Shown: piece after piece, positions 1 to 39,822 of the stretch | Position numbering within the stretch: the stretch's first letter is position 1 | Layout: each line of letters begins with the position of its first letter | Assembly (NCBI GenBank): GCA_016933295.1 | Contig: JAFGBG010000118.1 | Location: 1 to 39,822 of the forward strand | Direction: 5' to 3' | DNA: 39,822 nucleotides | DNA from: Sedimentisphaerales bacterium | GTDB lineage: Bacteria; Planctomycetota; Phycisphaerae; Sedimentisphaerales; Anaerobacaceae | Translations under genes and position numbers: made by a program | Notes under the pieces: model-generated | What the model was told of the DNA's origin: nothing | What the model saw: only the letters and a program-made list of their open reading frames with translations | The model's database searches: none

Positions 1-1
1 A

Positions 2-67
2 AATGTTATTAAAGTTTCTCACGATAAAAAAGTTATTCGCCGCCTGGAAAAACTCCTCGCGGCATAA
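2..67 (+). CDS. C-terminal end of an upstream gene (partial)
   Basis: An open frame enters from the left edge and ends at TAA at 65-67. It reads as a charged, amphipathic tail ending KVIRRLEKLLAA, which looks like a genuine protein C-terminus with normal codon use. Only 21 codons are visible, so no function can be given. It overlaps the last codons of the minus-strand ORF that ends at 19. The odd Arg/Ser-rich tail of that ORF is the antisense of this segment, which favours this frame as coding here. Confidence 0.35.
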   Translation, partial: NVIKVSHDKKVIRRLEKLLAA

Positions 68-483
68 AATCGGTCAGTTTGAGTAATAGTAGATAATGAT
101 TCACAATATAAAATCCATGGATAACGGATTTCAAAATCAATACTTTTGCCTTCATCAATGCTTGTATCTTTTCTCAATACAATTTCACATTCTGTTTTTC
201 GGCTCCATAATATCAATGCCTCAGCACATGTAAATGCATAAAGAATAGATCCAGATATTTCAAAAAGATTTCCTGATTGCTTTTCGCATTCAAACTGAGG
301 AGTCATTTTTTTATCATATTTATGTAAAATTCGATAATAATGATTATAATTAGAATTGGCGAGTTCTTTATATTCTGCCAATGTTCGTGGACACCAAAGC
401 CACTTACCCTCTTTTTTTACAAGTTGCCCTGACTGTTTTAAACGCTCGAATTGTGAAATCCCGTCTTTTTCTTTATCTGGCAT
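19..483 (-). CDS. Hypothetical protein, 154 aa
   Basis: The ORF starts at ATG (481-483 on the plus strand) and carries the N-terminal text MPDKEKDGISQFERLKQSG. The first 140 residues are of mixed composition, with several Trp, Tyr and Cys and no signal peptide or membrane segment. The last ~15 residues (ARSFSRRRITFLS) look unnatural and lie antisense to the end of the plus-strand gene at the left edge, so the gene may have lost its original stop. No family is recognised. The upstream sequence has only a weak Shine-Dalgarno match. It is a single gene convergent with its left neighbour, with ~800 bp of gene-free DNA on the other side. It could be a decaying accessory gene. Confidence 0.45.
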   Translation of the reverse strand: MPDKEKDGISQFERLKQSGQLVKKEGKWLWCPRTLAEYKELANSNYNHYYRILHKYDKKMTPQFECEKQSGNLFEISGSILYAFTCAEALILWSRKTECEIVLRKDTSIDEGKSIDFEIRYPWILYCESLSTITQTDRFYAARSFSRRRITFLS

Positions 484-1253
484 TTTTTTATCTGTCTTTC
501 ATCGGATTGGTACAAACAGGATAACGGACGGTTGTGCATTATCCCGATAGTACCGCTTGGAAGGTGTATAACCTACCTTCCTGATATTTACACTGTTCTA
601 CTCCATTATGACCGAAATCAAATTTTTGTCAAACGCACGTTTTATTTTGCTTATCTGACTGAAGGAAAACAACTGTGTCAGATTAAATTTACTATTTTTC
701 CTGTTATTTGTCAGCAAATAATTTTGGTTGATTTATATGGAAAAAGCGGTTTGTAACAAAAAAATGAATGTTCTTCCTAAACAGATTCTTCGACAGGCTC
801 AGAATAACAAAGTCTAAAATCCGTTTAAAGCTGTGTTTATCTGTGTCTGTTATTAAGAATACAAAATACAGCTTTATTCAATTAGTTGAAGATTGCCACG
901 GCCTGCTTTGCAGACCTCGCAATGACAATAAAAAAGAGTCTGTAATTGCGAGCGGAAGCGAAGCAATCTTCAAACAATACAAATCTTTCTCAGAAGCTCT
1001 AAAAAAACGAAACTTGAAGAAAAAGGAAGCGCTCCGCGAGACTATTTTAACAGATTCCTCGGCTGCGCTCGGAATGACAGTTGGGTTTTGTTACGGGCTC
1101 TAAATATGTCCGATATTGTTTCATAGTATTTTTATTAATGGAAGATTGCCGCGGCTCTTTGGGCCTCGCAATGACAAATTAGATTATTGGAGATTTTCGT
1201 CGCAAGGGGCCTTATTCTCGACAAAATTATTTTAAAAAAGTTATTGTTTTTTC
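484..1253. other. Gene-poor intergenic region carrying repeat copies
   Basis: About 770 bases between the minus-strand hypothetical gene and the arsR promoter. The two ORFs of the track (532-756 and 768-1103) resemble no protein family, lack ribosome binding sites, and the second is made largely of repeat copies. The left part (484-770) is AT-rich with no structure I can name. The right part holds the repeat cluster listed separately. The region looks like decayed intergenic DNA rather than a gene. Confidence 0.6.
782..1176. repeat. Cluster of diverged GATTGC/GCAATGACA-type intergenic repeats
   Basis: Five related short elements occur in 400 bases. They are at 782-809 (GATTCTTCGACAGGCTCAGA), 891-928 (GATTGCCACGG...CCTCGCAATGACAA), 944-970 in reverse orientation (ATTGCGAGCGGAAGCGAAGC), 1052-1079 (GATTCCTCGGCTGCGCTCGG) and 1144-1176 (GATTGCCGCGG...CCTCGCAATGACAA). 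Each has a GATT(G/C)C head, a short stem-loop and a GAATGACA or GCAATGACA tail. This type of dispersed palindromic repeat is common in intergenic DNA of many bacteria. They are irregularly spaced and in both orientations, so this is not a CRISPR. Confidence 0.7.
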
Positions 1254-1283
1254 TTGAACTTTATGTGATTATGTGAGTATATA
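1254..1283 (+). promoter_or_regulatory. Putative promoter of the arsenic operon
   Basis: TTGAAC at 1254-1259 is followed after 18 bases by TATATA at 1278-1283; an alternative -10 TATAAT lies at 1280-1285. The -10 element sits inside the inverted repeat that precedes arsR, the usual geometry for ArsR-family repression. No transcript data are available, so the exact -10 is uncertain. Confidence 0.5.
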
Positions 1284-1291
1284 ATCACATA
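1262..1291. promoter_or_regulatory. Perfect inverted repeat, likely ArsR operator
   Basis: The arms TATGTGATTAT (1262-1272) and ATAATCACATA (1281-1291) are exact reverse complements, 11 bases each, separated by 8 bases. The element overlaps the -10 region and ends 22 bases before the arsR start codon. ArsR/SmtB repressors bind such AT-rich imperfect or perfect dyads, so autoregulation of the operon is the natural reading. Position and symmetry are direct observations; binding is inference. Confidence 0.75.
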
Positions 1292-1313
1292 GTAAATTAC
1301 TGATGGAGGTCGA

Positions 1314-1643
1314 ATGTTAAATAAAGATAAACGATTGTTATTCGAAAAACAGGCGGAAATCGCCAGGGCGATGGCCCATCCCTTGCGTATTGCGATTATT
1401 CATTTTCTTAAAGACGGCGAGCAGTGTGTCTGTGATATCGCCGAAAATGTCGGCTCTGAGCGGTCGAACGTATCGCGGCATCTTTCTGTTATGACCGGCG
1501 CCGGCCTGCTGGAATATCGCAAGGACGGGCTTAAGGTTATTTATAAGCTAAAGTGTATCTGCATCGTGGATTTTTTCTCTTGCGTGACCGACGTTTTGAA
1601 GCGGCAGGCCAAAGACAGTGAAAAACTGCTGAAGGCCCTGTAA
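1314..1643 (+). CDS. arsR: ArsR/SmtB-family metalloregulator
   Basis: A 109-residue winged-helix repressor, the usual size for the family. The sensor motif CVCDIAE at the start of the DNA-binding helix region holds Cys38 and Cys40, matching the As(III) site ELCVCDL of classical ArsR. The recognition segment SERSNVSRHLSVM follows. A second set of cysteines near the C-terminus (Cys81, Cys83, Cys90) could form or extend the metal site, as in ArsR variants that use C-terminal thiols. The ATG is preceded by GGAGG at 1305-1309 and by a perfect operator-like dyad. It opens the arsenic operon and probably represses it until arsenite or methylarsenite binds. Confidence 0.93.
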   Translation: MLNKDKRLLFEKQAEIARAMAHPLRIAIIHFLKDGEQCVCDIAENVGSERSNVSRHLSVMTGAGLLEYRKDGLKVIYKLKCICIVDFFSCVTDVLKRQAKDSEKLLKAL

Positions 1644-1647
1644 GTTG

Positions 1648-1741
1648 AGTGTAAAAGTTAAAAATCAAAAATAAAAATTGTGGAATTCGCCGGAGGCGGA
1701 TGACTTCCTTAATTTTGCATTTTTCACTTTAATTTTTAATT
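1648..1741. repeat. AT-rich imperfect inverted repeat between arsR and the permease gene
   Basis: The arsR-permease gap is filled by a left arm of AAAGTTAAAAATCAAAAATA type, a GC-rich centre (GGAATTCGCCGGAGGCGGAT) and a right arm rich in TTTTTCACTTTAATTTTTAA, which is an imperfect reverse complement of the left arm. This is the build of small palindromic intergenic elements. The permease ATG follows directly with no Shine-Dalgarno sequence, so the element sits in the operon leader for that gene. Confidence 0.55.
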
Positions 1742-1750
1742 TGTTTTGTT

Positions 1751-3079
1751 ATGAACTGGAAAAAGTTAGCAATTATTACGGCGGTATTTATCGGATGTTT
1801 TTATCTGCCGGTGGGGATTGCCCGCTTCGATAATGCGATTACCGAGTCGCTGCATTTGGTTAAATGGTATGCCCGCGAGCATGTTTTATTGTGCTTAGTT
1901 CCGGCGTTTTTTATCGCCGGGGCGATTTCTGTTTTTGTCAGCCAGGCTTCGGTAATGAAATATCTCGGCGCCAAGGCCAACAAGATTCTTGCATACGGCG
2001 TAGCTTCGATATCCGGCAGTATTCTTGCGGTTTGTTCCTGCACGGTTCTGCCGCTGTTTGCCGGTATATATAGGATGGGGGCCGGCCTGGGGCCTGCGAC
2101 GACCTTTCTTTATGCGGGGCCTGCCGTCAACGTGCTTGCGATAATCCTGACCGCCCGTATCCTCGGGCTGGAAATAGGTATCGCTCGTGCGGTCGGGGCG
2201 ATTGTTTTCAGCGTTGTGATCGGGCTTTTGATGCACCTGATTTATCGCAAAGAGGAGATTGAGAAGAACAATATGCAAATGGCCATGCCTGAGATGCAGG
2301 TAAGCAGGCCGTTGTGGAAAAACGCCTTATATTTCGCTTCGATGGTCGGCATTCTCGTATTTGCCAACTGGGCGCGCAGCGGTGACATTCGCGCTGTGTT
2401 TTTATGCTGCCCGGACAGTTTGACCCCTTACAGGGTCGAGGGGACACTTGTTAGCCGCACTGAAGATACGGTAACGATTTTAGATACTTCCGGCAAGACC
2501 AACGAAATACCCGCCGAGCTTCTTCAGGAAATCACCGACCTCAAGAAAAACAGCCTTTACGAGCTGATCTACAAAATTCGCTGGATTCTGGTTCTTGTGC
2601 TTTTAGCCGGTTTTGGTGTGATGGTATTTTCGTGGTTTAATCGCGGCGAAATTTCGCAATGGCTTGGCGCGACGTGGGATTTTGCCTGGCAGATACTGCC
2701 GCTGTTGCTTGCCGGAGTTTTGCTTGCCGGATTTTTACTCGGCCGACCCGATCCCGGGCATCAGGGAGTGATTCCCGCCGAGTGGGTCAATCGTGCGGTC
2801 GGCGGCAATTCCATCTGGTCGAATCTTTTTGCCGCTGTTGCCGGGGCGTTTATGTACTTTGCGACTTTGACGGAGGTTCCCATCTTGCAGGGGCTGATGG
2901 GCGCAGGGATGGGAAAGGGACCTGCGCTGGCGCTGCTTCTTGCCGGGCCTGCGTTGTCTTTGCCGAATATGCTTGTGATTCGCTCGGTGATGGGGACGCA
3001 GAAGACCGTTGTTTTTGTGACGCTTGTTATTGTTATGGCGACGATATCTGGGATGATTTTCGGCGCTTTTTGGGGATAA
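1751..3079 (+). CDS. arsP: ArsP/YraQ-family permease (putative organoarsenical efflux)
   Basis: A 442-residue polytopic membrane protein of the ArsP_1 (DUF318) permease family. The signature run SGSILAVCSCTVLPLFAGIY, followed by a GLGPATTFLYAGPAVN segment, repeats in related form in the second half (GKGPALALLLAGPALSLPN), giving the two-fold internal repeat of the family. Cys residues in CSCT sit within a membrane helix. ArsP members export trivalent methylated and aromatic arsenicals, which fits the ArsM methyltransferase two genes downstream. A polar segment of ~60 residues (about 215-275) between the two halves is likely cytosolic or periplasmic. The ATG at 1751 lacks a clear ribosome binding site. 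The precise substrate is inferred from context. Confidence 0.85.
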   Translation: MNWKKLAIITAVFIGCFYLPVGIARFDNAITESLHLVKWYAREHVLLCLVPAFFIAGAISVFVSQASVMKYLGAKANKILAYGVASISGSILAVCSCTVLPLFAGIYRMGAGLGPATTFLYAGPAVNVLAIILTARILGLEIGIARAVGAIVFSVVIGLLMHLIYRKEEIEKNNMQMAMPEMQVSRPLWKNALYFASMVGILVFANWARSGDIRAVFLCCPDSLTPYRVEGTLVSRTEDTVTILDTSGKTNEIPAELLQEITDLKKNSLYELIYKIRWILVLVLLAGFGVMVFSWFNRGEISQWLGATWDFAWQILPLLLAGVLLAGFLLGRPDPGHQGVIPAEWVNRAVGGNSIWSNLFAAVAGAFMYFATLTEVPILQGLMGAGMGKGPALALLLAGPALSLPNMLVIRSVMGTQKTVVFVTLVIVMATISGMIFGAFWG

Positions 3080-3093
3080 GGAAGGATAAAAAT

Positions 3094-3297
3094 ATGCTTG
3101 ATGAAAAAATACGGGAATTGATTGCGATAGGGGCATCCGTATCGGCGAATTGTCATTCCTGTGTGAAATATCATACTGCACGGGCACGGGAGATGAAAAT
3201 TGACGAGGACGAAATCCGGCAGGCGATTGATGTGGGAAAAATGGTAAGAAAGGGTGCTGCCGGCCAGATGGATAAGTTGATTGAAGAATTATCATAA
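3094..3297 (+). CDS. Small AhpD-like carboxymuconolactone decarboxylase family protein
   Basis: A 67-residue protein starting at ATG 3094 with GGAAGG 11 bases upstream; the longer ORF of the track starts inside the permease gene and its first part is a shadow. The text ELIAIGASVSANCHSCVKYH contains the CxxC (CHSC) plus His of the AhpD/CMD fold, and the rest (DEIRQAIDVGKMVRKGAAGQ) matches the small single-motif CMD proteins. Such proteins act as thiol-disulfide or peroxide-linked redox factors and are often met in arsenic gene clusters. Here it lies 14 bases after the permease and 21 before arsM. A thiol-redox role is family knowledge; the partner is unknown. Confidence 0.85.
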   Translation: MLDEKIRELIAIGASVSANCHSCVKYHTARAREMKIDEDEIRQAIDVGKMVRKGAAGQMDKLIEELS

Positions 3298-3318
3298 TAA
3301 ATTTTAAGGTATCTTATA

Positions 3319-4134
3319 ATGTCCGAATCTAACGAGAAAATCAGAGAGAAGGTTCGTCAGGGATATACGCAGATCGCGCAAGGCGGCACGGGCTGCTGCT
3401 GTGGCTCTTCAACGCCGGACAAACTCGCCGAGGGAATTGGTTATACCAGCGGGGAGCTGGATGTTTTGCCGGACGGGGCTAATATGGGGCTTTCCTGCGG
3501 CAATCCGACGGCCATCGCAAATCTTCGGCCGGGCCAGATTGTTTTGGATTTAGGCAGCGGTGGCGGTTTCGATTGTTTTATTGCCGCTAAAAAAGTCGGC
3601 CCGAACGGTCGTGCTATCGGTGTGGATATGACCGCCGAGATGGTTGGCAAGGCAAGGGCGGGCATCTCGAAATTCACGGAAAAAACGGGGCTGTCCAACG
3701 TCGAGTTTCGTCTCGGTGAAATTGAGCATCTTCCTGCGGCCGATGCGAGTGTCGATGTGGTGATTTCGAATTGCGTGATTAATCTTTCGCCGGACAAGCA
3801 GCAGGTCTGGAACGAGATTGCCCGGGTATTAAAACCGGGCGGTAAGGTGTGCATTTCGGATCTTGCTCTGAAAAAAGTCTTGCCGGAGAATGTCTTAAAA
3901 TCCGCAACGGCACTTGTCGGTTGTATTGCTGGGGCGGTTCTAATAGATACGACCGTGGAGATGGTAAAACAGGCGGGCTTGAGCGGCATTAAGATCGAAG
4001 AGAAATCAAATGCTATCGATTTGATGGTTGATAGTAACGATCCGCTGTATAAAGAAGTATTGGAATCTCTGCCGCAGGGGACACGACCAAGTGACTATGT
4101 CGTGAGTATTAATATAACGGTATATAAGAAATAA
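3319..4134 (+). CDS. arsM: Arsenite S-adenosylmethionine methyltransferase
   Basis: A 271-residue class I SAM-dependent methyltransferase. The SAM motif VLDLGSGGGFD begins near residue 75. The three cysteines that hold As(III) in ArsM enzymes are present: Cys60 in GLSCGNP, Cys152 in SNCVINL and Cys202 in LVGCIAG. An additional N-terminal GCCCGS cluster (Cys26-28) is also present, as in many bacterial ArsM. The enzyme converts arsenite to methylated forms using thiols as reductant. The following post-motif LKPGGKVCISDLAL is typical. It lies between the CMD gene and the ACR3 pump, so its products can be exported by ArsP and unreacted arsenite by ACR3. Confidence 0.95.
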   Translation: MSESNEKIREKVRQGYTQIAQGGTGCCCGSSTPDKLAEGIGYTSGELDVLPDGANMGLSCGNPTAIANLRPGQIVLDLGSGGGFDCFIAAKKVGPNGRAIGVDMTAEMVGKARAGISKFTEKTGLSNVEFRLGEIEHLPAADASVDVVISNCVINLSPDKQQVWNEIARVLKPGGKVCISDLALKKVLPENVLKSATALVGCIAGAVLIDTTVEMVKQAGLSGIKIEEKSNAIDLMVDSNDPLYKEVLESLPQGTRPSDYVVSINITVYKK

Positions 4135-4150
4135 ATTGAATTAGTAATGT

Positions 4151-5410
4151 ATGGAAATTAACGAATCCCACAAGTCAGGCAAAGGGCTTAATATTTTCGA
4201 AAAATATCTGACGGTCTGGGTGGCACTTTGTATTGCCGGCGGAATCGTCCTCGGGAAACTGGTTCCCGGCTTTGCTCGAACACTGGATGGAATTGCTGTT
4301 AATGTCAACGGCGCGCCGGTCGTCTCGATACCCATTGCGGTCTGTTTGTTCTTCATGATGTATCCCATCATGGTAAAAATCGACTTCGCCGAGGTGCTTA
4401 AAGCGGGGAAAAGCATCAAGCCTGTGGGTTTAACTTTGTTTGTGAACTGGGCCGTCAAGCCGTTTACGATGTATGCTATTTCGCTGCTGTTTCTTGGCAC
4501 TTTGTTCTATGGTTTGATAGGGCCAGAAGAGGTTGATTATGTCAAGATGCCGCTCGGGCAAAAACTCGTCGAGGGCGATAAATACGGCGTAGGCAGGGTT
4601 GTATGGTACGATCCCGCCAAGCGGATGGAAGCTCCGAGCGAAGATGCCGGAGCCGTGCTGAGGCTGAAGGTCCCGCTGTGGAAGAGTTATCTGGCTGGGT
4701 GCATCCTGCTGGGTATTGCTCCATGTACGGCGATGGTTCTGGTCTGGGGGTATCTGGCAAAAGGGAACGACGGGCACACACTTGTTATGGTGGCCGTAAA
4801 TTCGCTGACAATGTTGGTGCTATACGGTCCTTTGGGAGGATTTCTGCTCAGAGTCGGCAGGCTGCCGGTGCCCTGGCAGGCGCTGGTGCTGTCTATCGCC
4901 ATTTACGTTGCTCTGCCGCTTGTGGCCGGATATTTTTCCAGGAAGTGGATTATTTCCGTTAAGGGCGAGCGGTGGTTCCGGGAAAAATTCCTGCATTTCC
5001 TGACTCCGGTTACTATTATTGCCCTACTTATCACTCTGGTACTTTTGTTTTCGTTCAAGGGTGAGGTTATTCTGTCCAATCCACTGACTATTCTCTGGAT
5101 AGCGATACCGCTGTTCATTCAGACGAACGTGATTTTCTGGCTCGCTTACGGAGCGGCAAAAATTTTTAAACTGGAATATCGCGATGCGGCTCCTTCTGCT
5201 ATGATAGGAGCGTCCAATCATTTTGAAGTTGCCATCGCCACGGCGACAATGCTGTTCGGTTTATCTTCCGGCGCGGCCCTGGCGACCGTAGTCGGCGTGC
5301 TTATCGAGGTACCGGTGATGCTGATGCTTGTGCGGATATGTTTGAAGACGCGGAATTGGTTTCGAACCGAACCTGTAAAAGTAGAATCGATTGTGAAGGA
5401 GGTATCATGA
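4151..5410 (+). CDS. acr3: ACR3-family arsenite efflux transporter
   Basis: A 419-residue membrane carrier of the BART superfamily. The key helix with the essential cysteine reads [18 protein letters not shown], placing the Cys at residue 192. The late signature [20 protein letters not shown] is also present. It is longer than the usual ~350 residues because of a ~50-residue polar insert (about 125-175, starting [10 protein letters not shown]) before the cysteine helix, and an extra segment near residue 40-60. Such long ACR3 forms occur in several bacterial groups. The start at 4151 follows a non-coding ATG at 4147 in another frame. The stop overlaps the next ATG (ATGA), so the thioredoxin gene is translationally coupled. 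Confidence 0.95.
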
Positions 5411-5640
5411 AAAAGATACAGATTCTTGGAACGGGATGTCCGAAATGTAAAAAATTAGCCGAGAATGTCGAGACAGCGGCAAAAGATTTGGGCGGCGAAT
5501 TCGATATTGAGAAAGTCACCGAGATAAACGAGATTATGAAGTTCGGCGTGATGATGACTCCGGCCCTGGCGATTGACGGCCAGGTCAAAGTCGTCGGTAA
5601 AGTGCCGTCGCCGGATGAAATTAAGTCGATGCTGTCATAA
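5407..5640 (+). CDS. Small thioredoxin-like redox-active disulfide protein (CPKC)
   Basis: A 77-residue minimal thioredoxin fold starting at ATG 5407, overlapping the acr3 stop by four bases and preceded by GGAGGT in the acr3 end. The active site is [10 protein letters not shown] at residues 8-17, and the cis-proline region reads [10 protein letters not shown]. This matches the redox-active disulfide protein 2 (MTH895-type) family, often encoded in ars operons with permeases and CMD proteins. It probably serves as a dithiol donor or arsenic-thiol handler in the cytosol. The ORF in the track starts 23 codons earlier inside acr3; that extension is shadow. Confidence 0.9.
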
Positions 5641-5657
5641 TATTGGAGAAAATAACT

Positions 5658-5888
5658 TTGTGTCTGGCAGACTGGAAAAAAGCTTCAGATAAAACAATCG
5701 TATGCTATTGCATGAAAGTTAATAAGCAAGGCATTGTCTCTGCTATTCAGGCCGGCGCCGATAGTATAAAACAAATCCGGCAAATAACCGGAGCATGTAC
5801 TGGAAATCAATGCAAGGAATTAAATCCTGAAGGGCGTTGCTGTCATTTGGATATTGTCGAATTATTAAAGTTTTATGGAAACAATTAG
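5658..5888 (+). CDS. BFD-like [2Fe-2S]-binding protein
   Basis: A short protein with the cysteine pattern CYC...CTGNQC...CC of BFD-type [2Fe-2S] domains (as in the N-terminal part of CopZ-like proteins). The motif VCYCMKV opens the domain and ITGACTGNQCKELNP forms the second cluster ligand pair. No ATG is available. The track starts at TTG 5643, but TTG 5658 is better placed, with GGAG at 5645-5648 nine bases before it, giving 76 residues. It follows the thioredoxin by 17 bases in the same operon. It may pass electrons to the reductive steps of arsenic handling; this is inferred from context. Confidence 0.82.
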   Translation: MCLADWKKASDKTIVCYCMKVNKQGIVSAIQAGADSIKQIRQITGACTGNQCKELNPEGRCCHLDIVELLKFYGNN

Positions 5889-5924
5889 GACACGTCCTGT
5901 GATTGTTGCAGTTAAGGTTGAAAT

Positions 5925-6647
5925 GTGAGACTTATTACAATTAATATTTTGTGTAGTGTATTGCTTTTATCATGTAATGCACCTGTTAAAAGCGTAAAAC
6001 ATATAGATGATAATAGTTCGAGCTGGTATTACCCGGATTGGGCGGCCAATGCTCCATATGCTCCTACTTTTGAAATGCTTGATACCGAAAGCAGCCTCGG
6101 ACCTTATGCAAAACAGACTAAAACAATTACGCTAAAAGATTTGGTAAAGATGCACGGCCACTTATGTGACGGTTTAGTTACTGCTTCCTGTGCTTTGGAG
6201 CTTGGTCTGGATCGCTTATACCCTGATGGTGTTATTGATAGAACGGATACCTGCTGCATAAGTAATAATTCTCCGTGTTTTGGTGATACGGCCGCTTATC
6301 TTACGGGCGGCAGAATAAGATTTGGCACACAAAAAATTGATCCTAACTTGAGTAACGAATTAATAATTTACCGCATGTCGACAAAACAAGCGGTTAAAAT
6401 ATCTCTTAAGGAAGGAGTATTTCCTCCCGAGCTTGCAGAGCTTGAAAAGAAGATAAAATCAGGCGATTTTACTATCGAACAAATGCGACTATGTCAGAAA
6501 CTTGGTTGGGATTTTGCGGAGAGCCTTATTAATAAGTCGCTCGGTGAATCGTTTGTTGTCGAAGATATAGATGATTTAGTTTGGAAATCTGATAACTATA
6601 TTTATCAGGGAAAGAGAAGCGACATAATAAATAAAAATATCAAATAA
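5925..6647 (+). CDS. FmdE-domain lipoprotein
   Basis: A 240-residue protein starting at GTG 5925 (an ATG two bases earlier is out of frame and stops at once). The first 17 residues form a lipoprotein-like signal ending LLLSC, so it is probably membrane anchored outside the cytosol. The central part (about 75-150) is an FmdE domain: KMHGHLCDGLVTASC, then DTCCISNNSPCFGDTAAYL with several Cys and one His able to bind a metal, then GGRIRFG. FmdE was named from formylmethanofuran dehydrogenase subunit E, but stand-alone exported members have no settled role. The position between [2Fe-2S] and DGC proteins in an ars operon suggests metal or metalloid binding; this is inference. Confidence 0.8.
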   Translation: MRLITINILCSVLLLSCNAPVKSVKHIDDNSSSWYYPDWAANAPYAPTFEMLDTESSLGPYAKQTKTITLKDLVKMHGHLCDGLVTASCALELGLDRLYPDGVIDRTDTCCISNNSPCFGDTAAYLTGGRIRFGTQKIDPNLSNELIIYRMSTKQAVKISLKEGVFPPELAELEKKIKSGDFTIEQMRLCQKLGWDFAESLINKSLGESFVVEDIDDLVWKSDNYIYQGKRSDIINKNIK

Positions 6648-6673
6648 GGATTATTAAAGAAAGGTAAAGCATA

Positions 6674-7042
6674 ATGAGTAACGAAAATATATGTTCGGGC
6701 GGACCAAAGCTGATTTTCGCATGTTCAGGTGCGGCCGACGTGGGGGAAATTTCCGACCGTGCGGCGAGAAAGTTAAGCAAAGACGGCGTTGGAGCGATGT
6801 TTTGTCTTGCCGGTATCGGCGGAGAAGTCGAGCCGATTCTGAAAAAAACTCACTCGGCCTCGAAAATTCTGGCGATTGACGGCTGTTCGCTGAATTGTGT
6901 GAAAAGTACTCTCGAACAGGCCGGATTTGAGGAATTCGAATATATTCGTGTCACCGACCTTGGATTGGAAAAGGGCAAAAGTCCGGCCAGTGAAGAAAAT
7001 ATCGCAAAAGTAACCGCCGCGGCGGCAGAGAAGCTTTCTTAG
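6674..7042 (+). CDS. DGC-domain putative zinc-binding protein
   Basis: A 122-residue protein of the DGC family (PF08859). The naming motif IDGCSLNCVKSTLEQAGF is at residues ~73-90, with further cysteines at IFACSGA and MFCLAG near the N-terminus. Four conserved Cys are thought to bind metal. The ATG follows AAAGG at 6660-6664. The gene lies 26 bases downstream of the FmdE lipoprotein and belongs to the same operon. Its biochemical role is not established; metalloid or zinc binding is the family expectation. DGC proteins near thioredoxins and CcdA carriers recur in metal resistance clusters, from general knowledge. Confidence 0.85.
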   Translation: MSNENICSGGPKLIFACSGAADVGEISDRAARKLSKDGVGAMFCLAGIGGEVEPILKKTHSASKILAIDGCSLNCVKSTLEQAGFEEFEYIRVTDLGLEKGKSPASEENIAKVTAAAAEKLS

Positions 7043-7143
7043 AGTAGAAAGACTTGAAATTGTATCTTAAAATATGCCTGTGAACGTTTCCGAGTATCTT
7101 TGCAGGTCGAATATGAAATTATAGAAAGGCAGGTGGCTTGACT

Positions 7144-7680
7144 ATGAACCAAACGTTGAAAGTTGTCATTGTTGTCGTTCTTATTATTTCGATAATTGCG
7201 GTAATCAATATTAAGCGCAATAAATCTGAGCAGGGGGCCGGAGCGAATGCCGAGACAACGGCTGTCGTGAATGAACCGGCTCAGCCGGAGCCGTCTGTAA
7301 GTGAGGATGTGCCGCAGCCGATCGAACCTGATTCGCTGGCGAATTCGGAAATAACGGCAAGTGCCGAAGAACCTGTGCAGCCGGAGCAGCTTGTAACGAA
7401 GAAACTGCCGAAACTGCTCGATCTCGGTTCCGATCAGTGCATCCCGTGTAAATTGATGGCACCGATTCTCGAAGAGCTGAAGACCGAATATACCGGCAAA
7501 TTCAAAGTGGAATTTATGGACGTTCGGATAGATCCGATGCTGGCTAAGGTTTATAACATTAAGCTTATTCCAACTCAGATTTTCTTTGATGCTTCCGGCG
7601 AGGAGCTGTTCCGGCACGAAGGATTTTACTCCAAAGAAGATATACTTTCAAAGTGGAAAGATCTTGGTGTGGAATTCTGA
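7144..7680 (+). CDS. Membrane-anchored thioredoxin-like protein (CIPC)
   Basis: A 178-residue protein. ATG 7144 is chosen over TTG 7138 because AGGTGG at 7131-7136 is correctly spaced. An N-terminal membrane helix (VVIVVVLIISIIAVI) is followed by a ~65-residue Pro/Glu/Gln-rich linker and a thioredoxin domain with active site DQCIPCKLMAP and cis-Pro loop LIPTQIFF. The thioredoxin domain ends HEGFYS...DLGVEF. The architecture places the domain in the periplasm on a flexible tether. It is a close paralog of the next gene in its thioredoxin part. It likely receives electrons from the CcdA-like protein two genes downstream. Confidence 0.88.
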   Translation: MNQTLKVVIVVVLIISIIAVINIKRNKSEQGAGANAETTAVVNEPAQPEPSVSEDVPQPIEPDSLANSEITASAEEPVQPEQLVTKKLPKLLDLGSDQCIPCKLMAPILEELKTEYTGKFKVEFMDVRIDPMLAKVYNIKLIPTQIFFDASGEELFRHEGFYSKEDILSKWKDLGVEF

Positions 7681-7743
7681 GTGCCTGTAAAATCGGCGAA
7701 GGCGTACCCAAATAATATTATGAGTAGCTATAGGAGAATTAAG

Positions 7744-8700
7744 ATGAGACTTTCCGGTATTTTGTTAATTGTATGTTTCTTGACGCTGATATTAATAGTT
7801 CCTCTGCAGGGAGCCGGGCCGAATAGCACGTTAAAGCCGTCATCGACGCCGAAATCTGTGATAGTAAAGGACAAGTATCCAAACATAGAAATGGGATTTT
7901 TGAATGGCGCCGTTGTTTCTGATCAGCCGGAGGGTGTATTACTCAAAGCCGGCAGTCTGGTGGTTTATAACAAGGATCTGGACCGAACAATAGCCGAGGC
8001 CGATGAGAAAGTCAGGTCCGGGCTAAAAAAATATGCTTCATTGGTTTTGGAACAAATCTCCATTCCAAAATTGTTGGTTATAGAAATCAAACAAGAAGCG
8101 GCAAAAAACGGCCGGGAGATAACGGAAACGGACGACGATAAAATTATCCAGGATTACCTCCCTACATTGATCGAAAAAGTGAAAGTCAGCGATGCGGAAA
8201 TACTCGAATTCTATAATACAAATAAAGATTCGTTCGGCGATGCTACTCTGGCACAAATCAAACCTCAAATTCAACAATACCTTACCCAGCAGAACCTGCA
8301 GAAACTTATTAATGAAAGAATTCGTACCATTGGCGATAGAATGAAGATTGAAATTTCCGCTTCATGGCTAAAGGCCCAGGCGGCTTTGGAACGAGACAAT
8401 CCCGTTAATAAAGCGCGTGACAACGGAAAACCTACTATGGTTGATTTCGGATCCAAAGGTTGCGTGCCGTGTGACATGTTGGCTCCGATACTGGAGACGC
8501 TGCAGGAAAAATATAATGGCAAAGCCAATATCGTCGTCGTGTTGGTTGGTGAAGAGCCTGTACTTGCGTCACGTTACGGCGTGGAGGTGATTCCTCTCCA
8601 GATATTCTATGATAAAACCGGCAAAGAGGTATTCCGCCATGAAGGTTTTTACTCACAGAAAGAAATCGAGCAGAAGTTGTCGGAAGTTGGAGTCAATTAG
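7744..8700 (+). CDS. Exported SurA-like/thioredoxin fusion protein
   Basis: A 318-residue protein. ATG 7744, preceded by AGGAG at 7732-7736, is preferred over the GTG at 7681 of the track. Residues 1-25 are a signal peptide (ILLIVCFLTLILIVPLQGAG). Residues ~75-220 are helical with an EITETDDDKIIQDYLP / VSDAEILEFYNTNKDSFG pattern that resembles the N-terminal chaperone region of SurA/PpiC-type proteins, but no PPIase domain is present. Residues ~225-318 are a thioredoxin domain with GCVPCDMLAP and cis-Pro VIPLQIFY. This last part duplicates the preceding gene. It may combine substrate holding with disulfide reduction in the periplasm; this is inference. Confidence 0.82.
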   Translation: MRLSGILLIVCFLTLILIVPLQGAGPNSTLKPSSTPKSVIVKDKYPNIEMGFLNGAVVSDQPEGVLLKAGSLVVYNKDLDRTIAEADEKVRSGLKKYASLVLEQISIPKLLVIEIKQEAAKNGREITETDDDKIIQDYLPTLIEKVKVSDAEILEFYNTNKDSFGDATLAQIKPQIQQYLTQQNLQKLINERIRTIGDRMKIEISASWLKAQAALERDNPVNKARDNGKPTMVDFGSKGCVPCDMLAPILETLQEKYNGKANIVVVLVGEEPVLASRYGVEVIPLQIFYDKTGKEVFRHEGFYSQKEIEQKLSEVGVN

Positions 8701-8703
8701 CAG

Positions 8704-9402
8704 GTGGAAAAGCTTTTCACAAGCCTAATTCACGCCGTTGAAGGTACACCCGCAATCGCCGTAGCGGCGGCTTTTGTCTGGGGGATTCTCAGCGTTTTGC
8801 TGAGTCCCTGCCACCTGGCGAGTATTCCTTTAATAGTCGGTTTTATCAACGGGCAGGGACAGATTACAACGCGGCGTGCTTTTTGTATATCCGGTCTGTT
8901 TTCCGTTGGTATCTTAATCACAATCGCCGGCATCGGAGCTATCACTGCGGCGGCGGGGCGAATGTTGGGTGATGTCGGGCCGTACGGCAATTATTTTGTA
9001 GCGGCGGTTTTTTTCGTGGTCGGTCTTATTCTTCTTGATGTAATACCTATGCCGTTCAGCGGCCCCGGTCAGGTCGGAATAAAACGCAGGGGTATGCTTG
9101 CCGCTTTTATTCTCGGATTGGTTTTTGGTGTAGCTATCGGCCCATGTACGTTTGCTTTTATGGCTCCCGTGCTGGGGATTACGTTCAAGGTAGCCTCATC
9201 GAATATCGCCTACGGCGTAGTTTTGCTGCTGGTATATGGTTTGGGCCATTGTTCGGTGATTGTTTTTGCGGGAACTTTCGCCGAATTGGTGCAGCGCTAT
9301 ATGAACTGGAACGAAAAATCCAAAGGGGCGGTTTTTCTTAAAAGAATCTGCGGAATTCTTGTTTTAATAGGCGGGCTATACCTGCTTTTTATCGCCGTTT
9401 AA
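8704..9402 (+). CDS. ccdA: CcdA/DsbD-type transmembrane electron carrier
   Basis: A 232-residue, six-helix membrane protein of the cytochrome c biogenesis CcdA family. It starts at GTG 8704, three bases after the previous stop. The two membrane cysteines that shuttle electrons are visible in related contexts: Cys36 in LLSPCHLASIPLI and Cys148 in AIGPCTFAFMAP, each opening one half of the internal repeat. It would move reducing equivalents from cytosolic thioredoxin to the two envelope thioredoxins encoded just upstream. It is the last gene of the arsenic operon; no stem-loop terminator is evident after it. Confidence 0.92.
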   Translation: MEKLFTSLIHAVEGTPAIAVAAAFVWGILSVLLSPCHLASIPLIVGFINGQGQITTRRAFCISGLFSVGILITIAGIGAITAAAGRMLGDVGPYGNYFVAAVFFVVGLILLDVIPMPFSGPGQVGIKRRGMLAAFILGLVFGVAIGPCTFAFMAPVLGITFKVASSNIAYGVVLLLVYGLGHCSVIVFAGTFAELVQRYMNWNEKSKGAVFLKRICGILVLIGGLYLLFIAV

Positions 9403-9825
9403 CGAACATTCCTGTGCACACAGCTCATTATTGTTGACACATCCGGCTGAGGGCATAAAATAGCCGCAAATACCGAATGATAGATTCGAAATGCAATAGC
9501 TTTGAACTTTTGATGTATTGACCTATACTTTATTGTACTGGAGACCGGTAATAAATATTTGTGCGGTTTTATTAAAGTGCCCAACTTTGTCGTAGCTGTT
9601 TATTTAAGCATGAAGGATTTATATATTGCGGAGCATAAAATCTTTGAGTGCTACATAAGCTGCTGAATATAGAAGACTTTAGCTTTATATATATGGATTT
9701 GGTAGTTAATAGAGATTCTGGTTCAATTGTACATTTGATTGTTTTGGACAATTCTATATGTGAGTGATATAATGCCGGATTCAATGGAAAATTTATTATC
9801 ATCTAATGTGATAGGTAGCTTAAAG
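9403..9825. other. Intergenic region before the first sugar-phosphate mutase
   Basis: About 420 AT-rich bases without a supported gene. The minus-strand ORFs here (9399-9584 and 9572-9802) have no recognisable features. The region contains one promoter-like pair, listed separately, and marks the switch from the arsenic operon to a more AT-rich block. Confidence 0.5.
9502..9529 (+). promoter_or_regulatory. Putative promoter upstream of the sugar-phosphate mutase
   Basis: TTGAAC at 9502-9507 and TATACT at 9524-9529 are 16 bases apart and resemble a sigma-70 promoter. It would give a leader of about 290 bases before the ATG at 9826. In AT-rich DNA such matches also occur by chance. Confidence 0.35.
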
Positions 9826-11247
9826 ATGAATCAGAATTTTAAAAATATGTTTCGTGAATATGATATCCGGGGACGTGTGAACGATGAAGAGCTTAACAAG
9901 AGCAGTGTCTCGTTGATCGTAAAGGCATTTGGAACATGGCTTCGAAAGCTTGATCAGACGAGCAATCTCGTTGTTATTGGCTACGACAATCGCTCTTATT
10001 CACCCCGATTTTCTGAAATTGCTAAAGAGGCAATGGTGCAATGTGGATTTCACGTGATTGACATCGGCCTGAGTTTGAGCCCTGTGGTTTATTTTGCTCA
10101 ATACTACTGTAAATCTCCCGCCGCAATTATGATTACTGCCAGTCATAATCCGGATGGTTGGTGCGGATTTAAACTCGCCAATGGCTACTCTAAAACCCTT
10201 GGCCCCCGGGAAATTAAAGAACTTTTTTCTGTTGTGGAAAGCGAAGAATTCGTTGAAAGGGGCGGTGGTAGTTGCGAACAAGTTGACGTTCGGGATGCCT
10301 ATATTGATAGTATAGTGAGCCGGATAAATATGAACGCAAACGGTGTTCCACGTGTTGTCATTGAAGCCGGAAACGGCGGAGCCGGGATTTTTGCCTGGGA
10401 AGTTTTTTACAGACTGGGATGCCCTACTTTCCAGCTATATTGTGATCCGGATATAAGTTATCCACATTATTTCCCTAATCCTTCGGATCTCAAAGCACGA
10501 ACCCGCTTGAGCGAGATGGTGACACATCAATATATCCATGCTGATGTAGGTATCGGCTTTGATGGAGATGGGGACCGTATCGGGATTATCGACGAGAATG
10601 GACAAAACCTTTGGAGTGACAGGCTCCTTATGATTCTGGCGAGGCAGTTGCTTGAGAAGAAGCCGGGGGGTAAAATAGTTTTCGACGTAAAATGCACACA
10701 GGCGCTTCCCGAAGTAATTACTGAATACGGTGGTGAACCAATCATGTGGAAAACCGGGCACTCTCTCGTCAAGGCCAAAATGCATGAAACCAAGGCCGAT
10801 TTAGCTGGAGAACGAAGTGGTCATATTTTTGTGGGCGGGGAAGATTATTATGGTTTCGACGACGCTATATTTGCGGCGGCCAAGTTGGTTGAGTATTTAT
10901 CCCACGTCAAAAAACCGATCACTGAAATCCTGAATTCCTTTCCTCAGTATATTACATCACCTGAAATCAAGGCCCATTGTCCTGACGAGACCAAGTATGA
11001 CGTGGTGGATCGGCTTGTGGCCGATTTTAAGAGGGAATACGGCTCGCGTGTGAACGACATTAACGGGGCCAGGGTGCTCTTTGATAATGGATGGGGCCTG
11101 GTTCGGGCTTCCTCGAACCTGCCGGAGTTGGTGCTTATCTTCGAAGGCAAAACAGAGCAGGACATGATGCACATACGCGACATATTCAAGACGAAACTGG
11201 ATAAATATAAGGACATCGACAGTCAATGGGAGAATGATGTACGCTGA
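9826..11247 (+). CDS. Phosphomannomutase/phosphoglucomutase
   Basis: A 473-residue alpha-D-phosphohexomutase. ATG 9826 is chosen because the family N-terminus (MFREYDIRG) then lies at residues 8-16 and AGGT is nine bases upstream; the track start (TTG 9739) adds 29 unsupported residues. The phosphoserine loop is ITASHNPDGW, the magnesium loop GFDGDGDRIGI, the sugar-binding loop GERSGHIF, and the C-terminal phosphate-binding segment VRASSNLPELV. It interconverts hexose 1- and 6-phosphates. It lies at the left border of an AT-rich block with amino-sugar-like genes and could supply a sugar 1-phosphate for them. A second paralog lies at the right border. Confidence 0.92.
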   Translation: MNQNFKNMFREYDIRGRVNDEELNKSSVSLIVKAFGTWLRKLDQTSNLVVIGYDNRSYSPRFSEIAKEAMVQCGFHVIDIGLSLSPVVYFAQYYCKSPAAIMITASHNPDGWCGFKLANGYSKTLGPREIKELFSVVESEEFVERGGGSCEQVDVRDAYIDSIVSRINMNANGVPRVVIEAGNGGAGIFAWEVFYRLGCPTFQLYCDPDISYPHYFPNPSDLKARTRLSEMVTHQYIHADVGIGFDGDGDRIGIIDENGQNLWSDRLLMILARQLLEKKPGGKIVFDVKCTQALPEVITEYGGEPIMWKTGHSLVKAKMHETKADLAGERSGHIFVGGEDYYGFDDAIFAAAKLVEYLSHVKKPITEILNSFPQYITSPEIKAHCPDETKYDVVDRLVADFKREYGSRVNDINGARVLFDNGWGLVRASSNLPELVLIFEGKTEQDMMHIRDIFKTKLDKYKDIDSQWENDVR

Positions 11248-11455
11248 TTACGTATAGTAAGTTGATGTCTTAATCCATCGCATTGGCGTTTATCCTCAAT
11301 GAGGACTTCTTTATCATTAGTAAGATTGGTGTTGCGAATAGTCTGTTTGAATGCGGAAAATAAGCACGATATGGCATAGGAACTTTGGTTTTGTGAATAA
11401 TCTATCTACAATGTTCATATATGTATTATGAATCAATTTTTGCCTAATTTTAAGC

Positions 11456-11484
11456 TTGACACCAGATTCAACATATCATAGTAT
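11456..11484 (+). promoter_or_regulatory. Strong sigma-70-like promoter of the dehydrogenase/aminotransferase operon
   Basis: TTGACA (11456-11461) and TAGTAT (11479-11484) are separated by 17 bases, a perfect -35 with a good -10. Transcription would start near 11491, about 100 bases before ATG 11590. The 276-base gap after the mutase shows that the genes from 11590 onwards have their own promoter. Confidence 0.6.
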
Positions 11485-11589
11485 ATTTTAAGGTTGGTTT
11501 TTGACTAATTTCATCTGAAATGAATGCAATTTTGCATTCATAATAAGAGTCGAGGTATTGAGCCAACTTTTTTGGTGAGCGGTATTCCC

Positions 11590-12570
11590 ATGAATCTGAG
11601 CGAGAAATTGGTTTTGGCTGTTATTGGTGGTGGCGAGGCGGCTGAAAAGGCGATACCTATAATCCGAAAAAATTCTTATTTTGACCTTCAAGCCGTACAA
11701 TGTAAATCCAAAGAATTAATCGGACTCATTCCACCGATATGCCGTAAAGAAAGGTTAGACGAGTTGTTTAATTTGCCAGCGATATCAGCGATATATATAG
11801 CAACTCCCCCAGATACACATATATCAATAGCGAGGCGTTTTCTGGAATACGGCAAACATGTACTAATTGAGAAGCCATTGGCTAATGAGTCATCACAAGT
11901 GAACGCTCTTATTGTGCCAACGGGGCTTACAATTGGAGTTGCACTCAAAAAACGCTTCGGTGATTGGATTCCTCACTTTAATTCTCTTTTTCATGATGAG
12001 CTCGGCGGACTGCATATAGAACTCACCTGGAAAATCAATAAACCATCGACACCTTGGCGCTTCCAGTTAGAAAAGGCAGGAGGAGGGGTATTGATGGATT
12101 TGGGGCCACATATCCTCGATTTAGCGGAATTTCTATGCGGAAGCATTCTAAAAATCAGCGGCAAAGCCGTATTTGGGGATAGTACGTGTTGTATAGATGA
12201 CAGCGTATGGCTTCATATGGTACACTATCATGGTACAGTCACCGACCTCAGTCTCAGTTGGAGAGGTAAAAAACGGGAATATTGCTTAAACGCAGTGAGA
12301 GGAACTAAGCATTTGTGCCATAAGCGTGAAGTTGGCCAGGAAGATACTCTTGAGCTTCAATATAATAATTGTTATCAGGTACGACTACTGAGTGATTCTC
12401 GTCATGAATACGAAGGGCTGTTCAACAACTTCGCAGGGGCTATTTATGGTCGTCGAAATGGGCTACCAACGCTTGCTGATGGTATCCGCAATCTACGTCT
12501 AATTAGTGCTGCTTACCAAGCCATTCATTCAGGAGGAACGGTGAATATAGCCGATTACTCGGAGAAGTGA
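11590..12570 (+). CDS. Gfo/Idh/MocA-family oxidoreductase
   Basis: A 326-residue NAD(P)-dependent sugar or cyclitol dehydrogenase. ATG 11590 puts the Rossmann loop AVIGGGEAA at residues 9-17, the normal place; ATG 11524 would add 22 unremarkable residues and neither has a good ribosome binding site. The second family motif HVLIEKPLA and the C-terminal domain motif GGGVLMDLGPHILDLAEF are present. Family members oxidise a ring hydroxyl to a ketone. The next gene, overlapping region aside, is a DegT aminotransferase, so the pair could make a 3-amino sugar or aminocyclitol, as NtdC/NtdA or RifL/RifK do. Codons are more AT-rich than in the arsenic operon. Confidence 0.85.
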   Translation: MNLSEKLVLAVIGGGEAAEKAIPIIRKNSYFDLQAVQCKSKELIGLIPPICRKERLDELFNLPAISAIYIATPPDTHISIARRFLEYGKHVLIEKPLANESSQVNALIVPTGLTIGVALKKRFGDWIPHFNSLFHDELGGLHIELTWKINKPSTPWRFQLEKAGGGVLMDLGPHILDLAEFLCGSILKISGKAVFGDSTCCIDDSVWLHMVHYHGTVTDLSLSWRGKKREYCLNAVRGTKHLCHKREVGQEDTLELQYNNCYQVRLLSDSRHEYEGLFNNFAGAIYGRRNGLPTLADGIRNLRLISAAYQAIHSGGTVNIADYSEK

Positions 12571-12572
12571 GT

Positions 12573-13796
12573 ATGACAAAGCAAACCTTGGCGATAAAAG
12601 GTGGACAACCTATACGCTCTATACCGTGGTCGTCGAGAAATCGTTCTGACGAATCCACACGGTGCGCACTAATGGCAGCACTTGACGCTGTAAACTGGTC
12701 AAATGGTGATTTTGCGCGCCGGTTTGAACGTCGCTTGTCCGAATTCTTAGGATGTCGCTTTGCCTTACTGACAACTAATGCAACCACTGCTCTCAAATTA
12801 TACCTGCTGGCCAGGGATGTCGGGCCTGGTGATGAGGTAATTATTCCGGCACTCACTTTTCCATCAATCGCAATGGCAGTAATGGAATGTGGCGCTACTC
12901 CCATTATCTGTGATGTCGAAGCTAACACCGGGTGTATGAGTGCCAGAACTTTCGAAGCGGTGTTAAGCAAAAAAACGCGTGTTGTGATCCCCACACACCT
13001 CTATTGTACATTATGTGATATGCCTCCGATAGTTGATCTGGCTAAACGGAACAATATTGATGTTGTTGAGGATTGTGCCCATTCTCCGGGCGCTCGCAGA
13101 AATAATTATAGCGCTGGTACTTTTGGTAATGCTGGAATCTTTAGTTTCAACCAGAAAAAACCGCTTTCTTGTGGAGAAGGTGGATGCCTCGTCACCAACC
13201 AAACTGAGGTTTACGAAACAGCACGCTACCTGCGAGACTTCGATAGTCCTCCTACCAAATCGTCAGTACGAATTCAACGGATGGGTAAGATCTCCGAATT
13301 CCAGGCCGCAGTACTGATTGGCCAGCTCGATTCCTTACCAAAACATTTACGAGCGATAGAGGAACGGGCCGAGAATTTGCGAGAACACCTCAATTATATG
13401 ACCGATATTACATTGGTGCCACGTCTTCCAGGCACTGATCTGCAAACCTTCTATAATATTTGTTTTATGGTCAATGAAAACATCAATGTTGCTTTTTTTA
13501 GGAAAGCTCTGTCCGCCGAATTGGGAATTCCCGTATCAAGCAGCTACGTACCACTGAATCAGAACCAGTCACTAAACTGTACACGTGACCGACAATTCAT
13601 AAACTACGCGGTAGAATCAAAAGTTCCATGCTGTACTGCCGAACGGATTTATAGATACAGGGCTGTTCGGTTCCCCGGATACTATCTCAATATAGATCCA
13701 ACGGCAGTAGATGACATCGACAGCGCGATAACCAAGGTGTTACCGCATGCTAAGCAGACACAGATGTCTGAGGAGGATGCCCATGCCTATCGCTGA
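12573..13796 (+). CDS. DegT/DnrJ/EryC1/StrS-family PLP aminotransferase
   Basis: A 407-residue enzyme; ATG 12573 is favoured over GTG 12567 because GGAGAA lies at 12561-12566. PLP features: TTNATTALKLYL near residue 70, VVEDCAHSPGAR in the middle, and the Schiff-base lysine region SFNQKKPLSCGEGGCLV. The opening LAIKGGQPIRSIPW is typical of the branch with AHBA synthase and scyllo-inosose aminotransferases rather than of the lipopolysaccharide ArnB type; this subfamily call is by eye. It would convert a keto sugar or cyclitol, probably the product of the preceding dehydrogenase, to an amine. The start lies just after the dehydrogenase stop, and the end overlaps the next gene by 14 bases. Confidence 0.9.
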   Translation: MTKQTLAIKGGQPIRSIPWSSRNRSDESTRCALMAALDAVNWSNGDFARRFERRLSEFLGCRFALLTTNATTALKLYLLARDVGPGDEVIIPALTFPSIAMAVMECGATPIICDVEANTGCMSARTFEAVLSKKTRVVIPTHLYCTLCDMPPIVDLAKRNNIDVVEDCAHSPGARRNNYSAGTFGNAGIFSFNQKKPLSCGEGGCLVTNQTEVYETARYLRDFDSPPTKSSVRIQRMGKISEFQAAVLIGQLDSLPKHLRAIEERAENLREHLNYMTDITLVPRLPGTDLQTFYNICFMVNENINVAFFRKALSAELGIPVSSSYVPLNQNQSLNCTRDRQFINYAVESKVPCCTAERIYRYRAVRFPGYYLNIDPTAVDDIDSAITKVLPHAKQTQMSEEDAHAYR

Positions 13797-15429
13797 TATT
13801 GCCATCATTTGTGCACTTGATATTGAAGCCAAGGCCATGTTAGAGGCCATCGGCGATATGGATAGAAGCCACTTCAAGCTTGGACCGTTTGACTGTCATT
13901 ACGGCCATATCAAGCGCAACGGGGACGAATGTTACCCGATAGTGCGCGTGGTTGTTTTGCATCTTGGCCGTATGGGTAATCTGGCCTCGATGCAAGCTGC
14001 TACCCTACTTCTACGCGAGGTGCATCCAAGTCAAGTTTTCCTCGTCGGAATTTGTGGTGGATTTGCTGAAACACAGACTGATTATTGTCTTGGCGATATT
14101 GTAGTCAGTGACAAAGTATATTATTATGAGCCTCAAAAGTTATGGCCCGACAGAGTTGAACATAGAGGTGTAGAACTGTTTTGTCCTGTCGAAGGAGAGA
14201 CGAAATATACTCCATCAAAACTTTATTTACTCGCGGAAAAGAAAAAAAGTGAGAGCAATTTACCTTTTATTGAGCCTTTGTCATCGCTTATCAGTACACC
14301 TTACCCCCACGGTGACAGTCAACATTTTAAACCAACAGTACGAACAGGTACGGTTTGTTCGGGAGAGAAAGTAGTAGCTGATGAATCCTTTGTTAAAAGT
14401 CTTCTTATTGAAAAGACAAACGCAATATCAGTGGAAATGGAAGCGGCGGGTGTGGCTGCGGCTTGTCAGGATGCAAAGACTCCATTCTTAGTGGTTAAAG
14501 CAGTATCTGATTTCACCAATTTAACTCCTGACTGGCAGGCGACTCAACGTACTTTTGCAGCAGAGGCTGCAGCCGCCTATACTATAGCCTTAATTACCTA
14601 TCCGTATCATGTAGCGGGCGGAGTTGGTAAAACTAAAAATACTGAAGGACTCGTTTTGAGTAAGCGTTGCCCACCCAAATCTTTTCTGACGGATTTTTTT
14701 CGAACAACTATCGATCTCGGAGTGGATGTCGTAATGCCGTCATACAAGAATTACCGTCATTCTGACAGTGGATTCCGAAATTACCCATTTAATGAATATG
14801 AAACGGCTTTTGATGATGTTTATTGTTCATTTCGTATTCATCCAAGCCTCATACATCTCATCGATAGTGGTATAGTCAAGTTCAAATTTGATCAACAGCT
14901 CCAAAATGGATTATTGAAAAATAAGAATATTATTCTTATTGGATCATCGGTGGCAAATGATTTTACCCAGGACATTCTCATAGATTTTAATGCTTTTTAT
15001 CATTTTGGCGATAATGAATCTAATGACCATGATATCGTGGATCGGAATGGAAAAACTTGTTTTGCTGCAAAAGTCAGTAGAAGAGTAGTGGGAGGTGAGG
15101 TACAAAAAAAATACATCAAAGATTATGGTCTCATAAGTGTATTCCACGATGGTTCCCGAAGTATCTGCATCTTGGCAGGCTGTCGTGCATTCTCACAAAT
15201 GTTATTGGGTGATTGGCTTGTTGAGGGCAATACTATAGAGGGTATATATCGGCACATTTATGGTTGTGACTTTCAACTTATTATTAAGGTAAAAGTGGCT
15301 GGACGCTCTTATAACTTTGAAGAGATTGCTATGCTTAAAAAACGTGAAGAAAATAGTTCGGAATGGAGGACTGTTAATTTACCAACCAGCCTAATTGCTA
15401 AAGGAGAATCTGTTCAATGTCTTTTATGA
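13783..15429 (+). CDS. Nucleosidase/phosphorylase-superfamily protein fused to an unknown C-terminal domain
   Basis: A 548-residue protein. ATG 13783 has AGGAGG at 13771-13776, unlike the track start. Residues 1-270 are a PNP_UDP_1 (MTA/SAH nucleosidase-like) domain: IAIICALDIEAKAM, FLVGICGGFAET, GDIVVSDKVYYYEPQK, SVEMEAAGVAAA and VVKAVSDF, i.e. the GG, EMEA and SDF elements of the active site. Residues ~290-548 form a second domain with NIILIGSSVANDFTQDIL and SICILAGCRAFSQMLLGDW, which I cannot assign. EPQK and the WQ...FAAEAAAA tail recall nucleosidase effector domains of conflict systems more than housekeeping MTAN. Both ends overlap the neighbouring genes, so it belongs to the operon. Confidence 0.82.
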   Translation: MPIADIAIICALDIEAKAMLEAIGDMDRSHFKLGPFDCHYGHIKRNGDECYPIVRVVVLHLGRMGNLASMQAATLLLREVHPSQVFLVGICGGFAETQTDYCLGDIVVSDKVYYYEPQKLWPDRVEHRGVELFCPVEGETKYTPSKLYLLAEKKKSESNLPFIEPLSSLISTPYPHGDSQHFKPTVRTGTVCSGEKVVADESFVKSLLIEKTNAISVEMEAAGVAAACQDAKTPFLVVKAVSDFTNLTPDWQATQRTFAAEAAAAYTIALITYPYHVAGGVGKTKNTEGLVLSKRCPPKSFLTDFFRTTIDLGVDVVMPSYKNYRHSDSGFRNYPFNEYETAFDDVYCSFRIHPSLIHLIDSGIVKFKFDQQLQNGLLKNKNIILIGSSVANDFTQDILIDFNAFYHFGDNESNDHDIVDRNGKTCFAAKVSRRVVGGEVQKKYIKDYGLISVFHDGSRSICILAGCRAFSQMLLGDWLVEGNTIEGIYRHIYGCDFQLIIKVKVAGRSYNFEEIAMLKKREENSSEWRTVNLPTSLIAKGESVQCLL

Positions 15430-16250
15430 AAAAATCAATAGATACAACAGCGTGGACGGAAATTTTGAAAGACATCATTCGTAGATGTATAAAAGAGGTT
15501 AAGCCCCTTTTTACGATACCTGAGGGTATGTGTGTCATTTCCATTAAACCGGATTATGATCCTACTATCGCGGCAGAGATTAAAGCGGAGGGTATCGCAG
15601 CCGGCATAATTCGGAAAGTCGGTTCTTCTATTGCATTGTTTAGTGAGGAACAAGAGTATTTACTCAATCCTCTAAATCCTACTCATCTGGTACTTTTTGA
15701 TCCTGTTGACTGCACCTACTTGGCGATAAGAGAGCTGCCCGGAGCCAGCGCCGGAATCTGTGTAATAGATTTGTCACAAAGGAAAATCATTTCGGCTGCT
15801 ATTGGGGATTATTACAATGGTGATCTCTACTGGGCTGATGAAGAAGGGGCTTTTTATAACGGGCAGCAACGGCATCCTACCAATGTTACTGAATTGAAGG
15901 ATGCTTTTGTCTCAACTTGTTACGGCAAGGCCAGTCGTGTGAATAAAATGCTTGCCGGAGAAGGAATGACTCGGGACGCTTTCTGGATTGACACAACATC
16001 TGGTATTCTTGCTATGGCCCAGGTAGGTATCGGCCGAATGGATGCTTATTTTGACCTGATGCTTGGCTTTAAACCATTTGACTTTGCACCTGGAGCTTAT
16101 TTTGCTGCTAAGGCTGGAGCTTGTGTAACTGACGAGTATGGCAATCCCTTAGAATGGCCTCATGATCAACACCAAAGATGTAAGTTTGTTATCGCCGCAA
16201 CATGCGAGTTGAACAAAGAAATCAGACAATCTGCCGGACGAATAACATGA
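15417..16250 (+). CDS. Inositol-monophosphatase-like protein with divergent metal motif
   Basis: A 277-residue member of the IMPase/FBPase fold. The family metal motif, normally DP(I/L)DGT, reads FDPVDCTYLA, so both Asp remain but Gly is Cys. The GEE motif is SEEQEYL. The C-terminal WDxAAG motif is KPFDFAPGAYFAAKAGA. The changes suggest an altered substrate or weakened metal binding. The start at 15417 overlaps the nucleosidase stop by 13 bases, with AGGAG at 15402-15406. It may remove phosphate from the amino sugar or cyclitol made by the two upstream enzymes; this is inference. Confidence 0.8.
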   Translation: MSFMKKSIDTTAWTEILKDIIRRCIKEVKPLFTIPEGMCVISIKPDYDPTIAAEIKAEGIAAGIIRKVGSSIALFSEEQEYLLNPLNPTHLVLFDPVDCTYLAIRELPGASAGICVIDLSQRKIISAAIGDYYNGDLYWADEEGAFYNGQQRHPTNVTELKDAFVSTCYGKASRVNKMLAGEGMTRDAFWIDTTSGILAMAQVGIGRMDAYFDLMLGFKPFDFAPGAYFAAKAGACVTDEYGNPLEWPHDQHQRCKFVIAATCELNKEIRQSAGRIT

Positions 16251-16323
16251 TTTATCGAATGCACATTCCGTTTTTTATGCCTTTGAAAACAAAATGCGAT
16301 CATAGGAAGGTATAATCGTATTC

Positions 16324-16351
16324 TTGAAATAAAGGAAAATTGCTTTAATAT
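16324..16351 (+). promoter_or_regulatory. Possible promoter followed by a CTCACGTGAG palindrome
   Basis: TTGAAA (16324-16329) and TAATAT (16346-16351) are 16 bases apart. A perfect 10-base palindrome CTCACGTGAG follows at 16361-16370, close to the predicted transcript start, where a repressor could act. The acetyltransferase ATG is ~100 bases further on. AT-rich context makes chance matches likely. Confidence 0.3.
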
Positions 16352-16460
16352 TTCCGCCGGCTCACGTGAGTTATGAGCATTAGGAATGGTGATTTCTGAA
16401 AGGAAAGCCGGGCTTTACAGTCACAACTCTCTATAGAGCCGGTATCTTTTGAAGCTAATC

Positions 16461-17024
16461 ATGCAGCCCAAAATAATAATTTCAAAAGACGGATTAATAA
16501 AATGCATCTTTCGGATGATAGAACAAAAAGACGGATTAGCACTTGGATATTTTTTTGGTTTACTCTCTGATGAAACTAAATCTCGATTTGCTCCACATCC
16601 CCTCACGCCGGAATATGCAAAAAGGCTCTGCATAAACGAATCAGGTGATACCGCAGAAAGATTCGTTCTTGAATGTGACAGAAAAATTATTGGATACTTT
16701 ATTCTGGAATATGTAATGTCAGTTCATGAAGCTAATAGATACAGGCAATTCGGAGTGAACTTGAAGTCGAATCAAGATATTCTTTTTGCACCATGCATTT
16801 TGGACGAATATCAGAATAAAGGACTTGCAAGTCAGGTTATGATGATTTTGATTCAACATGCGAAAGAGAAACGCATGAGAAGCATTGTACTTATGGGGGG
16901 AACTCAGGAAACTAACATCATCGCTAAAAAACTTTATGAAAAATACGGTTTTAAGAAATATGGAGGGTATCAAACAGATATTTACAACATAGATATGCGA
17001 TTGGAGTTACATCAGTCACAATAG
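16461..17024 (+). CDS. GNAT-family N-acetyltransferase
   Basis: A 187-residue acetyltransferase; ATG 16461 is preferred to TTG 16449. The acetyl-CoA binding loop appears as LDEYQNKGLASQVMMIL, a Q-x-x-G-x-A form of motif A, followed by the usual AKKLYEKYGFKKYGGYQ end. The first half is longer than in a minimal GNAT. The substrate is unknown; an amine acceptor made by the upstream aminotransferase would fit the location, but this is only suggested by context. It has ~200 bases of non-coding DNA on each side and AT-rich codons, and may be transcribed separately. Confidence 0.8.
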   Translation: MQPKIIISKDGLIKCIFRMIEQKDGLALGYFFGLLSDETKSRFAPHPLTPEYAKRLCINESGDTAERFVLECDRKIIGYFILEYVMSVHEANRYRQFGVNLKSNQDILFAPCILDEYQNKGLASQVMMILIQHAKEKRMRSIVLMGGTQETNIIAKKLYEKYGFKKYGGYQTDIYNIDMRLELHQSQ

Positions 17025-17258
17025 CAAAGATAACAGCTTAGGGTACTTTGAGGTTGTGTTCCATTCTTTTCGTAATCAATGTGGGTTGACGAGCAGCGAT
17101 ATCGATGTCACTGAATATTATAGAAATCGTAGAAATTTTTCAACATTACCTCACTAAGGAAAAATGTGCGTCTTTTCTTTAATATCAGGGATATCTTCTA
17201 ATATCAATCAAAAAACACGACGAAGAAGTGGAAAATCATTGAGTCTTAGGACAAAGCT

Positions 17259-17879
17259 ATGCCTGGATATTCGTTCGTGTCGGAAGAGCATGGTCAAATC
17301 ATACGGAATGATGAGCTTACCTGGGTAATTGATCCACTTGATGGTTCCAGTTACTATGTTCGGGGATTGCAATCTTTCAGAATATCGGTCGCTTTGCTGC
17401 ATCAATGGCAGCCTGTTCTTGGTATTGTTTCCTGCCCATTAAATGCAGAATTTTTCACTGCTCTTCATGCAGGTGGATCGTATCTTAATGGCAAGCCAAT
17501 TACGGTATCTTCCCATAGAAAACTTCAAGATTGCATTTTTAGCTTCAGTCATCGTTTTCTAATGGATACGGAATACAGAAGACCACGTGATGAACTGGTA
17601 GCTTCGTGTCGATCAATCAGAGGAGGAGGATCCTGTGCACAGGAATTGTGTTACATCGCGTGTGGAAGGATAGATAGTTTAATTGCACCTGCACAGAAAA
17701 TCTGGGATTTTGCCGCAGGGATTCTCATTGTTGAAGAAGCAGGGGGGCAATTAACGAATTTTGCAGGTGAATCACCTGATTATTTTGCTATATCACAAAA
17801 AGATTTCTCTCTTGTTGCCTCTAATGGACATATACACAGACAAATTTTGGAATCACTGCTTTCCTACACAGAGGGCTAA
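17259..17879 (+). pseudogene. N-terminally truncated inositol-monophosphatase family protein
   Basis: The frame starts at ATG 17259 and reads directly into the first metal motif FVSEEHG at residue ~6, which lies near residue 65-70 in full-length IMPases. A TAG at 17247 blocks the frame upstream, and I find no convincing N-terminal segment in the other frames. All later motifs are intact: WVIDPLDGSSYY, the substrate loop RGGGSCAQELCYIACGRID and KIWDFAAGILIVEEAGG. So ~60 residues of the N-terminal helices are missing. It is either a recent pseudogene or a start missed through a sequencing or assembly error. In contrast to the other phosphatase of this block its metal motif is canonical. Confidence 0.65.
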
Positions 17880-17903
17880 GGTAGGCCTAAGAATGAACTC
17901 TGT

Positions 17904-18062
17904 ATGTTTAAAAAAATAGCAACTTTTGTTTCCTGGATAATCTCATTAATTTTTCTGACCTTTCCGTTCAAGCATTCTACCATAGGCGTGAACACATTTC
18001 TGGTACTGAACATCTTTTATATTTTTCTCTATTCAAGACATAACTATTGGTTTGTTTGTTGA
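17904..18062 (+). CDS. Possible small membrane protein, 52 aa
   Basis: A short frame (ATG 17904 to TGA 18062) begins MFKKIATFVSWIISLIFL and contains two hydrophobic stretches that could span the membrane, ending HNYWFVC. It lies 24 bases after the truncated phosphatase in the AT-rich block. There is no clear ribosome binding site, and hydrophobic frames arise easily from T-rich DNA, so this is a weak call. Confidence 0.25.
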   Translation: MFKKIATFVSWIISLIFLTFPFKHSTIGVNTFLVLNIFYIFLYSRHNYWFVC

Positions 18063-18158
18063 CATTCTCATTACTATCGGTTAATAATACCCGAAACATT
18101 TAGATTATTGTATGAAGTGATGAAATCAACGTTCGGATCTGGTAAGGAAGTTAATGTA

Positions 18159-19529
18159 ATGGATCCTGCGATTTTCAGAATAGATGATGTATTAGGTATA
18201 TATCCGGACCAGCTCAGCGAGGAGGATGCGTGGAAAATCGGTTCCGCCACGGCACAGTTTTTACGGTCGCTTCTTCGAGGATATGAACGAGGCCAGGCGA
18301 ACGCCCAGTCGCTGTGCGTCGGTCGTGATATGCGAACACACAGCGAATCTTTGGTCAAGGCTCTTATCGAGGGCATGAATTCGACGGGAGCGAATGTTAT
18401 CGATATCGGCATGATTGATACGCCGCAGATGTATTTCGCCATCAATCATATAGGCACATGCGGCGGAGTCCAGGTGACCGCTTCGCATAATCCGGCAAAA
18501 TATAACGGTTTTAAAATCTCCGGACTGGAGGCCAAGCCGGTCGGCGCCGATACAGGCCTGAAAGATATAGAGCATATCGCGTTGGCGCTGCTTCATACAA
18601 AAGGGACCGCTTACGGCTCGGTCAGGGAGATGGATTTAACCGCCGAATATAAAAATCATGTCCTGAAATTTCTCAAACCGAACACCAAAAAGCTGAAGAT
18701 TGCCATTGATGCTTCCAACGGGATGGCCGGCAAAATAGTACCGGCGATTTTCGGTGATTTGCCGATTGAGATAGTCAGTCGGAATTTCCAGCATACCGGC
18801 AAGTTTAAGCACGAGCCTAATCCGCTGGTCGAGGCGAATCTGACTCAGGTCAAATCAGCGGTCAAAAGGAGCAAGTGCGATTTCGGCGTATGTTTCGACG
18901 GCGATGCGGACCGGCTGATTATGGTCGATGAAAAAGGCAATACCATCGGATGCGATTTATTGACGGCGTTAATGGTGCCGTATTTTCTGGAAAAGCAGCC
19001 GAAATCCGCCATAGTTTACGATTTGCGCAGCAGCAGGGTCGTTATGGAAGAGATTATCAAGCACGGCGGCACGCCGCGAAGAGAGAGAGTCGGCCATGCG
19101 TTTATGAAAAAGGCCCTGCGCGATTCGCACGCCGTATTCGGTGGCGAGCTGTCGGGGCATTTTTATTATCGCGATAATTTTTATGCCGATTCGGGGATGA
19201 TTACGTTGGTGCATGTGATTAATATCATCAGTGAAGCGGAAGTGCCGATAAGTGAGCTGATAAAACCTCTGCGAAGGTATTCGACCAGCGGCGAATTGAA
19301 CTTCGAGGTCGAAAACAAACAAGACAAAATGGAGGAGCTTGCAAAACGTTACAGCGACGGCCAGGTGGATTGGTTTGATGGTGTTACGGTCGGATATAAG
19401 GATTGGTGGTTTAACTGCCGGCCTAGTAATACAGAGCCGCTGTTGAGATTGAATTTAGAAGCCAAAAATAAAGAAATGCTCGAAGAGAAGCTCTCTGAAA
19501 TCACCGGACTATTGGGCGAGCCGGTTTGA
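18159..19529 (+). CDS. Phosphomannomutase/phosphoglucomutase paralog
   Basis: A 456-residue alpha-D-phosphohexomutase. ATG 18159 has AAGGAAG at 18144-18150; the track start (TTG 18108) is less likely. Motifs: phosphoserine loop VTASHNPAKYNGFK, metal loop CFDGDADRLIM, sugar loop GGELSGHFYY and phosphate loop CRPSNTEPLLRL. The usual N-terminal FREYDIRG is replaced by IFRIDDVLGIYP, an unusual change in a conserved contact region. Codon use is GC-richer than the block upstream and like the later genes, so it seems native. It is clearly diverged from the first mutase, not a recent duplicate. Confidence 0.92.
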   Translation: MDPAIFRIDDVLGIYPDQLSEEDAWKIGSATAQFLRSLLRGYERGQANAQSLCVGRDMRTHSESLVKALIEGMNSTGANVIDIGMIDTPQMYFAINHIGTCGGVQVTASHNPAKYNGFKISGLEAKPVGADTGLKDIEHIALALLHTKGTAYGSVREMDLTAEYKNHVLKFLKPNTKKLKIAIDASNGMAGKIVPAIFGDLPIEIVSRNFQHTGKFKHEPNPLVEANLTQVKSAVKRSKCDFGVCFDGDADRLIMVDEKGNTIGCDLLTALMVPYFLEKQPKSAIVYDLRSSRVVMEEIIKHGGTPRRERVGHAFMKKALRDSHAVFGGELSGHFYYRDNFYADSGMITLVHVINIISEAEVPISELIKPLRRYSTSGELNFEVENKQDKMEELAKRYSDGQVDWFDGVTVGYKDWWFNCRPSNTEPLLRLNLEAKNKEMLEEKLSEITGLLGEPV

Positions 19530-19600
19530 TAAAACCGGAGTATGTATGCTTATTGTCGGTGTGTCACCTCTTGCGGTGCAGAGACAGGGGAGAATAAGAA

Positions 19601-19909
19601 ATGGAAATTCAAACAAAGACATTTCAGACGCCTAATGGTTTAGTTGAAGGCATTGAGGTTAGTTGGTCCGGTTTTGGTGTTTTGTTGGTGACCGGTTCAA
19701 AAGGTTTTTTAGCCTGCCCTGCATTTGATGCCGATGTTTGTCAAAGGTACGGAGCTGGTTGTGCCATAGTTGAAAGCACGCCGGATAATCCGATCGGTAC
19801 ACTGGAACGTTTTCCGGACCGCAAAGTCGTAAAAGCAAACTCGAAAGCCCAATCCCTGGGGATTAAAGAGGGTATGGACGTTATTGATGCGTTTGCGCTT
19901 ATTGCGTAA
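19601..19909 (+). CDS. DUF1805 (YunC-like) protein
   Basis: A 102-residue protein matching the DUF1805/YunC family: it opens with a short N-terminal strand, then LLVTGSKGFLACPAFDADVC and ends in the LGIKEGMDVIDAFALIA pattern typical of the family. The function of the family is unknown. The ATG follows GGGGAG at ~19587. It stands alone between the second sugar-phosphate mutase and an exported protein, all on the plus strand. Confidence 0.8.
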   Translation: MEIQTKTFQTPNGLVEGIEVSWSGFGVLLVTGSKGFLACPAFDADVCQRYGAGCAIVESTPDNPIGTLERFPDRKVVKANSKAQSLGIKEGMDVIDAFALIA

Positions 19910-20007
19910 ATCTGGCTAAATCCGTAATAAAATCCACCGGAGGGAATTAGGATTATAAGGGATTGAGATATTGCATAAACTAAAAGAGCGGCATGGGAGA
20001 GATACAA

Positions 20008-20772
20008 ATGAAACTCAAATCGAATATTTTATTTTTTATCGCTGGAGCATTTTGCTTTTTATCTTTGAGCAGTGGTAGTGTTCAGGCTGCGTTGGCTTTT
20101 CAAACCGAGCCGCAATATGAGAATATCGATGTTATTTCTTTAACTATAAAATATCCGTCGGAAGTTTCCGTACTCAAAGAGTCTTACTGGGAAGACCTTA
20201 AGACACTGCAAGAGCAAAAACTTAAAGAAGCTGATTTGAATGTCTCATCAGATAAAAATATTACTCATTCAAAGACAGGTGTAGAGATTGTAGTTGACGT
20301 CGAGCTGTTAAAAGTGCCGGATGCGAATCTGTTTGCCGTTCGTATCGAGACAGTCATGGCCCGGCAGATGCTGTTGGCAACCGGAAGCGATCAAATTTTG
20401 ATTATGTCGATTCCTTTGGTCACTCAGGGTATAAAATTCGTTTCTGAGCATGAATTATCTGATTCTATCGAAAACTCTGTTTCCGGGCACATCGATCAAT
20501 TTCTTAGGAATTATCAGGCGACTAAGTCTTTAAGGGAAAAGAAAGATGCTCAGACAGGGCATGCCGCTGCCGAGGTTAATCAACCGGCTCAAGCGGTTCA
20601 GCAGACCCAGGTGACAAGGGATGTATATGTAGCATCGAAGAACAGCGAGGTTTTTCATAAACCCGGCTGTCGCTGGGCGCAAAATATCTCGGGGGAAAAT
20701 CGTCTCACTTACAACAGCCGCGATGAAGCGATCAACGCCGGCAAAAGACCGTGCAAATCGTGTAATCCGTGA
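20008..20772 (+). CDS. Exported protein with C-terminal Cys/His metal-site domain
   Basis: A 254-residue protein. ATG 20008 is preferred because GGGAGAG lies at 19995-20001 and the following 27 residues form a clean signal peptide ending SSGSVQA. Residues ~30-180 are a soluble domain of mixed strands and helices, which I do not recognise. A Gln/Ala-rich linker leads to a C-terminal ~45-residue module: VFHKPGCRWAQNI ... AGKRPCKSCNP. Its HxxxC...CxxC pattern is like the Ada-type zinc-binding module also seen at the ends of secreted nucleases. It probably binds one zinc and acts outside the cytosol. The substrate is unknown. Confidence 0.75.
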   Translation: MKLKSNILFFIAGAFCFLSLSSGSVQAALAFQTEPQYENIDVISLTIKYPSEVSVLKESYWEDLKTLQEQKLKEADLNVSSDKNITHSKTGVEIVVDVELLKVPDANLFAVRIETVMARQMLLATGSDQILIMSIPLVTQGIKFVSEHELSDSIENSVSGHIDQFLRNYQATKSLREKKDAQTGHAAAEVNQPAQAVQQTQVTRDVYVASKNSEVFHKPGCRWAQNISGENRLTYNSRDEAINAGKRPCKSCNP

Positions 20773-20798
20773 TATTCGAGACAAAGAGAATTTGAATA

Positions 20799-21515
20799 AT
20801 GAGACTTCAGTTTATAGCATGTAAGGTAATGCAGAGAGAGGCGTATTTTTGTGCCGCCCGGTCCAGAAATATTGTCGATGTCGTTCTGATGGAGCAGGGT
20901 CTGCATAACGAGCCGGATAAGCTCAGGACGCAAGTGCAGAAGGCTCTTGAAAAATGCACCGACATACAGGGCAGGCCTTACGATGCCTCGCTGCTGGGTT
21001 ACGGACTTTGCAGCAACGGGATTGTCGGTCTTACGGCGAAGATTCCCATTGTAGTTCCCCGCGGGCACGACTGCGTGACATTATTGCTGGGCTCGAAGGA
21101 AAAATATCGGGAGTATTTCGATTCTCATCCCGGTATTTACTGGTACAGCCCCGGTTGGATAGAGACCGGCGTGCAGCCGGGCAAGGAACGCGCCGAAAAT
21201 ATGCTCGAGCAGTACAGGCAGAAATACGGCCGGGACAACGCGAAGTATCTTATGGAACTTGAGCAGGAATGGATAAAAAAATACCGCCGGGCCGTCTATA
21301 TCGACTGGGGACTCGGCGATAGCGAATATTATAAACAATACACGAAAAAGTGCGCCGACTTTCTCGGCTGGGACTATGAAGAGCTTCGGGGCAGTGACGA
21401 TTTATGCCGGAGACTTGTTGACGGGCCCTGGGACCAACAAGATTTTCTTGTTGTTGAGCCGGGGCGGAAAATCAGCGAAAACCTGACTAATGAAGGCATC
21501 ATAAAGGCCGAATAA
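20799..21515 (+). CDS. DUF1638 protein
   Basis: A 238-residue protein of the DUF1638 family: LQFIACKVMQREAY at the N-terminus, LGYGLCSNGIVGL and VPRGHDCVTLLLGSKEKY in the middle, all conserved with Cys and His that suggest a metal site. The family often occurs near corrinoid or methyl-transfer genes in anaerobes, but no such gene is visible here. The ATG follows AATTTGAATA with a weak ribosome binding site. The gene ends four bases before the metallophosphoesterase start, suggesting one operon with it and mntP. Confidence 0.82.
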   Translation: MRLQFIACKVMQREAYFCAARSRNIVDVVLMEQGLHNEPDKLRTQVQKALEKCTDIQGRPYDASLLGYGLCSNGIVGLTAKIPIVVPRGHDCVTLLLGSKEKYREYFDSHPGIYWYSPGWIETGVQPGKERAENMLEQYRQKYGRDNAKYLMELEQEWIKKYRRAVYIDWGLGDSEYYKQYTKKCADFLGWDYEELRGSDDLCRRLVDGPWDQQDFLVVEPGRKISENLTNEGIIKAE

Positions 21516-21519
21516 AAAT

Positions 21520-22458
21520 ATGCGTGCAAGCGAAATAATCACTCTTGCTTTTTTTCTTCTAATTTTAGCCGCAGTTTCTATTTTGGAACTAAGGTATATA
21601 GCCGTTCTCGTTTTCAGGAAGCTTCGGCGGAAACGCGGCAAAAATTTTTTTCGTACCAAACTCGCCATCTTCATTCACATTTTGGCGATAACCGGCATAA
21701 TCTGCTTTCTATACGGTTATTTTATTGAGCCTTATCGCATAGAGGTCACGGTGATACCTATACGCACGGATAAGCTGAAGCATACAAGCTTTCGTATTGT
21801 GCAAATTTCCGATCTGCATTGTGATAAGAAGCCGCGAAACGAGAAGGCTGTTGTCGAGCTGGTTAATAAATTAGAGCCGGATGTTGTTGTTTTTACCGGT
21901 GATGCTGTAAATACGCCGGAGACGCTGCCGAGATTTAAAGATACGCTGAACAGCCTCAAAGCCTCTGTCGGAAAATTTGCCGTTTACGGCAACTGGGAGA
22001 CCGGGCACCTGGTAGGTCTCGACTATTATTCACAGACCGATTTTAAGCTGCTCGAAGCCGAAACAGTTGTGCTTGACAAAAGCGGCGAAAAAATCTCCGT
22101 CTCGGGCTTGAGTTACAATAAAGCTAAGGCTGCCGATAAAATGCTTCAAAATCTGTCGGAGGATTGTTTTAATATATTTCTCTATCATAGCCCGGATTTG
22201 GTTGATGTAATGGATGGATATAATGTTGGCCTTTTTCTTTGCGGTCATACGCACGGAGGTCAGGTTGCTCTGCCGTTTTATGGAGCGTTGATTACGATGT
22301 CGAAGTGCGGCAAAAAGTACGAGTCCGGTATGTATGTTGTCGGCGAAATGAAACTTTACGTTAATCGCGGCGTAGGTATGGATGCTTTCCCGGGGCCACC
22401 GGTGCGTTTTCTTGTCAGGCCGGAAATAGCCGTCTTCGATATCGGCCCGAAAAACTGA
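21520..22458 (+). CDS. Membrane-anchored metallophosphoesterase (YkuE-like)
   Basis: A 312-residue calcineurin-like phosphoesterase with two N-terminal membrane helices (residues ~5-30 and 48-68). The metal motifs are ISDLHCD, VVFTGDAVN, the Asn motif GNWE and LCGHTHGGQ. The third motif is normally GNH(D/E); here the His is Trp, as in some YkuE-type members, so the general acid may differ. Active-site residues lie in the cytosol or periplasm depending on topology. The stop overlaps the next ATG (TGATG), so mntP is translationally coupled. Substrate unknown; cell-envelope phosphoesters are usual for the family. Confidence 0.88.
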   Translation: MRASEIITLAFFLLILAAVSILELRYIAVLVFRKLRRKRGKNFFRTKLAIFIHILAITGIICFLYGYFIEPYRIEVTVIPIRTDKLKHTSFRIVQISDLHCDKKPRNEKAVVELVNKLEPDVVVFTGDAVNTPETLPRFKDTLNSLKASVGKFAVYGNWETGHLVGLDYYSQTDFKLLEAETVVLDKSGEKISVSGLSYNKAKAADKMLQNLSEDCFNIFLYHSPDLVDVMDGYNVGLFLCGHTHGGQVALPFYGALITMSKCGKKYESGMYVVGEMKLYVNRGVGMDAFPGPPVRFLVRPEIAVFDIGPKN

Positions 22459-23009
22459 TGAATTTCTTGACAATTTTAGTTATAGCTGTCGTATTAGCGA
22501 TGGATGCCTTTGCGGTTTCTATCGCCAGCGGGGCGACGTACCGGTATTTGAAAATCGGCCATACCCTGCGAATAGCCCTTTTCTTCGGCGGTTTTCAGGC
22601 GTTTATGCCGTTGGTCGGCGCCTTGGCCGGATTGAGTATTAAAGAGTATATCGCGGCTTATGACCATTGGGTTGCTTTTTTTATTTTGGCAGTGGTCGGC
22701 GGAAAAATGATTTATGAGTCGTTTAAGATCACCGAAGCCGAGAAGACCCATAATCCCTCCAACCTCCTTGTCTTGCTTGCTTTGTCTGTTGCGACCAGTA
22801 TCGACGCCCTTGCGGTCGGTATTACTCTTTCTCTGGTTGCGGCTTCGATTGTCGCGGCGGTTATCGTGATTGGCTTGGTGACATTTTTGATGTCTTATGC
22901 CGGAGTTATGATCGGCAAAAAGTTCGGGCATCTTTTCGAGAACAAAATAGAAGTGGTCGGTGGTCTGGTCCTGATTGCTCTCGGTGTAAAAATACTATTC
23001 TGCGGTTAG
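22458..23009 (+). CDS. mntP: MntP-family manganese efflux pump
   Basis: A 183-residue membrane protein with six helices and the MntP internal duplication. The two acidic signature motifs are LAMDAFAVSIASG in the first half and ATSIDALAVGITLSL in the second. The start overlaps the metallophosphoesterase stop, so expression is coupled. The family exports Mn(II) and protects against manganese stress. No manganese riboswitch is visible because the gene has no leader of its own. A decayed fragment matching its central part lies at ~26372-26495. Confidence 0.9.
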   Translation: MNFLTILVIAVVLAMDAFAVSIASGATYRYLKIGHTLRIALFFGGFQAFMPLVGALAGLSIKEYIAAYDHWVAFFILAVVGGKMIYESFKITEAEKTHNPSNLLVLLALSVATSIDALAVGITLSLVAASIVAAVIVIGLVTFLMSYAGVMIGKKFGHLFENKIEVVGGLVLIALGVKILFCG

Positions 23010-23154
23010 TCACGGATTAAATCTTCTTTGCATAAGGCAGCAAAAATTACATTGATTTTTGAAACACTTTTTTCCTGACATCAACCCATACCATTGGAAA
23101 AGGGAATTATCCGGTGAAAACCCTCTTATAATTACCTTTCGTTATATTATTTCG

Positions 23155-26100
23155 TTATATATTGCTATCGACTTTTTCGTAAATTTCTATCTCGACAATG
23201 CTGAGGTTGCTTCTGTTGCCTCTTCGGGCCCGGTTGCCCCTGTCGTTGTCTGCCTGGTCTCTTTGACCGTTAAGCTCCACGATATTAAAGGCATCTTTAT
23301 CTTGACCGGCACCCTGTAGTGCTACAGTAAGACTCGTACCGGAGGTCGCATCGAACGAGATGGTGACATATCCGAGATTGCGACCGGTGTTGCCCTGATA
23401 AACTTCTTTGTCGTCCACCGAAATCCGTATGGGATAGCTGGTGGTACGCCACCTGGACAGTTTCATAACCACCTCGCTCACGGTAGCCGGCCGGGCGAAG
23501 TTGTATTTAATCCATCCTGAAGTGAGATTTCCGTCGTTTGACCAGCTGGTCAGTTCGTTATCATCATAACTTTTGTCGGCTTCGTCCGAATTGGCGCCGG
23601 CGGTTGTGCCGCTTATACGCACCGGCACACGGGAAACTGTATAAGAAGGCCCTTTCGGTGTCGGCCCTCGACCGAGATAAGAAGGCATTGTAGCGCTAGG
23701 AATTTCCCGTGACAGTCCATCGACAACCTTCACCGGTTCGGAAACAATCTCGACGACGGTCGGTTTGAGCCCTTCTGAATCCGCTGTAAGGATGATTTTG
23801 CCCGCCTCGGTTTTCGAGCGGATAAGTACCCGATTCAAACCGCATTCCACCGGCAGTTTTTTTGAAAGAATGTAATTATCCGGTCCCTGTGCAATTCCGC
23901 CTCTCCATTCGGCGGGTCCTTTCAGCTCGAAGTTAATCATATTCAATGCGGTAGGGCAGCGTTGCCCGTTCGCATCGACGACCTCAACCTGGAAAATCGC
24001 CATATCCGCTCCGTCGGCACGCAGCGTTTGTGGCCCCAGCTTCGACAGTTTCACGGCTACCGGTCCTCCTGCAGTGGTATGTTGGGCTTCGCAGGTTTTG
24101 TTGCCGGAGCTATCATAGCCGATGGCTTTTATCGTGCCCGGTTGCCATTCGATATTCTCGAATGTGAACAGGAATCTATAATCCTGCTTACCGAAGCCTT
24201 TGGATCGGCCGTTGACACACAACTCAACCTTCTCGGCAGTGGATACTACGTATATGTTTTTCGTAACGCCTGGGGCGTAATTCCAGTGACCCAGTATATG
24301 TGCGGCAGGTTTTTCAATATCGACCCAGCAGTCCCACATGACCTTGTGTGCCCAAAAGCCGTCTTTCGGAATACGAAGCGGATCGACTTCACCGCTGCGC
24401 CGGTAATTCTCTGCGCCGCGATAGTGTGTGTTGGTATCGGAGAAAATAATATTCGCTCCGCCGCTGCTTACGCGTTCTCCCGTGCCCGGACGCTCGCGCC
24501 AGTAGTCATACCAGCGAATGATATCCTCGATAGCATGTGAATCCTGATTGCGATTATACTCCCTGGCCGGTGCGTTACGATAAAGCGGCCCGTCTCCATC
24601 CTTGTGATAAGGCGGAGAGAAATTGTCCCAGTATTTGCGCAATCCCTCGTCGCGCGAGTACTCGGTCGCCCACATGGGCTGGTCGGCGCTTTTATTGATA
24701 TATAACATTTCGCCGCCGTACTCGGCAACCTCGCTGTCGAGCATTTCACGGGCACCGACATAGCGGCCGCCGTGCGGGTCATACTTGTCTCGCAGGTCTT
24801 TCAGCTCCTGCATGTGGGCTTCGCTGATGGCCTCGTTGCCGCCTTCGTAGAATACTATGCTCGGATTGTTGCGGTTGTAAATAATCGCATCCCGCATCAG
24901 TTCGACGCGTTGTTCCCACTGCCGACCTCTTGCGTCACTTTCGGCGTCACCGGCCGGCATCATCTGGATCAGTCCCACGCGGTCGCAGGACTCGACATCC
25001 TGTTTCCACGGTGTGATGTGCATCCAGCGTATGATATTGCCGTTGCCTTCAACAATCATACGGTTACTGAAATCACTCAGCCACGGCGGGACGGACATAC
25101 CGACCGCGGGCCATTCGTTGGATGTTCTTTGCCCATAACCCTTGAATTGAATTACACGGTCGTTTAATTTTACCATGCCTTTTCCCAACTCGACCTTGCG
25201 AAAACCGGTGCGTGTTTTGACTACATCTACAGGCTCACCGTCCGCTTTCAGAATAGTATAGACGTTATAGAGATAACCGTATCCCCAGCTCCAGAAATTC
25301 AATCCCTCAACTTGTGACGACGCCTTGACGGTTACTGTCCGGCCCGGTGCTGCTTCCGTCGGCCCGCCGGAAAACGTCTTGATAACTTTGCCGTCCATAT
25401 CTTCTATAATGACCTCATAATCGAAAGTTTTGGTGTCTGCATGTTTATTTTTTACCTGAGATTCTGCCGTAATTGTTGCTGTTCTGTCAGGGATATTGAT
25501 ATTCTGTGCGTAGATATACACCCCGGTCGTGCCCAGATTGGAGTACAGCGGCAGTGTCTGATACAGCTTGTCGGTCGTATGCAGATAAACGTTCTTGGGA
25601 ATACCGCCGTAGTTGGCATTGAAATTTCTGTCGGCCCACTGATATCGCTGGCCCGTCGCTATCTCTCGGTAGTCCCATGAACTATCGGTTCTGACAGCCA
25701 GCACGTTTTCTTCGGTCCCGAACTTGACCAACTCGGTAATATCGAAGCCGCACGCCATGGCTCCGTTCTCGTGCCTGCCGATATGCTGGCCGTTAACGTA
25801 AAATTCGCCGCCCTGACGTATTCCCTCGAATTCCAGGAAAACTTTTCGGTCTGCATATTTGGAAGGAATCTTAAAGTGTTTGCGATACCAGGCAATTCCG
25901 GTTGTCAGGTTGTGGATATCTTTTCTGAAGGCCTCATCTTCGTTCCATGCGTATGGAAGAGTGACTGGTTTCCATGCCGAGTCGTCAAAATCGGCCGCTT
26001 GTGCGCAGTTCGGGTCACCGACAAGCACTTTCCACCGGGAATTGAAATTAAATTTGACTCGCATACTGTCCGGCGAATTATCGGCGAAGGTGATATTGGA

Positions 26101-26175
26101 ATGGATCGACAGAACAGCAAGTAAAAGAACCTGTGTAATATGTTTTTTTCTCACAATTGAATTCCTTCTTGTCAT
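23155..26175 (-). CDS. Secreted GH2-family glycoside hydrolase (beta-galactosidase-like) with C-terminal CBM-like domain
   Basis: A 1006-residue exported enzyme. A signal peptide (ITQVLLLAVLSIHSNITFA) is followed by the GH2 jelly-roll (~40-205), an Ig-like domain (~205-330), the TIM barrel (~335-610), a DUF4982-like segment (GHWNYAPGVTKNIYVVS), a further Ig-like domain and a C-terminal discoidin-like carbohydrate-binding domain (~865-985). The acid/base is probably Glu448 in YEGGNEAIS and the nucleophile Glu505 in WATEYSRD. GH2 enzymes cut beta-galactosides, glucuronides or mannosides; the substrate cannot be told from sequence. It is transcribed alone on the minus strand between mntP and the mntP fragment and fits polysaccharide-degrading bacteria. 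Confidence 0.9.
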   Translation of the reverse strand: MTRRNSIVRKKHITQVLLLAVLSIHSNITFADNSPDSMRVKFNFNSRWKVLVGDPNCAQAADFDDSAWKPVTLPYAWNEDEAFRKDIHNLTTGIAWYRKHFKIPSKYADRKVFLEFEGIRQGGEFYVNGQHIGRHENGAMACGFDITELVKFGTEENVLAVRTDSSWDYREIATGQRYQWADRNFNANYGGIPKNVYLHTTDKLYQTLPLYSNLGTTGVYIYAQNINIPDRTATITAESQVKNKHADTKTFDYEVIIEDMDGKVIKTFSGGPTEAAPGRTVTVKASSQVEGLNFWSWGYGYLYNVYTILKADGEPVDVVKTRTGFRKVELGKGMVKLNDRVIQFKGYGQRTSNEWPAVGMSVPPWLSDFSNRMIVEGNGNIIRWMHITPWKQDVESCDRVGLIQMMPAGDAESDARGRQWEQRVELMRDAIIYNRNNPSIVFYEGGNEAISEAHMQELKDLRDKYDPHGGRYVGAREMLDSEVAEYGGEMLYINKSADQPMWATEYSRDEGLRKYWDNFSPPYHKDGDGPLYRNAPAREYNRNQDSHAIEDIIRWYDYWRERPGTGERVSSGGANIIFSDTNTHYRGAENYRRSGEVDPLRIPKDGFWAHKVMWDCWVDIEKPAAHILGHWNYAPGVTKNIYVVSTAEKVELCVNGRSKGFGKQDYRFLFTFENIEWQPGTIKAIGYDSSGNKTCEAQHTTAGGPVAVKLSKLGPQTLRADGADMAIFQVEVVDANGQRCPTALNMINFELKGPAEWRGGIAQGPDNYILSKKLPVECGLNRVLIRSKTEAGKIILTADSEGLKPTVVEIVSEPVKVVDGLSREIPSATMPSYLGRGPTPKGPSYTVSRVPVRISGTTAGANSDEADKSYDDNELTSWSNDGNLTSGWIKYNFARPATVSEVVMKLSRWRTTSYPIRISVDDKEVYQGNTGRNLGYVTISFDATSGTSLTVALQGAGQDKDAFNIVELNGQRDQADNDRGNRARRGNRSNLSIVEIEIYEKVDSNI

Positions 26176-26241
26176 TTGATTACTAAAATTTATTGAAGAT
26201 AAATCCTGGAGCTTTCATTACCTTGATATGATACAGGAAAA

Positions 26242-26274
26242 TTTCCGGTTATAGCAAGTAAAAGCTTCCGGAAA
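26242..26274. promoter_or_regulatory. Inverted repeat upstream of the GH2 gene
   Basis: TTTCCGG (26242-26248) and CCGGAAA (26268-26274) are exact 7-base arms 19 bases apart, 65-100 bases upstream of the minus-strand start codon. On the minus strand a weak promoter pair (TTGCTA ... TATCAT) lies across it. The repeat could be an operator; no other evidence supports this. Confidence 0.3.
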
Positions 26275-26371
26275 CCATAATTCTGCCGCTTATTATATTT
26301 CCTTCCGGTTTATTGGTATCTCCTCTCATTTGAGAAATCAATAGGCTGTCCTGTCAGCTTCTGAAGGAGCA

Positions 26372-26495
26372 GATGGCAAAATGATTTATATATCGTTTAT
26401 TATGACCGAGCTCGCGAATAACCCTAATCCCTTTAACATGCTTGTTTTGCCTGCTTTGTCTATTGCAAGCGGAATCGATACCCTTGCGGCGATAA
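26372..26495 (+). pseudogene. Decayed fragment of a second mntP
   Basis: In the plus frame this segment reads GKMIYISFIMTELANNPNPF then NMLVLPALSIASGIDTLAA. It lines up with the centre of the intact MntP (GKMIYESFKITEAEKTHNPS then NLLVLLALSVATSIDALAV) over ~40 residues. The homology stops abruptly on both sides; what follows (IRKNCIIRLVRL) is unrelated. The copy has lost the first two helices and the end, so it cannot be a transporter. It lies 3.4 kb from the intact gene on the far side of the GH2 gene. Confidence 0.75.
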
Positions 26496-26584
26496 GGAAA
26501 AACTGTATAATAAGGCTCGTGCGTTTAAAGTTAGAAAATATACGAAATATGATGTGGCTAATTGAAGTATGGATGGTAGTTTGA

Positions 26585-27661
26585 ATGGATTCCGAAGTTT
26601 ATTTTATCAAAGCATCCGTCGACGACGGGCAGCAGGTTATATCCGAGAAAGCACGGCGTTTGTTCGAGGCCGGCGGTTTCGGGGATTGCTTCAAAGATAA
26701 CGATTTTACGGCGGTTAAAATCCATGTCGGCGAAGGCGGCAATAATACGTATATAAAAGCGCCGTACATTAAGGGATTGGTGGATAAGCTGATAGAATTA
26801 AAAACCAGGCCCTTTGTAACCGATACCACAACTTTATATGTCGGGCGAAGAAACAACGCTATCAACCATACGGTTCTGGCCGCAGAACACGGTTTTAATT
26901 CTGCCGAACTTGGAATACCGTTCATCGTCTCCGACGGATTGTTGGGTACGTCCGAAACGGCGGTGAAGATCGACGGCAAGCATAATAAAGAAGTCTTTGT
27001 TGCAAGAGATATTGCAATGTGTCAGTCGATTCTTTCTATTGCTCACGTTACGGGCCACATGGCATCGGGTTTGGGAGCCACGCTGAAAACTTTGGGCATG
27101 GGCTGCGCAAGCAAAAAGGGCAAGCTCAAACAACATGCCGCTCTCAAGCTCAGTATCGGCGATAAATGTACCCTTTGCGGCGAATGCCTGAAGCATTGCC
27201 CGGTCGATGCGATTAGCCTTGGTAGAAAAAAAGCAAGCATCAATCAGGATAAATGTATAGGCTGTGCAGAATGTATGGCGCATTGCCGGTTTGAGGCCGT
27301 GAAGTGGAATTGGGGCCAGGAAACCGCTCAATTGCAGGAAAATATCGCCGAATATGCACTCGGAACGCTTGCAGGGAAAGAAAATAAGGCAATTTTTTTC
27401 AATTTTTTGTTGTCTGTTACCAAAGATTGTGATTGTTTTAGTACACCTGATATGCTTAAAATAGTCGGAGATATCGGCATAGCAGCTTCGAGAGACCCCG
27501 TTGCCGTGGATAAAGCGGCATTGGATTTGTTGGAAGAAATGGCTGGCCGTAAGCTCCAGGAAGTATTGAAAAGCAAAGAAATAGATCCGAGATGCCAGAT
27601 TGAGCACGCCGAGCGCATCGGTTTGGGAAATAGCAGTTACGAGCTTATCGAAATAAATTAG
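26585..27661 (+). CDS. DUF362 protein with two [4Fe-4S] clusters
   Basis: A 358-residue protein. Residues 1-190 are the DUF362 domain (VKIHVGEGGNNTYIKAPYI, VTDTTTLYVGRR, AHVTGHMASGLGATLKTLGMG). Residues ~195-245 hold two ferredoxin cluster motifs, CTLCGECLKHCPVD and CIGCAECMAHCRFE. The last third continues the DUF362 fold (ASRDPVAVDKAALDLLEE). Such proteins are cytosolic iron-sulfur proteins common in anaerobes, with unknown reaction. The ATG has only a weak upstream GGATGG. It is followed after 28 bases by the S24 repressor and could share its transcript. Confidence 0.88.
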   Translation: MDSEVYFIKASVDDGQQVISEKARRLFEAGGFGDCFKDNDFTAVKIHVGEGGNNTYIKAPYIKGLVDKLIELKTRPFVTDTTTLYVGRRNNAINHTVLAAEHGFNSAELGIPFIVSDGLLGTSETAVKIDGKHNKEVFVARDIAMCQSILSIAHVTGHMASGLGATLKTLGMGCASKKGKLKQHAALKLSIGDKCTLCGECLKHCPVDAISLGRKKASINQDKCIGCAECMAHCRFEAVKWNWGQETAQLQENIAEYALGTLAGKENKAIFFNFLLSVTKDCDCFSTPDMLKIVGDIGIAASRDPVAVDKAALDLLEEMAGRKLQEVLKSKEIDPRCQIEHAERIGLGNSSYELIEIN

Positions 27662-27689
27662 AAATATAAAATAATTGCGAGGTTAAGAG

Positions 27690-28466
27690 ATGTCTCTTGG
27701 ACAGATTATCAGGCAAAAACGTGAGCAGTTGAATTTGACGCTGGACGAAGTTAGCAATCGTATCGGTTTTTCCAAGCCTTATCTATCGACTATAGAAACC
27801 GGCAAGGTCAAAAATCCACCCAGCGACGAGCTGCTGACCAAGCTCGAGAAGATGCTCCAGTTCGAAGCCGGCCAGTTGTTGCATATCGCTCATGTCGAGG
27901 CTTTGCCGTCCGACATTCGGCACGAGTACGAATCGGCCGAAGCTGAAAACAAGAAATGGAGGAAGGTTGTTCAAAATCTTCTCGATAATAAAAATAAACC
28001 AAGTCGTCTCGGCAAGCTTTTGACTAAAAGCAAACTGAAGATTAAGGACGACAAGCTATCCATAGCCGCCGGCAGATTGGTGCCGATAATTAACAAAGTT
28101 TCCGCCGGTTATCCAACCGATTTCAATGATTTGGATTACCCGGTGGGCATTGCCGACGATTATGTTCGCTGTCCGGATTTGCACGATCCAAATGCCTTTG
28201 CCGTTCGGGTGGTCGGCGATTCGATGGAGCCGAAATTCTGTGAGGGCGATATTGTTATTTTCTCGCCTGCGGCCGATGTTAAAAACGGCGACGATTGCTT
28301 CGTTCGTTTTGCAATGCCTCACGAGACGACCTTTAAGAGGGTGTTTTTCGAGAAGAAGGACAAGATACGTCTTCAACCGAGAAATGATAAATATCCTCCG
28401 TCAATCATTGAAGGACAACGCATCAACGGTTTGTATCGTGCCATAATAAGGTACGAACAACTGTAG
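27690..28466 (+). CDS. HTH (XRE) repressor with LexA-like S24 self-cleavage domain
   Basis: A 258-residue regulator. Residues 5-60 are a helix-turn-helix of the XRE/Cro type (LTLDEVSNRIGFSKPYLSTI). Residues ~130-255 are a LexA/CI-like S24 peptidase. The Ser-Lys dyad is Ser178 in VVGDSMEPKF and Lys216 in TTFKRVFF, and a likely cleavage site Ala139-Gly140 lies in KVSAGYP. It thus has all parts for RecA-stimulated self-cleavage like phage CI or HdiR-type regulators, but no prophage or SOS gene adjoins. GAGG at 27679-27682 precedes the ATG. Its targets are unknown; the neighbouring DUF362 gene or a stress regulon is possible. Confidence 0.9.
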   Translation: MSLGQIIRQKREQLNLTLDEVSNRIGFSKPYLSTIETGKVKNPPSDELLTKLEKMLQFEAGQLLHIAHVEALPSDIRHEYESAEAENKKWRKVVQNLLDNKNKPSRLGKLLTKSKLKIKDDKLSIAAGRLVPIINKVSAGYPTDFNDLDYPVGIADDYVRCPDLHDPNAFAVRVVGDSMEPKFCEGDIVIFSPAADVKNGDDCFVRFAMPHETTFKRVFFEKKDKIRLQPRNDKYPPSIIEGQRINGLYRAIIRYEQL

Positions 28467-28810
28467 GTTTTTACGGCAGGTTCTTCTTCGGATTTGCTCT
28501 GTAAAAAACTTTGGCAATTACCTTATATTTTTTTCCCGCGAAAATAAAATGTTTAGGGGGCATATATGGAAAGAAGAATCTCAAATATATTCGGAAATTC
28601 CATACAATCGTAAGTTTAGTTTTGGCCAATAAAAGCCAGTTGGTTAAGGATACATTTTTAACAAAAGTTCATTGCTTTTGCCATGTTTTACGTATAGAAT
28701 CCGTGGCTATTTATTTAATAGGCAGGCTTAATAATTCAGAAAATGCTTTAAATGCCCTGAAACCTGACACGACCGAACAGATTGGGCAGAATTAGTTAAA
28801 GGATATTTTT
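28467..28810. other. Intergenic region with one doubtful ORF
   Basis: A 344-base stretch. The track ORF 28511-28795 (94 codons, TTG start) has no ribosome binding site, no recognised motif and uneven composition, and I do not call it. A GGGGG run before ATG 28566 opens only a 15-codon frame. No stable RNA or terminator was recognised. Confidence 0.45.
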
Positions 28811-28939
28811 ATGGGAAGGCGCAGAGATAGACGGAATAAAAGACGGGAAAAACAAATAAAAACGCGTAAGGCTAATGCCCCGCGCAAGGCCAAAGAACGT
28901 GCACGCAAAGCCGCTAAGGCCGCGGGCAGTGCCAATTAA
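28811..28939 (+). CDS. Very small, highly basic protein (42 aa)
   Basis: The frame ATG 28811 to TAA 28939 is too short for the track. It encodes MGRRRDRRNKRREKQIKTRK followed by an Ala/Lys/Arg tail ending KAAKAAGSAN. About 45% of residues are Lys or Arg and there is no hydrophobic core. AAAGGA lies eight bases before the ATG. The composition resembles small ribosome- or nucleic-acid-associated proteins and the basic tails of histone-like proteins. Coding is supported by the spacing, by a clean start and stop and by the strong Arg/Lys/Ala bias, but no family is recognised. Confidence 0.55.
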   Translation: MGRRRDRRNKRREKQIKTRKANAPRKAKERARKAAKAAGSAN

Positions 28940-28986
28940 AGGATGAAAAATATATCTGTTTTTTCAATCAGTCGTTTTTTCTCTTA

Positions 28987-29769
28987 CTACATTTTTTGAC
29001 CGGCGACGGCTAAGACCAACGCGAATATTTTTACCGCACCGGCTTCTTTTAGTGTTTTTGCGCATTCGTTCAGCGTAGCTCCTGTTGTTTTTATATCATC
29101 GACAAGGCATATTTTCCTGCCGCTTAATCTATGCCCTTTGCGAACTGCGAAAGCTCCGGCAACATTTTTTGCACGGGCCTGGGGGCTTACCATTCCCGTC
29201 TGCATTTTAGTTCGGCGAATTCGGACAAAGTCTGTGCTGGTTTTGACTGATGGATGTTTAAGTTTTTTAATTATCATGTGTGATTGGTTGAATCCACGAA
29301 CTAATCGACGGGACCAGTGTAGTGGAACGGGAACAAAAATTTCTATTTCACCGCGAAAAACACTGCCCTGTAAAGCTGAATCTGCTAAAAAACCGAGGAT
29401 TGTATCCAGTTCTGTCTTGCCGTTTTTAAAATCCACTATCATTTTTTGCAGGCTTTGGGCGTAAAGACCGGCACGAGCTATTTGGTCGAAATGTATTTCT
29501 TTGCCCTGGCAGTCGGGGCAAACTCCTTCTATTTGAGAGGCTCTGCCGGCATCTCGACCGCATCGCCGGCAATAATCTGCACCGGTGCAAACTATAAGCT
29601 GATTCCAGCAGTTTTTACACAGGCCGTTATCTGTTTCACAGATGTTTTCGCCGCAATTCGTGCAGACCGCAGGCCATAGAAGCTGATTTGTGCCCTGAAG
29701 GGTAAAACCTGCGACTTCTTTTATGCGGGCAAGAGTTTGATTTTGCCTTTTCCTAACCACGTGAGCCAT
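28987..29769 (-). CDS. comF: ComF-family phosphoribosyltransferase-like protein
   Basis: A 260-residue protein. ATG at 29767-29769 is preferred to the TTG at 29790. The N-terminal part has a zinc-ribbon-like double CxxC set (CTNCGENIC, CKNC, then CRRC and CPDC). The C-terminal type I PRTase domain has the PRPP loop CLVDDIKTTGATLNEC and the upstream VPVPLHWSRRLVRGFNQSH segment typical of ComF. Family members take part in DNA uptake or purine/nucleotide salvage; the exact reaction is unproven. It is transcribed divergently from folC across a 270-base AT-rich gap. Confidence 0.92.
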   Translation of the reverse strand: MAHVVRKRQNQTLARIKEVAGFTLQGTNQLLWPAVCTNCGENICETDNGLCKNCWNQLIVCTGADYCRRCGRDAGRASQIEGVCPDCQGKEIHFDQIARAGLYAQSLQKMIVDFKNGKTELDTILGFLADSALQGSVFRGEIEIFVPVPLHWSRRLVRGFNQSHMIIKKLKHPSVKTSTDFVRIRRTKMQTGMVSPQARAKNVAGAFAVRKGHRLSGRKICLVDDIKTTGATLNECAKTLKEAGAVKIFALVLAVAGQKM

Positions 29770-30003
29770 TATATATGGATTAATCGGCAAAGACCACAGT
29801 AAATTCCCGAAGGAAGATAAGGTAAAGAGGCTTTTTGAATCGCGAGAGTATAAGATAATATTATAGAATGTTTAGTTTATCTGATATTAAATAGGGGTTA
29901 TAATAAATAAAGATACTGCACATATAAGCCTGTAAATCCTTTATATATAATATTTTATATTCAGTAATTAGATGCGTGCCGGGTGGTTCTTTGGAATATT
30001 ACA

Positions 30004-30032
30004 TTGACTAAAGGTATATTGATGGTTATAAT
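30004..30032 (+). promoter_or_regulatory. folC promoter giving a near-leaderless mRNA
   Basis: TTGACT (30004-30009) and a perfect TATAAT (30027-30032) are 17 bases apart. Transcription should begin near 30039, only ~3 bases before the folC ATG at 30042. No Shine-Dalgarno sequence precedes the ATG, in agreement with leaderless translation. Confidence 0.6.
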
Positions 30033-30041
30033 CAATTTTTT

Positions 30042-31475
30042 ATGACTAAAGCAGTAAGAACAACCGGAAAGAAACGGACAAAAAAATCCTCCTCCAAAAC
30101 TGCCAGAGTCAAGAGTAAAAAGGCTTTTAGAAGCTATCAGCAAGCTATTGACTATTTGTTTAAGAGGACGGATTACGAGAAGGAAGAGACTCTGCGCTAT
30201 AATGTAACGACGTTCAGCTTGGAGAGAATGGAAAAACTGCTGTCGTTGTTAGGTGATCCGCACGTTAAAATTCCTACAGTCCATATAGCCGGCACAAAAG
30301 GAAAAGGCTCAACCGCTACAATGCTGGCCAAAATGCTCGAAGCGAATGATTATCGTGTCGGATTATACACTTCCCCCCACGTATTGCATTTGCATGAGCG
30401 GATTTCAGTTAATTCGGAAATGATCGACGAAGCACAAATGCGAGACTTGATTAATCGCATTTATGCTCCGGTTGAAAAGATGTCGAAGACGGATCCTCCC
30501 ACTTTTTTCGAGATTATGACGGCTTTGGCTTTTATGTATTTTGTCGATAAGGCGGTCGATATCGCCGTTATTGAGACAGGATTGGGCGGAAGATTGGACA
30601 GCACCAATGTTATTAAACCTGAGATTATCGGCATAACAAGTTTGAGTATCGACCATCAACAACAGCTCGGCGAAACAATCGACCTTATAGCCTCAGAAAA
30701 AGCCGGTGTATTAAAGCAGGGTGTTCCGATTATTACCGTTCAGCAGGAACCGGCGGCGATGAGTGTTCTCAAATCGCAGGCCCTCGCCCTCAAGGCGCCT
30801 TTGAGTGTAACAGGCAGCGATATCGATTTTTCACATCGGTTCGAGACTTCACGTGAGCATGGTCCGCATACGAGAATCTGCCTGACAACTCCGACGAGCA
30901 AATTCGAGCACCTGAAAGTGCCCCTGCACGGCAAACACCAGGCAATTAACTGCGGCCTGGCTCTGGCGATGCTGGATAAGCTGAAATCGATGGGTTATAA
31001 AATCGATAATGAAAAAGTCTCCGAAGGGCTTCAAAAAGTTTCATTGCCGGGTCGAATGGAGATGATCTCGCATGATCCGAGAGTTATGATTGATGCCGCT
31101 CACAATGCGGCAAGCATTCGTGCGCTTATTCATGCGATCGGTCAGAATATCCCCTATGATTCTATGGTAGTGATTTTCGGTTGTAATAACGATAAAGACA
31201 TTATGGGAATGCTGCAGGAATTGCAGTACGGGGCCGATAAGGTGATTTTTACCCGGAGCAACTCCGCCAAGGCGATTTCACCGGATGATTTGGCGGAGAT
31301 GTACACGGAATTATGCGGCAAAATGTGCCAGAGCGCGCCCAGCTTGGGCCCGGCTTTACAAATCGCTAAAAGTGCCGTCAGCAGGGAAGATTTGATTTGC
31401 ATTACCGGCAGTTTCTATCTCATCGGTCAGGCGAAAATGCGTTTCCAGCCGACAGCGGCAGTTGTAGGCGTTTAA
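30042..31475 (+). CDS. folC: Folylpolyglutamate synthase / dihydrofolate synthase
   Basis: A 477-residue Mur-ligase-like enzyme. The family P-loop AGTKGKGSTATM is at residues 83-94, followed by GLYTSPHVLHLHERISVN and the later IETGLGGRLDSTN and VMIDAAHNAASIRAL motifs. It adds glutamate to folates and may also form dihydrofolate. The first ~30 residues (TGKKRTKKSSSKTARVKSKK) are an extra very basic extension before the normal start of the fold (SYQQAIDYLF). No alternative start exists after it until the fold itself. The ATG lies right after a strong promoter, predicting leaderless translation. Confidence 0.95.
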   Translation: MTKAVRTTGKKRTKKSSSKTARVKSKKAFRSYQQAIDYLFKRTDYEKEETLRYNVTTFSLERMEKLLSLLGDPHVKIPTVHIAGTKGKGSTATMLAKMLEANDYRVGLYTSPHVLHLHERISVNSEMIDEAQMRDLINRIYAPVEKMSKTDPPTFFEIMTALAFMYFVDKAVDIAVIETGLGGRLDSTNVIKPEIIGITSLSIDHQQQLGETIDLIASEKAGVLKQGVPIITVQQEPAAMSVLKSQALALKAPLSVTGSDIDFSHRFETSREHGPHTRICLTTPTSKFEHLKVPLHGKHQAINCGLALAMLDKLKSMGYKIDNEKVSEGLQKVSLPGRMEMISHDPRVMIDAAHNAASIRALIHAIGQNIPYDSMVVIFGCNNDKDIMGMLQELQYGADKVIFTRSNSAKAISPDDLAEMYTELCGKMCQSAPSLGPALQIAKSAVSREDLICITGSFYLIGQAKMRFQPTAAVVGV

Positions 31476-31645
31476 TTTTCTTCCCGCATATCTTAACTTC
31501 TATTTCAGACCTTAATTTCTATTGCTCCTCGCGGGAATTAACCGCTAAATTTCTGTCTTGAACCATTTTCAATTTGCAATAAGACGAAATCTGGGTTAAA
31601 AAATCTCTGATTTCAGTATTAAAAGCAGGCAATAAGGAGTTAGGT

Positions 31646-33115
31646 ATGGCAGATGAGAAAAAATACATTGCCGTTGACCTTGGCGCCGAGAGCGGCAGGG
31701 TAATGATTGGAACGATTTCGGATGATAAGCTTGTTTTGGAGGAAATTCATCGTTTCAGTAACGGGCCTATTGAAGAAGATGGTTCCCTGAAGTGGGATTT
31801 TAAGAAGCTCATTTACGAGATAAAAACCGGTATAGGCAAAGCGGCAAAAGTTGCCGGCGGCGATATTACAGGAATTGGCGTAGATAGCTGGGGTGTTGAT
31901 TTCGGCCTGCTCGATGATTCCGGCGAACTTATTGAAAATCCTTATCATTACCGCGACAGCCGAACCAATGGAATGATGGAAAAAGCGTTCGAGCTTTTGA
32001 GCAAAAGGGAGATTTACGAAAATACCGGCCTTCAGTTCATGCAGCTTAACAGCGTTTATCAATTGCTTGCGATGCGCATGGCCAATTCATCCGCTCTGGC
32101 CGGGGCGAAGAACCTGGTTTTTATAGCCGATTTGGTCAGCTACTTTTTATGCGGCGAAATTTTCGCCGAATACAGCCTTGCGAGCACTTCCCAGTTTATG
32201 GATATGAGAACTTCTCGCTGGTCACAGGAGGTTTTAGAGAGACTTTCTCTGCCGATTGATATTTTGCCCGAAGTTGTTAAACCGGGAACGATAGTAGGAA
32301 AGTTGACCCCTGAGCTTCAAAGAAACCTTGGCTGCGGTCCGATCCCGGTGATTGCGATTGGTTCACACGATACCGCTTCGGCGATTGCCGGTGTGCCGGC
32401 CGGAAACGGCAACTGGGCGTATTTGTCTTCGGGGACCTGGAGCCTTATGGGTGTAGAGATACCTGAAGCGATTATAAACGACAAGACTTTCGAATATGAA
32501 TTTACAAACGAAGGCGGAGTTGAAAATACTATCCGGTTGTTGAAGAATATCATGGGACTCTGGCTCATGCAGGAATGTCGCAGGCAATGGCAGAAAGAAG
32601 GGACGGAGCTGTCTTATGACGAACTTACCGAGATGGCGGAAAAGGCCGAGCCGTTTGCCGGCCTGCTGAATGTGGACGATAACGCATTTCTCGCACCGGG
32701 GGATATGCCTAAAAGAATCAACGAGTATCTCGAACGCACCGGCCAAAGAACAACGCAGGATAAGGGACAGCTCAACAGAATCATTATGGAAAGCCTGGCT
32801 CTTAAATACAGACGGGTAATGGACGCGATCGAGGATATTACAGGTAATACTATAGATATTCTGCATATCGTCGGTGGCGGGATTAAAAATGAGCTGCTGT
32901 GCCAGTTCACCGCCAATGCAACCGGTAAAAAAGTTATCACAGGGCCTATCGAGGCGACCGCAAGCGGCAATATCCTGATGCAGGCAAAAGCCGCCGGTCA
33001 GGTTAAAACTTTGTCTCAGGCCCGGGAAATAGTTCGCAATTCCTTCGATCTAAAAGAATATCAACCTGAGAATGTAGCATTGTGGCAAGAGCAGTATGAC
33101 AAAGCTAACAGCTAA
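31646..33115 (+). CDS. rhaB: L-rhamnulokinase
   Basis: A 489-residue FGGY-family sugar kinase. The phosphate-1 motif AVDLGAESGRVMIG and the rhamnulokinase signature GVDSWGVDFGLLD, PYHYRDSRTNGMM and LSSGTWSLMGVE are present, and the C-terminal nucleotide site reads LHIVGGGIKNELLCQ. It phosphorylates L-rhamnulose to rhamnulose 1-phosphate. AAGGAG at 31634-31639 precedes the ATG. It opens the rhamnose operon; the last 20 bases overlap the next gene. The 170-base gap upstream carries no clear promoter match. Confidence 0.95.
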   Translation: MADEKKYIAVDLGAESGRVMIGTISDDKLVLEEIHRFSNGPIEEDGSLKWDFKKLIYEIKTGIGKAAKVAGGDITGIGVDSWGVDFGLLDDSGELIENPYHYRDSRTNGMMEKAFELLSKREIYENTGLQFMQLNSVYQLLAMRMANSSALAGAKNLVFIADLVSYFLCGEIFAEYSLASTSQFMDMRTSRWSQEVLERLSLPIDILPEVVKPGTIVGKLTPELQRNLGCGPIPVIAIGSHDTASAIAGVPAGNGNWAYLSSGTWSLMGVEIPEAIINDKTFEYEFTNEGGVENTIRLLKNIMGLWLMQECRRQWQKEGTELSYDELTEMAEKAEPFAGLLNVDDNAFLAPGDMPKRINEYLERTGQRTTQDKGQLNRIIMESLALKYRRVMDAIEDITGNTIDILHIVGGGIKNELLCQFTANATGKKVITGPIEATASGNILMQAKAAGQVKTLSQAREIVRNSFDLKEYQPENVALWQEQYDKANS

Positions 33116-34457
33116 AGACGAGAAAAATAATTCAATCGAACAACTTGAGAATCAACTCGATAGTTTTGATTCAGCACAGCGAAAAGATGCGCTTTTAAAA
33201 CTATGTGAACTGGTTAGAACCGACCAAATAGATTTACCCGAGCCGGGGACGGACGTTAATCTGCATTGTCATACTTTCTTTTCTTATAACAGTTACGGCT
33301 ATTCGCCGAGCAAGTTTGCGTACCTGGCACGCAAGTCAGGATTGGCCGTAGCGGGAGTTGTGGATTTTGATGTCCTGGATGCCTTGGAAGAATTTCTCGA
33401 AGCGGCAAAGCTTCTTGGTCTCAAGGGATGTGCCGGACTTGAAACGCGGGTTTTTGTGCCGGAATTTTCAACGAGGGTAATGACCTCACCGGGCGAGCCG
33501 GGCATTACATATCACATGGGGATGGGATTTCCGAAAGCACAATTGGAAGGCGGGCAGAAAGAGTTTTTGCTGAACCTTCGAAAAACTGCCCAAAAGAGGA
33601 ATCGGGACCTGATGGGCAGGGTCAATCGGCATCTTAAACCCGCCGAGCTGGATTATGAAAAAGATGTGCTGGTTTTGACGCCGGCCGGTAATGCGACCGA
33701 ACGACATATCAGTCTTGCTTATGCACGCAAAGCGGCGGAAATATTCGGCACCGGACAGGCCTTGGGTGATTTCTGGAGTAAAAAGCTCGGTGTTGAAGTA
33801 AAACTATCGGAGCTGCCCGAAAGCAGAGAGATTCTCAATACGATTCGTGCGAAAACAATGAAACGCGGCGGAGTCGGATACATCCAGCCGGACACAGGCT
33901 CGTTTCCGCTGATGGCCGATACGAATAAATTTATCCTTGCCGCCGGTGGAATGCCCGTGCATACGTGGCTGGACGGGACAAGTGACGGAGAAAAGGCCAT
34001 AGAAGAATTGCTCGATGTTTCGATGAGCACGGGGTCGGTGGCATTGAATATTATCCCGGACCGTAATTACACTCCCGGCGCAAAAGACGTGAAGCTCGAG
34101 AATCTTTACGCCGTTGTGGAAATCGCGGAAAAACGACATCTGCCGGTTGTTGTCGGGACGGAGATGAACAGTCCCGGACAGAAATTCGTGGATAGTTTCG
34201 ATACAGAGGAGTTGGCCGAGCTTGTGCCTGTATTTTTGAAAGGCGCCTATATCGTTTACGCACATTCGGTTCTTCAACAGCAATGCGGCTTTGGATACAC
34301 GAGCAAATGGGCCGCGAAGAATTTCGAAAGCGTTGCTGAAAAGAACGAATTTTTCCGTACGCTCGGTAGTTCGCTTCAGCCGAAGGACGAAGATAAACTT
34401 GCCGGATTAAGTCAAGATTCGACAGCCAGGCAAATATTAGATATTTTTGAGAAGTAG
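33096..34457 (+). CDS. PHP-domain protein of the rhamnose operon
   Basis: A 453-residue protein. The PHP metal motif is NLHCHTFFSYNSYGYSPSKF at residues ~54-73, followed by AVAGVVDFDVLDALEEF and GLETRVFVPEF. The protein continues with a long second half containing TPAGNATERHISLAYARKAA and VVVGTEMNSPGQKF. PHP domains hydrolyse phosphoesters. Here the gene overlaps rhaB by 20 bases and lies inside the rhamnose operon, so its substrate may be a rhamnose-pathway phosphate or a regulatory metabolite. I know this kind of PHP gene from rhamnose clusters of Planctomycetota but not its reaction. Confidence 0.82.
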   Translation: MTKLTAKDEKNNSIEQLENQLDSFDSAQRKDALLKLCELVRTDQIDLPEPGTDVNLHCHTFFSYNSYGYSPSKFAYLARKSGLAVAGVVDFDVLDALEEFLEAAKLLGLKGCAGLETRVFVPEFSTRVMTSPGEPGITYHMGMGFPKAQLEGGQKEFLLNLRKTAQKRNRDLMGRVNRHLKPAELDYEKDVLVLTPAGNATERHISLAYARKAAEIFGTGQALGDFWSKKLGVEVKLSELPESREILNTIRAKTMKRGGVGYIQPDTGSFPLMADTNKFILAAGGMPVHTWLDGTSDGEKAIEELLDVSMSTGSVALNIIPDRNYTPGAKDVKLENLYAVVEIAEKRHLPVVVGTEMNSPGQKFVDSFDTEELAELVPVFLKGAYIVYAHSVLQQQCGFGYTSKWAAKNFESVAEKNEFFRTLGSSLQPKDEDKLAGLSQDSTARQILDIFEK

Positions 34458-34484
34458 AACTTAAGAAGTTACAAGGAATGAAAA

Positions 34485-36158
34485 ATGCAGAATCTGCCGG
34501 ATAGGCAATACGCTGTTCAGCTTGTCGGGCCGGACGAGCTTGTCCTGAATGAGTCCAAGGAAGTTTTCAGGCCGGGAAAGTATCAAGTTCTCTGCCGTGT
34601 GGAGGCGGTCGGGCTTTGTTTTTCCGACTTGAAATTACTAAAGCAATTCTCCGGTCACGTTCGTAAAAGTCAAATCATATCCGGTATAGATTCCGGAGTT
34701 CTTGATGAAATACCCTCCTATGTCCCCGGCGATGCTCCGACTGTCCCGGGACACGAGGCAGTTGTAAGAATCGAGGCTGTTGGCGAGGACGTGGGCGATT
34801 TTGAGCCTGGACAGCGTTATCTTGTTCAGACGGATTATCGCTGGCTCCCTACGGCAACCCGAAGCAATGCCGCCTTCGGTTATAACTTCGAGGGAGCTCT
34901 TCAGGAATACGTCCTGATGGATACGAGAGTCATCACCTCGCCCGACGGCGAATCGATGCTTATACCGGTCGGTGAGGAATTATCCTGCTCGGCGGTCGCA
35001 CTGGTTGAACCGTGGGCCTGCGTCGAAGATGCCTACGCCTCCAAAGAACGCACCGGTATAAAAACCGGCGGTAAGATGCTCGTTATCGCCGATAAAGATG
35101 TGTCCGAAGACCTTTTAGAAAATCTGTTCGCCCGTTTCGGCAAGCCCGGCCAGATAACCTGGATGGGCCGGATTTTGCCGCCGGACGGATTCGACGTGCC
35201 TATACAACGAGCGGCGGAAATTGCGAATTTGCCAGATGCCGGATTTGATGATGTGATTTATTTCGGAAGTGACGCCGGGATGGTCGAGTCTTTATTTGCA
35301 AAGATAGGGACCGGCGGCCTGCTGAATATCGTGCTTTGTGGTGGAAATTTCGGCAGAGAAATTATCACCCCGGTCGGGAGAGTTCATTACGGCGGTATTC
35401 GAATAATCGGCACCAAAGGTCACGACCCGGCCGAGTCCATGGAAACAATACCCGATACCGATGAAATACGACCGGCTGACAAGATTAACGTAATAGGCGC
35501 AGGCGGACCGATGGGCTTGATGCACGTTGTCCGAAATATCTGCCAGGGCGTCGAAGGAGTGAGTGTTTTTGCCGGTGACGTGGACGACGACAGGCTGGCT
35601 GCTCTGACAAAAATCGCCGAGCCTTTGGCAAAAAAAAATTCCGTTAAGTATCATACGTATAATCCTACAAAAGAGGAAATCACCGAAACTTTCGACTATG
35701 CCGCCTTGATGGCGCCGATACCGGCTTTGGTTGTTGCGGCGATAAAAGATGCCGCACCCGGCGGCCTGATAAATATTTTCGCCGGCATCCCGGCTACGGT
35801 GACGGCACAAATAGACCTGGATGCGTATATCGAGAAAAAGCTTTTTTTCATCGGCACAAGCGGTTCGACGCTGGAAGATATGAAACGGATGCTGGAAAAA
35901 GTCGAGACCGGCAGGCTCGATACGAACCTGAGCGTGGCTGCGGTTAGCGGCTTTGTCGGCGCTACCGATGGAATACGCGCGGTTGAAAATCGGTCCATAG
36001 CGGGTAAAATAATAGTTTATCCGGCCTGCAGGACTCTGGGATTGGTGCCGCTAAGTGAAATGGCGCGGAAAATGCCGGAAGTCGCGGCCTGTCTTAATCA
36101 CGGGCTCTGGACAAAACAGGCCGAGCAAAAACTTTTAGAAGAGTATAAGGTATTATAG
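34485..36158 (+). CDS. Oversized zinc-type medium-chain dehydrogenase with two Rossmann segments
   Basis: A 557-residue protein, ~200 longer than normal MDR alcohol dehydrogenases. The catalytic domain is at the N-terminus (AVGLCFSDLKLL with Cys45, VPGHEAVVRIEAVG with His90-Glu91). A first nucleotide-binding-like segment follows (KMLVIADKDVSEDLLENLF to LLNIVLCGGNFG, ~195-310). A second, canonical one (KINVIGAGGPMGLMHVVRN, from ~333) ends with the usual MDR C-terminus (LINIFAGIPATV). The extra Rossmann-like unit suggests an internal duplication or a partner-binding role. In the rhamnose operon it may oxidise or reduce lactaldehyde or another C3/C6 intermediate; this is inference. Confidence 0.82.
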   Translation: MQNLPDRQYAVQLVGPDELVLNESKEVFRPGKYQVLCRVEAVGLCFSDLKLLKQFSGHVRKSQIISGIDSGVLDEIPSYVPGDAPTVPGHEAVVRIEAVGEDVGDFEPGQRYLVQTDYRWLPTATRSNAAFGYNFEGALQEYVLMDTRVITSPDGESMLIPVGEELSCSAVALVEPWACVEDAYASKERTGIKTGGKMLVIADKDVSEDLLENLFARFGKPGQITWMGRILPPDGFDVPIQRAAEIANLPDAGFDDVIYFGSDAGMVESLFAKIGTGGLLNIVLCGGNFGREIITPVGRVHYGGIRIIGTKGHDPAESMETIPDTDEIRPADKINVIGAGGPMGLMHVVRNICQGVEGVSVFAGDVDDDRLAALTKIAEPLAKKNSVKYHTYNPTKEEITETFDYAALMAPIPALVVAAIKDAAPGGLINIFAGIPATVTAQIDLDAYIEKKLFFIGTSGSTLEDMKRMLEKVETGRLDTNLSVAAVSGFVGATDGIRAVENRSIAGKIIVYPACRTLGLVPLSEMARKMPEVAACLNHGLWTKQAEQKLLEEYKVL

Positions 36159-36160
36159 TT

Positions 36161-36232
36161 TGTCATTCCCGCACAAGCGGGAATCTATACCTTCGAATTG
36201 GTTCTTGGATACCTGCTTTCGCAGGTATGACA
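36161..36232. repeat. Double-hairpin repeat with closing outer stem, inside the rhamnose operon
   Basis: Two hairpins, ATTCCCGC-ACAA-GCGGGAAT (36165-36184) and ATACCTGC-TTTC-GCAGGTAT (36209-36228), are enclosed by TGTCAT (36161-36166) and ATGACA (36227-36232), exact reverse complements. The whole could fold as a three-way structure. It is the familiar kind of mobile, non-coding palindromic repeat (CATTCCCGC...GCGGGAAT type). It lies in the gap between the dehydrogenase and rhaA and might limit readthrough or stabilise the upstream mRNA. Confidence 0.75.
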
Positions 36233-36287
36233 AAAAAATGATCATTTTCAATAAATAACTAATTCAGATTGGAGCGAAATCGTTATT

Positions 36288-37550
36288 ATGAAAAATATTG
36301 AACAAGCTTATGAAATTGCAAAGCAACGATATGGCGAGTTGGGTGTTGATACTGATAAGGTGATGAAACAATTGAAGACGATTGCCATATCGCTGCATTG
36401 CTGGCAGGGTGACGATGTCGGTGGCTTCGAAACTGCCGGAGCGGAGCTTTCCGGTGGAGGAATACAAGCCACGGGGAACTATCCCGGCAAGGCCCGGACG
36501 ATAGACGAATTGCGAGCCGATATAGAAACGGCGCTGTCTATGATTCCCGGCAAACATCGCCTGAATCTTCATGCCTGCTACCTGGATAACGGCGGAAAGT
36601 TTGTGGACCGCAACGAGATAACAGTCGAGCATTTCCAGAGCTGGATTGACTGGGCGAATGCGAACGGCCTGGGGATGGATTTTAATCCTACGTATTTTTC
36701 ACATGAAAAAGCCGCCGATGGTTTCACGCTCAGCCATGCCGATAAGGGGATTCGAGATTTCTGGATCGAACACGGTATCGCCTGCCGAAAAATCGGGGCC
36801 CAGATGGGAAAGCAGCTCGGCAGCACAACAGTCACGAACGTATGGATACCGGATGGATATAAGGATATTCCAGTTGACCGCTGGGGGCCGAGGGTGCGAT
36901 TGGTCGATTCGCTCGATAAGATTTTCGCCGAGAAGCTCGATTCGAAAATTCACCTGGATGCGGTCGAATCCAAGCTCTTCGGTATCGGGGCCGAAAGTTA
37001 CACGGTCGGCTCGCATGAATTTTATATGGGCTACGCCGTATCCCGGCAGAAACTTCTCTGTCTGGACGCGGGGCATTATCATCCGACGGAGGTGATTTCC
37101 GATAAAATATCTTCGGTGCTGATGTTTGTGCCGGAATTACTTTTACACGTAAGCCGTCCGGTGCGGTGGGACAGCGACCATGTCGTGATTCTCAACGATG
37201 AGTTATGTGCCATTGCTCAGGAATTAATTCGTAGCGGCAAACTCGATAAAGTTCATATAGGGCTGGACTTTTTCGACGCGAGCATAAATCGTGTGGCCGC
37301 ATGGGTCATCGGAACGCGATGTATGATAAAGGCGCTGCTTCTGGCGCTGCTGGAACCGGCGGAAAAACTTCGTGCAAACGAGCAAAGCGGCGATTATACT
37401 TCTCGTCTGGCTATACTCGAAGAGTTGAAAACACAGCCTTTCGGTGCAGTGTGGGATTATTACTGCCTTAAGGCCGATGTGCCTGTCGGAAAGCAGTGGC
37501 TTGACGAAGTCAAAAAGTACGAGGCTGATGTCACTGGAAAACGTATGTAA
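36288..37550 (+). CDS. rhaA: L-rhamnose isomerase
   Basis: A 420-residue isomerase of the RhaA family. Typical runs are [14 protein letters not shown] near residue 34, [35 protein letters not shown] and [21 protein letters not shown], which include the acidic and His metal ligands. It converts L-rhamnose to L-rhamnulose, the substrate of the kinase encoded four genes upstream. GGAGCG lies upstream of the ATG. The 129-base gap before it contains the double-hairpin repeat, so it may have separate expression. The order rhaB, PHP, MDR, rhaA differs from the enterobacterial operon. Confidence 0.95.
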
Positions 37551-37628
37551 AAGGTAAATGGATCTGTGGGATTGGACGCGCCCATAAGAGCTTATCTAAA
37601 AGAATAAAAACGTATGAAGGGCAAAAGC

Positions 37629-39206
37629 ATGAGTGAAGAGCAAAACCAAACGACGCAACCGGGGACGGAATATGAACGTGAACCTGTGCCGAAGAGAGCA
37701 CTTTTGGGTTTCAAGAGTTTCATCGGCATGTATGCCGGTGAACACTGTGCCGGGACGGAATTGATGCTGGGGCCGCTATTTGTGGCGGCGGGAGTAAGTG
37801 CCTTCGATCTTATCGTAGGATTGATTCTCGGAAATGCACTGGCTGTGCTGAGCTGGACTCTGATGTGTGCACCGATTGCCACGCGGGCAAGGCTGACATT
37901 GTATTATCAGCTGGAGAAGATTTGCGGCCGGCGTTTGGTTACGCTTTACAATCTTACAAACGGAGTGATGTTCTGCTTTCTTGCCGGTGCGATGGTGACG
38001 GTCTCGGCGACGGCCTTGGGGGTATGGTTCAAATTCGATATGCCCGGCCTTAATGATATGTACCCTAACAGCGTCGGTTGGGTTATTGCCGTATTGGTCT
38101 GTGGCGGTTTAATTGCGATTGTAGCTGCGTATGGATATAACACTGTAGCTAAGTTTGCTAATATCGCATCACCATGGATGGTTCTTGTTTTCCTGGCGTT
38201 CGGTTTTGTGGGTTTGAAGCAGTTTATCGATGTGACCGATACCCATATAAAATCAGCTGGTGATCTTTGGACGTTGGCAAACACGAGCATTTGGAAGGGG
38301 GGAGAACCGTTGCCGGGTCAGGTGAAATTTACCTTCTGGCATGTGACTTTCTTCGGCTGGTTCTGTAATATGGCGATGCATATCGGAATGAGCGATTTGT
38401 CGGTGTTCAGGTTTGCCAAAAAGTCGTGGTACGGCGTGGCATCAGGCTCAGGTATGTATGTGGGACACTTCATGGCATGGATTGCAGCCGCGATGTTGTT
38501 TGCACTTCAATTGCATGTGACAAAACCCGACCAGTATATGTCCGAGCTTTTGATAAACAATACCGAGGGAAAATATACGCAGGAGTATTTGGAGTCGGCT
38601 TCTTTAACACCGGAGCTGATAAAAGAGGCGATGGATATAGAGAACAAGCTTTTTGAAGACGGAGTAATTCCGGAAAAGCTGATTAAAGTTCCGACGCCGC
38701 TACCGGGACCTTTGGCACATAATGCGGCTGGATGGGTAGGGCTTTTGTGTGTAATCATTGCCGGGTGGACGACCGCGAATCCGACGATATATAGAGCAGG
38801 CCTGGCGTTCCAGGCCATTATACCAAAAGTATCGCGGTTCAAAGTGACACTGGTTACTGGTATGATAGCAACAATTGCCGGTATGTTCCCGGCGTTTGCG
38901 ATGAAGCTGCTGGATTTTGTGGCAATTTACGGAATGTTGCTGATGCCGATGGGAGCGGTGATTTTTGTGGACTTCTGGTTGATAAAGAAATTCGGTCTGC
39001 AAAGTTCTTATGCCGAGGCAAGTGGGAAACTATTCAACTGGGCCGCTGGTGCCGCATGGCTTGTAACGCTTGGAATATGTCTGGTCCTGGTCAAATATGC
39101 CGGTATTCAGATTTATTTTGTGAGTCTGCCCGGCTGGTTTGTAGCGGCAATTCTGTACATTGTAGTTAGCAAGATTTATCAGAAAAAAATCCGCCCTGCG
39201 GCATAA
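37629..39206 (+). CDS. NCS1-like membrane transporter, putative L-rhamnose carrier
   Basis: A 525-residue carrier with about 12 helices. ATG 37629 is favoured because AAGGG lies eight to twelve bases upstream; the ATG at 37614 is possible. The first helix region SFIGMYAGEHCAGTELMLGP and later AAYGYNTVAKFANIASPWMV resemble the purine-cytosine permease (NCS1) family. A ~65-residue polar insert (TKPDQYMSELLINN...) between helices carries several Glu and Lys. Its place between rhaA and the aldolase suggests it imports L-rhamnose or a rhamnoside; no known RhaT or ABC transporter is in the window. The substrate is inferred from context only. Confidence 0.82.
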   Translation: MSEEQNQTTQPGTEYEREPVPKRALLGFKSFIGMYAGEHCAGTELMLGPLFVAAGVSAFDLIVGLILGNALAVLSWTLMCAPIATRARLTLYYQLEKICGRRLVTLYNLTNGVMFCFLAGAMVTVSATALGVWFKFDMPGLNDMYPNSVGWVIAVLVCGGLIAIVAAYGYNTVAKFANIASPWMVLVFLAFGFVGLKQFIDVTDTHIKSAGDLWTLANTSIWKGGEPLPGQVKFTFWHVTFFGWFCNMAMHIGMSDLSVFRFAKKSWYGVASGSGMYVGHFMAWIAAAMLFALQLHVTKPDQYMSELLINNTEGKYTQEYLESASLTPELIKEAMDIENKLFEDGVIPEKLIKVPTPLPGPLAHNAAGWVGLLCVIIAGWTTANPTIYRAGLAFQAIIPKVSRFKVTLVTGMIATIAGMFPAFAMKLLDFVAIYGMLLMPMGAVIFVDFWLIKKFGLQSSYAEASGKLFNWAAGAAWLVTLGICLVLVKYAGIQIYFVSLPGWFVAAILYIVVSKIYQKKIRPAA

Positions 39207-39219
39207 AAGGAGATATGCG

Positions 39220-39414
39220 ATGAAGACATTAATTCAATTAATAGGCTATATTTCTATTATCGTTTTGATTGTGCCGTCGATGTTGTATCTGGCCGGCAAA
39301 ATGGAGCTTAATCAGGTTAAAACAACGATGCTTATAGCGACGATTGTTTGGTTTGCGGCCAATACTATCCTGGCCTGGCATTTGGAAGATAAAATCATGG
39401 GGAAAAATAAGTAA
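39220..39414 (+). CDS. Small two-helix membrane protein of the rhamnose operon
   Basis: A 64-residue protein with two likely membrane helices (IGYISIIVLIVPSMLYLAG and TTMLIATIVWFAANTILAW) and a short charged end. AAGGAG at 39207-39212 precedes the ATG at ideal spacing. It lies 13 bases after the transporter stop and directly abuts the aldolase start (TAAATG). The position suggests a small subunit of the transporter, by analogy with two-component carriers of other families, but no homolog is recognised. Confidence 0.75.
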   Translation: MKTLIQLIGYISIIVLIVPSMLYLAGKMELNQVKTTMLIATIVWFAANTILAWHLEDKIMGKNK

Positions 39415-39822
39415 ATGGATAAGGCATTGGCTGAGCTGATTCGGATATCGAACGTTACCGGCAAGGATTCGACTCTTGTCGCGGGCGGTGGAGGTAATAC
39501 CTCGGTAAAGACCGCCGACGGCAAATTCATGTACATAAAGGCCAGCGGCACGGCCCTGAAGGATATGGATTCGAAAAGGGGCTGGCGGAGAATGCATCTG
39601 GAGCCGGTGCTGGCGATTATTAAGGATAAAGACCTGGCGAAGCTGGATGCATCGATACGTGAGCCGGAGGTTGTTGACCGTTTGCTGAATGCCTGTGACG
39701 ACAACGTGACAAGCGGCGCCAGGCCATCGGTCGAATCGCATCTTCATGCGTGTCTCGATAAATGCGTGATTCATCTGCATCCTTTGGTATTGGCCGCGTA
39801 TGTAAGCGCTAAAAACGGCAAA
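39415..39822 (+). CDS. rhaD: RhaD/E-type class II aldolase (partial, cut by window end)
   Basis: The first 136 codons are visible. The frame starts at ATG 39415 directly after the previous stop. The N-terminal GGGGNTSVKTADGKFMYIKA and the ligand motifs VESHLHACLDKCVIHLHP (metal-binding His) identify a class II aldolase/adducin domain of the rhamnulose-1-phosphate aldolase type. The long form of this family carries a C-terminal short-chain dehydrogenase (RhaE), which would lie outside the window. It would split rhamnulose 1-phosphate to dihydroxyacetone phosphate and L-lactaldehyde. In Planctomycetota this gene type often adjoins a bacterial microcompartment locus, not visible here. Confidence 0.88.
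   Translation, partial: MDKALAELIRISNVTGKDSTLVAGGGGNTSVKTADGKFMYIKASGTALKDMDSKRGWRRMHLEPVLAIIKDKDLAKLDASIREPEVVDRLLNACDDNVTSGARPSVESHLHACLDKCVIHLHPLVLAAYVSAKNGK

Follow-up and report, generated by a model that had tools for sequence, protein, structure and literature searches.

The window (the whole analyzed stretch of 39,822 nucleotides) carries twelve tightly spaced genes on the forward strand, from position 1314 to 9402, one of which encodes an FmdE-domain protein (Table 1). The sequence-only reading had placed this gene among arsenic and thiol-redox genes, and this was confirmed, the operon encoding ArsR, ArsP, ArsM, Acr3, thioredoxins, and CcdA. The CVCD pair of the ArsR protein is of the CxC[DE] type known from arsenite sensors. 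The ArsP permease is of the long kind (about 445 amino acids), its two halves being separated by a soluble insert, a form common in the family to which the window's genome belongs. Besides, a repeat of about 47 bases was observed 5' of arsR (881 to 927 and 1134 to 1177), and two other contigs of this genome, C120 and C187, carry more copies. The BFD open reading frame as listed begins with TTG at 5643, and TTG 5658 is a possible other start.

Table 1. Genes and features of the arsenic operon in the window
Feature	Position	Strand	Basis or remark
ArsR/SmtB repressor, CVCD (C38, C40), C-terminal C81-x-C83...C90	1314..1643	+	NCBIfam NF033788, 77.7 bits, cut-off 55
ArsP_1-family permease, long type, 442 aa	1751..3079	+	PF03773, E 2.3e-75
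AhpD/CMD-domain small protein, 67 aa	3094..3297	+	PF02627, E 4.6e-13
ArsM arsenite methyltransferase	3319..4134	+	NF008823, 295.6 bits, cut-off 263
Acr3 arsenite efflux transporter	4151..5410	+	TIGR00832, 378.2 bits, cut-off 282.8
Thioredoxin_3/MTH895-ArsE family protein (redox-active disulfide protein 2 type), CPKC	5407..5640	+	TIGR00412, 112.3 bits, cut-off 62
BFD-like [2Fe-2S] small protein, 5' half of inserted cassette	5643..5888	+	PF04324, 32.3 bits, cut-off 26; GC3 0.354
FmdE-domain lipoprotein (predicted)	5925..6647	+	GTG start, lipobox C17, metal-site residues H77, H79, C81, C118
Signal peptide (residues 1-16) ahead of lipobox Cys17 (predicted)	5925..5972	+	Sequence pattern
DGC-domain protein (putative zinc-binding)	6674..7042	+	PF08859, E 2.8e-30
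Membrane-anchored thioredoxin, CIPC	7138..7680	+	PF00085, E 6.2e-12; N-terminus hydrophobic by inspection
Exported protein, C-terminal thioredoxin domain, CVPC	7681..8700	+	PF00085, E 1e-11; hydrophobic segment at N-terminus
CcdA/DsbD transmembrane electron carrier (DsbD_TM)	8704..9402	+	PF02683, E 6.7e-12

The fmdE gene is complete and encodes 240 amino acids; since an in-frame stop (TGA) precedes its GTG by two codons, no earlier start is possible. The product matched the Pfam FmdE family (PF02663; E value, 1.3e-15; 58 bits against a cut-off of 22.9), and relatives with 57 to 67% identity, together with a predicted structure of mean pLDDT 94.9, indicate that the reading frame is not a chance one. 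The N terminus, VRLITINILCSVLLLSC, is a lipoprotein-type signal by pattern, composed of an n-region (VR), an h-region (LITINILCSVLLLS), and a lipobox (LLLS directly ahead of the lipobox cysteine, Cys-17), and it matches a PROSITE PS51257-style pattern. The lipoprotein-like signal proposed in the sequence-only reading was thus borne out, and the pattern-based lipobox is common to 11 of the 15 members of the subclade that includes the window protein (subclade I, below). The protein is probably a lipoprotein of the cell envelope, on the outer side of the cell membrane. It is of a one-domain type, in which the C-terminal treble-clef zinc finger is absent (no cysteine beyond residue 190); the FmdE family includes one-domain members (PMC2954224).

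The AlphaFold2 model of the protein (pTM, 0.90) was compared with the PDB by Foldseek, and its only significant matches were the three solved FmdE structures, which accounted for the top four hits, with E values of 7e-6 to 1.2e-4 and TM scores to the target of 0.49 to 0.71. The modeled protein has the FmdE core fold, for which a thioredoxin-like topology has been described (PMC2954224). Searching the PDB with the single sequence brought up nothing beyond chance matches and one spurious match, to a designed repeat protein.

Ten residues (H77, H79, C81, C118, G78, G83, D105, R106, D121, and R130, in window numbering) were invariant in 59 aligned relatives. The window protein carries MHGHLC where the family motif is FHGHxC, and the distal cysteine is also present. 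A profile of the clade placed H77, H79, C81, and C118 on the metal ligands His-16, His-18, Cys-20, and Cys-61 of 2gvi, with an E value of 0.15 from sequence alone. Known FmdE sites hold zinc or nickel, and in 2gvi an unknown ligand lies 1.8 Å from Cys-61, next to the zinc (PMC2954224). By alignment, the conserved chemistry of the protein is the H-x-H-x-C...C metal site of the solved FmdE structures. The cysteine-rich motifs pointed out earlier are indeed present, namely, HGHLCDG (H77/H79/C81), DTCCIS (C110/C111), and CFGD (C118), but C81 and C118 are the only conserved cysteines. Residue 111 is cysteine in only 12% of group A, and residue 110 is glycine in both other planctomycete sequences of alignment A1. 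As C110 and C111 vary among relatives, a cysteine-rich arsenite site based on DTCC was dropped. Conservation of two cysteines and two histidines points to a standard FmdE site for zinc or nickel rather than an obvious three-thiol arsenite site, and the window protein may bind a metal or metalloid there.

Two genomes of the window's genus (L142 and L143) carry the same operon type without fmdE, and in these trx3 is followed by the DGC gene about a dozen bases apart. In the window, exactly this junction of trx3 and the DGC gene is occupied by BFD and fmdE. Furthermore, the GC3 of fmdE is 0.320, as low as that of its BFD neighbor, whereas the remaining ten operon genes range from 0.44 to 0.60. 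Thus, the BFD-fmdE pair is a cassette recently inserted into an existing ars operon. In the nearest relative, a Phycisphaerae bacterium (L042), fmdE is placed elsewhere, with ArsP on one side and Trx3 on the other, so that this operon type has probably acquired the gene more than once. By inspection, a cytochrome b-like membrane protein is encoded between trx3 and the DGC gene at that locus (8950 to 9354). In the window's family (89 genomes), FmdE of this type was found only in the present genome, and ArsP_1 permeases were found in 81. BFD was dropped as a general companion of FmdE, since the two adjoin only in the window. At L051/L032 (7791 to 8850 of L032, minus strand, opposite to fmdE), we noted by inspection a frame apparently joining a BFD-like cysteine motif, a MerT-like membrane segment, and a heavy-metal-associated (HMA) domain. 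A frameshifted, decayed remnant of an arsenic-type fmdE gene was seen in another planctomycete (L039, 7332 to 7572). The G443 match (L036/L037) turned out to be a decayed remnant and was left out of the analysis.

We searched genome contigs with the five-sequence alignment A1, i.e., with FmdE sequence only and blind to gene context, and obtained 80 loci; plasmids gave two more relatives (Sulfuricella denitrificans pSCD and Alicyclobacillus sp. SO9 p1). Single-sequence scans of genome contigs and viral contigs gave nothing that was confirmed, and phage sequences searched with FmdE gave no match. A locus was counted as ars linked when at least one ars-specific gene (ArsP, Acr3/ArsB, ArsC, ArsM, ArsA, or ArsD) lay within 5 kb, neighbors outside the window being called by tblastn with reference proteins taken from the window and the plasmids, on contigs that, for metagenome-assembled genomes, are short. 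Linkage was found for 44 of 58 close FmdE loci, against a background of two FmdE control sets with similar available flank lengths: 1 of 25 in a sister clade (L097 to L121) and 1 of 20 among other planctomycete FmdE loci. The Fisher values (4e-10 and 2e-8, respectively) overstate independence, given the kinship of loci within subclades, a few of which are near-duplicates, such as L041/L081 and L067/L069. The co-occurrence with ars and redox genes in other genomes, for which the sequence-only reading had proposed a neighborhood survey, was thus found. All 44 linked loci fell within one clade of 55 (SH-aLRT, 99) in a maximum-likelihood tree from a quick, short search, in which some long branches meet and the deep order within the clade is unreliable. 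Judged by record titles, this clade spans over ten phyla, with members in Planctomycetota, Verrucomicrobia/Kiritimatiellae/Victivallaceae, Omnitrophota, Acidobacteria, Nitrospirae, Deltaproteobacteria and other Proteobacteria, Chloroflexi (Caldilineae), Bacillota, Thermoplasmata, Bacteroidetes, Thermodesulfobacteria, and Spirochaetes. Where ArsR is a neighbor, the arsenite-sensor motif CxC[DE] was present in 29 of 36 loci, including the window. The local gene orders differ (ArsP-FmdE-Trx3, Trx3-FmdE, BFD-FmdE-DGC, Trx3-FmdE-ArsP, Acr3-FmdE, ArsC-FmdE-Acr3, and DsrE-FmdE-ArsB), which implies that the pairing of FmdE with ars genes arose repeatedly. The arsenic linkage of the clade is strong, but linkage is not function.

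Eleven of the 55 clade members, some on short contigs, lack an ars-specific gene within this distance. Two members of subclade II without ars neighbors lie near an RND/HlyD efflux pair and a cation-diffusion facilitator (L061, 3696 to 7987; L065, 5772 to 6698). On the Sulfuricella plasmid (L040, 5777 to 11825), it is not ars genes but an additional gene cluster for F-type ATP synthase that precedes the gene for the FmdE lipoprotein. We found no link between FmdE and arsenic resistance in the open-access literature, which does not imply proof of novelty. In an Acidiplasma study, an FmdE gene, perhaps of another clade, was reported as lowered on all sulfur substrates.

The clade appears to split by compartment, and signals and partners switch together according to sequence patterns, on which all export calls are based. 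Subclade I (15 members, including the window) has 11 lipoboxes and four other hydrophobic N termini, and all 15 loci are ars linked; in subclade II (14 members), there are 12 hydrophobic N termini, one lipobox, and one protein without a signal, with 9 of 14 ars linked. None of the 21 members of subclade III, from Bacillota and Thermoplasmata, has a signal, and 17 of these are ars linked, as are three of the five clade members outside the three subclades. Thus, export is predicted for the window protein from its lipobox signal, but it does not define the arsenic-linked clade. Near the exported forms (29 loci), we found Trx3 in 20, ArsP in 19, and CcdA in 12, and none of these near the 21 signal-less forms, whereas the latter had a DsrE-like protein in 20 loci and ArsA in 14, both absent near exported forms. 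The signal-less forms accompany ArsD/ArsA/ArsB, ArsD being encoded in 13 of 21 loci, as exemplified by the Alicyclobacillus plasmid (arsD-arsA-arsA-[DsrE-like]-fmdE-arsR-arsB-arsC-arsC-trxB). The DsrE-like gene ends about 47 bases 5' of fmdE. Its product scored 20.9 against Pfam DsrE, just below the cut-off, and hence is perhaps an undescribed family. It has about 117 amino acids (e.g., L041, 11608 to 11961), with one invariant cysteine (CxNQ-type site) and a conserved EFARDAFSRYA-type tail. The thioredoxin/CcdA set was also found without FmdE (L143 and L144).

We consider that the FmdE lipoprotein is probably an unrecognized part of arsenic detoxification. That its function lies in resistance to arsenic, or to arsenic and antimony, is very likely, and we hold with moderate confidence the full explanation, in which it has an accessory role in arsenic resistance and represents a distinct arsenic-linked clade in its exported form. 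For its chemistry, we tentatively suggest arsenic-sulfur or thiol processing at a metal-thiolate site with a thiol relay. The H77/H79/C81/C118 site would hold a zinc-like metal, with C118 as a reactive thiolate, and arsenicals expelled by ArsP/Acr3, or arsenic-sulfur species formed outside, would be bound there or converted by thiol/sulfur chemistry. The relay from CcdA to the exported thioredoxin, along with the Thioredoxin_3 protein, would keep the FmdE cysteines reduced; in Bacillota and Thermoplasmata, cytoplasmic FmdE would act with ArsD/ArsA/ArsB and the single-cysteine DsrE-like partner. We hypothesize such chemistry, over simple arsenite binding, because carriers of thiol or sulfur persistently accompany FmdE in both compartments and the metal would have a reactive cysteine beside it. 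More speculatively, and somewhat doubtfully, the clade might constitute a new enzyme family of FmdE-fold metal-thiolate proteins processing arsenic-sulfur species (thioarsenates or arsenic-thiol conjugates), one version working in the envelope on electrons relayed by CcdA-thioredoxin and the other in the cytoplasm together with a DsrE-like sulfur carrier dedicated to it. Against the accessory arsenic-resistance role stand the two conserved cysteines, which fit zinc or nickel better than an arsenite trithiolate, the 11 clade members without ars-specific neighbors, the dispensability of FmdE in the window's family, in which 81 of 89 genomes have ArsP_1 and one has FmdE, and the thioredoxin/CcdA sets of L143 and L144, where FmdE is absent.

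FmdE may alternatively be an arsenite metallochaperone or sequestering protein, in which two conserved thiols and other ligands bind As(III) and, like ArsD, pass it to the pump or hold it afterward without any chemistry. The linkage of FmdE to pumps in both compartments would suit this, as would the general proximity of FmdE genes to metal transporters (PMC2954224). We nevertheless judge it unlikely, since C81 and C118 with two histidines are of a zinc/nickel type rather than a three-cysteine arsenite site, and a second chaperone would be redundant in the 13 signal-less loci that already encode ArsD.

Rather less likely is an alternative arsenate or thioarsenate reductase or desulfurase, with a circularly permuted thioredoxin-like fold, C118 as the catalytic thiol, and electrons from CcdA-thioredoxin in the envelope or sulfur exchange with DsrE in the cytoplasm. 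The described topology (PMC2954224) and the thiol/sulfur partners in each compartment are consistent with it, as are the scarcity of ArsC around the signal-less loci (3 of 21) and the report of no arsC in Sulfobacillus thermotolerans Kr1, the source of L085 (PMC7409299). On the other hand, C118 has no second conserved redox cysteine nearby with which it could make up a CxxC, 9 of 29 exported loci have ArsC in their vicinity, and arsC may lie elsewhere in the genomes.

A wider metal role for the clade is possible in view of the 11 members without ars-specific genes and the RND/CDF efflux genes near L061 and L065. In its strict form, in which FmdE is a general protein of zinc, nickel, copper, or mercury homeostasis that travels with metal-resistance islands and arsenic is not its substrate, this is improbable. 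Known FmdE sites bind zinc or nickel (PMC2954224), the BFD/MerT-like/HMA frame of L051/L032 is close to FmdE, and ArsP_1 permeases are not all arsenic specific; however, arsenic-only genes (Acr3/ArsB, ArsC, ArsM, ArsA, and ArsD) are common neighbors, most adjacent ArsR proteins carry the arsenite-sensor motif, and sister FmdE clades are without such linkage.

The annotation in public records, a formylmethanofuran dehydrogenase subunit or C1 chaperone, is almost certainly wrong here: the family name alone speaks for it, and it was rejected on context, FmdE being exported and in a distinct clade, and neither the window operon nor the annotated plasmid loci containing fwd/fmd genes. Nor is FmdE mainly a domain of archaeal C1 metabolism, as had been supposed from sequence, given that 13 of 208 FmdE genes lie beside fmd genes and most lie beside metal-ion transporters (Axelrod et al. 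2010; PMC2954224). An accessory role in arsenic resistance would correct the misleading label "formylmethanofuran dehydrogenase subunit E," and an arsenic-linked clade in over ten phyla offers a concrete, testable substrate class for FmdE. To our knowledge, structures have been solved since 2006, and no function has been assigned outside the fmd name.

Compared with known systems, the window protein shares the fold and the H-x-H-x-C...C metal site with the solved members of PF02663 (2gvi, Ta1109; 2glz, Dhaf_2992; 3d00, SYN_00638), as judged from the model and alignments, and it differs from these in its predicted signal peptide, a conserved N-terminal extension of about 55 residues, the ars context, the lack of a C-terminal zinc finger, and clade-specific residues (D53, L84, D108, N115, and Y125). 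The sister FmdE clade (Thiobacillus, Geobacter, and relatives) is likewise mostly exported and has the same four metal-site residues, but it is ars linked in a single locus and has A53, T84, and V108 where the arsenic-linked clade has D, L, and D. The metallochaperone ArsD is also a small accessory protein beside arsenite pumps, although it is cytoplasmic and of an unrelated family; the occurrence of arsD together with fmdE in 13 signal-less loci indicates that the two are not substitutes for each other. Finally, determinants of CcdA, thioredoxin, and redox-active disulfide protein 2 were noticed in ars operons, with their role left unsettled, by Castillo and Saier (2010), who thought trans-membrane electron flow unlikely, ArsC being cytoplasmic, and named no envelope client (PMC2963123). 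This triad is present in the window, and the exported FmdE adds a candidate envelope client for it.
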